DNA of 64,000 nt, taken from contig JADHVO010000002.1 of NCBI GenBank assembly GCA_016783965.1, forward strand, positions 310,001 through 374,000, read 5' to 3'. This document shows, one piece after another, positions 1 through 64,000 of this stretch. Position 1 is the stretch's first letter, and each line of letters opens with the position of its first letter. This DNA comes from Alphaproteobacteria bacterium. GTDB lineage: Bacteria > Pseudomonadota > Alphaproteobacteria > Micropepsales > Micropepsaceae. The position numbers and the translations under genes are program-made. The notes under the pieces are model-generated. The model did no database searches, was not told the origin of the DNA, and was given only the letters and a program-made list of their open reading frames with translations.

Positions 1-501
1 CACGCCGGCGGTCGGTTCGTCGAGAATCAGCAGCTTCGGATTGTTGACCATGGCGCGGGCCAGGATCACGCGCCGCTTCAGGCCGCCCGAGAGTTCGCGG
101 AACGCCTTGTTGGCGTGCGGCACCAGCTCGAACCGTTCGATCAGCATGTCGACGCGCCTCTTCCGCTCGGCCGAGTGCATGCCGAAATAACCGCCCATCC
201 AGTCCACGATGTTCCGCGCATTGGCGAAAGGATCGACGTTGAATTCCTGCGGGCTGAGGCCGACAAGCTTGCGCGCCTCGCGGTAATTCGCGACAGCATC
301 CACGCCGAAAATCCGGATGGTCCCCGACGTGGGGTTCGAGATGCCCGTGATGCAATGGATGGTTGTGGACTTGCCTGCGCCGTTCGGCCCGAGGAAGCCG
401 AAGAAATCGCCCTCCTGGATCGTCAGCGATACGTCTTCGACCGCGACGGTGCCGGAGCGATAGACCTTGCGGAGGTGGGAAATCTCGAGTGCGGGAGTCA
501 T
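1..501 (-). CDS. ABC transporter ATP-binding protein, ABC-2/DrrA type (3' end beyond window)
   Basis: The frame read from the ATG at 501 stays open to base 1, giving 167 residues of a nucleotide-binding domain. It shows Walker A GPNGAGKS at residues 38-45, the signature LSGGLKRRV around residue 138, and Walker B LLILDEP close to the window edge. The LSGGLKRR signature and the absence of a membrane domain match the stand-alone ATPases (DrrA/YadG group) that work with ABC-2 permeases, exporting or flipping a substrate at the inner membrane. The permease should lie outside the window. The substrate cannot be told. The gene ends off the left edge, so its C-terminus is unseen. Confidence 0.9.
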   Translation of the reverse strand, partial: MTPALEISHLRKVYRSGTVAVEDVSLTIQEGDFFGFLGPNGAGKSTTIHCITGISNPTSGTIRIFGVDAVANYREARKLVGLSPQEFNVDPFANARNIVDWMGGYFGMHSAERKRRVDMLIERFELVPHANKAFRELSGGLKRRVILARAMVNNPKLLILDEPTAGV

Positions 502-581
502 TTTGCTGGCGGGACTATACAGGCGGCATATGGGTTGTCACTTGCACTTCCGACAAGAGGGGCATTCGCGAATCGCCTGCG

Positions 582-1115
582 TCAACGGCGATCGCGGGCG
601 AGCGGCGCGCCCCAGGTGTGTGGCGGCGGCACGTGGCCGGGCTTGCCGCCGGGCACGACGGGGCGGTCGCCGAACTTGCCGCTGCTGAGCAGGCGGTCGT
701 AGAGCACGATCGCGCCGGCCATGCCGACATTGATCGAGAACTTCATCGGGATCTTCACCACGAATTCGCAGCGCGACAGGATCGCCGGCGACAGCGAGTG
801 GCGCTCGGCCCCGAACACGTAGGCAGCACGCTGCGGATGGCGGAAGCGCGGGAGTTCGACCGCGTTCTCGGTGATCTCCACGCCGACCAGCCGGCACCCG
901 ATCGGCAGGCGCAGTTCCTCGGCATTGCGATACGTGTAGAGTGGCAAGGCGCCCTGTGTCGCCGACGTGTCGGAATGCCGCGCCTCGGAGAGTTTCAACT
1001 GCGGCGCGATCGTGAAGAAGAAACTGGCATCGAATGCATTGGCGATCCGCATAAGATTGCCGAGGTTCATGGGTTTGGAGACCCCATCCATCCCGACGGC
1101 AAAATAGCCCCGCAT
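582..1115 (-). CDS. TrmH/SpoU-family RNA 2'-O-methyltransferase
   Basis: This 177-residue protein carries the three SpoU signatures: NLGNLMRIANAF (17-28, motif 1), VFGAE (100-104, motif 2) and IPMKFSINVGMAGAIVLYD (122-140, motif 3). Together these form the trefoil-knot SAM site of enzymes that methylate ribose 2'-OH in tRNA or rRNA. Motif 3 reads SINVGMAGAI where the usual form is SLNVS-x-A-x-AI. The length is that of a minimal knot domain without an N-terminal RNA-binding domain. The ATG at 1115 is chosen because the family fold starts there. The open frame continues far upstream, but only across a repeat and antisense to the asparaginase gene. The target nucleotide is not predictable. Confidence 0.88.
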   Translation of the reverse strand: MRGYFAVGMDGVSKPMNLGNLMRIANAFDASFFFTIAPQLKLSEARHSDTSATQGALPLYTYRNAEELRLPIGCRLVGVEITENAVELPRFRHPQRAAYVFGAERHSLSPAILSRCEFVVKIPMKFSINVGMAGAIVLYDRLLSSGKFGDRPVVPGGKPGHVPPPHTWGAPLARDRR

Positions 1116-1121
1116 GTTTTT

Positions 1122-1200
1122 GTCCCCCTCGCCCTTCGCACCTGACGGTGCTACGGGCACTCCCCCGCCGATGCGCTTCGCGCCGCGGGGGAGATGGGCC
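1122..1200 (-). repeat. Dispersed GC-rich repeat, copy A
   Basis: Read on the minus strand this stretch matches the one at 37450-37523 almost base for base: a CTCCCCCGC...GCGGGGGAG hairpin, then AGCACCGTCAGGTGCG, then a G-rich end GAGGGGG. Here that G-rich end lies 8 bases before the ATG of the RNA methylase gene and so looks like its ribosome-binding site. The hairpin half lies in the gap before the divergent asparaginase gene. Confidence 0.75.
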
Positions 1201-1244
1201 TCGAGTTTGTTACCGGCCTTGCACGGCGATGCTATAGAGAGTCG

Positions 1245-2252
1245 ATGGCAAATCCCATTCTGGTCGAAGTCACCCGCGGCGATCTCGTGGAGAGCATACA
1301 CTGTGGTGCCATCGCCATCGCGGACGCGTCGGGCGCGCTGAAGCTGGCGTTGGGCGATGTGACCGCGCCGGTCTATTCGCGCTCTTCGCTTAAGCCGATG
1401 CAGGCGATCCCGCTGGTCGAGTCCGGCGCGGCGGACGCCTTCGGGCTCGGCGACGAGGAAATCGCGCTGGCCTGCGCCTCGCATTCCGGCGAGCCGATGC
1501 ACACCGAACGGGTCGAGGCGTGGCTCGCACGGATCGGCCTCACCCAGAGCGACCTGGCCTGCGGCGCGCATCCCTCCCGCTACGAGCCGGTGGTAGAAGC
1601 GATGATCCGTGCACGGCTGAAACCGACGCGCATCTTCAACAACTGCTCGGGCAAGCACACCGGCTTCCTGACGGTGGCGCGCCACTGGGACGTGGCGACC
1701 GCTGGATATGAGCACGCCGATCACCCGGTGCAGAAGGCAGTTGCGGCGGCGCTCAGAGACCTGACCGGCGCCAGCGCGCTCCCATACGGCATCGACGGCT
1801 GCGCCGCGCCCAACTTTGCGACCTCGCTCACCCAATTCGCGACCGCAGCGGCGCGCATGGCGACGCCTGGTGCCCTGCCCGCGCCGCGCGCCGCGGCAAC
1901 GGCGCGGATCATCGGCGCGATGATCAAGCATCCCGAGCTGATGTCCGGCACGGGTCGTGCCTGCGCTACCCTGATTCGCGCCTGCGGCGGCAAGGCTTCC
2001 GTGAAGACAGGCGCGGAAGGGTTCTTCGGCGCGTGGATCCCGTCGAGGGGCCTGGGCGTCGCGATCAAGATCGATGACGGCGCGGGCCGCGCGTCGGAAA
2101 CCGCGATGGCCGCCGTGCTGGATCAACTCGGCCTGCTGAACGACGATCCGAAGGCTCGCGCGATCCTGCGCGCGCCGGTGATCAACACGCGCGGAGCAAC
2201 CGTCGGCGAGCGCCGGCCTTCCGCCGTGCTCGCCGCGCTTGCGATCGCCTAA
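1245..2252 (+). CDS. L-asparaginase II family protein
   Basis: The 335-residue protein belongs to the PF06089-type asparaginases, which are unrelated to the AnsA/AnsB fold. Recognisable blocks are SSLKPMQAIPLVESGA (47-62), HSGEPMHTERV (80-90) and NNCSGKHTGFL (132-142). The predicted reaction is hydrolysis of asparagine to aspartate and ammonia. No signal peptide is visible, so a cytoplasmic location is likely. The ATG at 1245 begins MANPILVEVTRGD, the expected N-terminus; an upstream in-frame start at 1194 would add an unlikely 17 residues. The stop codon interlocks with that of the convergent gene at 2249. Confidence 0.88.
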   Translation: MANPILVEVTRGDLVESIHCGAIAIADASGALKLALGDVTAPVYSRSSLKPMQAIPLVESGAADAFGLGDEEIALACASHSGEPMHTERVEAWLARIGLTQSDLACGAHPSRYEPVVEAMIRARLKPTRIFNNCSGKHTGFLTVARHWDVATAGYEHADHPVQKAVAAALRDLTGASALPYGIDGCAAPNFATSLTQFATAAARMATPGALPAPRAAATARIIGAMIKHPELMSGTGRACATLIRACGGKASVKTGAEGFFGAWIPSRGLGVAIKIDDGAGRASETAMAAVLDQLGLLNDDPKARAILRAPVINTRGATVGERRPSAVLAALAIA

Positions 2253-2671
2253 TAGCTTCCGTGCTCGTTGTGATCGCTGCCGTGATCGTCGGCGTTGTCG
2301 TTGCCATGCGAGTAGCGGTTGTTCATCGAGCCATCGTAAGGCGCCACCGAAACCACAGAGCAGCGCGCGCCGGTACCGTTGTCCCGCACGAACACGTCGT
2401 CGCCCCGCGCGATGCAGTCGAGCCCAGATGCGCCGCGCGAGCGGATCACGATGGTTTCGCGAAACTTGAAACCGGAGCAGCTGCCGATCAGGCCCAGCAG
2501 CACCTTCTGGTGCCGGATGTTCTCCACGATCAATTGCTTATCGTTGAGCGCGTCCCAGCTGTAGATGTCGTCGTGACGGACGCAGGCCGTGCCGCCGCCA
2601 ATCGTTGGCGCGGCCGCGGCCGGCACAGCGATCGCCGCCAGAGCCACCGTGATCAAAAGCAATTTGCGCAT
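2249..2671 (-). CDS. Secreted cysteine-containing protein, DUF6491-like (paralogue 1)
   Basis: A 140-residue protein with a clear signal peptide (MRKLLLITVALAAIAVPAAAA, positions 1-21). The mature domain has four cysteines in the pattern ACVRHDDIYSW ... GSCSGF ... LDCIARGD ... ARCSVVSV. This pattern fits the DUF6491 family of small periplasmic proteins of unknown function; I assign it from memory of the pattern. The last 25 residues are rich in His, Asp, Asn and Gly (SHGNDNADDHGSDHNEHGSY) and could bind metal, which the neighbouring paralogue at 2741 lacks. It faces the asparaginase gene tail to tail with a 4-base overlap. Confidence 0.75.
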   Translation of the reverse strand: MRKLLLITVALAAIAVPAAAAPTIGGGTACVRHDDIYSWDALNDKQLIVENIRHQKVLLGLIGSCSGFKFRETIVIRSRGASGLDCIARGDDVFVRDNGTGARCSVVSVAPYDGSMNNRYSHGNDNADDHGSDHNEHGSY

Positions 2672-2710
2672 GACAAAGCATTCCTTCCTTTGAAGGCGCC
2701 CTCCGGTTCC

Positions 2711-2716
2711 AGTATA
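2711..2716 (-). promoter_or_regulatory. Putative -10 element of paralogue 1
   Basis: On the minus strand GCGTATACT lies about 40 bases before the start at 2671. The same GCGTATACT precedes the next paralogue. TATACT is close to the sigma-70 -10 consensus. I see no convincing -35 hexamer. Confidence 0.4.
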
Positions 2717-2740
2717 CGCGCGAACCGTGCGGATTGCTCC

Positions 2741-3106
2741 CTAGGGCAGGTGCGGCTGGGGCTCCCTCACCGGGCCATCGTAAGGCTGTAAATCTGTGAT
2801 CGTGCAAAGCCCGGGTTCGCCGGCCCAGTTGGTCCTAACATAATCGCCTTTGGAGATGCATGTCGCAGCGCCTTCCAGCGGTCCGGTAATCTGGAACGAG
2901 TCGTAGATGCCGAAGCCCTGGCACGTGCCGTTCATCGTCAGCCTGATCCTGCTGCCGCTGTAACTCTCGAGCAGCAGGACCCGGCGTTCGGGACTGGCCC
3001 AATGGCGGACGTCGTTGCGCCGGACGCAGGAAGGACTGTCGGTGGCGAATGCTGGCGTTGCGGCCAGCACGGCGACACCGCAAAGGCTGAGCAGAAGCTT
3101 GCGCAT
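2741..3106 (-). CDS. Secreted cysteine-containing protein, DUF6491-like (paralogue 2)
   Basis: A 121-residue protein with signal peptide (1-20, ending in PAFA). The mature part repeats the layout of the gene at 2249: SCVRRNDVRHW, then GTCQGFGIY, then ATCISKGDYV, then GLCTITDLQPYDG. It is probably a tandem duplicate in the periplasm. The start at 3106 is preferred over 3148 because the signal peptide begins there (MRKLLLS) and the putative -10 at 3132-3137 lies between the two. Function unknown. Confidence 0.72.
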   Translation of the reverse strand: MRKLLLSLCGVAVLAATPAFATDSPSCVRRNDVRHWASPERRVLLLESYSGSRIRLTMNGTCQGFGIYDSFQITGPLEGAATCISKGDYVRTNWAGEPGLCTITDLQPYDGPVREPQPHLP

Positions 3107-3131
3107 GGGAAATGTCCTAAGGGGCATATCG

Positions 3132-3137
3132 AGTATA
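3132..3137 (-). promoter_or_regulatory. Putative -10 element of paralogue 2
   Basis: Minus-strand GCGTATACT, identical in core to the element at 2711-2716, sits about 26 bases before the ATG at 3106. No clear -35. Confidence 0.4.
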
Positions 3138-3240
3138 CGCCTTGCCACGCCGTTTGGTTCGCCCTTTGCGGCTGCATGACGTTCGCTTAAGGTCGCGGCG
3201 ACAGATATTCAAAACACTGTAAGTCTTTGGGAGAAACGTC

Positions 3241-4239
3241 ATGAAGGCTCTGCTCTGCACCCACTACGGTCCGCCGGAAGAGATGGAGTTGCACGACGTG
3301 CCCTCCCCTGCGCCCGGAAAGAACCAGGTGCTGGTCGACGTGAAGGCCTGCGGTGTCAACTTTCCCGATGTGCTGATGCTGGCCGACAAATATCAGTTCA
3401 AGCCGGCGCTGCCCTTCCCGCCCGGTGGCGAAGTCGCAGGAACGGTGAAGGCGCTCGGCGAAGGCGTGACGAATCTGAAGATCGGCGACCGTGTCGCGGT
3501 GTCGATCGGCAATGGCGGCTTCGCGGAGGAAGTGCTGGCGGACTCGCGCCGCTGCGTGCCGATGCCGGCCAATGTGAGCTTCGAGGTCGCGAGCGCGTTC
3601 ATCGTGACCTATGGCACGTCGTATCACGCGCTGAAGGACCGAGCCAAGCTGAAGGCGGGCGAGACGCTGGTCGTTCTGGGCGCCGCCGGCGGCGTGGGCC
3701 TGTCGGCGGTCGAACTCGGCGTCGCGATGGGCGCCAAGGTGATCGCCGGCGCGTCGTCACAGGAGAAGGTCGATCTCGCAATGAAGCACGGCGCCGTGGA
3801 CGGCTTCGTCTACCCGCGCCTGCCGCTGTCGCGCGACCAGCAGAAGGCCCTGTCGGACACCATCAAGGCCAAGACCGGCGGCCAGGGCGCGGACGTGCTG
3901 TACGATCCGGTGGGCGACCAGTACGCAGAGCCCGCACTGCGCGCGATGAACTGGGAAGGCCGCTACCTGGTGATCGGTTTTGCGGCGGGCGAGATTCCGC
4001 GCGTGCCCCTCAACCTCACCCTGCTCAAGGGCTGCGACGTGCTCGGCGTGTTCTGGGGCATGGCGACCCAGCGCGACCCCAAGCACGCGAACGAAAGCCT
4101 GCGCGAGATCATGCAGATGATCAGCGACGGCAAGCTGCACCCCGACGTGTCGGCGAGCTTCCCGCTCGCCGAAGGCGGCAAGGCGATCCGCATGCTCCAG
4201 GACCGCAAAGCGATGGGCAAAGTCGTCGTTACGATGTAG
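3241..4239 (+). CDS. NADPH:quinone oxidoreductase family protein (MDR superfamily)
   Basis: 332 residues of a zinc-free medium-chain dehydrogenase. The N-terminal GroES-like part contains GVNFPDVLMLADKY and PGGEVAGTV, typical of quinone reductases, and lacks the catalytic zinc ligands. The Rossmann motif AAGGVG is at 148-153. The expected activity is NADPH-dependent reduction of quinones or activated alkenes in the cytoplasm. GGGAGA lies 6-7 bases before the ATG and fixes the start. It stands alone with no obvious partner. Confidence 0.9.
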   Translation: MKALLCTHYGPPEEMELHDVPSPAPGKNQVLVDVKACGVNFPDVLMLADKYQFKPALPFPPGGEVAGTVKALGEGVTNLKIGDRVAVSIGNGGFAEEVLADSRRCVPMPANVSFEVASAFIVTYGTSYHALKDRAKLKAGETLVVLGAAGGVGLSAVELGVAMGAKVIAGASSQEKVDLAMKHGAVDGFVYPRLPLSRDQQKALSDTIKAKTGGQGADVLYDPVGDQYAEPALRAMNWEGRYLVIGFAAGEIPRVPLNLTLLKGCDVLGVFWGMATQRDPKHANESLREIMQMISDGKLHPDVSASFPLAEGGKAIRMLQDRKAMGKVVVTM

Positions 4240-4300
4240 TCACCTGACACCGATGGGATTTTCGTGCGTTACTCGTGCGGAGATTCCATTCGGTTCGGAC

Positions 4301-5596
4301 ATGGCGGATGCGCCGGCACAGAAATCATGGCTGGCGCGCCGCGCGGGTTCGATCACGCTGCTGAAGCAGCTCGGCCCGGGCCTGATCACGGGCGCCGCCG
4401 ACGACGATCCCAGCGGTATCGCGACCTATTCCCAGGCCGGCGCACAGGCGGGCTTCGGCCTGCTGTGGACGATGGTGCTCACCTTCCCGCTGATGGTGGC
4501 CATCCAGCTGGTCAGCGCGCATATCGGGCGCATCACAGGGCAGGGCCTTGCCCGCAACATGCTGAAGGTGATGCCGCGCTGGCTGGGTACCGCGCTCATA
4601 GCGTTGCTGTTCATCGCCAACACCATCAATGCCGGCGCCGACATCGCGGCGATGGGCGAGGCGTCCGAGCTGCTCGCCGGCTTTGGAGCTCACTGGTTCG
4701 CGCTCGGGTTCGCCGCGCTGTCCGTCGTACTCCAGATGTTCGTCCCATACCGGCGCTATGCCCGCTTCCTAATCGTGCTGACACTCAGTCTGCTGGCTTA
4801 TGTCGCGGTGGTGCTGATGGTGAAGATCGACTGGACGGAGGCCTGTCTGGCCATGATCGGTATCGGCGTTACGCTTTCGCCGGCGGCGGCGACGATCATC
4901 GTAGCGGTCTTCGGCACCACGATCAGTCCCTATCTCTTCTTCTGGCAGGCCGCACAGGAGGTGGAGGAGATCGAACAGCACCCCGGCGAAAGACCGCTGG
5001 TCGACGATCCGCCCGAGGCTCCGCAGGCCTTCGCACGCATCGAGTTCGACACGGTCGTCGGCATGTTCGCCTCGAACGTGATCTCGCTGGCGATCATGAT
5101 CGCCACAGCCGCGACACTGCACGCGCACGGCAAGACCGACATCCAGACCGCGGCCGACGCCGCGAGAGCCCTGGAGCCGATCGCCGGCCGCTTCGCGTTC
5201 GCGTTCTTCACGTTGGGCATTGTCGGCACGGGGTTGCTGGCCATTCCCGTGCTGGTTGGATCTTGCGCCTATGCCGTGAGCGAACTGCGCGACTGGAAAG
5301 AGGGCCTCGACTACAAGCCATGGGAGGCGCGGGGCTTCTATGCCGTAATCGTGGTGGCCGTGGCGCTCGGCGTGGTCATGGACTGGACGAACATCGATCC
5401 CATCCAGGCGCTGTTCTGGAGCGCGGTCGTCAACGGCGTCATCGCGGTACCGATGATGTTCGCCATGATGTTCGTGGTGAGCAACAGGAAGCTGATGGGC
5501 GAGTTCACCGCCGGCCCGGTCCTCAAGGGCTTCGGCTGGCTTTCCACCTTCGTCATGCTGGCGGCCTCGGTCGCGATGGTCGTGACGTCGTTCTAA
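4301..5596 (+). CDS. Nramp-family metal transporter with non-canonical metal-site motifs
   Basis: A hydrophobic protein of 431 residues (447 if the upstream ATG at 4253 is used) with about 11 membrane segments, matching the Nramp/SLC11 fold. The helix-1 signature that is DPGN in manganese and iron carriers reads DPSG here (residues 36-39), and the helix-6 MPH motif reads SPY (209-211). The exchanged methionine is the residue known to discriminate against magnesium and calcium in bacterial Nramps, so the ion carried is probably not Mn(II) or Fe(II). The ATG at 4301 is chosen because the family starts near MADAPAQKSW. No metal riboswitch is seen upstream. Confidence 0.8.
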   Translation: MADAPAQKSWLARRAGSITLLKQLGPGLITGAADDDPSGIATYSQAGAQAGFGLLWTMVLTFPLMVAIQLVSAHIGRITGQGLARNMLKVMPRWLGTALIALLFIANTINAGADIAAMGEASELLAGFGAHWFALGFAALSVVLQMFVPYRRYARFLIVLTLSLLAYVAVVLMVKIDWTEACLAMIGIGVTLSPAAATIIVAVFGTTISPYLFFWQAAQEVEEIEQHPGERPLVDDPPEAPQAFARIEFDTVVGMFASNVISLAIMIATAATLHAHGKTDIQTAADAARALEPIAGRFAFAFFTLGIVGTGLLAIPVLVGSCAYAVSELRDWKEGLDYKPWEARGFYAVIVVAVALGVVMDWTNIDPIQALFWSAVVNGVIAVPMMFAMMFVVSNRKLMGEFTAGPVLKGFGWLSTFVMLAASVAMVVTSF

Positions 5597-5625
5597 ACCC
5601 TTGCATCCGCCCGCACAGGTTCCCA

Positions 5626-5639
5626 TGTTGGGCCCAACA
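5626..5639. promoter_or_regulatory. 14-bp perfect palindrome before the GlsB-like gene
   Basis: TGTTGGGCCCAACA is a perfect dyad 14 bases before the ATG at 5654 and 30 bases after the Nramp stop. It could be an operator or a short hairpin covering the ribosome-binding site GGGAGAAG that follows it. Confidence 0.35.
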
Positions 5640-5653
5640 ATTGGGAGAAGCGC

Positions 5654-5914
5654 ATGAGCATTCTCGGCTGGGCGATCTTCGGCGCGATCACGGGCTGGCT
5701 GGCAAGTCTCGTCGTCAACAAGCGCGGCCAGGGCTGCATCGTGAACATCGCTCTTGGGCTGGTCGGCTCGCTGGTTGGCGGCTTCATCTTCCGCGCGCTC
5801 ACGGGCTTCGACGCGTTCAAATTCAACCTGACGTCAATGTTCGTCGCCATCGTCGGCGCGGTGATCGTGCTCTTCCTCTGGCATGCGATCACTGGCCGCC
5901 GCACGCTGCGCTGA
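5654..5914 (+). CDS. GlsB/YeaQ/YmgE-family stress-response membrane protein
   Basis: An 86-residue, three-helix glycine-rich protein. The pattern GWLASLVVNKRGQGCIVNIALGLVGSLVGGFIF is typical of the transglycosylase-associated family (PF04226), with helices near 1-16, 30-50 and 60-80. Members are small inner-membrane proteins often induced by stress; the molecular role is not known. A good ribosome-binding site, GGGAGAAG, precedes the ATG. Confidence 0.85.
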   Translation: MSILGWAIFGAITGWLASLVVNKRGQGCIVNIALGLVGSLVGGFIFRALTGFDAFKFNLTSMFVAIVGAVIVLFLWHAITGRRTLR

Positions 5915-5954
5915 TCCGTTTCGGCACGTCGCAAAACTTTCATACGCAAATTAA

Positions 5955-5972
5955 CCGCGCGAAAACGCGCGG
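5955..5972 (+). terminator. Hairpin after the GlsB-like gene
   Basis: CCGCGCG-AAAA-CGCGCGG is a perfect 7-bp stem with an AAAA loop, 40 bases after the stop at 5914. There is no run of T after it, so terminator activity is uncertain. Confidence 0.35.
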
Positions 5973-6017
5973 AACCTAGCCTCGCGTGCATCAAAGGACG
6001 TCAGGGGTGGCGGCAAG

Positions 6018-7226
6018 ATGAATGCGGAGTTGGATGCGGACCACGCGCACTGGACCGCCGGCGATCTCGCCATCTCCATGCCGACGTTCAACGTGTCGAC
6101 GACCTGCGGCCAGGTGTTCGAGTGGTTCCAGTCGCATCGCGACCAGGTCGCGGCGGCGGTCGTGGACGGCAACGGCGCAGTGAAAGGGATCGTCAACCGT
6201 CTCCGCTTTCTCGCGCGCTACGCCCAGCCCTATGTGCCCGAGCTTTATGCCAAGCGTTCGATCCTGAAACTGGCCAACACGCGGCCGCTCGTAGTCGATG
6301 AGCAGATCAAGCTGACCGAACTCGGCAAGATGCTGACCTTCGACTGGCCCGACGCGTTACGCGAGTGCTTCATCGTCACACGCGGCGAGAAATACCTCGG
6401 CATCGGTACATGCGAGGCGCTCGTCAGCGGCAAGATGCATCTGCTTGTGGCGCGCGAGAAACAGCTCGCCACGGCGCTGGCAGACGCCGAGGCCGCCAAC
6501 CGCGCCAAGTCCAGCTTTCTCGCGCTCATGAGCCACGAGTTGCGCACGCCCCTGAATGCCATCATCGGCTTCTCCGAAGTCCTGGCTGCGGAGCTGTTCG
6601 GCGGGCATCAGGTCCCGCGCTATCGCGAGTATTCCGCCGACATCCACCACGCGGGAAAGCATCTGCTGGCGCTGATCAACGATATCCTCGACCTGTCGAA
6701 GTACGAGGCGGGCAAGATGGACCTGCAATGCGAGCCCTTCGCGGTGGTCGACCTTTTTCGGGACTGTCAGCGCATGGTCGCGGTGCGGGCACAGGAGAGC
6801 GGCATCGACTTGATGATCGATGCGCCTGCCGGCCTGCCGCTGCTCGATGCCGACCGGCGCAGGATAAAGCAGATCCTGTTGAACCTGCTGTCGAACGCGA
6901 TCAAGTTCACGCCTGCCGGGGGCTGCGTACGCCTCGTCGCAGAGACCGCGCAAGACGGCGGCGTGGTCCTCAGCGTGCATGACACCGGAATCGGCATGAC
7001 GTGCGACCAGATTCCGCTGGCACTCGAGCCGTTCAGGCAGATCGACTCGCCCTTCTCGCGCACGCAGGAAGGCACGGGGTTGGGACTGTCGCTGGTGAAG
7101 GCGTTGACCGAACAGCATGACGGCCGCCTGACGATCGACAGCGCAGTCAACAAGGGCACCTCAGTGCGGGTGTATCTGCCGGCCTCGCGCAGCGTGCGCC
7201 CCGAAAGCGCGTCCGCGGCCGCGTGA
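6018..7226 (+). CDS. CBS-domain sensor histidine kinase (PleC/DivJ-like kinase core)
   Basis: 402 residues. Residues 15-145 form a CBS-pair-like module (VDGNGAVKGIVNRLRFL, PLVVDEQIKLTEL, FIVTRGEKYLGIGTCEAL) of the kind found in front of GGDEF and kinase domains, where it senses nucleotides or relays signals. A short coiled linker follows. The HisKA motif MSHELRTPLNAIIGFSEVL has its phospho-acceptor at His173. The ATPase domain has an N box (LLSNAIKFTP), DTGIGM and GTGLGLSLVK. There are no membrane segments, so it is a soluble kinase. No response regulator is adjacent, which makes it an orphan kinase. It abuts the convergent gene at 7227. Confidence 0.9.
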   Translation: MNAELDADHAHWTAGDLAISMPTFNVSTTCGQVFEWFQSHRDQVAAAVVDGNGAVKGIVNRLRFLARYAQPYVPELYAKRSILKLANTRPLVVDEQIKLTELGKMLTFDWPDALRECFIVTRGEKYLGIGTCEALVSGKMHLLVAREKQLATALADAEAANRAKSSFLALMSHELRTPLNAIIGFSEVLAAELFGGHQVPRYREYSADIHHAGKHLLALINDILDLSKYEAGKMDLQCEPFAVVDLFRDCQRMVAVRAQESGIDLMIDAPAGLPLLDADRRRIKQILLNLLSNAIKFTPAGGCVRLVAETAQDGGVVLSVHDTGIGMTCDQIPLALEPFRQIDSPFSRTQEGTGLGLSLVKALTEQHDGRLTIDSAVNKGTSVRVYLPASRSVRPESASAAA

Positions 7227-7652
7227 CTACTTCGCGTCCGTGACGGGCGTGATCTGCGTGATCTGGCAGGTCTGCCAACCGAAGTCGGCGTCTCGGCGCA
7301 GTTTCAGCGCATCGCCGACGGCCAGGCAGTCGCCCCTGGCGTCGAGCTTGATGTGCACGCTGCCGTCGATGCCGATGCAGTTGGTGTCGGCCTTCAGCTT
7401 CGGGCGATTCTTGCCGACTTTCGCCTCGATCAGCACCGCGCGGCCCGACAGATAATCCGCGTTGTAAGTCTTGTTGGGATTGAGGCAGACAGTTGGGGCC
7501 GGCGTCGCGGCAGGGCCGGCCGGATGCAGAGCCGCGATCGCAGGCTTCGGCGGTGCGGCGGCATGCGCGGGATGCAGCGACGTGGCCGCCTGAAGCGGCA
7601 GGGCCACCGCGAAGCCCGACGCGAGCATCACAAAAGATAAGGTCTTGCGCAT
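7227..7652 (-). CDS. Secreted small protein, distant DUF6491-like (paralogue 3)
   Basis: 141 residues with signal peptide (1-22, ending in LQA), an Ala/Pro/His-rich linker (about 23-53) and a domain with VCLNPNKTYNADYL, TNCIGIDGS, GDCLAVGDAL and QTCQITQITP. The spacing of the four cysteines and the CL-x-GD block resemble the two proteins at 2249 and 2741. The start at 7652 gives MRKTLSF, like the MRKLLL starts of the other two. Function unknown. Confidence 0.65.
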   Translation of the reverse strand: MRKTLSFVMLASGFAVALPLQAATSLHPAHAAAPPKPAIAALHPAGPAATPAPTVCLNPNKTYNADYLSGRAVLIEAKVGKNRPKLKADTNCIGIDGSVHIKLDARGDCLAVGDALKLRRDADFGWQTCQITQITPVTDAK

Positions 7653-7731
7653 GGCCGAAGAAACATACCCCTTAGATTTCGCATCAACGCGACAGTGCCG
7701 CATTTCGATCCATCTACACTTTGCCGCAGGG

Positions 7732-10052
<2,321 letters not shown>

Positions 10053-10092
10053 TGTTTACCCCTCGTGGTTCAGCCCCGCAACAGCGGTTCCC

Positions 10093-10437
10093 TCACGGCC
10101 GCGCATGGCGGGGTTGATAAAGTCCCACTTCGCCGCCGCCCGGCAATTTGATTCTCGTCAGGCGGCCCCAGCCCTGTGTCGTAGGCTCGGAACACCCGAC
10201 ACCTGCCTTTCTGAGCCGGGCCATTTCCCCGTCCAGATCGTCGGTCATCAGGTGAAACTCGTGCAGGTCGTTCTCGTCGGACGGATGCACCGCCACTTCT
10301 GACTTCGGCAGCGCGAAGATCAGCCAGCCGTTGTTCACGTCGACAAACGGAAACTGGAGCACGTTCCTCAAGAACGCCCGGTCCGCGTCCGCATTCTTGG
10401 AATAGATGATGACGTGCGCACCATTGATCATTGACAT
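10093..10437 (-). CDS. VOC-superfamily (glyoxalase/bleomycin-resistance fold) protein
   Basis: 114 residues forming a single VOC unit: GAHVIIYSKNADADRAFLRNVLQFPFVD at the start, and HEFHLMTDDLDGEMARLRKAG then RLTRIKLPGGGEVGLYQP at the end. Possible metal ligands are His8 and the late Glu. The substrate is unknown; members include dioxygenases, isomerases and antibiotic-binding proteins. Two ATGs compete (10437 and 10431). GGAGAG is better spaced for 10431, which would remove MS. Confidence 0.8.
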   Translation of the reverse strand: MSMINGAHVIIYSKNADADRAFLRNVLQFPFVDVNNGWLIFALPKSEVAVHPSDENDLHEFHLMTDDLDGEMARLRKAGVGCSEPTTQGWGRLTRIKLPGGGEVGLYQPRHARP

Positions 10438-10547
10438 CTCTCCTCGCTCCGGCGCGAGCTTAGCAACCCCGCCCCCGTCATCCGCAAATGTGTTAGCGTA
10501 GCGCGACACATGGGACGCGGTCGTCCGGACCGCGCGATCCTGCCCGT

Positions 10548-10823
10548 ATGCGCAAGCATCCCGCCCTTCCGCTGTTCCAGATACTGGGCGTGCCCAACCG
10601 CGTGGTGGTGTTCCAGCGCGTGGCGCGCAGGCCGTCCACTGCCACCGAACTCGCCCGCGAACTGCCCATCGGCCGTTTTGCTGTGGTGCAACATCTCACC
10701 GTGCTGAAAGCTCACGGCCTGGTGGACGCGGCGCAGGACGGCCGGCGGCAGGTCTATCGCATTACGCCCGCCGGTCTGGCACCCTTGCGTGCCTGGCTCG
10801 CCACCTATGGCTGGGCGCAATAG
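10548..10823 (+). CDS. ArsR-type winged-helix transcriptional regulator
   Basis: 91 residues made of one winged helix-turn-helix: LGVPNRVVVFQRVARRPSTATELARELPIGRFAVVQHLTVLKAHGLVDAAQDGRRQVYRITPAGLAPLRAWL. The recognition helix is around 43-55 and the wing carries GRRQVY. There are no CxC or other ArsR metal-site cysteines, so it probably belongs to the non-metal group that often pairs with effector enzymes. It is followed 7 bases later by a GNAT gene, and may regulate that short cluster. Confidence 0.85.
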   Translation: MRKHPALPLFQILGVPNRVVVFQRVARRPSTATELARELPIGRFAVVQHLTVLKAHGLVDAAQDGRRQVYRITPAGLAPLRAWLATYGWAQ

Positions 10824-10830
10824 GAGCTGC

Positions 10831-11280
10831 ATGACCACCACCATCCGCCGCGCCACCAAAGAAGACGGCGCCGCCGTCGGAGAGGTCTTCCTCGCGGCCC
10901 GAGCAACCATGACCTACCTGCCCAGGCTTCACACCGATGAAGAGACCCGCGGCCACTTCGCGCGGCTGACTGCCGAGAAGGAAACCTGGGTCGCGGATCG
11001 CGAAGGCCAAGGGGTGGTCGGCTTTGCAGTGATCGATGGCGGATGGCTCGAGCATCTCTACGTCCATCCTTCACGCTTCAACAGCGGCACCGGCAGCAAG
11101 CTGTTCAAGCAGGCGACCACCCGACACCCGCAGGGCTTCCAATTCTGGGCGTTCCAGAAAAACGCGGGAGCCCGCCGCTTCTATGAGAGGAACGGCTGCG
11201 CCCTGGTAAAGTTAACGGACGGCCAGGACAACGAGGAGAAGGAGCCCGACGTGCTCTACGTCTGGCCCGCACCGAACTGA
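10831..11280 (+). CDS. GNAT-family N-acetyltransferase
   Basis: 149 residues. TTTIRRATKEDGAAVGEVF opens the fold, GWLEHLYVHPSRFNSGTGSKLF is the acetyl-CoA-binding motif A, and FWAFQKNAGARRFYERNGCALV is motif B. AGGAG lies 5 bases before the ATG at 10831. The substrate is unknown. The gene starts 7 bases after the ArsR gene and its TGA overlaps the ATG of the next small gene by one base, so the three are likely a single transcript. Confidence 0.88.
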   Translation: MTTTIRRATKEDGAAVGEVFLAARATMTYLPRLHTDEETRGHFARLTAEKETWVADREGQGVVGFAVIDGGWLEHLYVHPSRFNSGTGSKLFKQATTRHPQGFQFWAFQKNAGARRFYERNGCALVKLTDGQDNEEKEPDVLYVWPAPN

Positions 11281-11495
11281 TGAACATCTTGCTGCGCAAA
11301 GACAGCGCCACGCGGGCAGTCGCCATTGGCGCCACGGCACTGGGCGCGCTTGCCATCGGCGCCGCCGCGATCGGCTTCCTCGCCATCGGCATTCTCGCGA
11401 TCGGAAACCTCGCCATCGGCCGCGCCCGTATCAAGCGCCTGGAGATCGAAGAACTCGCCGTCGGCAAGATCGGCCGGCTGCGCAAGCGGCGCTAG
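11280..11495 (+). CDS. Small protein with AIG tandem repeats
   Basis: 71 residues, overlapping the GNAT stop by one base (TGATG). Residues 14-48 consist of five- and six-residue repeats: AIGATALGALAIGAAAIGFL and then AIGILAIGNLAIG, ending in a basic tail. The regular A-I/L-G spacing could form a glycine-zipper membrane hairpin or a left-handed beta-solenoid turn stack. No homologue is recalled with a known function. Coupling to the ArsR-GNAT pair is clear. Its stop interlocks with that of the convergent gene at 11492. Confidence 0.65.
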   Translation: MNILLRKDSATRAVAIGATALGALAIGAAAIGFLAIGILAIGNLAIGRARIKRLEIEELAVGKIGRLRKRR

Positions 11496-11971
11496 AGCCT
11501 CAGCTCGAACTCGATCTCGTGACGGATCGGGATTCCATCTTCACCGGTCAGCGGAATCTGCGCCTTGATCTTGCGTGCCGCGGTCACCGCATCGCGATAA
11601 AACCCGCACAGGTTCCAGCCGCGCTTCTGGTAGAAGCGGATGGCGCGGATGTTGTCGTTGGTGGTGACGAGGCAGAGCCGCCACACGCCTTGCTCTTTCG
11701 CCAGCTTCGCGACGGCGTCCAGCAGCGCCGTGCCGACCCCGCGGTTCTCCACAGCGCTGTCGAGCGTGATGATCTCGATCTCGTCCTCTTCGCGCAGGAA
11801 CGTCACGGCACCGAGCAGCTTGCCGTCGCCCTCCGCCACGAAACCCGGCAGCTTAATCGGATCGTGCTTGCGGGCGCGCACGACGACCACCGGCGCACCG
11901 AAATGATCGGTCCACAAAGCCTTGAGGCTTTCGGCGTCGTCCGCGCGCTTCTCGCGAACGGCGAGCATCAT
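11492..11971 (-). CDS. GNAT-family N-acetyltransferase
   Basis: 159 residues with the GNAT core: LAVREKRADDAESLKALW, then EIITLDSAVENRGVGTALLDAVAKLAKEQG (motif A with the RGVGTALL loop) and CLVTTNDNIRAIRFYQKRGWNLCGFY (motif B). The substrate is unknown. The ATG at 11971 overlaps the stop of the creatininase-like gene (ATGA), so the two are coupled. The same frame is open further upstream, but that stretch overlaps the creatininase gene and is not used. Confidence 0.88.
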   Translation of the reverse strand: MMLAVREKRADDAESLKALWTDHFGAPVVVVRARKHDPIKLPGFVAEGDGKLLGAVTFLREEDEIEIITLDSAVENRGVGTALLDAVAKLAKEQGVWRLCLVTTNDNIRAIRFYQKRGWNLCGFYRDAVTAARKIKAQIPLTGEDGIPIRHEIEFELRL

Positions 11972-12714
11972 GAGGCCGCGAAGGAGCGGAACTCGGCGAT
12001 CACGCCCTTTACCGCTGCCTCCACGATCTTGCCGCCCGCTTCGACCGTCGCCTGCGAAGGATCGGAGCCGATGCGCCCGTCGGGGAAGCGGCGGCGGTAG
12101 TCTTCGGCGTCGTAGATCGGGCCGTTGGGCGCGATCTTGGGCGTCATCTCGACCTTCTTCTGCGCTTCGGGATAGCCGAACCAGGTCACCGACACCTCCG
12201 ACGGCGTCGCGTGGCTGCCCTCGCCCACCGGAAAGAGCTGGCGGCACAAATCCATCACGCCCGGAAGCTCCCACCAGTTGCGCAGCATGCAGCGCAGCGG
12301 CGGCCGGTTCGAACCCTGCTGCTGGAAGGTGACGCCGTGATACATCTCGCTGAACGCCGCGGTGATCGTGGCGATGTTTCCGCCATGGCCGTTCAGCCAA
12401 TAGATGCGCTCGAAACCGTGGCGCGTCAGCGACTGCGACCAGTCCAGCATCGCCGCGATCATGGTGGAGGGCCGCAGTGTGATCGTGCCCGGGAACGCCA
12501 TGTGATGCTGTGCCTGCCCGACATTGAACGTCGGTCCTACCAGGATGCCCGCCTCGTCACCCGCGCGCTTGCCGATGATCTCCGGACACAAAGCGTCAGT
12601 GCCGAGCAGGCCGTTCGGCCCGTGCTGTTCGGTCGAACCGATCGGGATCAGGATCGCCCTGGACTTGGCCAGATAGGCCTCGATCTCGGGCCATGAAGAG
12701 AGATGGAGCTGCAT
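11968..12714 (-). CDS. Creatininase-family amidohydrolase
   Basis: 248 residues. The metal and catalytic blocks of the creatininase/MftE family are visible: IPIGSTEQHGPNGLLGTDAL (23-42), WLNGHGGNIATI (105-116) and EGSHATPSEVSVTW. These proteins hydrolyse creatinine, formamides or modified peptides through a binuclear metal centre. Without neighbours such as creatinase or mycofactocin genes the substrate stays open. The gene is followed by the GNAT gene with a 4-base overlap. Confidence 0.9.
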   Translation of the reverse strand: MQLHLSSWPEIEAYLAKSRAILIPIGSTEQHGPNGLLGTDALCPEIIGKRAGDEAGILVGPTFNVGQAQHHMAFPGTITLRPSTMIAAMLDWSQSLTRHGFERIYWLNGHGGNIATITAAFSEMYHGVTFQQQGSNRPPLRCMLRNWWELPGVMDLCRQLFPVGEGSHATPSEVSVTWFGYPEAQKKVEMTPKIAPNGPIYDAEDYRRRFPDGRIGSDPSQATVEAGGKIVEAAVKGVIAEFRSFAAS

Positions 12715-12761
12715 TGTATCGATTTATCAGTCGGGCGAAGCATTCTCAAGGAACCGAAACC

Positions 12762-13121
12762 TCAGGCCGCCGATGCGGCAGGCCGGTGAGCAGGAAACAG
12801 CGATGTCGCAAACCCGACGCCGAGATAAAGCAGTGCAGGAAGAAGAAGCACACCTCCCTGCATCATTCCGCCGTTGGTGAAGAAAAGGAGATCGCCTATC
12901 GCCAAAGCCCAAATGCAGCGCAAGGGCCACGCGTAGCTTCGTCGCCAAGCGAGGATTGCAGAGAGCAGAAGCAGGGCCGCGAAGACGAGACCGATTGCCC
13001 CGTCCCGCCAGTAGCCGAAAGCGAGACTCGGCGCATTGATGATACCTGCCAAAATTCCCGCGACGCTCGCCATCACGGCGGAAATCTTCAGCACTGCACC
13101 CGCTTGCCCCTTTGGCTCCAT
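12762..13121 (-). CDS. Hypothetical four-helix membrane protein
   Basis: 119 residues with about four membrane segments (roughly 11-33, 41-59, 65-84 and 88-108) and little else. The last segment runs GGVLLLPALLYLGVGFATSLF. I do not recognise the family. It stands alone between the creatininase gene and the divergent CoA transferase gene, with only about 57 bases to the latter. Confidence 0.6.
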   Translation of the reverse strand: MEPKGQAGAVLKISAVMASVAGILAGIINAPSLAFGYWRDGAIGLVFAALLLLSAILAWRRSYAWPLRCIWALAIGDLLFFTNGGMMQGGVLLLPALLYLGVGFATSLFPAHRPAASAA

Positions 13122-13178
13122 AGCTTAATCTCTCCCGATCGCAATTTTCGATAATAAGACTACCGAGGGAAACCGCCC

Positions 13179-14348
13179 ATGCCTGGCCCGCTGCACGGCG
13201 TCACGATCATCGATCTGACGAGCTTCATCTTCGGCCCCTATGCCACCCAGACGCTGGGCGACCTGGGCGCGGAGGTCATCAAGATCGAGGCGCCGGGCGG
13301 CGACAAGCAGCGCTTCGGCCTCAAGCAGAACAAGTCCAAGAACATGGGCAGCACCTTCATGATGCTGGGTCGGAACAAGAAGTCCGTCACCCTGGACCTG
13401 AAGGTCGAGGAGGACCGCGAGAAGCTGCGCGCCTTGCTGCCGACGGCGCAGGTGTTCATCCACAACGTGCGCACCAGCGCGATGAACCAGCTCGGTTTCG
13501 GCTACGAGCAGGTGCACGCGGTCAATCCGTCGATGGTCTACGTCCACTGCGTCGGCTACGGCACCGACGGCCCCTATGGCGGGCGCCAGGCGTTCGACGA
13601 CCTGGTGCAGGCGGCCAGCGGCGGCGCCGACATGATCCTCGACAACAGCGGCGAGAGCACCATGCGGATGTTCCCGTCCTATGTCGCCGACAAGGTATCC
13701 GGCCTGCACGCGCTGTACGCGACGCTCGCCGCCCTCTTCCACCGCGAGCGCACCGGCGAAGGCCAGTTCGTCGAGGTGCCGATGCTGGAGAGCTACACCA
13801 GCTTCCTCATGGTCGAGCACCTTTACGGCGCGTCGTTCGAGCCCGTTGTCGGCCATGTCGGATCGACACCGGCGCTGTCGCCGGATCGTGCCTGCTACAA
13901 GACCAGGGACGGCTGGATCGCCACCATGCCGTCTGGCCGCGAGGGCGCGGACAGCTTCATGAAGCTGGGCGGCATCGCCGACTTCTACAATTCGGAAGAA
14001 TTCCTCGCGGCCGAGGGCGCCAAGGCCAAGGTGGCGCTCTACAACAAGGCGATGCGCCAGGCGGCGTCGCAGCACACCACCGAAGAGTGGATGGCGCTGG
14101 GTGAGCAGCACCGCATCCCGATCATGCGCGCCAACACGATGGACGGCGTGCTGGAAGACCCGCACCTCAAGGCCGTCGGCTTCTTCGAAGTTCTGAAGCA
14201 CGAGACCGAAGGCCAGTGGCGCTCCATGAAGCCGCCGATCAAGTTCTCCAAGACGCCGGCCAGCGTGCGGCTCAACCCGCGCAAGCCCGGCGCGGACACG
14301 GAAGAAATACTCGGCCGCATCGCGAAGAAGTCGAAGGCAGCCGAATAG
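13179..14348 (+). CDS. CaiB/BaiF-family CoA transferase (class III)
   Basis: 389 residues. The N-terminus PLHGVTIIDLTSFIFGPYATQ and LGAEVIKIEAPGGD are diagnostic of family III CoA transferases. The catalytic Asp is expected in QAFDDLVQAASGG (138-149). These enzymes move CoA between organic acids as interlocked dimers. The acid cannot be predicted. No dehydrogenase or hydratase is directly adjacent, although acetyl-CoA synthetase follows two genes later. Confidence 0.93.
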   Translation: MPGPLHGVTIIDLTSFIFGPYATQTLGDLGAEVIKIEAPGGDKQRFGLKQNKSKNMGSTFMMLGRNKKSVTLDLKVEEDREKLRALLPTAQVFIHNVRTSAMNQLGFGYEQVHAVNPSMVYVHCVGYGTDGPYGGRQAFDDLVQAASGGADMILDNSGESTMRMFPSYVADKVSGLHALYATLAALFHRERTGEGQFVEVPMLESYTSFLMVEHLYGASFEPVVGHVGSTPALSPDRACYKTRDGWIATMPSGREGADSFMKLGGIADFYNSEEFLAAEGAKAKVALYNKAMRQAASQHTTEEWMALGEQHRIPIMRANTMDGVLEDPHLKAVGFFEVLKHETEGQWRSMKPPIKFSKTPASVRLNPRKPGADTEEILGRIAKKSKAAE

Positions 14349-14369
14349 CGTCAAGTACCGGGGGACGGC

Positions 14370-15635
14370 ATGGGGCGGATACTGCGCATTCTGCTTGTCG
14401 TGGTCGTTCTGATCGCGGTATGGGCCGTCGCGGTCGGCCTGGGCACGCGCGAGGGCTGGTGGCGGCCCCTGCCCGCGCCGCGTGGCGATGCGGCGGCATT
14501 TCTGAAGGCCGCGGAGGCGCGCTACGCCAGCGAGTCCAGGGGCAACGTCGCGATGGCGATCCTGGTGAATGGCCGCGTCGCCGTCACCTATTTCTCGTCG
14601 CATGGACGGCCGGTGGACGGGCAATCGCTGTTCCAGGTCGCATCGATGAGCAAATGGTTCACCGCCTGGGGCATCATGACCCTCGTCGAGAAGGGCCGGC
14701 TCGATCTCGATGCGCCCGTGTCGCGCTATCTGCATCGCTGGCAGTTGCCGCCGAGCCGGTTCGACAACAACGCTGTCACCGTCCGGCGTCTTCTGAGTCA
14801 CACGGCGGGTCTGACGGACGGACTGGGCTTTCGCGGCTTTCCGCCGGGGCACCAGCCGCCAACGATCGAAGCCGAACTCACCCACCCGGCCGATCCCATG
14901 GCCAACGCGACCGGCTTCATCCGGGTCGAGCGTGCGCCCGGCGCGTCGTGGCAATACTCGGGCGGCGGTTACCTGCTGCTACAGCTGCTGATCGAGGAAG
15001 TTTCCGGGCAATCGTTCAACGACTACATGCGCAGCGCGGTGCTTCGGCCGCTGGGGATGACGGAATCCACCTTTGTCGATCCCGATCCGGCGCATCTCGC
15101 CGACTTTTACGACCAAGATGGCACCAAGGCGATCCACTACAAGTTCACCGCGCTGGCGGCGGCGTCGCTCTACACCTCGGTCGACGATCTCACCCGGTTC
15201 CTTCAGTCCCAGTTGCCCGGTCCCAACGGCCAGCCTGCCGGACGCGGCGTGCTCAAGCCAGCAACGCTGGAGCAGATGCGCCAGGTCACCGCGCGGGTCT
15301 TCGGCATCCCGATCTGGGGTCTGGGCGAGATTCTTTACGCTCCGACGAATACCGGCGGTTTCGTCATTGGGCATGACGGCAACAATTATCCGGCCATCAA
15401 CACCACGGCGCGACTCGATCCGGCAACCGGCGACGGCATCATCGTGCTGGAAACCGGCAACGGAACGACCGCCAGCCGGATCGGCAGCGACTGGACCTAT
15501 TGGCATACCGGCGTCGTCGACCTGCCCACCATCGTGTTCGAAGCACAGACGACGTTGATCGTTCTGGCCACCGGCGCCGTGGTGATCCTGCTCGGCGCCG
15601 TCATCGTCATGTGGCGCGGCCGGCGGCGCGCCTGA
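14370..15635 (+). CDS. Serine hydrolase, class C beta-lactamase/penicillin-binding fold, membrane-anchored
   Basis: 421 residues. An N-terminal membrane anchor (5-23) is followed by the beta-lactamase-related domain with the SxxK motif S92-M-S-K95, LLSHTAGL, and the YSGGGYLLLQ tyrosine motif. GHDGNNY stands in place of the third (HTG/KTG) motif. A second hydrophobic helix lies at the C-terminus (TTLIVLATGAVVILLGAVIVMW) with an RRR end, so the domain is held in the periplasm at both ends. It is more likely an esterase or D-peptidase than a true beta-lactamase. Confidence 0.88.
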   Translation: MGRILRILLVVVVLIAVWAVAVGLGTREGWWRPLPAPRGDAAAFLKAAEARYASESRGNVAMAILVNGRVAVTYFSSHGRPVDGQSLFQVASMSKWFTAWGIMTLVEKGRLDLDAPVSRYLHRWQLPPSRFDNNAVTVRRLLSHTAGLTDGLGFRGFPPGHQPPTIEAELTHPADPMANATGFIRVERAPGASWQYSGGGYLLLQLLIEEVSGQSFNDYMRSAVLRPLGMTESTFVDPDPAHLADFYDQDGTKAIHYKFTALAAASLYTSVDDLTRFLQSQLPGPNGQPAGRGVLKPATLEQMRQVTARVFGIPIWGLGEILYAPTNTGGFVIGHDGNNYPAINTTARLDPATGDGIIVLETGNGTTASRIGSDWTYWHTGVVDLPTIVFEAQTTLIVLATGAVVILLGAVIVMWRGRRRA

Positions 15636-15698
15636 TCGACTGCTTGTACCGGCCACCCTCCCTCGCCAATATCCGGCCCAGGCAACACGGAAACCGCC

Positions 15699-17636
<1,938 letters not shown>

Positions 17637-17641
17637 CGCCG

Positions 17642-17959
17642 ATGCCGGCCACCCCTGCGACCGTTGCACCGTCGCTCCGAAGACGGACGCTCCGCGTCCT
17701 CGGCGAGGCCTTCGCGTGGACCTGGTTCGCTCTTTCCGGTCTCGGCGGGTTCGGCCTGATCCTGACCACGGGCGCGCTGCCGTTCACGCACGGGTGGTAC
17801 GCAATGTTCTCCGGCATCGCGCTGTGCCCCGCCACCGCGTGGCTCGTGAAACGCGCGACAGCGACCGAGCCCTCTTATCCGACGCGCTTTCTGATCGCGC
17901 TCTCGATCATTCTGGCGGGTCGATTGGCGCTGATCGTTCGCGTCTGGCCATTCGGATGA
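17642..17959 (+). CDS. Hypothetical three-helix membrane protein downstream of acs
   Basis: 105 residues starting 5 bases after the acs stop. Hydrophobic segments are at about 21-45, 50-67 and 82-98. There is no family I recognise. Co-transcription with acs is likely from the spacing; a role in acetate uptake is possible but nothing in the sequence shows it. Confidence 0.55.
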   Translation: MPATPATVAPSLRRRTLRVLGEAFAWTWFALSGLGGFGLILTTGALPFTHGWYAMFSGIALCPATAWLVKRATATEPSYPTRFLIALSIILAGRLALIVRVWPFG

Positions 17960-18075
17960 ACGCATACGTTCGTATTACCGCGAAGATTACCGCTTGCATT
18001 GCAGGTTCCATGGTTCCATAAGCCGCATCCCTCGATTGGAGGTCCCTCATCGTCTTTGGGAAAGGAACTGAAGAC

Positions 18076-18240
18076 ATGTCGCTCAATGGTCCCCTGGTCA
18101 ATCCGAACGGTTTCGAAGACCGCTTCGACCACGTCTCGCTCCGCACGCGAGTCTTTCGTCATCCGGTAATCGGCACGCTGGTCGCGCTGCTCATTGCAGC
18201 CGGCGCCTACGCCGCCACCCATCCGGAGCTGTTTCACTAA
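18076..18240 (+). CDS. Small single-helix membrane protein
   Basis: A 54-residue open frame, too short for usual gene finders. A polar N-terminal half (NGFEDRFDHVSLRTRVFRHP) precedes one hydrophobic helix (VIGTLVALLIAAGAYAA), and the protein ends THPELFH. AAAGGAA lies 9 bases before the ATG. Codon choice is G/C-rich at the third position like the neighbouring genes. Function unknown. Confidence 0.55.
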   Translation: MSLNGPLVNPNGFEDRFDHVSLRTRVFRHPVIGTLVALLIAAGAYAATHPELFH

Positions 18241-18337
18241 ATCAGGCGCGCAGCACCCGGCCCGGCCGGCGCTGCGCGCTGCAATTCCGTCAATGCCTTG
18301 TCAGATGCGGCAGGACCGAAACGGCACAGCGGCGCCC

Positions 18338-18754
18338 TTACAAAGCCACGCTCCAGCCAACGAGCGCCGCCGCCGTCGCGACAAACGTCCCGATCGAGCC
18401 TCCGATCAACAGCACTGAGACGATCATCTGCTTGCCTGACGTCGTTGTGATGCCGCCGCCCGCAATCGGAAGTCCGCGTCCCGCACCCCACAACCCACCG
18501 AGCAAGAGCGATATCCACACCGCGAAAAGCGAAACCCACAGCACATGCGCGATCGGCAGGTTCAGCGCGGGCCACAGGTGCATCATCGGCCAGACAAACC
18601 CGGCGGCCATCAGGAACGTGCCGCTCTGGACGCCGGCGAGGTGGCCCGACAGTCCGATGCGCGGGCTACGGCCGGCCGGGATGACGAATCCGTTCACCAG
18701 CCCCAGGAAGAACAGCACGAAGCCACTGAAGCACAGCACGCTGGTGGCGGTCAT
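18338..18754 (-). CDS. Four-helix membrane protein, possibly hydroxylaminobenzene-mutase-like
   Basis: 138 residues with four membrane segments. The first loop, NGFVIPAGRSPRIGLSGHLAGVQSGTFLMAAGFVWP, resembles the conserved loop (NPRxGL-x2-HLxGVxxG) that I recall from HabA-type hydroxylaminobenzene mutases, but the match is from memory. GGAG is 6 bases before the ATG at 18754; an upstream ATG at 18766 would add four residues. The gene is divergent from a TetR regulator with a dyad between them, so it is probably the regulator's target. Confidence 0.6.
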   Translation of the reverse strand: MTATSVLCFSGFVLFFLGLVNGFVIPAGRSPRIGLSGHLAGVQSGTFLMAAGFVWPMMHLWPALNLPIAHVLWVSLFAVWISLLLGGLWGAGRGLPIAGGGITTTSGKQMIVSVLLIGGSIGTFVATAAALVGWSVAL

Positions 18755-18770
18755 GCGCCGCTCCATTTGC

Positions 18771-18804
18771 AGACTACGGGTCTGTAATTACCGACTAACA
18801 GTCT
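18771..18804. promoter_or_regulatory. Imperfect 34-bp dyad, putative TetR operator
   Basis: AGACT(...)TAATTA(...)AGTCT forms an imperfect palindrome centred on TAATTA, with 9 of 14 positions matching in each arm. It lies between the divergent starts of the membrane protein gene and the TetR gene, where such a regulator would bind. Confidence 0.5.
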
Positions 18805-18834
18805 GCTCGTCAACCGTGCTACCAACGCCCCCGC

Positions 18835-19425
18835 ATGGTACGACAAAGTGAGAGGCGCGAGACGACGATCGCGGCCATCCTGGCGGCGGCCCGCAAGCTG
18901 TTCGCCACGGAGGGCTTCGAGGCCGTGAGCATCGACGACATCGCGGCAAAAGCCGACGTCGCCAAGGGCGCCGTCTATCATCACTTCAACTCAAAGGAAG
19001 AGATATTCACCCGCGTGCTGGAAGGCGTGCAGGCTGAGATCGCGGCGCAGCCGCCTTCGCCAGCCCTGCGCAAGATCGCCGACCCGCTCGACCGCATGGC
19101 CGCCGCGATCCTCAGCTATCTGAATGCCGCCACGGAGCCCGGCATCAAGCGGATCCTGCTGATCGACGGCCCTGCCGTGATCGGCTGGCGCAAATGGCGC
19201 GAAATCGACGACCGCTATTTCGGCGCCGGCGCCCGCCACGCGGTCGCCGTCGTCATGGGCGAAGCGACACCCGATGCACGGCTCGATGCAGTTACCCACG
19301 CTGTCATGGGCATGGTTATGGAGGCTGCGCTGGTCTGCGCCACCGCTCCAGACGCCAGGAAGACAGCCAAAGAGATGACTGCCGCCATGCGCAAACTGCT
19401 GGAAGGCCTCCGCCGCCCGTCCTAG
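18835..19425 (+). CDS. TetR/AcrR-family transcriptional regulator
   Basis: 196 residues. The N-terminal HTH reads TTIAAILAAARKLFATEGFEAVSIDDIAAKADVAKGAVYHHFNSKEEIF (11-59), the classic TetR DNA-binding segment. The C-terminal ligand domain (about 70-196) is not assignable to a ligand. It is divergent from the four-helix membrane protein gene and is followed 32 bases later by the interrupted hydrolase gene, so it may control both directions. Confidence 0.92.
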   Translation: MVRQSERRETTIAAILAAARKLFATEGFEAVSIDDIAAKADVAKGAVYHHFNSKEEIFTRVLEGVQAEIAAQPPSPALRKIADPLDRMAAAILSYLNAATEPGIKRILLIDGPAVIGWRKWREIDDRYFGAGARHAVAVVMGEATPDARLDAVTHAVMGMVMEAALVCATAPDARKTAKEMTAAMRKLLEGLRRPS

Positions 19426-19457
19426 CATCGCTGCCAGACAACATCGGGAGGCTGGCC

Positions 19458-20315
19458 ATGCTGCAATGGAAGATCGGCGACGTAACGGTGAAGCGCATCG
19501 TCGAGATGGAGATGCCGGTCAAATACCATCCCAAATACTCGCTTCTGCCGTAGGCGACACCGGAGGAACTGCGGAAGATGCCCTGGCTCTATCCGCACTT
19601 CGTGAATGAGGAAGACCACCTGCTGATGTCGATCCACGCCCTCCTGGTCGAGGCACCCGGGATGCGGCTGGTGGTCGACACCTGCATCGGCAACGACAAG
19701 CCGCGTGGCCTCAATCGCGGCCAGCCGCTGTCCACGCCTTTTCTCCAACACCTCGCCGACGCGGGTTGGACGCGCGACAGCGTTAATGCCGTGGTCTGCA
19801 CTCACCTGCATGTCGACCATGTCGGCTGGAATACGATGAAAGAGGGCGACAAGTGGGTCCCGACCTTCCCCAACGCCCGCTATCTGGTCGGCCGGATCGA
19901 GTATGAGCACTGGCTCAAAGAGGGTGACGAAGAGCAGCAGGCGATCCTCTCGGACTCGGTGAAGCCGATATTCGACGCCGGCCTGGCGGAGAAGGTGGAA
20001 CTCACGCACCGGGTCTCGCCGGAAATCCGCCTGATCCCGACCACCGGCCACACGCCCGGTCATGTCAGCGTGCTGATCGAGTCAAAGGGCGAAAGCGCCG
20101 TCATCACCGGCGACATGGTCCATCACCCGTCGCAATTCACGCATCCCGGCTGGGACGACCGCTTCGACAGCAACGCAGCCGACGCAGCGGCAACGCGCCG
20201 TGCATTCGTGAAGGATTTCGGCGAGAGGCCGGTGCTCGTGATCGGCACACATTTCCCCGCACCGACCGCCGGCTACATCAGGCGCGAGGGTGACAGCTAC
20301 CGGTTTGCTGTGTGA
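19458..20315 (+). pseudogene. MBL-fold metallo-hydrolase with an in-frame TAG stop
   Basis: Frame 1 of this region encodes a complete metallo-beta-lactamase-fold enzyme of 284 residues plus one stop. The N-terminal piece MLQWKIGDVTVKRIVEMEMP is followed at 19551-19553 by TAG, and the same frame continues ATPEELRKMPWLYPHF and on to the end. The active-site motif THLHVDHVGWN, TTGHTPGHVSV and GTHFPAPTAGY are all intact. One G-to-T change from GAG (Glu) would explain the TAG. The part after the stop could also be started at the ATG at 19578, giving a protein lacking the first beta strands. It is a nonsense mutation, a sequencing error or a readthrough site; I cannot decide which. Confidence 0.82.
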
Positions 20316-20400
20316 TCAACGCAGGTACGTGCTTTTGCGAATTTTTTGTTAAAGTTTTTTGCGCTATACTCTTTTCGTTGTCGCTCTTGGGTTGGTTGAG

Positions 20401-20565
20401 ATGACGATTACGAGTCCGCTACTTCGCAACTGCGAAGGTGCGGGTAATGCGCCCCGAGTTTTCGCGCTGAACACTTGGTTTTATGAGCACACGGGAGGTC
20501 TCGCGCTTGCAGCAAGTGCGGGCTTTTGGGTTGTGACCGCGGCGCTGATTTATCTGGCAGTTTGA
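20401..20565 (+). CDS. Possible small membrane protein
   Basis: A 54-residue frame from the ATG at 20401 (or 68 from a TTG at 20359). It ends in one hydrophobic segment, [22 protein letters not shown]. The upstream 80 bases are unusually A/T-rich and contain GCGCTATACT, a good -10, although I find no matching -35. The 3' end overlaps the convergent FMN reductase gene by 16 bases. Ribosome-binding sequence is weak, so this is a tentative gene. Confidence 0.4.
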   Translation: MTITSPLLRNCEGAGNAPRVFALNTWFYEHTGGLALAASAGFWVVTAALIYLAV

Positions 20566-21092
20566 GTCGCGGCGAGTGCCGCACCGTAGGCGTCGAGTGC
20601 CGCTCGAATGCGCCTGGCGAGAATTTGATCAGCGGCAATCTCCTCAATCTGAGTTTGTGTACCGAGCAGCGGAATCGTGACCGACGCTGTGTCAATCACG
20701 CGCATGCCCATAGTCTCCGCGATCAGCCGCAACGCCGCCTGCGAAGCCACGCCCCTCTCTGACGCGTGAAAGAACGCAACGGGTTTGCCCGGGTGCTCCG
20801 GTCCGCTGACAAGCCAGTCGAGCGCGTTCTTAAGGCTGCCGGGCACGCCGCGCGCATATTCCGGCGAAGAGATCAGAAGGCCATCGGCCTCCGCCACGCG
20901 CCCCCGCCAAGCCGCAACGGCCGGCGGCAGCGGATCGATATCCAGGTCCGGATTGAAATGCGGCAAGCCGCCAAGCCCGTCCCACAGGTCGATCGTCATA
21001 ACCGCCGGCGCCAGTGCGATCGCCGCCTTCAGCAGGGTCGTGTTGGTCGAAACCGCCCGCAGGCTGCCGGAGATCGCGAGCAGCCGGATCAC
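20550..21092 (-). CDS. NADPH-dependent FMN reductase family protein
   Basis: 180 residues of a flavodoxin-like fold: the phosphate loop [18 protein letters not shown] (7-24) and [21 protein letters not shown] around the flavin ring. The group includes chromate and azo reductases and quinone reductases. It starts with GTG, overlapping the stop of the upstream pterin dehydratase gene (GTGA), so the two genes are coupled. Confidence 0.9.
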
Positions 21093-21388
21093 TTGTGGCT
21101 GTCTTGGGCGAAGGCGTCCATCGCGGTCGCCATGTCGATGTCGTTCTGGGTCAGGCCGCCGGCGTCATGGGTCGAGAGCGTCACGTCGACCTTGTTGTAA
21201 ACATTGAACCACTCCGGATGGTGATCCAACTTGTCGGCGAGCAGCGCCGCGCGCGTCATGAATCCGAATGCTTCGTTGAAGTCCTTGAACCTGAAGCTGC
21301 GGCTGATCGCGTCTCGCCCTTCGACCTCTTTCCAGTGCAGGAGTTTTTTCAACGCGTTCGCGCGCGCGCCGGCGTCCAGCTTTTTCAT
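21089..21388 (-). CDS. phhB: Pterin-4a-carbinolamine dehydratase
   Basis: 99 residues, the usual length. It dehydrates 4a-hydroxytetrahydropterin and so recycles the pterin cofactor of aromatic amino acid hydroxylases. The signature is the pair [40 protein letters not shown], in which the HHPEW block holds the catalytic histidines. No phenylalanine hydroxylase gene is nearby in the window. Confidence 0.92.
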
Positions 21389-21426
21389 GTCGTGCCTCCC
21401 ACAGTTTGGTCCTAGTCTAGCTCGCG

Positions 21427-21828
21427 ATGGACTGGACCGAAATCGAATCCCCGGCGCTTGACGCCTTCGAACAACTCGCCCGGCAGGAATTCGCTGCGTT
21501 GCCCGAGGAATTCCGCGCGCTGACCGGGCAGGTGCTGTTCCGCGTCGAGGACTTCCCGAGCGACGAGGTCGTCCGCGACATGGAACTCGAAAGCGAGTTC
21601 GACATCCTGGGTCTCTTCCAGGGTCCCAACCTTGCCGATCACGAAGCGGGCCGCGTACATGCCAGCCAGACGATGATCTTCCTCTACCGGCGCCCGATCC
21701 TCGACTACTGGGCAGAACACCATGAGAAGCTCGGCGACATCGTGCGCCACGTCCTGATCCACGAGATCGGCCACCATTTCGGCCTTTCCGACGAAGACAT
21801 GGACGCGATCGAGGACGGCGCCGGTTAG
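21427..21828 (+). CDS. Metallopeptidase family protein (PF06262 zincin-like)
   Basis: 133 residues. The zinc motif is [18 protein letters not shown] near the C-terminus, the form HExGHxxGxxDxDM found in this small zincin family of bacteria and archaea. The front half carries [13 protein letters not shown] and [13 protein letters not shown], also typical. Activity in the family is largely unproven. The stop interlocks with that of the convergent thpR gene (TTAG). Confidence 0.87.
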
Positions 21829-22358
21829 CGCAGCGGATAGCCGCGCTCGGCGCGATAGATGCTGCCGTCGCTCGTCAGCGCGCTGGAATAGAGGATGAAG
21901 CCGTCCACCGCGAACGGCGGCGGCGTGAACAGCGCATGGTCGGCGAGATAATCCATCACCCGGCCTACGTTCGGCCGCGTCAGCCGCGCCAGGGTGATGT
22001 GCGGCACGTATTTCGAGCGATCCGGCTCCCGTCCTGCGCGTTGCATCGCCGTCTCAACCTTGCGCTGGAGATGCAGCAGCGCCTCGTTCGGCCGCACGCC
22101 GGCCCATAGCGCGTGCGGGTTCTTGTTGCCGAACTGGCCGACACCATGCGGCTCCAGCACGAAGCGCGTCGCCTCGATCCCGGCCAGTGCGTCGTCGATC
22201 ATCGCGGCGTCGCGCCCGTCCACTTCGCCGATGAACCGCAAGGTCAGATGCAGTTGCTCGCGCGTCTGCCAGCGCGCGCCGGGCACGCCGTTCTGGATCA
22301 GGGCCATCGCCCGCGCGACGGTATCCGGGATCGAAAGGGCGACAAACAATCGCTGCAT
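21825..22358 (-). CDS. thpR: RNA 2',3'-cyclic phosphodiesterase ThpR
   Basis: 177 residues of the 2H phosphoesterase fold. The two HxTx motifs are HLTLRF (37-42) and HITLAR (120-125 region). ThpR opens 2',3'-cyclic phosphates to 2'-phosphates and was first described as 2'-5' RNA ligase. It begins 3 bases after the murJ stop in the same direction, so it may be co-transcribed with murJ as the downstream gene. Confidence 0.92.
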
Positions 22359-22360
22359 CG

Positions 22361-23899
22361 TCAGGCTCCGCGCCGCGACAGCCGCCCGAGCGGCAGCATA
22401 CGGCGAAACGCGAATACGACCACCAAATATAGCAGCCCGCCTAACGTGCCGGCTGCTGCCAGCGCCACAAGATCCTCAAACCGCCCACCAATACCGGCGC
22501 GCTCGATCAACCACGCACCGCCGAAGGCACCGATCCCCGCAGCCACAGCCGCCAGCAGGATCGGCACGATCGCGCGCCGGGATACGTCGCTGATCGCCAG
22601 CAGGCCGCGGCGCCGCCCGATCACGATCAACTGCCCCACGTTCAGCCACGCCCCGAACGCAGTACCAAGCGCGATGCCCGCGATGCCGAGATGCAGCCCC
22701 CACACGAGCGCCACTTTCATCGCAATGTTCGCGGCAAAGGCTATGAATGTGATCCGCGCCGGGGTCCCGGTGTCGTGCCGCGCATAGAACGTCGAGGCGA
22801 TGATGCGGACCAGCGCAAAAGCCGGCAGCCCGACTCCGTATGCGGCCAGTGCCGTCCCGGACAGGGTAGCGGCATGCACGTCGAACCTGCCATGCGCGAA
22901 GATCGCCGTCATGATGGTGCCGGGAATGACCGCGAAGGCGAACGCGAAAGGCAGCGTCAGCAGCAAGGTGAGCGCCGCCGCATTGTTCTGTGCCGCATCC
23001 GATCCGGCGCGGTCGTTGCGCGCAAGGCGCGCGGTCATCTCCGGCAACAACACCGTGCCCAGCGCAATGCCAAGAACGCCCAACGGCAGCTGGTTGATAC
23101 GGTCGGCATAGTAGAGCGCCGTCCGCGATCCCTCCGGGAGGAAGCTCGCCAGCACGGTATCGATCATCGGCGCGATCAGGGTCGTGGCGGTGCCGAGCGT
23201 CACCGCCCCGAGCGCCTTGAAGAATTCCGCGACGTCGGGCGTCCAGCGCGGCCACACGATGCGGAGGTTCAGGCCGTCGCGCTGTGCGGCCCACAACATG
23301 AAAAAGAGCTGCATCACGCCGCCCGCCAGCATGCCCCATGCCGCGGCATAGGCGCCGTTGGGAAACCATTTCCAGCAGACCAGCGTGACGATCATGCCGA
23401 TGTTCTGAAAATTCGACCACGCCGCGGCCGCCCAGAACCGCTCGATCGCGTTCAGCATCGCCGACAGCTGGATCGCGACCAGCGTCAGGATCAGGTACGG
23501 GAAGGTGATCCGTGCCAACGACACCGTGACCGCCATCTCCTCCGGATTGCCTGCAAAGCCGGGCGCAATGACGTTGATCAGCAGTGGCATGGCGATCAGT
23601 CCGCCGACCAGGATCGCCAGTTGCGCCAGCACTTGCCAGGAGAAGATCTGATCCGCGAACCGCGCCGCAGCGGCCTGATCCCCGCGCGCATGCAGCGTGG
23701 CGTAGCGCGGCAGGAAGGCCGGATTGATCGCGCCCTCACCGAAGATTGCGCGGAAATAGTTCGGGAACATGAAGGCGACGACCAGGGCATCCGACAGGAA
23801 GTTCTTGCCGACAATCCACGCCATCAGGAGGTCGCGTGCGAAACCGGTGATGCGCGACAGCAGCGTGAAGCCACCGACCGAAAGAAGCCGCCGGAACAT
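22361..23899 (-). CDS. murJ: Lipid II flippase MurJ (MviN)
   Basis: 512 residues with about 14 membrane helices. The N-terminus MFRRLLSVGGFTLLSRITGFARDLLMAWIVG and FPNYFRAIFGEGAINPAFLP are the characteristic MOP-family start of MurJ. It moves lipid II across the inner membrane for peptidoglycan synthesis. The stop of the upstream TesA-like gene is separated from the murJ start by a single base (23900/23899), so the order tesA-murJ-thpR is one likely transcript. Confidence 0.95.
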   Translation of the reverse strand: MFRRLLSVGGFTLLSRITGFARDLLMAWIVGKNFLSDALVVAFMFPNYFRAIFGEGAINPAFLPRYATLHARGDQAAAARFADQIFSWQVLAQLAILVGGLIAMPLLINVIAPGFAGNPEEMAVTVSLARITFPYLILTLVAIQLSAMLNAIERFWAAAAWSNFQNIGMIVTLVCWKWFPNGAYAAAWGMLAGGVMQLFFMLWAAQRDGLNLRIVWPRWTPDVAEFFKALGAVTLGTATTLIAPMIDTVLASFLPEGSRTALYYADRINQLPLGVLGIALGTVLLPEMTARLARNDRAGSDAAQNNAAALTLLLTLPFAFAFAVIPGTIMTAIFAHGRFDVHAATLSGTALAAYGVGLPAFALVRIIASTFYARHDTGTPARITFIAFAANIAMKVALVWGLHLGIAGIALGTAFGAWLNVGQLIVIGRRRGLLAISDVSRRAIVPILLAAVAAGIGAFGGAWLIERAGIGGRFEDLVALAAAGTLGGLLYLVVVFAFRRMLPLGRLSRRGA

Positions 23900-24547
23900 C
23901 TAGTGCATCACCAGGCGCACCAGCTGCTCCACCAGCGGCAGCATCTTTCCGACAATGATCTTCACGCCAGCCGGATTGGGGTGGATGCCGTCGGCCTGGT
24001 TCAGCTTCGCGTTCAGCGCCACGCCATCCAGCATGAACGGATAGAGCAGCGTTCCGTACTGCTTGGCGAGCTTCGGATAGATGGGATCGAATTGCGCCGC
24101 ATACTTCGGCCCCAGGTTGCGCGGCGCCTTCATGCCGACCAGCAACACCGGAACATGCGCGGCGGTCAGCTTGGCGAGCACCGCCGAGATGTTCTTCTCC
24201 GTCTGCGCCGGGCTCTGCCCCCGCAGCGCGTCGTTCGATCCCAGCTCCACGATCGCCGCGTCAGGATGATCCGCCAGCGACCAGTCCACCCGCGACAGCC
24301 CGCCCGCGGAGGTGTCGCCCGACACGCCCGCATTGATCAGCTTTACGTCCAAGTGGCTCGCCCGAAGCTGTGTCTCCAGTACAGCGGTGAAGTCCTGCCC
24401 CGGCGGCACGCCATAGCCCTGCGTCAGGCTGGTACCGAGCGCGAGAATCTTGATCGGCGCAGCTGCGGCCGGCGCCACCGTGGACATTGCAAGAAGAAAA
24501 AGGAGAACGGCTCCCCAACGGGGAGGTGACAAAGGGGCGGTCCTCAC
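23900..24547 (-). CDS. TesA-like GDSL/SGNH esterase (arylesterase / acyl-CoA thioesterase I family)
   Basis: 215 residues from GTG at 24547 (or 226 from ATG at 24580). A signal peptide (LLFLLAMSTVAPAAAA) leads to block I ILALGTSLTQGYGVPPG, then NAGVSGDTSAGG, ELGSNDALRG and the terminal DGIHPNPAGVKII with Asp-His of the catalytic triad. It is a periplasmic esterase or thioesterase. As in E. coli, a YbbA/YbbP-type ABC system is divergent next to it. Confidence 0.9.
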   Translation of the reverse strand: MRTAPLSPPRWGAVLLFLLAMSTVAPAAAAPIKILALGTSLTQGYGVPPGQDFTAVLETQLRASHLDVKLINAGVSGDTSAGGLSRVDWSLADHPDAAIVELGSNDALRGQSPAQTEKNISAVLAKLTAAHVPVLLVGMKAPRNLGPKYAAQFDPIYPKLAKQYGTLLYPFMLDGVALNAKLNQADGIHPNPAGVKIIVGKMLPLVEQLVRLVMH

Positions 24548-24582
24548 CCCATATCGCTTATCAGCCGGCCCGCGAGTCATCG

Positions 24583-25278
24583 ATGCAGAATTCCCCACCC
24601 GCCATCAATTTGGAAGATGTGCGCCTGACGCTGAACAGCGTGGCTGGCCCGGTGAATATCCTGAACGGCGTATCGCTTGCGATCCCCGCGGGGCAAACCG
24701 TCGCGCTGCTGGGACCGTCCGGCTCCGGCAAGTCGTCGCTGCTGATGGTCGCGGCCGGTCTCGAGACCGCGACCGGCGGGCGCGTGACGGTGGCTGGCAC
24801 CGACATCACCCGCATGGGCGAGGACAATCTCGCGCGCTTTCGCCGCGGACGCGTCGGCATCGTGTTCCAGTCGTTCCATCTGATCCCGACCATGACGGCG
24901 CTCGAGAACGTGGCCGTGCCGCTCGAACTCAACGGCGTCGACAGCGCCTTCGACCGCGCCCGCGAGGAACTGACCGCCGTCGGCCTCGGAGCCCGCACCG
25001 ACCATTATCCCGGCCAGCTCAGCGGCGGCGAGCAACAGCGCGTCGCGCTTGCCCGCGCGATTGCGCCCAGACCCGCCGTGCTTTTCGCTGACGAGCCGAC
25101 CGGCAATCTCGACGGCGCGACCGGCAGGGAGATATCCGACCTGCTGTTCGCCCTGCATACGCGCGCGCAGGCCACTCTGTTCCTGGTCACGCATGAAGAG
25201 GCGCTCGCCAGGCGATGCCAGCGCATCGTGCGTCTCAACGATGGCCGCATCGTGGCCGATGAGTCCGTGGCGGCATGA
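24583..25278 (+). CDS. ABC transporter ATP-binding protein, YbbA/LolD type
   Basis: 231 residues. Walker A GPSGSGKSS is at 44-52, the signature LSGGEQQRVALARAIAP and Walker B AVLFADEPTGNLD follow, and HDTRAQ-type linkers give way to LVTHEEAL. The family acts with FtsX-like permeases in lipoprotein release or mechanotransmission and does not import solutes. The start ATG at 24583 lies only two bases from the ATG at 24580 on the other strand. It overlaps the permease gene by 4 bases. Confidence 0.93.
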   Translation: MQNSPPAINLEDVRLTLNSVAGPVNILNGVSLAIPAGQTVALLGPSGSGKSSLLMVAAGLETATGGRVTVAGTDITRMGEDNLARFRRGRVGIVFQSFHLIPTMTALENVAVPLELNGVDSAFDRAREELTAVGLGARTDHYPGQLSGGEQQRVALARAIAPRPAVLFADEPTGNLDGATGREISDLLFALHTRAQATLFLVTHEEALARRCQRIVRLNDGRIVADESVAA

Positions 25279-27806
25279 GCCAGGTCGCGCTGGCCCTCCG
25301 CTTCGCGCGGCGCGAGATGCGGCTGCGGCTGGCCGGCTTCCGCATCTTCTTCGCCTGCCTCGCGCTCGGCGTCATGGCCATCGCCGGAGTCGGCTCGCTG
25401 TCGCAAGCCTTCCTCACCGGCCTCGCCGAGCAGGGCCGCACGCTGCTGGGCGGCGACGTCGTCGTGCATCTTGTCCACCGCGAAGCCCGCGACGATGAGC
25501 TCAAATACATGAACGCGCGTGGTCGCGTGTCGGAGATCCTCTCCATGCGCGCGATGGCCTACGCGCTCAAGAACGGCACAGAGGCCGAACGCCAGCTCGT
25601 CGAACTCAAGGCCGTCGACAACGCCTACCCCTTCTTCGGCGCCGTCTCGCTGTCACCAGAACAGAAGCTTTCCGACGCGCTCGCCTGCAAAAACAGCATT
25701 TGCGGTGCAGTGGCTGAGATCACGCTGCTCGATCGCCTGAACCTCAAGCCCGGCGGGCTGGTCCGCATCGGCACCCAGACGTTCCGGCTTTCCGCCGTGC
25801 TGAACGGTGAGCCCGATCGTATCTCCGGCGGGTTCAGCCTCGGCCCGCATGTCATCATGTCGAACGAGGCGCTGCGCAGGACCGGTCTCGTCACGCTGGG
25901 CAGCCTGATCGACTACAACTACCGCATCGTCCTGCCGGCGAGCGGCGACCCAAAGCAGTTCAAGGCCGGGGCAACCGCTGCTTTCCCCGACGCCGGCTGG
26001 GAGATCCGCGACCGTTCCGACGCCGCACCCGGCATCCGGCGCTTCGTCGAGCAGGTCACCATGTTCCTCACGCTCGTCGGCCTCACCGCGCTCGCCGTGG
26101 GCGGCGTTGGCGCAGGTCAAGCTGTGTCCGCCTTCCTCGATCGCAAGCGCGAGGAGATCGCGACCCTCAAATCCCTCGGCGCCGATGGCCCACTGATCTT
26201 CCTGATCTTCTTCTTCCAGGTGATGGCCATCGCTGCGGTTGCGGTCGGCACCGGTTTGATCCTCGGCGCCGCTCTGCCCTTCGGTATCGAATATCTCTAC
26301 GGCAGCGACATCCCCGCGCCCGCGCGCTTTGCGCTCTACGCCCAGCCGCTCCTGTTCGCCGCAGCGTTCGGGTTGCTCTCCGCCGTCGCTTTCGCCATCC
26401 CGCCGCTGTCACGCGCCCGCCTGATCCCGCCCGCGAGCCTGTTCCGCGATCTCGTTGCGCCCGCGAATGCGCGCGGCGCGCTGCCCTATCTCGCCGGTGC
26501 CGCCGTCGCCGGTGCCGCCATCATCGGCCTCGCCTTGCTGCTTGCGGCCGCGCCGGTCTTCGCCGCCGAATTCCTTGCCGGCGTCGCCATCGGCCTTGCA
26601 GCGCTGCGCCTGATCGCCGAGGCCCTACGCTGGACGCTCCGCCGCCTGCCGCGCCCTCGCAACACGGCGCTCCGCCTCGCCTTCGCCAACCTCACCCGCC
26701 CGGGCTCGGCCACCACCGGTGTCGTCACCGCACTCGGCCTCGGCCTCACCCTGCTCGCCACCGTCTCGCTGCTCAACAACACCATTGCGGCGCAGGTGAA
26801 AGGCCGCCTGCCGGCGCTGGCCCCCAGCTTCTTCTTCGTCGACATCCAGCCTGACGAAGCCGCCGCCTTCGATGCCGCCGTCCACAGGTTCAAATCCGCG
26901 GAAGACTTCAGGCGCACCCCGATGATCCGTGGACGGATCGTCTCTCTGAGAGGTATCGCCGCCAAAGACGCCAGGGTTGCGCCCGCTGCCAGATGGGCGC
27001 TTAGCGGCGACCGCGGCATCACCTACGCCGCGGCGCCGCCCGAAGGCACCGTCATCACCGCCGGCCAGTGGTGGCCCGCCGACTACGCCGGCCCGATGCA
27101 GATTTCGTTCGACGAGGATCTCGCGCAGGGCATGGGCCTCAGGCTCGGCGACAAGATGGTCCTCAACGTGCTTGGCCGCGAGATCGAAGGCACCGTCACA
27201 AGTTTCCGCAAGGTGGATTTCACCACCGGCCAGCAGAACTTCATCATTGTGGTCTCGCCCGAGCCCATCATCCACGCGCCGCATTCCTTCCTCGCCACCG
27301 TGCGCGTCGATCCCAGGGACGAAGAGCCGCTCTACCGCGCCATCACGGACGCCTTCCCCAACATCTCCACCGTGCGGGTGAAGGACGCCATCGCCCAGGT
27401 CGACACCATGTTCCAGGAGCTCAGCGACGGCGTGCGTGCCGCGAGCCTTCTTACAATTCTGTCAGGCTTGCTGGTGCTGGCGGGGGCCATCGCTGCCGGC
27501 GGACGCGGCCGCCTCTACGACGCCACCGTGCTCAAAGTGCTCGGCGCCACCCGCGCACGCATCGCGCTGGTCTACATCCTGGAATACGGCGTGACTGGTG
27601 TGTTGACGGGCTTCCTGGCGCTCGGAACAGGCGCGCTGGCGGCGGGAATCATCTGCCGGGAAGTTCTCCAGGTACCCTTAACGTTTGATCTCGGCGTCGC
27701 CTTGATGACGGTCGCGGGTGGCGGCGTGGCAACCCTGCTTTTCGGCCTGATCGGCGCGCTTTCCGCACTCTCCGCCCGGCCTGCGGCGCAGTTGCGCGCG
27801 CCTTGA
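25275..27806 (+). CDS. FtsX-like ABC permease, YbbP type
   Basis: 843 residues. An N-terminal membrane helix (about 20-45), a large periplasmic domain, then paired FtsX domains (about 270-440 and 720-835), plus the central membrane block near 470. ERQLVELKAVDNAYPFFGAV is typical of the MacB-like periplasmic region. With the YbbA-type ATPase it forms a YbbAP system; the E. coli system is linked to the TesA-like enzyme and may extract hydrophobic compounds. The start overlaps the ATPase stop (ATGA). Confidence 0.92.
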   Translation: MSQVALALRFARREMRLRLAGFRIFFACLALGVMAIAGVGSLSQAFLTGLAEQGRTLLGGDVVVHLVHREARDDELKYMNARGRVSEILSMRAMAYALKNGTEAERQLVELKAVDNAYPFFGAVSLSPEQKLSDALACKNSICGAVAEITLLDRLNLKPGGLVRIGTQTFRLSAVLNGEPDRISGGFSLGPHVIMSNEALRRTGLVTLGSLIDYNYRIVLPASGDPKQFKAGATAAFPDAGWEIRDRSDAAPGIRRFVEQVTMFLTLVGLTALAVGGVGAGQAVSAFLDRKREEIATLKSLGADGPLIFLIFFFQVMAIAAVAVGTGLILGAALPFGIEYLYGSDIPAPARFALYAQPLLFAAAFGLLSAVAFAIPPLSRARLIPPASLFRDLVAPANARGALPYLAGAAVAGAAIIGLALLLAAAPVFAAEFLAGVAIGLAALRLIAEALRWTLRRLPRPRNTALRLAFANLTRPGSATTGVVTALGLGLTLLATVSLLNNTIAAQVKGRLPALAPSFFFVDIQPDEAAAFDAAVHRFKSAEDFRRTPMIRGRIVSLRGIAAKDARVAPAARWALSGDRGITYAAAPPEGTVITAGQWWPADYAGPMQISFDEDLAQGMGLRLGDKMVLNVLGREIEGTVTSFRKVDFTTGQQNFIIVVSPEPIIHAPHSFLATVRVDPRDEEPLYRAITDAFPNISTVRVKDAIAQVDTMFQELSDGVRAASLLTILSGLLVLAGAIAAGGRGRLYDATVLKVLGATRARIALVYILEYGVTGVLTGFLALGTGALAAGIICREVLQVPLTFDLGVALMTVAGGGVATLLFGLIGALSALSARPAAQLRAP

Positions 27807-27873
27807 TAATGCCCTGAACAACCACGATATAATGTCAGCCAGCCGGCACTGCGCCGGACAGAAAGGAATTCTC

Positions 27874-28620
27874 ATGGCTGACTACGACAACCGCGTCTTG
27901 AACGCCCGTGCAGGAACCGCCGGTGCGATCGATGCAGGCCTGCGCAGTTATATGCTGCGCGTCTACAACTACATGCTCGTGGGCCTCGTGCTGACGGGCA
28001 TGGCCGCGTACCTCGTCGCCGACGTGGCGTCGGTCCGCGCCCTGTTCTTCAACTACAACGAAGAGACCGGCCGGATGGGCATGACCATCCTCGGCTGGAT
28101 CGCACTCTTTGCACCGCTCGCGCTGGTGTTTTTCATGTCGTTCGGACAGAACCGCATGAGCTACGGCACGGCACAGATCACGTTCTGGGTTTATGCCGCA
28201 CTTATGGGCATCGGCCTGGCGCCGGTCGTCTGGATCTACACGGGCGCCAGCATCGCCACGACGTTCTTCATCACCGCCGGCACGTTCGGCGCAATGAGCC
28301 TCTACGGCTACACGACGGGCCGCGATCTGACCGGCTTCGGCTCGTTCCTGTTCATGGGCCTGATCGGCATCGTGATTGCCTCGCTGGTGAACATCTTCCT
28401 CCAGTCCGCGATGATGTCGTTCGTGGTCTCCGTGATCGGCGTGCTCGTGTTTACCGGCCTCACCGCCTACGACACGCAGCAGATCAAGAACGGCTACTGG
28501 GAAGGGGCCGACGCCCAGACCGCCGGCAAGAACGCCATCTTCGGCGCGCTGCGGCTGTACTTGGACTTCGTCAACCTGTTCCTCTTCATCCTGCGCCTGT
28601 TCGGCGGCAGCCGCCGCTAA
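27874..28620 (+). CDS. Bax inhibitor-1/YccA-family membrane protein
   Basis: 248 residues with seven membrane helices. The family pattern is GLRSYMLRVYNYMLVGLVLTG at the start and TGLTAYDTQQIKN with the conserved Asp pair near the end. These proteins affect calcium flux and cell-death signalling in eukaryotes; in bacteria YccA modulates FtsH proteolysis. AAGGAA lies 6 bases before the ATG at 27874. A strong terminator follows. Confidence 0.93.
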   Translation: MADYDNRVLNARAGTAGAIDAGLRSYMLRVYNYMLVGLVLTGMAAYLVADVASVRALFFNYNEETGRMGMTILGWIALFAPLALVFFMSFGQNRMSYGTAQITFWVYAALMGIGLAPVVWIYTGASIATTFFITAGTFGAMSLYGYTTGRDLTGFGSFLFMGLIGIVIASLVNIFLQSAMMSFVVSVIGVLVFTGLTAYDTQQIKNGYWEGADAQTAGKNAIFGALRLYLDFVNLFLFILRLFGGSRR

Positions 28621-28641
28621 CGGCCGCGACAAACAGACGAG

Positions 28642-28672
28642 AAGGCCCCGGTGGCGACACCGGGGCCTTTTT
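28642..28672 (+). terminator. Rho-independent terminator after the Bax-inhibitor-like gene
   Basis: AAGGCCCCGGTG-GCGA-CACCGGGGCCTT is a perfect 12-bp stem with a 4-base loop followed by TTT. It sits 21 bases after the stop at 28620 and ends the transcript before the hydratase gene. Confidence 0.92.
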
Positions 28673-28726
28673 GCTTGTAGGCTTTGCCGAGAAGAACACG
28701 CCAAAAAGAAGACGATGGAGGACGTC

Positions 28727-29536
28727 ATGGCCCATGAAGCGATCCTGTTCGAGAAGCGCGAGCACGTCGCGATCATCACCCTCAACAAGCCCGACCGGCT
28801 GAACGCCATCGGCGCCACGATGCGCGCCGAGGTCACCGCCGCGGTCAGGGATGCGCATGCCGACGACCAGATCCGCGCCCTGATCGTCACCGGCGCGGGC
28901 CGCGGCTTCTGCTCCGGCGCCGATCTCTCGGCCGTGCAGTCCGGCATTCGCGGCAATCTGCCCGCGCCCACAACCCAGGCCGAGCGCCTGGACGAAGACG
29001 GTTGGGTCGGCCGCTGGGCCAAGATGTGGCACCACTTCGACAAGCCGGTCATCGCCGCGGTCAACGGCATCGCCGCCGGCGCCGGCATGAGCACGGCACT
29101 CGCTGCTGACATCCGCATCGGATCGGAGCACGCGCGGTTCAAGACCGTGTTTATCGAGCGCAGCCTCTCGCCCGATAGCGGCATGAGCTATTTCCTGCCG
29201 CGCATCGTTGGCTACGCCCGCGCCGCCGACCTGATCTTCACGAGCCGCGCCGTCGACGCGAACGAAGCCTACCGCCTCGGCCTGCTCGACCGCCTGGTCG
29301 CGCACGCAAATCTGCTCGAGGAGTCGGTGAAGCTCGCCAACGAGATGACGCAATGGCCGCCGCTGGCCCTGCGTGTGTCGAAGCGCGTTCTCCAGCACAA
29401 TTTCGAGGCCGGCATCGACGACGCGATGAAGTATGAGACGGTGGGTCTTGGCTTGGGCCGCCGCGCCACAAACGACGCCCGCGAAGCCATGCTCGCCTTT
29501 GCCGAGAAACGGAAGCCGAAATACACGGGGACGTAA
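28727..29536 (+). CDS. Enoyl-CoA hydratase/isomerase family protein
   Basis: 269 residues of a crotonase fold. The two oxyanion-hole loops are GRGFCSGADLS (59-69 region) and GIAAGAGMSTALAADI, and the C-terminal half has MSYFLPRIVGYARA. It probably hydrates or isomerises acyl-CoA; residues of both catalytic Glu positions cannot be fixed by eye. ATG 28727 is chosen because GGAGG lies 5 bases before it; the ATG at 28715 is the upstream alternative. Confidence 0.9.
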   Translation: MAHEAILFEKREHVAIITLNKPDRLNAIGATMRAEVTAAVRDAHADDQIRALIVTGAGRGFCSGADLSAVQSGIRGNLPAPTTQAERLDEDGWVGRWAKMWHHFDKPVIAAVNGIAAGAGMSTALAADIRIGSEHARFKTVFIERSLSPDSGMSYFLPRIVGYARAADLIFTSRAVDANEAYRLGLLDRLVAHANLLEESVKLANEMTQWPPLALRVSKRVLQHNFEAGIDDAMKYETVGLGLGRRATNDAREAMLAFAEKRKPKYTGT

Positions 29537-29543
29537 TCCCCTT

Positions 29544-29640
29544 CGTCATGGCCGGGCTTGACCCGGCCACCCATCGCGCCCGCGTCCGCGGGCGCTTTCA
29601 TGTGCGCCGATGGATGGGCGGCTCAAGGCCGCCCATGACG
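29544..29640. repeat. Composite palindromic repeat (REP/BIME-like)
   Basis: Three hairpins lie in a row between two outer inverted ends CGTCATGG and CCATGACG. The first is GGCCGGG(cttga)CCCGGCC, the second GCGCCCGC(gtcc)GCGGGCGC, the third TGGGCGGC(tcaag)GCCGCCCA. GTCATGGCC also begins the hairpins at 47959 and 57817. It fills the gap between the hydratase gene and the convergent DUF2794 gene. Confidence 0.75.
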
Positions 29641-29652
29641 GAGAGAGGATAG

Positions 29653-30045
29653 CTACTCGGTCGCCAGCGCCTTCAGCAGCTTCTTGTCGAACACGCGCAG
29701 CACCTGCGCAAGATCGTGGCCACGCTTCAGGATGTGCCCGGCGGCGTCGATCACCGCGTACATGCCCTGCCGCTCGCGCAGCTTGGGCCGCTTCTCCACG
29801 CGGTACAGCGACATCTCCGACGTGCGCCGGAAGATCGAAAACACCGCGGCCTCGTCCCTGAAATCGATCGCGTAGTCGCGCCATTCGCCCGCGGCGACCA
29901 TCCGTCCGTACAGGGTGAGAATGCTGCTGAGTTCGCCGCGGTCGAAGCGCACCTGCGCGACCGCAGCACCATGTCCGCCCTGGGATACCGTCCGCGCGGC
30001 TGGCGACTGGGCCGCGCGGAGGAACGCTATGGGTTCTTCCGCCAT
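29653..30045 (-). CDS. DUF2794 family protein
   Basis: 130 residues. The whole of VRFDRGELSSILTLYGRMV, GEWRDYAIDF, AVFSIFRRTSEMSLYRVEKRPKLRERQGMYAVI and GHILKRGHDLAQVLRVF matches DUF2794, a family limited to alphaproteobacteria. Function unknown. The ATG at 30045 begins MAEEPIAFLRAAQ; a longer frame to 30081 is possible but less likely. Its presence supports the taxonomic placement of the whole window. Confidence 0.88.
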   Translation of the reverse strand: MAEEPIAFLRAAQSPAARTVSQGGHGAAVAQVRFDRGELSSILTLYGRMVAAGEWRDYAIDFRDEAAVFSIFRRTSEMSLYRVEKRPKLRERQGMYAVIDAAGHILKRGHDLAQVLRVFDKKLLKALATE

Positions 30046-30123
30046 CGCCACAAGTCTGTCCCTGTCACGGGACTGTCGCAAGGGCTATATGATGATGAGC
30101 GACGGGTTTGGATAGTCTCACAG

Positions 30124-30243
30124 ATGAGCCGGATAGATCGCTTTTGGTTCGGCGTCGGCCTCGCGACCTGCGTCGTAATCGGCCTGCTCTTCGTGGGCTT
30201 TGTACTCGCCGTGCAGTCTGTGCCCCACGATTCTTGGCCCTAG
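30124..30243 (+). CDS. Possible 39-residue single-helix protein
   Basis: The frame from the ATG at 30124 reads MSRIDRFWFGVGLATCVVIG, then a hydrophobic stretch, and ends PHDSWP. One strong membrane helix (7-30) is the only feature. It ends exactly where the convergent methyltransferase gene ends. There is no clear ribosome-binding site, so the call is tentative. Confidence 0.35.
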   Translation: MSRIDRFWFGVGLATCVVIGLLFVGFVLAVQSVPHDSWP

Positions 30244-30900
30244 CTACCGCTTCACCGCGAGCATCACGCCGTCGCCGACCGTCGCCAGCGCCATGTCCAC
30301 GCGGCCGTCGGTCTGGATCTTGGCGTTCAGCGCCCGCAGCGCGCTCGTCTGCTCGTCGGTCTCTTTCGGATCCGCGACCGCGCCGCTCCACAGCATGTTG
30401 TCCAGCGCCACGCAGCCGCCCGGCCGCAGAAGCTTCAGCACACGCTCGTAGTAACCGTCGTAGTTCGGCTTGTCCGCATCGATGAACGCGAGGTCGATCG
30501 GCCCCTCACCGTTGGCGATCATCCTGTCGAGCGCCTCCAGCCCCGGCCCCAGCCGCAGGTCGATCTTCTTGTCGACGCCCGCGTCCTTCCAGTAGAGGCG
30601 CGCCTTGTCGGTGAACTCCTTGCTTACGTCCAGGCACACCAGCTTGCCGTCCGGCGGCATCGCCAGCGCCACGCTCAGCGCGCTGTAGCCGGTGAACGTG
30701 CCGATCTCGACGTACTTCTTCGCGTTTGTGAGTTTCGCCAGCACCTGAAGGAACGCGCCCTGCTCCGGCGCGATCTGCATCATCGCCATCGGCATCTTCG
30801 CCGTCTCTTCGCGGCACTTGACCTGCGCCGCCGTCTCGCGCGCGCCGGTTTTCGTCAGATACGCCATCAGCGCATCCGTCGCCTTCACAAATCGTCCCAT
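30244..30900 (-). CDS. Class I SAM-dependent O-methyltransferase (caffeoyl-CoA type)
   Basis: 218 residues. Motif I is VEIGTFTGYSALSVALA, the DVSKEF block follows, and FIDADKPNYDGYYERVLKLLRPGGCVALDNMLWSG contains the metal-binding aspartates of the cation-dependent O-methyltransferases. It probably methylates a catechol-type hydroxyl. GAGGGG lies before the ATG at 30900. The gene ends tail to tail with the small gene at 30124. Confidence 0.92.
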   Translation of the reverse strand: MGRFVKATDALMAYLTKTGARETAAQVKCREETAKMPMAMMQIAPEQGAFLQVLAKLTNAKKYVEIGTFTGYSALSVALAMPPDGKLVCLDVSKEFTDKARLYWKDAGVDKKIDLRLGPGLEALDRMIANGEGPIDLAFIDADKPNYDGYYERVLKLLRPGGCVALDNMLWSGAVADPKETDEQTSALRALNAKIQTDGRVDMALATVGDGVMLAVKR

Positions 30901-30923
30901 GAAATCCCCTCTATTGAAATCCG

Positions 30924-31280
30924 CTAACGATCCCGGTTCGTAAGCTTGCGGATGTTCGCAGCCATCTGCCCGAACAGCCCGCCGATCGCGCCGACGACAA
31001 TGGTCAGCGCCGTGCCGAACGGAAGCACGATCAGCGCCACATGGCCAAGGATATTCGCGACGCTGATGCCGATGATACCGCTGGTGCCACCCGCGATCGC
31101 GCCCCCAAGCGCGCCGCGCGCATAGCCCTGCGCGAAATCGCGCGCATAGAACAAGCCCGCCAGCCCGGCGATCATCATGCATCCGAACGCATAAAAGTGC
31201 GCGCGGAACCAGGGAATGTAATTCCCGATCACGACCATGGTGATCTGCATCGCGATGCCGATCACCGCCGCGCGCTGCAC
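30924..31280 (-). CDS. Hypothetical membrane protein
   Basis: 118 residues from GTG at 31280, with about four hydrophobic segments. The last two, GTSGIIGISVANILGHVALIVLPFG and LTIVVGAIGGLFGQMAANI, are glycine-rich. No family is recognised. The frame stays open for 24 codons upstream of the GTG to a TAG at 31355-31353, in which no ATG, GTG or TTG occurs, so the start may be truncated or unusual. Confidence 0.55.
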   Translation of the reverse strand: MQRAAVIGIAMQITMVVIGNYIPWFRAHFYAFGCMMIAGLAGLFYARDFAQGYARGALGGAIAGGTSGIIGISVANILGHVALIVLPFGTALTIVVGAIGGLFGQMAANIRKLTNRDR

Positions 31281-31428
31281 CAGCTTGCCGTCAAAGGCGG
31301 ATGTTTGGCTTTGTATCGGCCCGCTCCGCTGTGGATTCCAATCGTAACGATCCTAGCCGCCAATCGTGGCCAATCAACGGCGCCGCCGTTCACGGATTCT
31401 CGCGCAAGGCACAGGAACTTCGGCCAGA

Positions 31429-31971
31429 TTACTTTCTGGCAAAGTTCTTTGCGAGCGTCGCGAGGTATTCCGCGTTGCCGCCGCGCAGATGGGCGTAAAG
31501 CTCGTCGAACTTCGCACCATCGCCAAAGCCGATCACGGTTTCGGTGACCCTCGTGCCGGTGCCATCGGGCTCAAACGACAGCATGGTGCGCACGGCGCCG
31601 AATGCGCCCGCGTCGAACGGTCCCGGACCGGGCGGCAGGTACTCGTTCTGGAAGATCAGCAGCTTTGCCGGCAGCCAGACAAGAATGCGGTGCCGCACGT
31701 TGTGCGGATCGCCTGCCTTGCCGTTCGGCGCGAAGGCGAACTCGATACTGCCGCCATTGCCCGGCGTGATGTGCGCCCACGGCGCCGCCCACTTCATGAA
31801 GCCCGCATCGGTCGTGAACGCGGCCCAGACATCGTCTGGCGATGCGCCGACCACAGTGCTCTCCGAAAGCACCCGCGCCCCGTTTGCGTCCTTGAAGGAA
31901 ACGTCCCTTACTTCGGCAAGCGCCGGCGTCGCACATAACGCCATCGCCGCCGCCAATCCGAACCACTTCAT
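31429..31971 (-). CDS. Secreted SRPBCC (START-like) domain protein
   Basis: 180 residues with an N-terminal signal peptide (MKWFGLAAAMALCATPALA, 1-19). The rest is a ligand-binding helix-grip fold: VVGASPDDVWAAFTTDAGFMKWAAPWA, ILVWLPAKLLIFQNEY, TMLSFEPDGTGTRVTETVIGFGDGAKFDELY. It resembles AHSA1/polyketide-cyclase-like proteins. The ATG at 31971 overlaps the stop of the TetR gene (ATGA), so the regulator and this protein form one unit. Confidence 0.85.
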   Translation of the reverse strand: MKWFGLAAAMALCATPALAEVRDVSFKDANGARVLSESTVVGASPDDVWAAFTTDAGFMKWAAPWAHITPGNGGSIEFAFAPNGKAGDPHNVRHRILVWLPAKLLIFQNEYLPPGPGPFDAGAFGAVRTMLSFEPDGTGTRVTETVIGFGDGAKFDELYAHLRGGNAEYLATLAKNFARK

Positions 31972-32567
31972 GGCTTCCCCTCTGCTTCTTTTTCCAGCCG
32001 AGTGACGTAGTCGCGCAGCATCGCCACCGAACGGTCGAATGCCGCCAATGAGCGATGCGTGCGCGACTGCATCACCCCGCCCTCCATCGTCGTGAGCGTG
32101 AAGATCGCAAGTCCATGCCGGTCCAGATCGCGCGGCAATCGCGCACCGGCCTCCACGAAGCACGCCTCGATCGCCGCAACCCAGCCGTCGAAGTTCACCG
32201 CGATCAGCGCGCGCACCGGCGGGTCGGGTTCGTGCAGCTCCAGCGCCAGGTTGCCGATCGGGCAGCCATAGACGCACTCACTCATCTCCAGCGCGGCGCG
32301 GTAGCGTCCCAGCAGCGCGAACACCTTCTCGATCGGATCGGCGACGCCTTCCCAGGCTGGCGCCAGCAACATCGGCTGGATCCCGTCGCGATACAGGCGC
32401 AGCACCTCCAGCAGCAGGTCCTGCTTGGTTGGATAGAAATGATAGAGGCTGCCCGAGTTGGCGCTTGCGGCCTTCAGGATGTCGGCCACGGAGGTAGACT
32501 CGTATCCCTTCTCGGCGAACAGCCGCATCGCAGTCATTGCCAGTCGGGTCCTGGTGTCCTCCGCCAT
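31968..32567 (-). CDS. TetR-family transcriptional regulator
   Basis: 199 residues. The HTH region reads TRTRLAMTAMRLFAEKGYESTSVADILKAASANSGSLYHFYPTKQDLL, with the typical LYHFYPTK recognition helix end. The ligand domain is of the TetR_C type with ECVYGCPIGN. It starts with ATG at 32567, 10 bases from a perfect palindrome (32577-32598), which suggests autoregulation. The downstream gene encodes a START-like protein, which could be the ligand-handling partner. Confidence 0.93.
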   Translation of the reverse strand: MAEDTRTRLAMTAMRLFAEKGYESTSVADILKAASANSGSLYHFYPTKQDLLLEVLRLYRDGIQPMLLAPAWEGVADPIEKVFALLGRYRAALEMSECVYGCPIGNLALELHEPDPPVRALIAVNFDGWVAAIEACFVEAGARLPRDLDRHGLAIFTLTTMEGGVMQSRTHRSLAAFDRSVAMLRDYVTRLEKEAEGKP

Positions 32568-32576
32568 GTCTCCACT

Positions 32577-32598
32577 CTTGATTGAACGTTCAATCAAG
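32577..32598. promoter_or_regulatory. 22-bp perfect palindrome, likely TetR operator
   Basis: The inner 20 bases read TTGATTGAACGTTCAATCAA and the flanking C and G extend the symmetry to 22. It lies 10 bases upstream of the TetR start codon, and its A/T-rich core contrasts with the surrounding sequence. No gene on the other side starts before 32701. Confidence 0.8.
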
Positions 32599-32700
32599 TC
32601 AACTGCGCGTGTTGGGGATGAACCATCATTAAGCGGCCGCAAACTTGCGGCAGGGTCGGCCTTTCTCTAAGCCAACCCCAGGTTTCTACTTCCGGGCGTA

Positions 32701-33660
32701 ATGATCGAAATAGAAGGACTGACCAAGCGCTTCGGCCCCTATACGGCGGTTTCCAACCTGACGCTGACGGTCAACAAAGGCGAAGTTCTGGGCTTTCTAG
32801 GCCCGAACGGCGCCGGCAAATCCACCACCATGAAGATGGTGACAGGCTACCTGGCGGCGACCGCCGGCCGGGTGCGGGTCTGCGGCCATGATGTCGAGAC
32901 CGACGAGCTCGCCGCCCAGGCTGCCATCGGTTATCTGCCCGAGGGCGCGCCGGCCTATGGCGACATGACGGCTCGCCTGTTCCTGGAGTTCATCGCCCGC
33001 GTCCGCGGTTTCGGCGGCGCCGACGCCAAGGCCCGCGTTGCGGCTGCGGTGGAAAAGACCGAACTGGAAGGCGTCCTCGACCAGCCGATCGAGACGCTGT
33101 CGAAGGGTTTCAAGCGCCGCGTCGGCCTGGCGCAGGCGATCCTGCACGATCCGCCGGTGCTTATCATGGACGAGCCGACCGACGGGCTCGATCCGAACCA
33201 GAAATTCGCCGTGCGCAACCTGATCCGCGGCATGGCGAAAGAGAAAGCGATCATCATCTCCACCCATCTGCTGGAGGAGGTGGACGCTATCTGCACCCGC
33301 GCCGTCATCATCGACTGCGGCCAGATCGTCGCCGACGGCACGCCGGCCGAACTGCTCGCCCGCTCGCGCTACCACAACGCCGTCACCATCGTGCTGCCCG
33401 CCACCATGCAGGCCGGCGCACTGATGAAGATCAAGAACCTCGCCAGCGTTGCCACCACCGACATCGCGATTGCCGGCGACATCGTCACCATCACTGCCTT
33501 TCCGCGCAAGAATGCGCTCCCCATCGAGGACATCAGCGCGCTGGCCGTGCGCGAGCAGTGGGACGTCAAAGAGCTTCACGCCGAAGCCGGCCGTCTCGAC
33601 GAGGTCTTCCGCGCGATCACCACGCACGATGCGGCGCGCACGAAAGCATCCGCCGCATGA
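32701..33660 (+). CDS. GldA-like ABC transporter ATP-binding protein
   Basis: 319 residues. Walker A GPNGAGKS is at 34-41, the signature LSKGFKRRVGLAQAILHDP and Walker B VLIMDEPTDGLDPNQK follow. The last 90 residues form a C-terminal extension of the type seen in ABC-2 ATPases with GldA-like partners. It precedes GldF-like and GldG-like genes with a 4-base overlap, in the order of the gliding-motility-like or polysaccharide-type ABC-2 systems, although gliding itself is not implied here. Confidence 0.92.
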   Translation: MIEIEGLTKRFGPYTAVSNLTLTVNKGEVLGFLGPNGAGKSTTMKMVTGYLAATAGRVRVCGHDVETDELAAQAAIGYLPEGAPAYGDMTARLFLEFIARVRGFGGADAKARVAAAVEKTELEGVLDQPIETLSKGFKRRVGLAQAILHDPPVLIMDEPTDGLDPNQKFAVRNLIRGMAKEKAIIISTHLLEEVDAICTRAVIIDCGQIVADGTPAELLARSRYHNAVTIVLPATMQAGALMKIKNLASVATTDIAIAGDIVTITAFPRKNALPIEDISALAVREQWDVKELHAEAGRLDEVFRAITTHDAARTKASAA

Positions 33661-34394
33661 AGCACATCTGGCCGATTTTCCGGCGCGAGTTCGCCGCGTA
33701 CTTCGCGACGCCCCTCGCCTACGTGTTCATCGTGATCTTCCTGTTCGCCATGGGCGCGTTCACCTTCTATGTGGGCCATTTCTACGACAACAGCATCGCC
33801 GACCTGTCGGTTTTCTTCGGCTTCCACCCCTGGCTCTACCTCTTCCTCGTGCCCGCGATCTCGATGCGGCTGTGGGCGGAGGAGCGCCGCACTGGCACGA
33901 TGGAGCTTCTGCTCACCCTGCCCGTGCCGCTTTGGGCGACGGTGACCGGCAAGTATCTTGCGGCCTGGGCGTTTATCGCGGTGGCACTGGCGCTCACCTT
34001 TCCGATCTGGATCACGGTCAACTACCTCGGCAATCCCGACAACGGCGTAATCGTTGCCTCCTATGTCGGCAGCCTGCTGATGGCAGGCGCCTATCTCGCC
34101 ATCGGCGCCTGCATCTCAGCCACCACCAACAACCAGGTTATCGCCTTCGTCGTCACGGTCGTCGTGTGCTTCCTGTTCTGCGTCTCCGGCGCGCCGCTCG
34201 TGCTGGATTTCTTCCGCGCCTGGGCGCCGCTCGCACTTATCAATGCGATCTCGTCCTTCAGCTTCCTGACGCACTTCCAGGCCATCAGCCAGGGCGTCAT
34301 CGACCTGCGCGACCTGATCTTCTTCTTCTCGCTGATCGCGCTTTTCCTGACCGCAAACGTCGTTGTGGTCGACCTCAAGAAGAGCGTTGGCTGA
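33657..34394 (+). CDS. GldF-like ABC-2 permease
   Basis: 245 residues with six membrane helices. The N-terminus MKHIWPIFRREFAAYFATPLAYVFIVIF is the classic GldF/NosY start, and MRLWAEERRTGTMELLLTLPV is the ABC-2 coupling block. It overlaps the ATPase gene by 4 bases (ATGA). The next gene, which encodes the periplasmic partner, starts 4 bases after the stop. Confidence 0.92.
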   Translation: MKHIWPIFRREFAAYFATPLAYVFIVIFLFAMGAFTFYVGHFYDNSIADLSVFFGFHPWLYLFLVPAISMRLWAEERRTGTMELLLTLPVPLWATVTGKYLAAWAFIAVALALTFPIWITVNYLGNPDNGVIVASYVGSLLMAGAYLAIGACISATTNNQVIAFVVTVVVCFLFCVSGAPLVLDFFRAWAPLALINAISSFSFLTHFQAISQGVIDLRDLIFFFSLIALFLTANVVVVDLKKSVG

Positions 34395-34398
34395 TCCG

Positions 34399-36318
34399 AT
34401 GGCACCGCTCTCCCGCCGCACCTATGCCGTCGCCGCGTTGGTCCTCGCCGCGATCGGCTTTGTCTGCCTCAATATCGTCGCAAGCGCCTGGATCACCACC
34501 GCCCAGATCGACCTGACCGAGAACGGCCAGTTCACGCTCGCCGACGGCACGCGCAACATCATCGCCAAGATCCCCGAACCCATTACGCTCAAGTTCTACT
34601 TCTCCAAGAAGATCGCGGCTGACTACGCCCAGACTCGCGCCTACGCCGACCGCGTGCACGACCTGCTCCAGGAATATGCCGCGCTCAGTCACGGCAGGAT
34701 CGTCCTTCAGGAGATCGACCCCGAGCCCTTCACGCCGGAAGAGGACGAGGCGACCGGCGCCGGCCTGACCGGCGCGCCAACCGACGCGGGCGAGACCGTC
34801 TATTTCGGCCTAGTCGGCACCAACCGTATCGACGGCAAGGAGGTCATCCCCTACTTCACGTCGGAGCGCGAGCCGTTCCTCGAATTCGATCTCTCGACGC
34901 TCATCTACCATCTGTCACAGCCGGAGAAGCCGGTGCTCGGCATCGTCTCCGGCCTTCCGCTCGCGGGCGGCGGTGGCGGCATGGCTGCCATGCTGGGCGG
35001 CGGCGGTGCGCAACCCTACGCCATCTACACCGAGCTCCAGCAGACCTACACGACCCAGATGATCGAGCCCTCGGCCAACGCCATCCCAGCCAACGTCTCC
35101 GTGCTGATGGTCGTGCACCCGTCCTCGTTCAGCGCCGCGATGCTCTACGCCATCGACCAGTTCGTGCTGAAAGGCGGCCATGCGCTGGTGTTCGTCGATC
35201 CCGATTCCGAGCTGTCGATGGGCGGCGGCATGGGCGATGGCGGTAATCCGCAATCCGACCTGCCGCAGCTCTTCCACGCCTGGGGCATCGGCTACGCGCC
35301 AGGCAAGGTGATCGCCGACGCCAAGCTGGCGCAGCGCGTGCAGGTATCATCCGATCCGCGCAATCCGGTAGCGACTTACCCGATCTGGCTACACGTCACC
35401 CAGGACCAGTTCGACCGCAAGGACCTCGTCACCGCGAACCTCCAGGCGATCAACCTCGCCAGCGCCGGCGCGCTCCAGGGCCTTCGCGGCGCCAGCACCA
35501 GCTTCATCCCGCTGGTCAAATCTTCCGACGAAGCCTCACTGCTCGACACGGAGTCGGTGCGCTTCAATCCAAGGCCGCAGGATCTGCTCGGCATGATCCG
35601 CCCGACGGGCACGCAATTCGTAATCGCCGCGCGGGTGTCGGGTCCCGCGAAGACCGCGTACGAGAACGGCCCGCCCGCGCCCATGACCACCGCCGGGCAA
35701 CCGCCGCCGCCGAAGCTGCCGCCGCAGGTCAAGCAGTCCATCGGCCCGATCAACGTGATCGTCATGGCCGACACCGACATCTTCGACGACCGTTTCTGGG
35801 TGCGCGTCGAGAACGTCTACGGCAAGCAGGTCGCCACGCCCTTCGCCGACAACGGCGCCTTCGTCCTGAACGCGATCGAGAACCTGATGGGCTCGTCCGA
35901 CCTCATCAGCCTGCGCACCCGCGCCACCAATGACCGCCCCTTTACGGTCGTGAAGGAGATGCAGGCCGCCGCCCAGGCGGACTTCCAGGCCGAAGCCGAG
36001 GCGCTCCAGGCCCGTATGACCGCCGTGCAGCAGCGCCTGCACGAACTGGAACAGGGCGGCGGTGCGGGCGCGGGCAAAACCAGCGCCGGTCTTACCGACG
36101 CGCAGCAGGCCGAGATCGACCGCTTCAAGAAGGAACTGCTCGAAACCCGCCGGCAGCTCCGCGACGTGCAGCACCGCCTGCGCTCAGACGTCGATACGCT
36201 GGGCGACATTCTGGCCTTCCTGAACATCGCCCTGGTGCCGCTGCTGGTCGCAGGGTTCGCGCTGACGCTCGCCTGGCTGCGGCGGCGCCGCCGCGCCCGC
36301 GCGCTGGCGACGGCTTGA
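34399..36318 (+). CDS. GldG-like ABC-type auxiliary protein
   Basis: 639 residues: membrane helix 9-34, a long periplasmic domain (GldG/IFT52-like; VSVLMVVHPSSFSAAMLYAIDQFVLKGGHALVFVDPDSEL), then a coiled coil (about 530-600: EAEALQARMTAVQQRLHELEQ and EIDRFKKELLETRRQLRDVQH) and a C-terminal helix followed by RRRRRA. The glycine-rich stretch at about 194-206 (GGGGGMAAMLGGGGA) is a disordered loop. It acts with the permease; cargo unknown. GldG proteins bind sugar- or lipid-like ligands in other systems by analogy only. Confidence 0.9.
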   Translation: MAPLSRRTYAVAALVLAAIGFVCLNIVASAWITTAQIDLTENGQFTLADGTRNIIAKIPEPITLKFYFSKKIAADYAQTRAYADRVHDLLQEYAALSHGRIVLQEIDPEPFTPEEDEATGAGLTGAPTDAGETVYFGLVGTNRIDGKEVIPYFTSEREPFLEFDLSTLIYHLSQPEKPVLGIVSGLPLAGGGGGMAAMLGGGGAQPYAIYTELQQTYTTQMIEPSANAIPANVSVLMVVHPSSFSAAMLYAIDQFVLKGGHALVFVDPDSELSMGGGMGDGGNPQSDLPQLFHAWGIGYAPGKVIADAKLAQRVQVSSDPRNPVATYPIWLHVTQDQFDRKDLVTANLQAINLASAGALQGLRGASTSFIPLVKSSDEASLLDTESVRFNPRPQDLLGMIRPTGTQFVIAARVSGPAKTAYENGPPAPMTTAGQPPPPKLPPQVKQSIGPINVIVMADTDIFDDRFWVRVENVYGKQVATPFADNGAFVLNAIENLMGSSDLISLRTRATNDRPFTVVKEMQAAAQADFQAEAEALQARMTAVQQRLHELEQGGGAGAGKTSAGLTDAQQAEIDRFKKELLETRRQLRDVQHRLRSDVDTLGDILAFLNIALVPLLVAGFALTLAWLRRRRRARALATA

Positions 36319-36328
36319 GGAGGATGCG

Positions 36329-37423
36329 ATGAACGCCTTCCTCGCCGATCCCCGCCGCCGCACTCTCGCAGTGCTTTCCGCTGCCGCGCTGGTCACGCTC
36401 CTCCTTGCGATCGCCGTCGTCTGGCAGCAGAGCAGCGGCAGCGACTCCGCGCCCGCCCGCACCGAGTTTTTCCCCGGCTTCGCGCACGAAGTCCGCCACG
36501 CGGCCCATATCCACGTGGTGTCCAAATCGGACTCCTTCGACGTCGTGTTCGTGCCGGAAAAGGGATGGGTTGTGCCCCAACGCGGCAACTATCCCGCCTC
36601 CTTCGACCTGGTTCAGCGCACCCTGGTGGGGCTCGCGGCGCTTCAGACCATCGAGCCCAAGACCGCGCGGCCGGAGTGGTTCCATTTCGTCGATCTCGAC
36701 ACGCCGCCCAAGGGCAACGGCGTCCTGATCGCTATCGCCGACGACAAGGGCAAGGAACTGGCGTCGCTGATCGCAGGGAAAAGCGAGGACATCGGCGATC
36801 CGACCGGCGCCACCGGTCTCTTCGTGCGCCGCCCCAACGAGGAGCAGAGTTGGCTCACCCGCTCGGTGCTCGACCCGCGTCCCGCGCTCGCAGACTGGCT
36901 GGACAAGACCGTGCTCGACATCGACCGCTCGCGCATCCGCGCCGTCGACGTGACGCCCGCGAACAACGCGCCGGTCTATTCCGTCCAGCGCATGGACCCG
37001 AGCAAGCCTGATTTCACCTTCACATCGCTGCCGCCGGGCAAGACTGCCTCCGATCCCACCATTCCCGACGGCGTCGCCGCGGACATCACCGGTTTCGGCT
37101 TCGACGATGTGCAGCCCGCGTCGAACCTCGACTTCAGCGGCAGCAACGTCGCTCACGTCACCACGCTCACCTTCGACGGGGTCAAGGTAACCGTGAATGT
37201 GCTGAGATCCGGCGCCGACTACTGGGCGACGATCCAGGCCGACACCGATCCGACCAAGCCGGACGCGGCAAAAGAAGTGAGCTCGATCAATGCGCACGCC
37301 GCCGGATGGGCGTATAAACTGCCTGCCTTCAAGGGCCAGCTTTTCATGACCACGCTCGACGACCTGCTCAAGCCGCCGCCGGCGCCGCCCGCAACGCCGG
37401 GCGTACCGCCGCAGCAGCCGTGA
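36329..37423 (+). CDS. DUF4340 domain protein of the GldG-type operon
   Basis: 364 residues. A single N-terminal membrane helix (14-31, VLSAAALVTLLLAIAVVW) leads to the DUF4340 beta-rich region with FFPGFAHEVRHAAHIHVVSK and YSVQRMDPSKPDFTF. In known clusters DUF4340 proteins follow GldG-like proteins, probably as a periplasmic partner. A proline-rich tail (PPAPPATPGVPPQQP) ends it. It starts 10 bases after the GldG gene, so the four genes form one operon. Confidence 0.88.
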   Translation: MNAFLADPRRRTLAVLSAAALVTLLLAIAVVWQQSSGSDSAPARTEFFPGFAHEVRHAAHIHVVSKSDSFDVVFVPEKGWVVPQRGNYPASFDLVQRTLVGLAALQTIEPKTARPEWFHFVDLDTPPKGNGVLIAIADDKGKELASLIAGKSEDIGDPTGATGLFVRRPNEEQSWLTRSVLDPRPALADWLDKTVLDIDRSRIRAVDVTPANNAPVYSVQRMDPSKPDFTFTSLPPGKTASDPTIPDGVAADITGFGFDDVQPASNLDFSGSNVAHVTTLTFDGVKVTVNVLRSGADYWATIQADTDPTKPDAAKEVSSINAHAAGWAYKLPAFKGQLFMTTLDDLLKPPPAPPATPGVPPQQP

Positions 37424-37449
37424 CCGTCGAACCTGGCATTCCACTGGCT

Positions 37450-37523
37450 TCCTCCCCCGCAGGGCGAAGCCCGTCGGCGGGGGAGGTGTCCGGAGCACCG
37501 TCAGGTGCGGAGGACGGAGGGGG
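37450..37523 (+). repeat. Dispersed GC-rich repeat, copy B
   Basis: CTCCCCCGCAGGGCGAAGC, then a GCGGGGGAG arm, AGCACCGTCAGGTGCGGAG and a terminal GGAGGGGGG. It is the plus-strand copy of the sequence at 1122-1200. Its G-rich end lies 6 bases before the TTG at 37531 and would serve as a ribosome-binding site for the Rieske gene. Confidence 0.75.
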
Positions 37524-37530
37524 GCCGTTC

Positions 37531-38556
37531 TTGCGCGATTGCTGGTACATGGCGTGCCTGTCGTCGAAGGTCGGCAAGGCGGGCCTTCGACGCGAACTGA
37601 TGCTGGGCGAGCCGGTTATGATCGGGCGCGGCCGCGACGGCAAGGTCTTCGCGCTGCGCGATATCTGCCCGCATCGCGGCGTACCGCTCTCCGCCGGCAG
37701 GGTGATGCCCGACAACTCGGTCGAGTGTCCGTATCACGGCTGGCGCTTCCGCAGCGACGGCCAATGCTCGCTTATTCCATCTCTTGTCGGCGGCGAGCAG
37801 ATCGAATCCGCCAAGATAAAGGTGCGCGCCTATCCGGTATGCGAGCAGGACGGCCTCATCTGGGTCTACATGCCCGCGCAGGGGCGCGAGACGGCGCCAC
37901 CGAAAAACGAACCGCCGCGCGTGCAGGTGCCGAACGCCGTGCCGCGCTGGCACGAAGCGCAGCTCTTCCAGTGCGCCATCGACCACGCCGTCATCGGCCT
38001 GATGGACCCCGCGCATGCCCCTTACGTGCACGGCCGCTGGTGGTGGCGCGTGAAGTTGAAGGACAAGGCCAAGAACTACGCTCCGCTTCCCACGGGTTTC
38101 GTGATGACGCGCCACAAGCCGAGCAAGCCGATGTACGGCCTCCTCGGCGCCGACGTCGCGACCGAGATCAGCTTCGAGCTCCCCTCGATCCGTTTCGAAA
38201 ACATCACGGGCACCGTGATGGGCCGCAAGATCGCCGTCGTCGGCCTCACCACCTGCACGCCGCGCGACGAGAACACCACCGAGGTCACTCAGGTGTTCTA
38301 CTGGCCGGCCTGGCTCGGCTTCATCAAGCCATTCTTCATGGCGCTCGGCCCCACCTTCCTCGGCGACGACCGCCGGATGGTCGAGCTCCAGAAGGAGGGT
38401 CTCAAGTTCAACCCGAACCTGATGCTGATCCAGGACTCCGACGTCCCCGCCATGTGGTACCACCGCCTCAAGAAAGCCTGGGCCGAATCCACCCGCACCG
38501 GCACACCGTTCGAAAACCCGATCAAGGGCGAACGAACGCTCAAGTGGCGGAGTTGA
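37531..38556 (+). CDS. Rieske 2Fe-2S aromatic-ring-hydroxylating-type oxygenase
   Basis: 341 residues from the TTG at 37531. The Rieske cluster ligands are C46-P-H48 and C66-P-Y-H69, spaced by 17 residues as in ring-hydroxylating dioxygenase alpha subunits. The mononuclear iron site is in DHAVIGLMDPAHAPYVH (151-167), with His162 and His167. The substrate is unknown; no beta subunit or reductase gene is next to it. A GTG at 37420 would add 37 residues, all encoded by the repeat at 37450, and so is unlikely to be the true start. Confidence 0.87.
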   Translation: MRDCWYMACLSSKVGKAGLRRELMLGEPVMIGRGRDGKVFALRDICPHRGVPLSAGRVMPDNSVECPYHGWRFRSDGQCSLIPSLVGGEQIESAKIKVRAYPVCEQDGLIWVYMPAQGRETAPPKNEPPRVQVPNAVPRWHEAQLFQCAIDHAVIGLMDPAHAPYVHGRWWWRVKLKDKAKNYAPLPTGFVMTRHKPSKPMYGLLGADVATEISFELPSIRFENITGTVMGRKIAVVGLTTCTPRDENTTEVTQVFYWPAWLGFIKPFFMALGPTFLGDDRRMVELQKEGLKFNPNLMLIQDSDVPAMWYHRLKKAWAESTRTGTPFENPIKGERTLKWRS

Positions 38557-38723
38557 ACCGCCCGCTTGCGCCAGTTGTGTGCGAAATACGGGCAGCGACC
38601 CTGCGGCACTCCTCCGGGGTTGCTCCGGGGGCGACTCCTCGCTAAACGGTCCCCTTAACCTGCACGTCAGCGGTCCGAACAGCGCATTCCCGCGCATGTC
38701 CGTTTGCGCGCGCGAAAGAACAG

Positions 38724-42104
<3,381 letters not shown>

Positions 42105-42136
42105 CAAGACCTTAAACCCAACACCGTCGCTTGGTA

Positions 42137-42177
42137 TCCGGCCTATCCGCTAAGGCGGCGCCGGACGGAGCGTTTTT
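42137..42177 (+). terminator. Terminator-like hairpin between carB and greA
   Basis: TCCGGC pairs with GCCGGA at 42160-42165, with an inner CCGC/GCGG stem, and GCGTTTTT follows. It may end carB transcription. The 5-base T run starts 7 bases after the stem, so it is a weak candidate. Confidence 0.5.
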
Positions 42178-42201
42178 GTCAATTTGCAGGACTGAAGTGC
42201 C

Positions 42202-42675
42202 ATGGAACGTATTCCAATGACCGCCGCGGGCTACAAGGCCCTCGAAGACGAGGTCAACCGTCTCAAAAATGTCGACCGTCACGAGGTGATCAAGGCGATC
42301 GCCGAAGCGCGTGCGCATGGCGACCTGTCGGAGAACGCCGAATACCATGCCGCCAAGGAGCGTCAGGGCTTCATCGAGGGCCGCGTCATGGAGCTCGAAG
42401 ACCAGATCGGCCGCGCCGACGTGATCGACGTGTCGAAGCTGTCGGGCTCGACCGTGAAGTTCGGCGCTACCGTGACTCTCGAGGACGAGGATTCCGGCGA
42501 GAAGAAGAAGTACCAGATCGTCGGCGACGTCGAGAGCGATGCCACCCACGGCCGCATCTCGCTGTCATCGCCCATCGCGCGCGCGATGATCGGCAAGGGC
42601 AAGGGCGATACCATCGAGGTGTCGACGCCCCGCGGCGCCCGCTCCTACGAGATCCTCAAGGTCGAATTCGTCTAG
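42202..42675 (+). CDS. greA: Transcription elongation factor GreA
   Basis: 157 residues. The N-terminal coiled coil starts [22 protein letters not shown] and carries the acidic tip [21 protein letters not shown], whose Asp and Glu coordinate the second magnesium in RNA polymerase. The C-terminal FKBP-like part contains [22 protein letters not shown]. GreA rescues backtracked polymerase by transcript cleavage. Confidence 0.97.
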
Positions 42676-42900
42676 CGACCCGGCTTCAGCGCGACTGCGA
42701 AGGTCGCGTGCTGCGGCGGCGCCGGTTCGACGCGCGCGGCCGTGTACGTGACGCCACGCGTAGGCGTCACCGCGCAGTTCGCGGTCCCGTCCGGTGAATT
42801 CGAAAGAGTGAGAACCGTGGGCGGCAGGCGATCGCCCCTGCGTCGTATCGCACTTCTAGGTGAGGACCACCTCGGCGCTGCAAAACCCCTTGCCCGGCAT
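42672..42900 (-). pseudogene. Possible frameshifted small gene downstream of the ICMT-like gene
   Basis: An ATG at 42900, with GGAG spaced 6 bases before it, opens MPGKGFCSAEVVLT and meets a TAG at 42858-42856. One frame over, the sequence continues RSAIRRRGDRLPPTVLTLSN, then SPDGTANCAVTPTRGVTYTA and ends [13 protein letters not shown]-stop at 42674-42672. A single base change in length would join the two parts into about 70 residues. This could be a decayed gene; I do not recognise it. Confidence 0.35.
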
Positions 42901-42914
42901 GTCGCGCTCCCAGC

Positions 42915-43586
42915 TCAGAACACACCCGGCAGGAAACGCGCCGTCCGCGCACGGTACGCGGCATATTCCGGATGCGCCAGTGTCAGCACCCGCTCCTCGT
43001 ACACCGTGCGCCAATAGACAAAGCCGAGGTTCGCCACGCCCAGCACGCCCGCCCAGGGTTGCGCAAACTGGATCGCAGTGCCGATGACGATCAGCGACTC
43101 CGCCGTGTAGAGCGGATGGCGTGCCCACGCATACGGCCCGCGCATCACCAGTCCGCGCGCTTCGGGAAACACCGAGAAGTTGCGGCCCAGCGCCCATACG
43201 ATCAGCGCCGAGGCCACGCAACCTCCGAAGATCAACCCGTTGGCCAGCGCCTGCACCGCCAGCGGCAGGGTCGCCGGGGGCAAATAGAGGATCGCCACGC
43301 TCATGAACGTCCCGACGATCGCCACTGCGCGCGGCACAACACCGTCCGACCGCCCGGTCGGCGCAGTACGCGCCAGGAGTGCCATCACGACCACGAAGTA
43401 GAAAACCTCCGCCCCCGCCAGCGACAGGTATTGCAGCACGCGACCGATGTCCCCGTGTTCGAATACCGCCGCGCCGCTGCGCAGGAACGGCACCTGCCGC
43501 CACAGGATGAACACGTACCAAAGCACCAGCGGCAGGGCCGTCAGCGCGTCGTAAGACTTGGTCGAACGGAACCGCGCGAAATTCAT
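42915..43586 (-). CDS. Isoprenylcysteine carboxyl methyltransferase-like membrane protein
   Basis: 223 residues with about five or six membrane helices. The conserved end RGPYAWARHPLYTAESLIVIG and EERVLTLAHPEYAAYRA match the ICMT/NnrU-type methyltransferase family, in which the HPxY-E motif binds the SAM headgroup. The substrate is unknown. Its ATG at 43586 overlaps the stop of the upstream methyltransferase gene by one base (TGATG). Confidence 0.85.
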   Translation of the reverse strand: MNFARFRSTKSYDALTALPLVLWYVFILWRQVPFLRSGAAVFEHGDIGRVLQYLSLAGAEVFYFVVVMALLARTAPTGRSDGVVPRAVAIVGTFMSVAILYLPPATLPLAVQALANGLIFGGCVASALIVWALGRNFSVFPEARGLVMRGPYAWARHPLYTAESLIVIGTAIQFAQPWAGVLGVANLGFVYWRTVYEERVLTLAHPEYAAYRARTARFLPGVF

Positions 43587-44374
43587 CAACGCCGCGCCAC
43601 AAGCGCGCTCAGTTCCGCGATCTCGACGAACCGTCCGTCCACGGACAGCTCGGCCAGCGCCTTCCGCATCTCCGCCTCGAACGCTGGCGCACGCTCGCCG
43701 AGCACCTGTGGCGAGGTCGCCGACAGTGAGAAAGCGCGGCCGACAATCTCGTCCGCCGTAATTTCGCGCCGGACGAATTCGCTCAGCCCCGAGACGCGCG
43801 CAAATGCCGACTCCAGCAACAACGAATGCACCGTGCGATGGCCTTCGCGTCGCCGCTCGCGCACATGCGCCGCATCGTGGCGGCCATAACCGCCTGCGAC
43901 CTCTTCCAGCTTGCGCCGCCAGGTGTTTTCCGCTGTGCGTGGGTGTTCGTCATTGAAGAACGCCAGCGCGCCGTCGCGCGTCACCATCCTGTCCAGTGTC
44001 TTGAGCGTCGCCTCGCGATCCATCCAGTGGAACGAACGCCCCATCGTCACCAGCCGGAAGGGCCCCACGCCGTCCGGCAGCGCGAACGAACTGCCCTGCC
44101 GCACATCGACGCGCACACCCGCCTCGGCGGACGCTTCGCGGCACGCGTTCACCATGCCGGGTTCGGGATCGACGGCCACCACGGACATGCCCAGCTTCGC
44201 GAACGGTACCGCCAAGAAGCCCGGCCCGCAGCCCAGGTCCATCACCGCATCGCCGGTCCGCAAGCCGACGAATTCGGCAACCCGCGCGATCAGCGAATCG
44301 GGATAACCGAGGCGATACCGTGCGTAAAACGGCACGGTCGAACGAAACCGCCTTGGATTGAAGGTCTCGCTCAT
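43586..44374 (-). CDS. Class I SAM-dependent methyltransferase
   Basis: 262 residues. Motif I is VMDLGCGPGFLAVPFAKLG (44-62), motif II-like VVAVDPEPGMVNACRE, and FHWMDREATLKTLDRMV marks motif IV-like helix. It has no membrane segments. The substrate is unknown. The following gene is a membrane methyltransferase, coupled by a one-base overlap, so the two may act on the same lipid or cofactor. Confidence 0.9.
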   Translation of the reverse strand: MSETFNPRRFRSTVPFYARYRLGYPDSLIARVAEFVGLRTGDAVMDLGCGPGFLAVPFAKLGMSVVAVDPEPGMVNACREASAEAGVRVDVRQGSSFALPDGVGPFRLVTMGRSFHWMDREATLKTLDRMVTRDGALAFFNDEHPRTAENTWRRKLEEVAGGYGRHDAAHVRERRREGHRTVHSLLLESAFARVSGLSEFVRREITADEIVGRAFSLSATSPQVLGERAPAFEAEMRKALAELSVDGRFVEIAELSALVARR

Positions 44375-44439
44375 GTCGCCCCGGCTTTGCTTTGTTCCGC
44401 AGGGCCTTATACTAGCGGCCGTTGGCACAGGCTGGAATC

Positions 44440-45147
44440 ATGGCGAACATCGCGCTCGTAGACGACGACAAGAACATCCTGGCGTCGGTCAATATGTTGC
44501 TGGAGCAGGAGGGGTATCACGTCCGCACCTTCTCCGACGGCGCCTCGGCGCTTACCGCGCTGACTGCCAACCCGCCCGATCTCGCGATCCTCGACATCAA
44601 GATGCCGCGCATGGACGGCCTCGAGCTCCTGCGCCGCCTGCGCCAGACGGCGGAGAATCTACCCGTGATCTTCCTCACATCCAAGGATGAGGAGATCGAC
44701 GAGCTGATGGGCCTCAACGCCGGGGCCGATGACTACATCCGCAAACCCTTCTCCCAGCGCCTGCTGCTCGAGCGCGTGAAGGCGGTGCTCCGCCGCGCCG
44801 ACAACAGCAAGACCGGCGCCGCAGCCGGTGGCGAGGGCAGGAAGGAAGCGCTGGTGCGCGGCAAGCTCGCGCTCGATCCGCAGCGCCACGAATGCACCTG
44901 GGACGGCAAGCCCGTCCGCCTCACCGTCACCGAGTTCCTGATCCTCCAGGCGCTGGCCCAGCGTCCCGGCTTCGTGAAGAGCCGCGACAGCCTCATGGAC
45001 GCCGCATACGACGACCAGGTTTACGTCGATGACCGCACCATCGACAGCCACATCAAGCGACTGCGCAAGAAGTTCAAGGTCGTCGACGACGACTTCGATG
45101 CCATCGAAACCCTCTATGGCGTCGGCTATCGCTATCGCGAGGCGTAA
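44440..45147 (+). CDS. chvI: Two-component response regulator ChvI
   Basis: 235 residues. Receiver domain 1-115 with acidic pocket VDDD (7-10) and phospho-acceptor Asp52 ([11 protein letters not shown]). The OmpR-type winged-helix domain (145-235) ends [28 protein letters not shown], nearly the standard ChvI ending. The start at 44440 ([12 protein letters not shown]) fits the family; the ATG at 44422 adds only MAQAGI. It is followed by its sensor ChvG. The pair controls acid and cell-envelope responses in alphaproteobacteria. Confidence 0.95.
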
Positions 45148-45171
45148 CGCCCGCATCCGGGCCTGACACAC

Positions 45172-46749
45172 ATGGCCGCCGCCCAACCCAGACGCTCGCG
45201 CTTTTCCGCGCTGTCGCGGCGCATCATCCTGTTCAACGCGTTCGCGCTGGTCGTGCTGATCACCGGCGTGCTGGTGGTGCAGACCAACCGTGCCAGCCTT
45301 GTGGACGAGCGCCTCAGCGGCATCCAGACCCAGGCCCAGATCGTCGCCTCGACGCTCGCCGAATACTCCACCGACGAATACAACCACATGGTCTATGTGG
45401 CGCAAGCCAAGCCTTTGCTCCGCCAGCTCGTCGCGCCCACGCGCTTGCGCGCCCGTCTCTACGACACCACCGGACATCTCCTGATCGACACCCGCTACCT
45501 GCTCGCCCGCAACGTCGTGCAGGTGCAGGAGCTGCCGCCGCTGGACGACTGGTGGGAGCGCCTCAAGGACAACGCCTACCGCCTATACGATGGCATCATG
45601 GGCGTGCGCCCCTTCACCCATCTCGATCCGTATTTCGAGGCGGGCGACGACGGCCGCGTCTACAGCGAGGTCACCACGGCGCTCGCCGGCGACAGCGCCG
45701 ACGCCGAACGCGTAGATGAGCACAACCGCCTCGTCCTCTCCGTCGCAGTACCGGTCCAGCGCTTCAAGGCGATCTACGGCGTGCTGCTGGTCTCCACCGA
45801 AGGCGGCGATATCGACAATATCCTGCGCGAGGAGCGCGCCACGCTGATCCAGGTGTTCCTGGTCGCGGTCGCTGTGATGGTGGTGTCGTCGCTTTTCCTC
45901 GCCCGCTTCATCGCCGACCCGGTGCAGCGCCTCTCCCATGCCGCTGACGAGGTCCGCAGCGGCCACGCCGGCCGCGTCGACATCCCCACGCTGGACGAGC
46001 GACGCGACGAGATCGGCGATCTTGCCGAGAGCCTCTCCGCCATGACCAAGGCGCTCTACGCCCGCATCGACGCCATCGAGGCGTTTGCCGCCGACGTCGC
46101 GCACGAACTCAAGAACCCGCTTACCTCGCTCAAGAGCGCGGTGGAGATGCTCGGCCGCGCCCATACCGATGACGCCCGCGCGCGCATGATGGGCATCGTG
46201 CGCAACGACGTGAAACGCATCGATCGCCTCATCTCCGACATCTCCGACGCCTCGCGCCTCGACGCCGAGCTCAGCCGGGAAAGCGCCGAACGCATCGACA
46301 TCCGCCACCTCCTCGAAACCATCGTCGAGGTCTACAACGCCACCGAGCTGCCGCGCGGCGTGCATCTCGAGCTGAAGACCGACCTGCAGCCCGGCGCCAA
46401 GACGATGGGTATCGACGAACGCCTTGGCCAGGTCTTTCGCAACCTGATTGACAACGCCATTTCCTTCAGTCCCGACGGCGGGGCAGTCGAGATCAGCGCC
46501 ACCGCCGAAGGCGGCTTCGCGAAGATCCTGGTCGACGATCACGGCCCAGGCATTCCGCCGGAAAACCTCGAGAGCATTTTCGACCGCTTCTACACCTCGC
46601 GCCCTGCCGACCACTTCGGCAACAATTCCGGCCTCGGTCTTTCCATCGCGCGCCAGATCGTCGAAGCCGCGGGTGGCACCATCGTCGCCGCCAACCGCGA
46701 CGAAGGCGGCGCTTGCTTCGTGGTGCGCCTCCCGCTGGTGCGCGGATGA
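45172..46749 (+). CDS. chvG: Sensor histidine kinase ChvG
   Basis: 525 residues. A membrane helix (20-40) is followed by a periplasmic sensor region (about 45-215), a second helix (about 222-245), HAMP (SHAADEVRSGHAGRVDIPTL) and HisKA with phospho-acceptor His311 in DVAHELKNPLTSL. The ATPase part has NLIDNAISFSPDGG, DDHGPGIPPENL and SGLGLSIARQIVEAAGG. In alphaproteobacteria the ChvG periplasmic domain is inhibited by ExoR-type proteins; no exoR is seen here. It overlaps hprK by 4 bases. Confidence 0.95.
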   Translation: MAAAQPRRSRFSALSRRIILFNAFALVVLITGVLVVQTNRASLVDERLSGIQTQAQIVASTLAEYSTDEYNHMVYVAQAKPLLRQLVAPTRLRARLYDTTGHLLIDTRYLLARNVVQVQELPPLDDWWERLKDNAYRLYDGIMGVRPFTHLDPYFEAGDDGRVYSEVTTALAGDSADAERVDEHNRLVLSVAVPVQRFKAIYGVLLVSTEGGDIDNILREERATLIQVFLVAVAVMVVSSLFLARFIADPVQRLSHAADEVRSGHAGRVDIPTLDERRDEIGDLAESLSAMTKALYARIDAIEAFAADVAHELKNPLTSLKSAVEMLGRAHTDDARARMMGIVRNDVKRIDRLISDISDASRLDAELSRESAERIDIRHLLETIVEVYNATELPRGVHLELKTDLQPGAKTMGIDERLGQVFRNLIDNAISFSPDGGAVEISATAEGGFAKILVDDHGPGIPPENLESIFDRFYTSRPADHFGNNSGLGLSIARQIVEAAGGTIVAANRDEGGACFVVRLPLVRG

Positions 46750-47189
46750 ACATCCACGCTACCTGCGTCGTCTACAAACGGGCCGGCATTCTCCTCATCG
46801 GCAAGAGCGGCAGCGGCAAGTCCGACCTCGCCCTGCGCCTGATCGCGCTCGGCGCCCGCCTCGTCGCCGACGATCGGACCGACCTCAAGGTTAAAAACGG
46901 GGCCCTGGTCGCCACGCCGCCGAAAGTCATTGCCGGTCTGCTCGAGATCCGCGGCGTCGGCATCGTGGAAACCCCTAATGCCGCCAGCACCCGCATTGCG
47001 CTAGTGGTGGATCTGTCAGGCAAGGTCGAACGCCTGCCGGAGCTGCGGCGCTACGAGCCGCCCCTGCGCACGCGGCGCGCCGATTGGCCTCACTTGATCG
47101 CGCTCAACGCGTTCGAGGCATCGGCGCCGCACAAGGTGCTGGCGGCGCTGCGTCAGGGAACCAGACGCCGCGGAGTCAAGCGGATTTGA
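46746..47189 (+). CDS. hprK: Short HPr kinase/phosphorylase (alphaproteobacterial form)
   Basis: 147 residues; the family is about 310 residues in Firmicutes, and the N-terminal domain is absent here as in other alphaproteobacteria. The P-loop is GKSGSGKSDLALRLI (19-33), followed by LVADDRTDL and LEIRGVGIVETP, the latter the HprK hallmark. It phosphorylates HPr on a serine. Coupled to chvG (ATGA). It starts a string hprK-EIIA-HPr with no membrane EII, which points to a regulatory rather than sugar-uptake role. Confidence 0.95.
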   Translation: MNIHATCVVYKRAGILLIGKSGSGKSDLALRLIALGARLVADDRTDLKVKNGALVATPPKVIAGLLEIRGVGIVETPNAASTRIALVVDLSGKVERLPELRRYEPPLRTRRADWPHLIALNAFEASAPHKVLAALRQGTRRRGVKRI

Positions 47190-47244
47190 GGCCTTTTCCG
47201 CATCTTGAAGATTGGTATCGTCCTACCCATATCCGGGGATCATC

Positions 47245-47652
47245 ATGATTGGCATCGTTCTGGTTACCCATGGCCGCCTCGCGCAGGAATTCATTGCCGC
47301 GATGGAACACATGGTCGGTCCCCAAACCCATCTGCGCGCCGTCTGCATCGGCCCCGAGGACGACATCGAACGCCGTCAGCATGAGATCGCCGCCGCGGCC
47401 AAATCGGTCGACGTGGGCCGCGGTGTCGTGATCGCCACCGACATGTTCGGCGGCACGCCTTGCAATCTCGCGCTCACCGTTCTGGAGCGCGGCAAGATCG
47501 AAGTGCTCGCCGGTGTCAATCTGCCAAGCCTCATCAAGCTGATCGACGTGCGCACCAAGCTGCCGCTCGACGAGGCCGTGAAACTCGCGATCGACGCGGG
47601 CCGCAAATACATGCGCGCCGGCTCCGCCGACCTGATGGGCGTCACGAAGTAG
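47245..47652 (+). CDS. PTS EIIA component, mannose family
   Basis: 135 residues. The phosphorylated histidine is His9 in IGIVLVTHGRLAQEFI. ATDMFGGTPCNLALTV and GVNLPSLIKLIDVRT are the typical mannose-family blocks. There are no IIB, IIC or IID genes, so it probably accepts phosphate from HPr and acts as a regulator, as do the orphan EIIA proteins of rhizobia. ATG 47245 begins the conserved MIGIV; a longer frame from 47212 is unlikely. Confidence 0.94.
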   Translation: MIGIVLVTHGRLAQEFIAAMEHMVGPQTHLRAVCIGPEDDIERRQHEIAAAAKSVDVGRGVVIATDMFGGTPCNLALTVLERGKIEVLAGVNLPSLIKLIDVRTKLPLDEAVKLAIDAGRKYMRAGSADLMGVTK

Positions 47653-47654
47653 GA

Positions 47655-47936
47655 ATGGGGGACGGGGGCAAGCGGACAGCTATCGTCCGTATAAAAAACA
47701 AGCGCGGCCTGCACGCCCGCGCCTCCGCCAAGATCGTGGAGGCCGCCGCGCGCTTCCAGTCCGAGATCAACATCATCAAGGACGGCCAGGCCGTGAACGC
47801 CCGCTCGATCATGGGCCTGATGATGCTCGCCGCTGCCATGGGCAGCGACGTCGAGGTGACAGCCGAAGGCCCCGACGCCGCCGAAGCCCTGACCGCCATC
47901 GTCGCCCTCGCCGACGCCAAGTTCGGCGAGGAGTGA
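47655..47936 (+). CDS. ptsH: Phosphocarrier protein HPr
   Basis: 93 residues. His20 in KNKRGLHARASAKIVEAA is the phosphorylation site, and Ser51 in NARSIMGLMMLAA is the site for HprK. The presence of the Ser site beside hprK supports a working HPr(Ser-P) circuit. The ATG at 47655 follows the EIIA stop by two bases. AGGA lies only one base before the ATG, so the start may be somewhat further in. Confidence 0.95.
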   Translation: MGDGGKRTAIVRIKNKRGLHARASAKIVEAAARFQSEINIIKDGQAVNARSIMGLMMLAAAMGSDVEVTAEGPDAAEALTAIVALADAKFGEE

Positions 47937-47958
47937 GCGCTACACTTTTCTGCAACGC

Positions 47959-47994
47959 TGTCATGGCCCGCAACAGCGGGCCACCCAGGTGACG
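47959..47994. repeat. GTCATGGCC hairpin repeat, copy 2
   Basis: TGGCCCGC-AACA-GCGGGCCA is an 8-bp stem, preceded by GTCA and followed by CCCAGGTGACG. The ends repeat those at 29544 and 57817. It sits in the gap after the HPr gene and may act as a terminator or a protein-binding site. Confidence 0.65.
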
Positions 47995-48014
47995 TCTTGC
48001 GCTATCATCGGCGC

Positions 48015-48581
48015 ATGAGTCCGCGCCTCAACGAACATGCCGACGGCATCTATACGCTGACGCACTTCCTGAGTGCGGATGAATGCGCCCGCCTGATCGC
48101 CCACGCCGAAGCCAGTGGCTTCGAAGCCGCATCTATCGTCACCGGCTCCGGCACAAAGTTCGTGCCGTCCATCCGCAACAACGCCCGCGTCATCCAGGAC
48201 GATCTTATCCGCGCGGCCGATCTGTGGGCACGCCTGCGCGATCATGTTCCACCATTCATTGCAGGCCGGCAGGCTATAGGCGTCAACGAGCGCTTCCGCT
48301 TCTACCGCTACGATCCGGGCCAACAATTCGCCGGCCACGAAGACGCTCCGTTCCGCCGCGACAACGGCGAGCAGAGCCTCCTCACGTTCATGGTATACCT
48401 GAACGACGGATTCGAAGGTGGAGAGACCGTCTTCCGCGAGGTCGTCATTGCGCCGGCAATGGGGACAGCCCTGCTCTTTCGGCATGAACTGTTTCACGAA
48501 GGACGCGCGGTCCGCGCAGGCCGGAAATACGTTCTGCGCTCCGACGTCATGTTCAACCCGCCGGGGCGGATCAGCGGTTAG
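48015..48581 (+). CDS. 2OG-Fe(II) oxygenase family protein
   Basis: 188 residues. The iron ligands are in AGHEDAPFRR (His and Asp of the HxD motif) and [17 protein letters not shown], whose Arg binds 2-oxoglutarate. FMVYLNDGFEGGETVF is typical of the prolyl-4-hydroxylase-like branch. Substrate unknown. ATG 48015 follows an in-frame TTG at 47997 that would add MRYHRR. The stop interlocks with that of the convergent gene (TTAG). Confidence 0.85.
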   Translation: MSPRLNEHADGIYTLTHFLSADECARLIAHAEASGFEAASIVTGSGTKFVPSIRNNARVIQDDLIRAADLWARLRDHVPPFIAGRQAIGVNERFRFYRYDPGQQFAGHEDAPFRRDNGEQSLLTFMVYLNDGFEGGETVFREVVIAPAMGTALLFRHELFHEGRAVRAGRKYVLRSDVMFNPPGRISG

Positions 48582-48976
48582 GGAGCCGCCTTCTTCCTGA
48601 AGAACCCGCTGACCCATACGGCGAAGCTGATCAGCGACAGGCCCCACAGCAGGTAATCGACCGCGCCGTTAACGTCGTCCGGCAGCACGAACGACGCCGC
48701 CCCGAAACTGATCGACGCAAACAGGGAGAACTGCTTCCACGGCAGCCGAAAGAACAGCGTTTGCCGACGCTCTTTCTTCCAGCGCCGCAACTCCTCGTCC
48801 ACCGACAGCTCGGGGGACGGAACGACGGCAGCCGGCGGCTTCTCAACCGCAACGGGCTTCTGCTCGAGAACGGGCACCGCGCGAACGATGTCGGGCGCGA
48901 CAACGGCTGCCTTCGCCTCACGCCGTACCGGCGCCAGGGCAACAGACGCGCGCTTGCCGAAAGTCCTGGCCGCCAT
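48578..48976 (-). CDS. Hypothetical protein with two C-terminal membrane helices
   Basis: 132 residues: an Ala/Val/Pro-rich, basic, probably disordered N-terminal half (1-65), then a charged ELRRWKKERRQTLFFRL segment and two hydrophobic helices at about 84-101 and 108-126, ending FFRKKAAP. Family unknown. It lies between the 2OG oxygenase and the DUF3828-like gene. Confidence 0.5.
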   Translation of the reverse strand: MAARTFGKRASVALAPVRREAKAAVVAPDIVRAVPVLEQKPVAVEKPPAAVVPSPELSVDEELRRWKKERRQTLFFRLPWKQFSLFASISFGAASFVLPDDVNGAVDYLLWGLSLISFAVWVSGFFRKKAAP

Positions 48977-49113
48977 GACGCCCCGAGCCCCGATGGAACC
49001 CGCGATGCTCGCAGCGCAGCGTTACCAATTCGTTGTCAGCCACGCGCGCGCCCGGCAGTGTCGTGCGACGACGGCACCGCGATCGACCCGGCGGCAGGGA
49101 CCGACAAGCCGGC

Positions 49114-49632
49114 TTAGTCGTGCGCCCAGTCGCCCTTGGCGTGGCGCGCGTTGGCCTTCGTCAGGTCGTCGAGATAGCTCTTCTCGTCCTTGGTGGAGAG
49201 GTCGTGAATGCGCCACTGCCCGTTCACCGGAACCAGGTGCAGTGTCAGAAGGTTCGGCTTGCCGTTGCTGCCGCCGAACTGCAGGTCAACGACAGCGTCC
49301 GCATTCGCACCCTTCATCGTTACCGACACGATCTTCGGCTTCAGGCCCGCATCGTCCTGGCATTGGCAGATCGGATCGGCGTCGACGAAGCCGACCTCTC
49401 CCTTCGCCAGCCGCGTGTCCTCCTGGAAGGCCTTGATCAGCGCAGCGTCGAACACCGCGGGCGCATCCTTGCCCGTCGGCTCGAAGACCGGCCCGCCTTC
49501 CTTCTGCGGATAGTGCGCATAGAGCTTCTGAACGAACACCCGCGCCGAATTCGCATCCAGCGCCGGCGCGCCCGCCGCCGCCGGCATCGCCATCGCAATC
49601 GCGGCCGCTGCCAACATCAACCAAGGCTTCAT
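49114..49632 (-). CDS. Secreted DUF3828-like protein
   Basis: 172 residues. Signal peptide 1-21 (MLAAAAIAMAMPAAAGA region). The mature domain resembles the NTF2-like DUF3828 family: RVFVQKLYAHYPQKEG, FDAALIKAFQEDTRLAKGEVGFVDADPICQCQD and LVPVNGQWRIHDL. The CxC pair in PICQC may be a disulfide or a ligand site. The protein is probably periplasmic; function unknown. Confidence 0.7.
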   Translation of the reverse strand: MKPWLMLAAAAIAMAMPAAAGAPALDANSARVFVQKLYAHYPQKEGGPVFEPTGKDAPAVFDAALIKAFQEDTRLAKGEVGFVDADPICQCQDDAGLKPKIVSVTMKGANADAVVDLQFGGSNGKPNLLTLHLVPVNGQWRIHDLSTKDEKSYLDDLTKANARHAKGDWAHD

Positions 49633-50002
49633 CGATAAACCCCCGCTTCGAAAGGCATGTGTGGCTGTATCCCACGATCACGGCGAAGTCTTGGCTTCCC
49701 GCGCCCGGAATGTGGCTCGCGAGCATTCGCTGTGACTTGAAGTTCCGGAATGAAGTCCTACATCAGGGGCCCACTCGTGGAAGGAGAGGGAAATCGGGGC
49801 TTCATCGAAGGCATTTTCGGAGGCTGCTCCGTCGCTTAATCCCCAGATCACCGAATTGAATCGCGAATTTACGGTTTCCCCCCTCCCCCTGCGATTTCAT
49901 GTGGTTCGAATAGCAAATAAAGACATGCAGATTTCTTTATATGCTCCTTGCCGGCCCGGAAAGCCGCTGCTATACCCCGCGCGCTTTCCGAAGGAATCCC
50001 AA
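49633..50002. other. 370-bp gap before ahcY
   Basis: No gene is supported here. It is lower in GC than most of the window, contains a C-rich run (CCCCCCTCCCCC, about 49879-49890) and a promoter-like pair just before ahcY. I searched by eye for the SAH and SAM riboswitch signatures known from proteobacteria and did not find them. Confidence 0.5.
49950..49978 (+). promoter_or_regulatory. Putative sigma-70-type promoter of ahcY
   Basis: TTGCCG (49950-49955) and TATACC (49973-49978) are separated by 17 bases and lie 25 bases before the ATG of ahcY. Confidence 0.55.
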
Positions 50003-51409
50003 ATGGCCGATCACCACGATTACGTCGTCAAGGACATCACGCTGGCCGATTGGGGCCGCAAGGAAATCGCCATGGCCGAGGTCGAGATGCCCGGCCTGAT
50101 GGCCACCCGCGCCGAGTTCGCCAAGAGCCAGCCGCTGAAGGGCGCGCGCATCGCCGGCTCGCTGCACATGACCATCCAGACGGCCGTGCTGATCGAGACC
50201 TTGAAGGCGCTCGGCGCCGACGTCCGCTGGGTGTCGTGCAACATCTATTCGACCCAGGACCACGCCGCCGCCGCGATCGCTGCGGGCGGCACACCGGTCT
50301 TCGCGGTGAAGGGCGAGAGCCTGAAGGACTACTGGGACTACACCGCCCGCCTGTTCGAATGGCACGGCGGCGGCACGCCCAACATGATCCTGGACGACGG
50401 CGGCGACGCCACCATGCTCGTCCACCACGGCCTGCGCGCCGAGAAGGGCGACACCAAGTTCCTCGACAAGCCGGAGAACGAGGAAGAGGAAGTCTTCTAC
50501 GCGCTCATCAAGCGCCTCCTGAAGGAGAAGCCGAAGGGCTGGTTCGCGGAGATCGCGGCGAACATCAAGGGCGTCTCGGAAGAGACCACCACCGGCGTCC
50601 ATCGCCTCTACATCATGGAGAAGGAGGGCAAGCTCCTCTTCCCCGCGATCAATGTGAACGACAGCGTCACCAAGTCGAAGTTCGACAACCTTTATGGCTG
50701 CCGCGAGTCGCTGGTCGACGGCATTCGCCGCGGCACTGACGTGATGATGGCCGGCAAGGTCGCGATGGTTTGCGGCTTCGGCGACGTGGGCAAGGGCTCG
50801 GCCGCGTCGCTGCGCCAGGCCGGCTGCCGCGTGATGGTGTCGGAGATCGATCCGATCTGCGCACTCCAGGCCGCGATGGAAGGCTATGAGGTCGTGACCA
50901 TGGAAGACGCCGCGCCGAAGGCCGACATCTTCGTCACCGCCACCGGCAACGTCGACGTGCTGACGCTGGACCACATGCGCGCCATGAAGGACCGCGCCAT
51001 CGTCTGCAACATCGGCCACTTCGACTCCGAGATCCAGGTCGCCGCGCTCCGGAACTACAAGTGGAGCAACGTGAAGCCGCAGGTCGACGAGGTGCAGTTC
51101 CCCGACGGGCACAAGATCATCCTTCTCTCCGAAGGCCGTCTCGTGAACCTCGGCAACGCGATGGGCCATCCGAGCTTCGTGATGTCGGCGTCCTTCACGA
51201 ACCAGACGCTGGCGCAGATGGAGCTGTGGAACGACAAGGGCAAGTACCAGAAGAAGGTCTACACCCTGCCCAAGCACCTCGACGAAAAGGTCGCGCGCCT
51301 GCATCTCGAAAAGATCGGCGCCAAGCTGACCCAGCTCACGCCCAAGCAGTCGGAGTACATCAGCGTACCCGAAGCCGGCCCGTACAAGCCGGATCACTAC
51401 CGGTACTGA
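50003..51409 (+). CDS. ahcY: S-adenosyl-L-homocysteine hydrolase
   Basis: 468 residues. It splits S-adenosylhomocysteine into adenosine and homocysteine with a bound NAD. The NAD loop is [19 protein letters not shown] and the active-site region is [17 protein letters not shown]. The C-terminal [22 protein letters not shown]...PYKPDHYRY with invariant Lys and Tyr is complete. AAGGAA lies 8 bases before the ATG. In related genomes this gene commonly closes the chvI-chvG-hprK-EIIA-HPr block, as it nearly does here. Confidence 0.97.
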
Positions 51410-51455
51410 GGAGATCAGTGTAGATTTCGTGCACAATCTTGGGTGAACATCCGGA

Positions 51456-51872
51456 GTGCGCCACGTTCTCGCAGTGGGTGGAGTTCTTGGTGCTCTCTGT
51501 TCCGCCCTCTTTTCTTACACCATCGTTCCCGGCACCGTGGCTAACCACGGTGCCGGGATAATGATCGTCAATCTGATCTGGGGGCTTTACTACGGGTTGG
51601 GCTTTGAGCCCGCTTTCGTTTGGTACAAAATCCACGGCCCATTCCCGACCGGATTTTTGGACCTGTTTGCAATGATCATTTATCCGGTCGCTGCGAGTAC
51701 CCTGCTTTACTGGGCCATCTTCCGCCTGACTGAGCGGCGCTCGCACAGAAAATGGGTCGGGCTGACATTGGGGCTAAGCTTCGTCCTCCTCATCCCGATG
51801 CCCTATTCACAATTGGATGATTGGTGGCTTCACCCAATTTGGATTTTTGGGGCGATGGGAGAACCACCATAA
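51456..51872 (+). CDS. Hypothetical membrane protein, A/T-richer than neighbours
   Basis: 138 residues from GTG at 51456 with four membrane segments (VLAVGGVLGALCSALFSYTIV at the start). The region 51420-51900 has visibly more A and T than its neighbours, which hints at a separate origin. No family recognised. There is no clear ribosome-binding site before the GTG. Confidence 0.5.
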   Translation: MRHVLAVGGVLGALCSALFSYTIVPGTVANHGAGIMIVNLIWGLYYGLGFEPAFVWYKIHGPFPTGFLDLFAMIIYPVAASTLLYWAIFRLTERRSHRKWVGLTLGLSFVLLIPMPYSQLDDWWLHPIWIFGAMGEPP

Positions 51873-51919
51873 TTGAGGCAGGCTGATAACCTGCCGCCCG
51901 AATTGTTTTGGAGGCCACG

Positions 51920-52273
51920 ATGGTCGAAGGAAGTTGTCACTGCGGGAAGATCCAGATCGAACTGGACGTCGCCCCTGAAGAAGTGACCGACTGCAACTGC
52001 TCCATCTGCCGCCGTTACGGCACGCTGTGGGCCTACTACGCGCCAAAGCAGGTGCGCATCACCGAGGCTGTGCCCACCCAGACCTATCAGTGGGACGATC
52101 GCCAGCTCTTCTTCCACCGCTGCGCCGAATGCGGCTGCGTCACGCACTGGAGCCCCGTCGATCCGTCGCGCAACCGCATGGGCGTCAACGCCCGTCTGCT
52201 TGCGCCGGACGTCCTCGCCGAGGCGCAAGTGCACCGGTTCGACGGCGCGAGCTACGGAGGCTTCACCCGCTGA
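51920..52273 (+). CDS. GFA-family protein (glutathione-dependent formaldehyde-activating fold)
   Basis: 117 residues. The zinc ligands are CHC at 6-8 (SCHCGKI), CNCSIC (29-34) and CAEC, the order expected for PF04828. It is a small cytoplasmic enzyme; only a few members have known activity. GGAGG lies 6 bases before the ATG at 51920, which is chosen over the TTG at 51908. Confidence 0.88.
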   Translation: MVEGSCHCGKIQIELDVAPEEVTDCNCSICRRYGTLWAYYAPKQVRITEAVPTQTYQWDDRQLFFHRCAECGCVTHWSPVDPSRNRMGVNARLLAPDVLAEAQVHRFDGASYGGFTR

Positions 52274-52325
52274 ACATGTCCGCTATGCGCGAACACAAAC
52301 TGCCTGCCATGAAAGATAGAGCATA

Positions 52326-52817
52326 ATGTCCACTGCCGTGATCAGTCCCGTTCAACTCCGCCACGCCACGCTCGATGACATCGACACCGCGGTCGAACTC
52401 TTCCGCGAATACGCCGCCGGCCTCGACATCGACCTGGGCTACCAGGATTTCGAGGACGAACTCGAATCCCTACCCGGCGCCTATGCGCCGCCGAAGGGTG
52501 TGCTGCTGCTGGCCGAGATCGACGGCAAGCCGGTCGGCTGCGTCGCCGTCCGCTCCCTGCACGCGACGAACTTCTGCGAGATGAAGCGGCTCTACGTGCG
52601 CAGCACCGCGCGCGGCACCGGCGCCGGCCGCGCCCTTGCCGAAGCCGCGGTCGCGGAAGGCGTGCGGCTCAACTACGACGCCATGCGCCTCGACACGCTC
52701 TCGACGATGAAGGAGGCGCTGTCGCTCTATCGCGGGCTGGGCTTCAAGGAGATTCCGGCGTATTACGAGACGCCGATCACCAACACGGTCTTCATGCACA
52801 AGGACCTGAGAGCATGA
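52326..52817 (+). CDS. GNAT-family N-acetyltransferase
   Basis: 163 residues. [22 protein letters not shown] starts the fold, [28 protein letters not shown] is motif A and [23 protein letters not shown] is motif B. It has the same overlap style (ATGA) with the following 76-residue gene, which is followed in turn by a GTGA overlap with the hydroxyacid dehydrogenase, so the three are one transcript. Substrate unknown. Confidence 0.9.
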
Positions 52818-53044
52818 GCAATACGGTCGAACCCCTGCTCGCCGATCTCGTGGAGTTCGTCGCGCGGGAGGAACGGCCGTATCTCGAAGTGATGGACGCC
52901 TGGCGAACCTCCTGTCCGCGCCTGCCGGTATGGGAAGAAGCCAACGCCCGCGGTCTTGTCACCCGCATCCGCGGCCCCCATGGCGAATGGCTCGTTCAGG
53001 CGACCGCCGCTGGTCGTGCCTTCATCTCGACAAGTCGCCCGTGA
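52814..53044 (+). CDS. Unrecognised 76-residue protein in an operon with GNAT and hydroxyacid dehydrogenase
   Basis: A small, mostly helical, polar protein. The central block [28 protein letters not shown] is striking for its WRTSC and WEEA motifs. It ends with [22 protein letters not shown], possibly a wing-like beta hairpin. I do not recognise it. It overlaps both neighbours by four bases. Confidence 0.65.
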
Positions 53045-54021
53045 ACGTCGCGATCCTCGACGATTATTTCGACACCCTCCGCACCCTGCCCTCGTTCCGC
53101 AAGCTCGACGGCCACAAGGTCACCATCTGGAACGATCACGTCCAGGACACCGACGAGCTTGCCGAGCGTCTGAAGGACACCGAGGCCCTCGTCCTGATCC
53201 GCGAGCGCACGAAAATCCGTGCCGACCTGATCGCCCGCCTGCCCAAGCTGAAACTGATCAGCCAGCGCAGCGTCTATCCGCACATCGACATCGCCGCCTG
53301 CACCGCCGCGGGCATCATCGTGTCATCCAACATGCACGCCGACACGCCGTCCTATGCCGCGGCCGAGCTGACCTGGGCGCTGATCATGGCCGCAGCGCGC
53401 GAGATCCCGCAGAACGTCGCCACGCTGAAAGCCGGCATCTGGCAGATCGGTGTGGGCACCACGCTGCGCGGCAAGACACTCGGCATCTTCGGCTATGGCC
53501 GCATCGGCGCCACCGTCGCAGGCTATGGCAAGGCGTTCGGCATGCACGTGCTGGTCTGGGCCAGACCGAAGTCCCTCGAACAGGCCGAGGCCGACGGCCA
53601 CGACATCGCCGAAAGCAAGGCCGATTTCTTCGAACGGTCCGACGTCCTCACCCTCCACATGCGTCTGGTCGACGCGACCCGCGGCATCGTCACGGCGCAA
53701 GACCTCGCCCGCATGAAGAAGACCGCGCTGATCGTGAACACCTCGCGCGCCGGCCTGATCGAACCGGACGCACTGGTCGCCGCGCTGCAAGCCGGCCGCC
53801 CCGGCGCCGCCGCCGTGGACGTGTTCGAGGAAGAGCCCGTGCGCGATCCGAACCATCCGCTGCTGCGCCTGCCCAACGTGATCGCCACGCCGCACATCGG
53901 CTACGTCACGCGCGAGGAATACGAACTCCAGTTCAGCGACATCTTCGACCAGATCGTCGCTTACGCCGCCGGCAACCCGATCAACGCCGTCAACCCGGAT
54001 GTGCTGAGCCACCGGCGATGA
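53041..54021 (+). CDS. D-2-hydroxyacid dehydrogenase family protein
   Basis: 326 residues from GTG at 53041. The Rossmann [24 protein letters not shown] and the catalytic blocks NTSRAGLI (with Arg), DVFEEEP (with Glu) and [12 protein letters not shown] (with His) are intact, so the enzyme should be active. It may act on 3-phosphoglycerate or on another 2-hydroxy acid; not decidable. Confidence 0.92.
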
Positions 54022-54043
54022 CCTCACGCACCGCCTCCTGCTC

Positions 54044-54646
54044 CTAACTCACAGCTTCCTTGAACGCCGGCCGTGCGCTCAGGCGCTGGTAATACGCCTC
54101 CGTCCGCGGCTTGAATCCGCCGCGCATGTCGAGCGTTTCCGCGAGATACAGCGCGAAGCCGATCGCGATATCCGCGATCGTGAACCGCCCCGCGCAGAGA
54201 TATTCGCGGTCCGCCAGCGCCGCCTCGACCGACCGCAGCCGCGAGAAGAACCACTGCGTGTAGTCCTCCGCCGCCTGCTTCACCCGCCGCTCCTCCGGCT
54301 CAAGCCGCGTGTACCGCAGCACAATGGTCTGCGGAAACGTCAGCGTTGCGTCGCTGCGATGCAGCCAGTTGAGATACAGACCGTAGTCGTGCTCCTCCGG
54401 CGCCACGCGCAGCGGCGTCGGCCCATACTTGTCGACCAGGTACTGACAGATGCCGGACGACTCCGTCATCGTCAGGTCGCCGTCGGTGAACGCCGGCACC
54501 GTGCCCAGCGGGTTGATCCCCAGGTATCCCTCGCGCAAGACGCGCGGCGGAAACCGCATCGTCTCCAGCTCGAAGGGGATTCCCATCTCCAAGAGGGTCC
54601 ACAGCGGGCGCACGCTGCGTGCGCCCGGACAGTGGTACAGCTTCAT
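54044..54646 (-). CDS. Glutathione S-transferase
   Basis: 200 residues. The thioredoxin-like half begins LYHCPGARSVRPLWTLLEMGI with the active-site Ser/Cys region, and NPLGTVPAFTDGDLTMTESSGICQYLVDKYG holds the glutathione-binding SxS region. The C-terminal helical half has FTIADIAIGFALYLAETL. It overlaps the stop of the MDR gene (TGATG) and so is coupled. Confidence 0.92.
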   Translation of the reverse strand: MKLYHCPGARSVRPLWTLLEMGIPFELETMRFPPRVLREGYLGINPLGTVPAFTDGDLTMTESSGICQYLVDKYGPTPLRVAPEEHDYGLYLNWLHRSDATLTFPQTIVLRYTRLEPEERRVKQAAEDYTQWFFSRLRSVEAALADREYLCAGRFTIADIAIGFALYLAETLDMRGGFKPRTEAYYQRLSARPAFKEAVS

Positions 54647-55761
54647 CAGAGCGACGGATTGACGAGATACTTCTCGCCCGTGGCGCGGCGGTTGTACGCC
54701 GCCACCGCGTCGGCGCTCAGCATCCCCGGCAGCGACACCGTCCTCGTGTAGTGGCTCGCGAACGTCGTCTTCACCTCGTTCGCCACGCGCTGGCGCAGCT
54801 TCTCGGTCTCGGCCGGCCCGATCTTCATCAGGAACGGCGTCAGCAGCCAGCCGCCAAGGCCCCACGACATGCCGAACGCGCGGTTCAGCAGCGTCGGCCC
54901 GGTATCGAGCCCGCCATAGATGTACACCTGCTTGTAGGTGGTCGAACCATAGCGGCTGAAGCCCGGCGCCTTCTTCACCGCCGCCACCTCCATCGCGGTG
55001 AGAATTTGTCCGGCCAGCGGCCCGCCGCCGATCGCATCGAAGCCGATGGTCGCGCCGGTGTCGACCAGGGCTGCAATCAGATCCTCCATGAACGACGGCT
55101 TGGAGGAATCCACCACGTGATGCGCGCCGATGTCGCGCAGAATCTTCGCCTGCGCATCGCTGCGCACGATGTTCACCAGAGCGATCCCATCCTTCAGGCA
55201 GATCTTTTGCAACATCTGCCCCAGGTTCGACGCCGCCGCGGTGTGCAGCAGCGCCGTGTGTCCCTCGCGCCGCATCGTCTCGGTCATGCCCAGCGCCGTC
55301 AGCGGATTGACGAAGCACGACGCGCCTTCCGCCGCTGTCACGCCCGGATGCATCAGCAGGCAGTCCGACGCTTTCAGCACTCGATACTGCGAATACATCG
55401 CGCCACCGACCGCCGCCACGATCTTGCCCATCAGATGCTTGGCGTTGGCGCCTGCCGCAACCACCGTGCCAGCGCCCTCATTGCCCGCTGGCAGCGATTG
55501 CCCTGCGCGCGCCGCCATCGCCCGGCGCAGGCCTTCCGGCACCGGCGCCACGATCTTCGCGTCGGCCCCGCTGCCGGTGAACTTCGCAACGGCCATGTTC
55601 GCCGCGCCGAACAAAAGGCTGATATCCGACGGATTGATCGGCGTCGCCTCGACCTTGACCGTCACCTCGTCCGGTCCCGGCTCGGCCACCGGCACCTTCG
55701 CCAGCGACAGTTCGAGTTCGCCGCTGTCCTTGTAAAGCGTGCGAAGTTGAAGCCCGTCCAT
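54646..55761 (-). CDS. Zinc-free MDR oxidoreductase (quinone/enoyl reductase type)
   Basis: 371 residues. The N-terminal GroES fold has EVTVKVEATPINPSDISLLFG and GNEGAGTVVAAG, and the Rossmann region around IGFDAIGGGPLAGQI. No zinc ligands. It lies in an operon with the GST and is divergent from an SDR gene. This grouping suggests detoxification or lipid-derived aldehyde metabolism. Confidence 0.85.
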   Translation of the reverse strand: MDGLQLRTLYKDSGELELSLAKVPVAEPGPDEVTVKVEATPINPSDISLLFGAANMAVAKFTGSGADAKIVAPVPEGLRRAMAARAGQSLPAGNEGAGTVVAAGANAKHLMGKIVAAVGGAMYSQYRVLKASDCLLMHPGVTAAEGASCFVNPLTALGMTETMRREGHTALLHTAAASNLGQMLQKICLKDGIALVNIVRSDAQAKILRDIGAHHVVDSSKPSFMEDLIAALVDTGATIGFDAIGGGPLAGQILTAMEVAAVKKAPGFSRYGSTTYKQVYIYGGLDTGPTLLNRAFGMSWGLGGWLLTPFLMKIGPAETEKLRQRVANEVKTTFASHYTRTVSLPGMLSADAVAAYNRRATGEKYLVNPSL

Positions 55762-55855
55762 GTCATTTTCTCCCAGTTCAAAATTGCGGTTGGCTCAGCC
55801 TACACCCTATGATTTGGCCCAGGCCACAGGGCCAAAAAGAAAGGGAGAAGACCGC

Positions 55856-56620
55856 GTGCAGATCAGGGACAAGATCGTCGTCGTCACCGGCGCGGCATCG
55901 GGCATCGGCAAGGCGCTGGCCGAACGCTTCCACAAGGAAGGCGCCAAGCTCGTTGTCTGTTCCGACATCAACGGCGACGGCGCCGCGGTCACCGCCAAGG
56001 GCGTCGGCGGCATTTCCTTCAAAACCGACGTGTCGAAGGAAGAAGACATCCGGCACCTGATCGACACGGTCGAAAAAGACCACGGCCCGATCGACCTGTT
56101 CTTCTCCAACGCGGGCATCGGCTATGGCGGCGGCGCGGAGGTCTCGAACGAGCGCTGGGACCGCATCTGGGACATCAACGTCATGGCGCATGTCTGGGCC
56201 GCGCGGCATCTGGTGCCGCGCATGGCCTCGCGCGGCGGCGGCTATCTGTGCAGCACGGCGTCCGCCGCCGGTCTCCTCTCCCAGATCGGCTCGGCGCCCT
56301 ATGCGGTGACCAAGCACGCGGCCGTCGGCCTCGCTGAATGGCTCGCGATCACCCATGGCGACCAGGGCATCAAGGTCTCGGTCCTGTGCCCGCAGGCCGT
56401 GCGCACCGCGATGACCGCCGGCAATCCCGACGGCGTCGCCAGCATCGACGGCATGATGGAGCCATCCGTCGTCGCCGACGAATGCGTCCGCGCCATCGAG
56501 GCGGAGGAATTCCTCATCCTGCCGCACAGGGAAGTGCTGCAATACATGCGCAACAAGACCAACGACTACGGCCGCTGGATCGGCGGCATGCGCAAGCTCA
56601 ACCGCCGCTTCCGGGGTTAG
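55856..56620 (+). CDS. Short-chain dehydrogenase/reductase (SDR)
   Basis: 254 residues from GTG at 55856, which has GGGAGAAG upstream. The cofactor site VTGAASGIGKALAERF and the catalytic Y-x3-K in SAPYAVTKHAAVGLAE, with the Ser in STASAAGLLS, mark a classical SDR. Substrate unknown. It is followed 4 bases later by the oxidase gene. Confidence 0.93.
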   Translation: MQIRDKIVVVTGAASGIGKALAERFHKEGAKLVVCSDINGDGAAVTAKGVGGISFKTDVSKEEDIRHLIDTVEKDHGPIDLFFSNAGIGYGGGAEVSNERWDRIWDINVMAHVWAARHLVPRMASRGGGYLCSTASAAGLLSQIGSAPYAVTKHAAVGLAEWLAITHGDQGIKVSVLCPQAVRTAMTAGNPDGVASIDGMMEPSVVADECVRAIEAEEFLILPHREVLQYMRNKTNDYGRWIGGMRKLNRRFRG

Positions 56621-56624
56621 TTGC

Positions 56625-57815
56625 GTGAGCGCCTTCAACCGCCGCCGCCTGCTGCAAACCGCGGGCGCCGCCGCACTCGCGCCTTTCGCCGCTCGCGGCG
56701 CCGACGCTCCACCGCCGACCCTGCCCTGGCCCGACCGCATCCCGCCGCTCGCGCCCATCCGCGCCAGCACGGACCGGTTGTTCGACCTCACGGTCTGCCT
56801 GCGCCCGTTTCGCGCCCAAGGCCCGCGCATCGAGGCCGAGCATATCGGCCACGCGCTCGTCGTGCACAATTACGGGCATGGCGGCAGCGGCTGGTCGCTG
56901 TCCTGGGGTTCGGGCACGCTGGCGCTGCGCCTTGCGATGCAACGCAACCCGAGGGAGATCGCCGTCATCGGCTGCGGCGCCATCGGCCTCACCACCGCGA
57001 TCCTCGCCCAGGAAGCCGGTGCGAAGGTCACGATCTACGCCAAGGACCTCTTGCCCGACACGCGCAGCGCCCGCGCCACGGGCAGCTTCACCCCGGACTC
57101 GCGCATCGCGCTGACCGACAGGGTCGCGCCGGACTTCGGCGACAGGTGGGAAGAGATGGCGCGCATCTCCTTCCACCGCTACCGCCGCTATCTCGGCCTT
57201 CCCGGCACGCCCGTCGAATGGAACGACCGCTACTACCTCAGCGACTTCGGTCCCAACGACACGCCGCCGCCCAAGACTCCCGATCCCAGCGCGCTCGATT
57301 TCGCCGAATACACCGACCGCATCCGCGACCTGATCGGCCACTCGCAGGAATTGCCCGCCGACGCGACGCCATTCCCCGTGCGTGGCGTGCGCCGCGGCTC
57401 GACCATGATGTTCAACATCGCCGACTACGGCCACACGCTGATGCAGGATTTCCTCATCGCCGGCGGAAAATTTGTGAAGCACGAATTCCGTTCCCTCGCC
57501 GAGTTGGGCCACCTGAAGGAGAAGGTCGTCATCAACTGCCCCGGCTACGGCGCCCGCGCGCTGTGCAAGGACGAGAGCGTCGTCCCTGTGCGCGGCCAGA
57601 TCGGCTGGCTGGTTCCGCAGCCCGAGGTCGACTACGGCATCGCCTATCGCGGCGTGCTGGCGCTCTCGCGCAAGGACGGTATCTGCATCCAGATGGTCTC
57701 AGGCGGCGACATGCGCGGCTACGGCGACGACAACGAAACCGTGAACCGCGCCGAGTCCGAAGAAGGCGTGAACATCATCGCGGACCTTTACAGCCGCTTC
57801 CGTTCTCAAACTTGA
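56625..57815 (+). CDS. Tat-exported, apparently circularly permuted D-amino-acid-oxidase-like flavoprotein
   Basis: 396 residues from GTG. The Tat signal is NRRRLLQTAGAAALA (5-19). Next comes the block that normally ends D-amino-acid oxidases, LRPFRAQGPRIEAEHIG and VVHNYGHGGSGWSLSWGSGT (about 60-105). Only then follows the usual N-terminal FAD motif IAVIGCGAIGLTTAILAQEAGAKVTIYAK (112-140), and the substrate-domain part to the end. So the fold is permuted with respect to the standard enzyme. It should act in the periplasm on an amine or amino acid. It starts 4 bases after the SDR gene. Confidence 0.87.
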   Translation: MSAFNRRRLLQTAGAAALAPFAARGADAPPPTLPWPDRIPPLAPIRASTDRLFDLTVCLRPFRAQGPRIEAEHIGHALVVHNYGHGGSGWSLSWGSGTLALRLAMQRNPREIAVIGCGAIGLTTAILAQEAGAKVTIYAKDLLPDTRSARATGSFTPDSRIALTDRVAPDFGDRWEEMARISFHRYRRYLGLPGTPVEWNDRYYLSDFGPNDTPPPKTPDPSALDFAEYTDRIRDLIGHSQELPADATPFPVRGVRRGSTMMFNIADYGHTLMQDFLIAGGKFVKHEFRSLAELGHLKEKVVINCPGYGARALCKDESVVPVRGQIGWLVPQPEVDYGIAYRGVLALSRKDGICIQMVSGGDMRGYGDDNETVNRAESEEGVNIIADLYSRFRSQT

Positions 57816-57816
57816 C

Positions 57817-57846
57817 TGTCATGGCCCGCCGCTGCGGGCCATGACA
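57817..57846. repeat. GTCATGGCC hairpin repeat, copy 3
   Basis: TGTCATGGCCCGC-CGCT-GCGGGCCATGACA is a perfect 13-bp stem between two convergent genes (stops at 57815 and 57860). It shares GTCATGGCC with the copies at 29544 and 47959 and could serve as a bidirectional terminator. Confidence 0.75.
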
Positions 57847-57859
57847 ATTCTGTTGGTGG

Positions 57860-59563
57860 TTAGCTGATCACGACGAACCGCACCGCGCCGATTTGCACGC
57901 CATCGGCACGCGACCGCGGCGCTGTGCCGTCCTTCATCACCAGCAGGTCGTACGCCTCGATCCGCACCGTGTACGGCCCTGTCCCCTTTCGCACGATGCC
58001 CGTCACATCGAACCGCTGCGCCGACTTCATGCGCATCCCGTTCATGCCCGCCTTGTGCGTCAGGCCGAAGATGTCGATCAGGCCCACTGGCTCGCTCGCT
58101 GGCTTGCCCGCGCTGTCGAGATAGACTGCGAACCCCGACGAGGGCACCAGCGTGAACGAGATGTCCGCCAGCTCCAGCAGCACCTTGGCGTTCGGATCGG
58201 CCAGCTCGGGCGCCTTCAGCACCGGCTTGGCCGGCGCGCCGCCGGTCGATTGCTGGATCCCGTTGCTGTGCGCGAGGCCCGGCGGCGGATCGCCGAACAG
58301 CCGCCGCCCCGAATTGTGCGGCGTGACGATCATCGGCGTGTTGTCCGCGATCAGCTCGCGCTCGGTCGGGCGCCGCGGTGGCGCCGCGCGTTTCGGCGGC
58401 GGCGCGCTCGTCGTGGCAACCGGCGGTGCTGCGGCGCCCACCATCGGCGGCATCGCCATGTCCCGGCCGGCCCCGGCCCCCGGCGCCGGTGTCGATGCAG
58501 CAGGCGGAGGAGGCGGAGGTGGTGACACCTCGCCGCCCGGAACTGTGAGCTGGTTCGGATAATCGACGTCGTACGCCGCGAGCATCATCACGGCCTCGCG
58601 CCGGCTCAGCCGGACTTCGGTGCCGTCCGCATTGAGGAACAGCCAGCGCCGGTCGTCGAACCACTCGGAACCGGGTCCCGTGCCCCAGCTCTTGCCCGGC
58701 GCGTTTGCCCATTCCTGCCACATGCGATCGATGTTCGCGTGATGCGCCCAGAACACCGGATCGAACGCCGCCGTGGTGATCTCCGCCATCGCGCCGTTCG
58801 CGGAGTTGATCACGCCGCCCACCGCGAGATGGATGTCGTTGTGCGGCCGCTGCTCCAAGAGGCCCACCTGCGTGTGGTCCTCGTCCAGATCGTCACCGCC
58901 CAGTCCCGGCGCGCCCGTCTGGTGGAAGAAGGTGGCCGACGCCATCGTCTTCTCGGCCTTGCCCACCAGGTCGCTCACCTCGAGCAGCCCCTTCACGAAC
59001 GCCTTCTCGCGGTTGGGGTGGAACAGCGGGTTCTTCACCTTCTTGTCGTTGTCCAGGAATTCCGGCGCATAGATTTCCGGGAAGGTCCGCTGCTCCGGTC
59101 TGGTGTAGTCCCAATACGGCAGCGCCAGCGTGTCGTCCTGCGCCATCACCCGCAGCGTGCGCTCAAAAAAATGTAGATAAGCGCGGTGCCAGATCACGAA
59201 GTCGGCCGACGACTGGCCGAAATGCGGGCACTGGTTCCAGTATTTCTTGTCGACCTTCTTGAGGCCCGGATCGCCTGACAACTCCACCTTGAACTGCGTG
59301 TCGCTGTAGGCGTGGACCGCGGCCTGGAAGAAATAGCTGCGATGGTCCGACGGCTTCAGCGCCTTCATCGCACCGATACCCTTGCGCAGCGAGGCCACCT
59401 TCTTGGGGTCCGCCGCGAACGCCGGCAATGACAGCCGCACCGGTCCCGGCGGCGCATCGCACAGCGGCCATGCTCGCGTCCCGGGCGACGCAGCAGCGCC
59501 GCTCAGCGTCAGCGCGGACAGTGCCGTGGCGGTTCCGATGAACCGGCGTCGTGTGTGCTGCAT
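57860..59563 (-). CDS. Tat-exported tyrosinase with proline-rich linker and C-terminal domain
   Basis: 567 residues. Tat signal TRRRFIGTATALSALTLSGAAA. The CuA region is AAVHAYSD, CPHFGQSSADFVIWHRAYLHFFER, with the HRxYLxxFE motif. The CuB region is RPHNDIHLAVGG and DPVFWAHHANIDRMWQEWAN. The copper domain ends at about 330, followed by a Pro/Ala-rich linker (SPPPPPPPAAS and later PPPKRAAPPRR, 345-400) and a C-terminal all-beta domain (about 440-567, as in plant polyphenol oxidases). It oxidises phenols to quinones in the periplasm. ATG 59563 is chosen because it starts at the Tat signal. Confidence 0.92.
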   Translation of the reverse strand: MQHTRRRFIGTATALSALTLSGAAASPGTRAWPLCDAPPGPVRLSLPAFAADPKKVASLRKGIGAMKALKPSDHRSYFFQAAVHAYSDTQFKVELSGDPGLKKVDKKYWNQCPHFGQSSADFVIWHRAYLHFFERTLRVMAQDDTLALPYWDYTRPEQRTFPEIYAPEFLDNDKKVKNPLFHPNREKAFVKGLLEVSDLVGKAEKTMASATFFHQTGAPGLGGDDLDEDHTQVGLLEQRPHNDIHLAVGGVINSANGAMAEITTAAFDPVFWAHHANIDRMWQEWANAPGKSWGTGPGSEWFDDRRWLFLNADGTEVRLSRREAVMMLAAYDVDYPNQLTVPGGEVSPPPPPPPAASTPAPGAGAGRDMAMPPMVGAAAPPVATTSAPPPKRAAPPRRPTERELIADNTPMIVTPHNSGRRLFGDPPPGLAHSNGIQQSTGGAPAKPVLKAPELADPNAKVLLELADISFTLVPSSGFAVYLDSAGKPASEPVGLIDIFGLTHKAGMNGMRMKSAQRFDVTGIVRKGTGPYTVRIEAYDLLVMKDGTAPRSRADGVQIGAVRFVVIS

Positions 59564-59783
59564 CCCCTGCCCCGATGGCCGCGAGGCCCGACTTATCACC
59601 TACGTAGAAATTCTCAGCGATTCATGGCCGCAGCGAGACCTTCCGTGGGCGGAATTTCTAGTGGCCTGTTTTGAATCGCAAAACGGCGACTCGCGCCGCA
59701 TTTAGACGCGGCCCCTACATCTGGTCGTTTACACTTTTTTAACCACCGTCCCTTGCCCCACTGGTTAACGTGCCTATCATCTT

Positions 59784-59799
59784 GATTCCACAGTGATTC
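59784..59799. promoter_or_regulatory. Pair of GANTC (CcrM-type) sites before the DivL-like gene
   Basis: GATTC occurs at 59784-59788 and again at 59795-59799, 10 and 21 bases before the ATG at 59810. GANTC is the target of the CcrM methylase, whose methylation state regulates cell-cycle genes in alphaproteobacteria. Confidence 0.5.
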
Positions 59800-59809
59800 G
59801 TTTCTGTGG

Positions 59810-62254
59810 ATGATTTGGGGGCAGCCGGGAATGGTCTCCACCCGGGGACATAAGAATAAACCTGGCGTCAGGGAGAGAGTCGCGAAGCTGCGGGCGATGG
59901 TGCCCCTTCTCGCCGGACTCCTGATCGCGCCCGCCCCTGCCTGGGCGGCGGCCGGGTTCGATTCTGCGACCCAGGAGCTGCTGCTGACGGCCGTCACCGC
60001 AGGCGCACTGGCGCTCGCCATCGCCGCCGCGCTCTGGGCCATGGCCGAGCAGAACCGTGCCGGCAAGCTCCGGCGGGCGCTGCGCCAATCCAACGCCCGC
60101 ACCCGCGCCGCCGTGGGCGAGCGGGACGCCCTCCTCTCGGCCAGCCGCGAGGCGCTCGTGGTGTGGGGCCGCGACGCCTCCGCTCAGTCGAGCTACAGCA
60201 ACGGCGAGGCGATGCTGCAAGGCCTGCTCGCCGGCCCCGAGGCCACCGAAGTCAGCCAGGCCATCGACGCCCTTTCCGACGCCGGCCTCGCCTTCGCGAT
60301 GACCGCGCACGACAAGGCCGGCCGCACTTTCACCGTGCGGGGCCGCGCCGTCGGCGCCATGGCAGCTGTCTGGATTGAGGAAGAGGCGCAAACCGCCGAG
60401 GCGCCCGCGACCATCGACTATCGCGGCATCCTCGACTCGCTGCCGATGCCTGTATGGCTGCGCGACAAGGCGCTGTCGCTGGTGTGGGGCAACCAGGCCT
60501 TCCTCGACGCGACCAACACGCGCGATCCCGCCGCCATCGCGCAGGCGGCGCTCGACAAGACGGAGCGTGATCTCGCCGCCACCGCCCGCACACAGGGCGG
60601 CGTCTACGAAGCCCGCCGTTTCTCCGTCGTGAACGGCCACCGCCGCGCGCTCGAATACACCGAGACCCCGCTCGACAACGCCGGCATCGTCGGCACCGCG
60701 ATCGACGTCACCGATGTCGCGACCTCGGAAGCGAGGCTCCAGCAGCACATCGACGCCCACGCCGACACGCTCGACAAGCTCGCCACGGCAGTTGCCATCT
60801 TCGGCAAGGACCAGCGTCTCACCTTCTACAATCAGGCCTTCGGCCGCCTATGGGACCTTCCCGAAAAATGGCTGGAGAGCCATCCCAGCGATAGCGACGT
60901 GCTCGACCGCCTGCGCGAGGCCCGCAAGCTGCCCGAGCAGCGCGATTGGCAGGCCTGGAAGCGGGAGCGCCTCTCCGCCTATGACTCGCCGCTGGAATAT
61001 CCCTCCGAAGATCTCTGGCACGTGCCCGGCGGCAAGACGCTGCGTGTTGTTGCCCAGCCGCATCCTTTCGGCGGCCTCACCTATCTCTATGAGGACGTCA
61101 CCGAAAAGCTCGCCCTCGAAAGCGCCTTCAACACCCAGCTCAAAGTCCAGTCCGCGACTCTCGACACGCTGACCGAGGCCGTCGCCGTGTTCGGTCCCGA
61201 CGGCAAGCTCAAGCTGCACAACGCGGCCTTCCTGCACATCTGGGAGCTGGAGCCCAAGGACCTGCTCGGCGAACCGCATGTCCGCAACATCGCCGCGGCC
61301 TGTGCCGAGAAGTTCGGCGAGGAGGCGGTGTGGGAGCGCCTGATCCAGTCCATCGTTTCCGGCGCGCCGCAGCGCCGCGACTGGGGCGAGATCGAGCGCA
61401 ACGACCGCACCATCCTGTCGCTCACGCTGTCGCCGCTTCCCGACGGCGCCACGCTCGTCACCTTCGCCGACGTCACCGACCGCTCGCGCATCGAGAACGC
61501 GCTGCGTGAACGCAACGACGCGCTGGAGGCCGCCGACAACCTCAAATCCGACTTCATCAAGCATGTCAGCTATGAGCTCCGCACGCCGCTCAACTCGATC
61601 CTCGGCTTCGCGGAGCTGCTGGCGAGCGGTCTCCCCGGCGAGCTCAACACCACCCAGGAAGGCTACGTCCAGGACATCGTCTCAGGCTCGAACACGCTGA
61701 AGGACCTGATCAACAACATCCTCGACCTGTCGCTGATCGAAAGCGGCGCGCTGCGCCTGGAACTCGAGCGCATCGATCTCTGCGCCATGCTCAACGCCGT
61801 GGCCGCCACTGCACGCGACTGGGCCGCCAAGGTGAACCTCGAAATGGTCGTCGACTGCGATCCCGGCGCCGGCCAGTTCCTGGGCGACGAGCGCCGCATC
61901 CAGCAGGTCGTGTTCAACCTCCTCTCCAACGCCATCAAGTACACCCCGGCCGAAGGCACCATCACGCTCTCCGGCGCGATCGAGGGCGAGGACGTGATGA
62001 TCTCCGTCGCCGACACAGGCCCTGGCATGGCGCCGGAGATGAAGGCCCGGGCGTTCGAGCGCTTCGCCTCGAAGACCCGCGCCGGCCAGCGCGCCGGTGC
62101 CGGCCTCGGCCTCGCGCTGGTCAACCGCTTCGTCGAGCTCCACGATGGCTGGGTCGAGATCGAGAGCGAGGAGGGCACCATCGTCCGCTGTCATTTCCCC
62201 CGCCGCATCATCCCCAACGAACCCGCACCGACGACCGACCGCAAGACAGCCTAG
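59810..62254 (+). CDS. divL: DivL-like PAS kinase with tyrosine at the phospho-acceptor site
   Basis: 814 residues. N-terminal membrane/signal region (about 30-80), then a linker with a coiled segment, PAS domains (about 215-300, 330-410, with FYNQAFGRLWDLPE and LHNAAFLHIWELEP), HisKA motif HVSYELRTPLNSILGFAELL and HATPase (NLLSNAIKYTP, DTGPGM, GAGLGLALVNRFVELH). In an ordinary kinase the motif is SHELRTPLN; here the His is Tyr588, as in DivL of Caulobacter. DivL acts as a pseudo-receptor for CckA and polarity control through DivK. Start is uncertain: the ATG at 59831 would remove MIWGQPG. Confidence 0.93.
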   Translation: MIWGQPGMVSTRGHKNKPGVRERVAKLRAMVPLLAGLLIAPAPAWAAAGFDSATQELLLTAVTAGALALAIAAALWAMAEQNRAGKLRRALRQSNARTRAAVGERDALLSASREALVVWGRDASAQSSYSNGEAMLQGLLAGPEATEVSQAIDALSDAGLAFAMTAHDKAGRTFTVRGRAVGAMAAVWIEEEAQTAEAPATIDYRGILDSLPMPVWLRDKALSLVWGNQAFLDATNTRDPAAIAQAALDKTERDLAATARTQGGVYEARRFSVVNGHRRALEYTETPLDNAGIVGTAIDVTDVATSEARLQQHIDAHADTLDKLATAVAIFGKDQRLTFYNQAFGRLWDLPEKWLESHPSDSDVLDRLREARKLPEQRDWQAWKRERLSAYDSPLEYPSEDLWHVPGGKTLRVVAQPHPFGGLTYLYEDVTEKLALESAFNTQLKVQSATLDTLTEAVAVFGPDGKLKLHNAAFLHIWELEPKDLLGEPHVRNIAAACAEKFGEEAVWERLIQSIVSGAPQRRDWGEIERNDRTILSLTLSPLPDGATLVTFADVTDRSRIENALRERNDALEAADNLKSDFIKHVSYELRTPLNSILGFAELLASGLPGELNTTQEGYVQDIVSGSNTLKDLINNILDLSLIESGALRLELERIDLCAMLNAVAATARDWAAKVNLEMVVDCDPGAGQFLGDERRIQQVVFNLLSNAIKYTPAEGTITLSGAIEGEDVMISVADTGPGMAPEMKARAFERFASKTRAGQRAGAGLGLALVNRFVELHDGWVEIESEEGTIVRCHFPRRIIPNEPAPTTDRKTA

Positions 62255-62280
62255 GCCAACGGTCCAATCGACCGCACCGT

Positions 62281-62326
62281 GCGGGGTTCCTCAAACTCTC
62301 TCATCTCGGGAGAGGAGGCCCCCCGC
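62281..62326. terminator. Bidirectional hairpin between convergent genes
   Basis: GCGGGG pairs with CCCCGC at the two ends, CCTC/GAGG continues the stem after a two-base mismatch, and CTCTC/GAGAG forms the inner stem. It lies between the stops at 62254 and 62332. Confidence 0.55.
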
Positions 62327-62331
62327 ATGCG

Positions 62332-63576
62332 TCAATCCTTCTTCGCGAAGTCCGGCGCGTTGGTGGTCGGGATCGGCGTGCTGGCCCGCGCTGCCTTCAT
62401 CTGCTCCTGCGTCACCGCCAGCGCCGCCACCGCACGCTCATTGTCCATGATCTTCTTCATCACGGCCTGTCCGGCGCGTTCGAACATCTGGCGGTTGTCG
62501 ACCAGGTATTTCTGCGAGATGCGCAGCCCTTCCATGCTGTTGTGGATCTCCGGCATCACGTACCGCGCGACCATGTCCCAGCTGCGCGCCGTGTTCTCGG
62601 GATTGGCCCAGTCGTGCACGAAGCCGATTACCGCGCCGAAACCGCCCGACACCTCCTGGATCTTGCGGATCGCCACAACCAGGTCGTCCGGCGTGCCTAT
62701 CACCGCCGTGGTGCCCGGCGTGAACGCCGTCATCTGCACCGCTTCCTCGGGCGACTTGAACGGCGCCGTGCCGGGCCGGCCCAGCGTGCCGACGGTGTAC
62801 TCGTTGTGCCAGCGCATCAGGCCCTGCCCTGCTTCATGCGCCGCCTTCTCGCGCGTCTCCGCGATGTGCCACGACAAGAGAATGCGCCACTCGGCGCGGT
62901 TGGCGACCTTGCCCGCCTTCTTCGCCGCGTCCTCGGCATAACCCCACTGGGTATGCAGTCCGTTCAGCCCGCCCGGCTGCATCGAACCCAGCGAGATCAC
63001 GCCGATGCCGTGCTTGCCCGCCAACGTCATGCCCGACGGCGACACCTGCGAGGCGGTGACAAACGGCATGTTCTCCTGCACCGGCAGCAGCTGGAGTCGC
63101 GCATCCTTGAGCGTGAACCATTCGCTCTCATGCGTGACGCGCTCGCCGGCCAGGAGCCGCTTGATCACGCCGATCGCCTCGTCCTGCCGGTCGCGCTGCA
63201 CCATCGGATCGATGCCCAGCACGTACGCGTCCGACGGCAGCGCCCCCGGCCCCGATCCGAAGATCGCACGGCCATTCGTCATGATGTCGAGTTGCACCAT
63301 GCGCTGCGCCACGTTGAACGGATGATGATACGGCAGCGAGACCACGCCGGTGCCGAGCTTGATGTTGTGCGTCCGCTCGCCGGCCGCGGCCAGGAACATC
63401 TCCGGCGAGGCGATGATCTCCCAGCCCGAGGAGTGATGCTCGCCGCACCAGAATTCGTCGTATCCAAGCCGGTCGAGCTGCGCGACCAGGTCGATATCGC
63501 GGCGGAACGCAAGCACAGGGTTCTCACCAATGGGATGATGTGGCGCGAGAAAGGCTCCGAACTTGAGACGGGACAT
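62332..63576 (-). CDS. LLM-class flavin-dependent monooxygenase (luciferase-like)
   Basis: 414 residues of a TIM-barrel luciferase fold. Blocks: RLKFGAFLAPHHPIGENPVLAFRRDIDLVAQLDRLGYDEFWCGEHHSSGWE at the start, RTHNIKLGTGVVSLPYHHPFNVAQRMVQLD and RAIFGSGPGALPSDAYVLGIDP. The last 80 residues are less typical. It uses FMNH2 and oxygen. The ATG at 63576 begins MSRLKFG, the family start. It is divergent from a SnoaL-like gene. Confidence 0.92.
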   Translation of the reverse strand: MSRLKFGAFLAPHHPIGENPVLAFRRDIDLVAQLDRLGYDEFWCGEHHSSGWEIIASPEMFLAAAGERTHNIKLGTGVVSLPYHHPFNVAQRMVQLDIMTNGRAIFGSGPGALPSDAYVLGIDPMVQRDRQDEAIGVIKRLLAGERVTHESEWFTLKDARLQLLPVQENMPFVTASQVSPSGMTLAGKHGIGVISLGSMQPGGLNGLHTQWGYAEDAAKKAGKVANRAEWRILLSWHIAETREKAAHEAGQGLMRWHNEYTVGTLGRPGTAPFKSPEEAVQMTAFTPGTTAVIGTPDDLVVAIRKIQEVSGGFGAVIGFVHDWANPENTARSWDMVARYVMPEIHNSMEGLRISQKYLVDNRQMFERAGQAVMKKIMDNERAVAALAVTQEQMKAARASTPIPTTNAPDFAKKD

Positions 63577-63649
63577 GGGCACTCCGATGGTTGGCTTCCT
63601 CCTGCTTATCAGCAACATTCCCCGGGACAAACTCGCCGGAGAAAAGCCA

Positions 63650-64000
63650 TGGCTGCCGCAGCGTTATCTTTCGTCGACCGGGCTGAGATCGAGCACACCT
63701 GCACAGGTCTGTGCCTTGATTATTCCTACTTCGCCGACTCGTCGCAGATGGACGCCTGGGCGGCGCTGTTTGCCGAGGACGCGGAAATGGTTCTGATGGG
63801 CCAGGTGCACAAAGGCCGGGCTGCGATCCGAGCGAGCGTGAACACCGACAACCGCGACGCGGTTGCGACTTACCACAGCCTCTCCAACATCCGCATAGCG
63901 ATCTTGAGCGATACGGATGCGCGCGGCACAGTTGGAATCGTTCTGTACGCCGCCCCGAAGGTGAACGGGGTCGGCAGCGCGTCCTCCCTCGCCCCGGCCG
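63650..64000 (+). CDS. SnoaL-like / NTF2-fold protein, truncated at the window edge
   Basis: 117 residues are visible. LSFVDRAEIEHTCTGLCLDYSYFADSSQMDAWAALFAEDAEMVLMG and HKGRAAIRASV fit the SnoaL_4-type NTF2 fold found in polyketide cyclases and ring hydroxylase beta subunits. GGAG lies 7 bases before the ATG at 63650. It is divergent from the luciferase-like gene and may share its promoter region. The 3' end is outside the window. Confidence 0.8.

Follow-up and report, generated by a model that had tools for sequence, protein, structure and literature searches.

The gene at positions 56625–57815 (+ strand) of the window, the whole 64,000-nt stretch of DNA analysed, codes for a D-amino acid oxidase (DAAO)-like flavoprotein in which the chain is circularly permuted. 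The presence of the permuted order in the window protein is confirmed: it does not follow the canonical linear order, with the FAD strand first and the HNYGHGG block last, and all the conserved blocks of the DAAO chain are present, as judged by its rotated match to PF01266 and to a canonical profile. As far as sequence and models allow, the permutation is established, and the rearrangement is old, stable and natural, not an error, extending across several bacterial phyla. We estimate a probability of about 80 % that the whole is best explained by a naturally circularly permuted member of the DAAO/DASPO fold, exported by the Tat pathway and predicted to carry out an oxidation of the D-amino-acid type. 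The protein is best called a member of a circularly permuted sister lineage of DAAO, from which it departs in chain order and at the position of a substrate-binding tyrosine (human Tyr228).

The coding sequence has a GTG start and a TGA stop and specifies 396 aa, in a frame that an ORF check of the window found uninterrupted by stops; all the features described next are on the + strand. A Tat-type leader without a lipobox Cys occupies aa 1–26 (MSAFNRRRLLQTAGAAALAPFAARGA; 56625–56702). The moved block, aa 46–108 (56760–56948), is the counterpart of the C-terminal end of DAAO (approximately residues 269–335 of the human enzyme), and a structure model predicts in it strands at 52–63, 68–74 and 77–83 and a helix at 93–107. 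It contains Arg60 (56802–56804), the counterpart of human Arg283 and Rasamsonia Arg308, and the motif HNYGHGG (aa 81–87; 56865–56885), whose Gly87 corresponds to human Gly313 and Rasamsonia Gly335; the motif NYGHGGSGWSLSWG spans aa 82–95. After a link of about three residues in the model, the moved helix gives way to the FAD-binding strand and its GxGxxG (aa 111–121; 56955–56987), which form the N-terminus in the canonical enzyme; the GxGxxG itself is at aa 116–121 and the sequence IGCGAIGLTTA at aa 115–125. The part that superposes on residues 1–269 of pig DAAO comprises aa 109–396 (56949–57812; model residues 110–391) and includes Leu345 (57657–57659), at the position of the substrate-binding Tyr. 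The first-pass annotation had placed the C-terminal DAAO block before the FAD motif, and this is the order that we observe, aa 46–108 lying ahead of aa 111–121.

A phmmer comparison with solved structures matched Rasamsonia DAAO (7ct4) in three out-of-order pieces, with query residues 57–105 aligned to chain residues 325–373, 110–143 to 24–58 and 239–328 to 145–241. The same out-of-order pairs appeared in the three alignments examined (7ct4, E 1.8e-32; 6rkf; 8hy5) with a profile of alignment A2, which holds 76 rows including the window and leaves out the near-duplicates L133, L057, L054, L112, L098, L092, L122 and L128 from a total of 83 loci; alignment A1 left out L043, which has a stretch of N, and L021. 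The accompanying claim that the usual DAAO has the opposite order also holds: among solved structures the family profile matched 17 DAAO/DASPO rows, and every one of them has the block at its C-terminal end.

Rotation of the sequence restored a nearly complete collinear match. In native order, Pfam DAO (PF01266) aligned with aa 112–388 and reached only profile position 296 of 353 (83.1 bits); with the window protein rotated at aa 109, a single stretch ran from position 2 to 350 of 353 (93.7 bits). The best stretch against a profile of nine canonical bacterial DAAOs rose from 81 bits in native order to 139 bits in the rotated one. Using this profile on 44 diverse permuted proteins, the median best stretch was 81 bits and 74 % of the profile for native sequences, 143 bits and 97 % after rotation at the proposed site, and 101 bits and 57 % for random cut points. 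Rotated sequences scored above random cuts in all 44 rows and above native ones in 43, the remaining row being no better rotated. Whole-sequence phmmer scores were nearly unchanged by rotation (62.1 to 61.3 bits for 7ct4, 53.1 to 54.7 for 6rkf and 40.3 to 41.5 for 6kbp), since such scores add up the pieces whatever their order; what rotation gained was longer single in-order stretches, seen in 6rkf and 6kbp and not in 7ct4.

The structure model, built with A2 as input alignment, had a mean pLDDT of 93.2 and a pTM of 0.88, a single-sequence prediction reaching a pLDDT of only 33.8. In the model the moved block has pLDDT values of 97–99 and runs straight on into the FAD strand at 111–115. The best Foldseek matches, among the best 33 rows, were DAAO and DASPO with TM values of 0.45–0.65; these modest values are expected, because a sequential aligner can use only one part of the chain. 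With VIA-align 2, model residues 108–390 paired with residues 2–263 of human DASPO 6rkf (Z 20.6, rmsd 2.7, 248 residues) and 110–391 with residues 1–269 of pig DAAO 1kif (Z 19.5, rmsd 2.9, 248 residues). Left unpaired were model residues 45–105 and DAAO from residue 270 to its end, which represent the moved piece in its two forms; among the VIA-align 2 matches listed, aa 45–105 did not pair with any canonical DAAO chain. This unpaired state reflects a limit of sequential alignment and does not indicate a new fold. We infer the spatial place of the moved block from the complementary gap, from its match in sequence and from the high confidence of the model. The first-pass annotation had proposed a permutation-aware superposition of a predicted structure on DAAO; in the sequential superposition, the core pairs with DAAO and DASPO and the moved block lies outside the paired ranges.

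At E < 1e-40, 17 of 61 near genomes and 13 of 385 from the window's class contained relatives of the window protein, and at E < 1e-50 so did 20 of 398 genomes of a phylum sample, the window's own genome being counted in each case. A scan of named-genome contigs with one sequence gave no match; an alignment-based scan did give matches, and at least 506 of at least 591 pattern stretches, one search pattern being a general FAD motif, encode some kind of relative. Motif order was examined in the best 80 loci, a kept set that leans to close relatives, and was permuted in all 80 of these from the at least 506 relatives; a search for other permuted members had been advised by the first-pass annotation. 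By phylum, 69 of the best 80 loci are from Pseudomonadota, seven from Acidobacteriota and one from Verrucomicrobiota, with three lacking a phylum. There is also a second, more distant permuted clade, with copies from Nonomuraea, Bradyrhizobium elkanii and Rhizobium ruizarguesonis; the sources of its loci (L189:5929–6981, L190:5929–6990, L164, L160, L161 and L132) include Nonomuraea and plasmid records of rhizobia. Locus L021:778–2052 (− strand), in a small genome of the window's class, codes for a DAAO-like protein that is also permuted, is more remote still (24 % identity) and has a leader that looks Sec-type rather than Tat. In Mesorhizobium onobrychidis pOM4 (L191:3926–4989) the permuted gene is split in two annotated frames and is probably a decaying copy.

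A tree of 44 rotated permuted and nine canonical rows placed the permuted proteins on one side of a branch with support 100/95, recovered in 100 % of 200 bootstrap trees; the tree is unrooted, uses the model LG+G4 without mixture and contains the long branches P_L021, C_L049 and C_L022. The combined set was reduced from 134 rows to 53 by dropping L150, in which no RPxR was found, and near-identical rows, and its canonical part is small (nine rows, six of them from Actinomycetes and all but two from a plasmid collection). A single origin of the permuted form would be the simplest reading of these sequences, the root and the three long branches leaving room for others. At E 1e-20, the canonical profile matched 12 of 372 class genomes, one of them with a canonical protein (G271, itself a profile row) and eleven with permuted proteins aligned over part of the profile; a canonical copy also occurs in one same-genus genome outside the class sample (L049 of G035). 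Canonical order is rarer than permuted order in the class sample (1/372 versus 13/385, in searches that differ in query and cut-off).

These data bear on two alternatives that would do away with a permutation. That the gene is a shuffled pseudogene, or an artefact of gene calling, of a frameshift or of assembly, is extremely improbable: nothing in the window favours it, the split copy of pOM4 being located elsewhere, and against it stand the open frame of the gene, the matches at E < 1e-40 in both near and class genomes and the invariance of the Arg and Gly positions. Chance is excluded, because the order is identical in 80 of 80 kept named loci. The other alternative, which the first-pass annotation had itself named, is that the first block is an added domain and that a normal C-terminal FAD block is also present. 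Among the alignments examined, however, the C-terminal end of DAAO was matched solely by the N-terminal block, and the final helix of the model (375–390), with which the chain ends, falls within the range that pairs with DAAO 1–269; no second, normal C-terminal DAAO block was found in the window protein in the alignments, the profile or the model. The added-domain reading is refuted by the alignments, the A2 profile, the model and VIA-align 2, and its chances are negligible.

According to excerpts of PMC5715370, human DAAO binds the substrate carboxylate with Arg283 and Tyr228 and the amine with the carbonyl of Gly313, and a lid at 217–227 closes the site; the equivalents in Rasamsonia DAAO are Arg308, Tyr244 and Gly335 in excerpts of PMC6697736. 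In the gap-free 7ct4 alignment Arg60 falls on Arg308 and Gly87 on Gly335, an assignment that uses a 20-residue offset of the 7ct4 chain deduced from the residue numbers in those excerpts of PMC6697736. Both counterparts are invariant, in 76 of 76 rows of A2 and 53 of 53 rows of the combined set. The counterpart of Tyr228 is Leu345 in the window protein, and Tyr is found at this position in 13 of 44 permuted and six of nine canonical rows. All 11 permuted rows outside the core clade keep the Tyr, whereas 31 of the 33 core-clade rows have Ser, Leu, Asn, Gly, Gln or Met instead, and in the window's clade the residue is mostly Ser. The lid is short, the model having a two-residue turn between the strands that flank it. 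Because the Tyr is kept outside the core clade and mostly lost inside it, the usual site was most likely present in the permuted ancestor and would have been altered later in the window's clade. The loss of this Tyr is what speaks most strongly against an ordinary DAAO.

The first-pass annotation also proposed a Tat signal. The window protein has the leader MSAFNRRRLLQTAG..., with the twin-arginine motif NRRRLLQ (the twin arginine is contained in MSAFNRRRLLQTAGAAALAPFAARGADA), and conservation of R6/R7 reaches 90 % or more across the 76 A2 rows, the window included. Among the best 80 named loci, RR occurs within the first 45 residues in 77, a count that may be inflated by the script that picked start sites, which favours Met and then [RK]R; no twin-arginine was found in the leaders of the other three (L072, L079 and L081), where start sites are unsure. 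A lipobox Cys is present as well in 47 of these 80 loci and absent from the window leader; more than half of the best 80 relatives look lipid-anchored, and the window copy looks soluble. As the twin-arginine leader is conserved, the folded protein would leave the cytoplasm with its bound FAD by the Tat pathway; the proposed signal is thus present and conserved, and export itself is predicted.

In the window, a short-chain dehydrogenase (SDR) gene (55760–56620, + strand) ends four bases before the start of the permuted gene and is its probable operon partner. A zinc-type alcohol dehydrogenase (ADH)-like gene, named by eye from the sequence, is on the − strand and divergent from the SDR gene (together 54646–56620), their starts overlapping by two bases. 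On the other side, a tyrosinase gene (PF00264; 57860–59599, − strand) is a convergent neighbour, and its product has a Tat-like leader (TRRRFIG) and, behind the copper domain, a long linker rich in proline. A close SDR homologue (85 %) lies beside the permuted gene in one of 17 related loci, and weak ones (22–29 % identity) lie within the locus in four more. Among these 17 loci, L200 is the only one with SDR, ADH, tyrosinase and kinase genes in the same array as the window, the whole ADH-SDR-DAAO-tyrosinase-kinase block being conserved there. The ADH-SDR pair is 85–86 % conserved in L200, above DAAO itself (64 %). A DAAO-tyrosinase system was rejected, given that tyrosinase adjoins DAAO in one of the 17 related loci, which represent 15 genomes and include several contigs too short to tell on tyrosinase, and is on the opposite strand. 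Of the two Tat oxidases side by side described in the first-pass annotation, the adjacency and the Tat-like leader stand, but a meaningful pair does not find support in a convergent arrangement present in 1/17 loci; in its interpretation as a whole, the permutation and the Tat motif hold and the pairing with tyrosinase is weak. The SDR, ADH and tyrosinase neighbours do not point to D-amino acids.

In other lineages, clustering revealed, in 11 of the 80 best named loci, a small exported c-type cytochrome gene on the same strand and starting at most 18 nt from the last sense codon, its family (Cytochrome_CBB3) being identified from the one representative scanned. A direct CxxCHG scan of all the loci collected counted 17 loci with cytochrome c, 104 without and two not assessable. 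The 17 loci form exactly one clade (one change, 0 of 500 shuffles as low) in a FastTree analysis for which the program warned of long branches meeting; this one-clade gain of an exported cytochrome c gene behind the enzyme includes L086:6122–6571, L107:6116–6529 and 15 more loci. A plasmid of Kozakia baliensis carries a run formed by a D-amino acid dehydrogenase-like gene, a serine hydrolase (PF00144), an S9 peptidase, the permuted DAAO and a cytochrome c, which the record also annotates beside the permuted enzyme. The dehydrogenase-like gene reaches 361 bits, below the NCBIfam cut-off of 383, and the hydrolase has AmpH as its best NCBIfam model, with 52 bits against a cut-off of 266. Four Dyella loci have a PF00144-type hydrolase after the permuted gene (clustering, with one representative scanned), and the permuted gene is flanked by S9 peptidases in two loci of Caulobacterales.

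Directly downstream of the permuted gene in the second clade, a TPP enzyme is encoded, with an indolepyruvate/phenylpyruvate decarboxylase as best model (207 bits in L189, under the cut-off of 554.5; L190 and L191 are likewise annotated as TPP enzyme). An alpha-keto acid would be the substrate of such a decarboxylase-like neighbour, in keeping with a permuted enzyme whose products are alpha-keto acids. In L189 and L190 the permuted gene is situated between genes for an FAD-binding oxidoreductase (of berberine-bridge type in L189) and the TPP enzyme, an arrangement suggestive of a small gene cluster for the use of an alpha-keto acid. Neighbour clustering yielded mostly lineage-bound neighbours (helicases, regulators, a GTPase), and recurrence next door was limited to cytochrome c and, more loosely, to TonB receptors and hydrolases of the S9 or beta-lactamase-fold type; for the adjacent proteins of L089 (600 aa) and L096 (917 aa), Pfam gave no match at E 1e-8.

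The cytochrome c gene directly downstream in one subclade suggests that some members may be dehydrogenases, and the permuted flavoprotein could then be a respiratory dehydrogenase that hands electrons to an exported cytochrome c and produces little hydrogen peroxide. This is possible, at somewhat less than even odds: the downstream gene is found in 17 of 121 assessable loci, all of one clade, the clustering and the Kozakia annotation agreeing with it, but the window and 104 other assessable loci do not have such a gene among the adjacent genes scanned. The lost Tyr and the short lid of the core clade suggest, in turn, that the substrate may have changed, and the permuted fold might now serve a secondary amine, an alpha-hydroxy acid or a glycine-like or peptide-derived amine and not be a D-amino-acid enzyme. 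The varied neighbours (SDR, TonB receptors, S9 and beta-lactamase-fold hydrolases) would be consistent with such a change; nevertheless, we consider it less likely than not, given the invariance in 53 of 53 rows of the positions for carboxylate (Arg) and amine (Gly), and the D-amino acid dehydrogenase-like neighbour in Kozakia. Our preferred reading is a permuted enzyme predicted to work like DAAO, whose substrate, from the conserved residues and gene neighbours, is most likely a small alpha-amino acid, probably in the D form; a turnover of D-amino acids with oxygen or a cytochrome as acceptor is a proposal of middling strength.

According to this preferred reading, an ancestral DAAO gene was re-cut, the break falling behind the final helix of the FAD/substrate part and ahead of the strand with the substrate arginine. 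The C-terminal strand-strand-strand-helix unit now precedes the FAD beta strand, with the old ends joined by a very short link, as sequence, profile and model show; the folded, FAD-bound protein would be sent out via Tat. From the conserved residues, Arg60 would hold the carboxylate and the carbonyl of Gly87 the amine; these residues and the neighbours suggest hydride transfer to FAD, yielding an imino acid and then an alpha-keto acid, and the electrons might be accepted by oxygen or, for one subclade, by an exported cytochrome c dedicated to the enzyme. More tentatively, and with considerable doubt, we envisage an ancient permuted lineage that split once from canonical DAAO, is the main form in the window's class and is in part an envelope-anchored, Tat-exported D-amino-acid dehydrogenase feeding cytochrome c, within a periplasmic scavenging of D-amino-acid peptides.

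DAAO is a textbook example of a flavoenzyme and a target for both biotechnology and drugs, and a conserved natural permutant offers a ready sequence set on which chain connections the FAD fold needs. Among the results listed for the open-access PMC literature, there was no report of a natural circular permutant of DAAO. The permuted lineage lets one ask how a permutation spreads and stays, and raises the question of whether the new N-terminus, with an export signal or a lipid anchor, favoured it. Proteins that the Kozakia and rhizobial plasmid records name only 'FAD-dependent oxidoreductase' can now be identified as members of this lineage, which also supplies exported candidates for D-amino acid oxidation.

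Among known systems, the window protein scored well short of the cut-off with every NCBIfam model examined (best 25 of 72 families), the matches being weak and of generic flavoprotein type. DadA (NF001933) shares with it the FAD, and respiration-linked amino acid oxidation is a plausible shared job; the window protein scores 16.2 bits against NF001933, below the cut-off of 383, and 54 of 76 A2 members match this model at E <= 0.001 (best E 1.8e-08). Unlike the window protein, the DadA-like protein of Kozakia has its FAD motif first. ThiO was the best NCBIfam match of A2 (E 7.3e-12, among the best 25 of 61 families). Glycine oxidase ThiO and monomeric sarcosine oxidase, which are cytoplasmic, belong to the same wider fold family (Z approximately 14–15), but they have the usual order, their N-terminal FAD strand pairing with the model from residue 107–111, and are less similar to the model than DAAO and DASPO are. 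The closest systems are DAAO and DASPO themselves (2du8, 1kif, 7ct4 and 6rkf), with Z values of 18–21 over about 242–249 residues of the model, which share with the window protein the pieces of the fold, the GxGxxG FAD strand, the counterparts of Arg283 and Gly313 and the HNYGHGG motif. The window lineage differs from them in its permuted chain, its Tat leader, its short lid and the absence of a C-terminal peroxisomal tail, as well as in the loss of the substrate Tyr from most of the permuted core clade.
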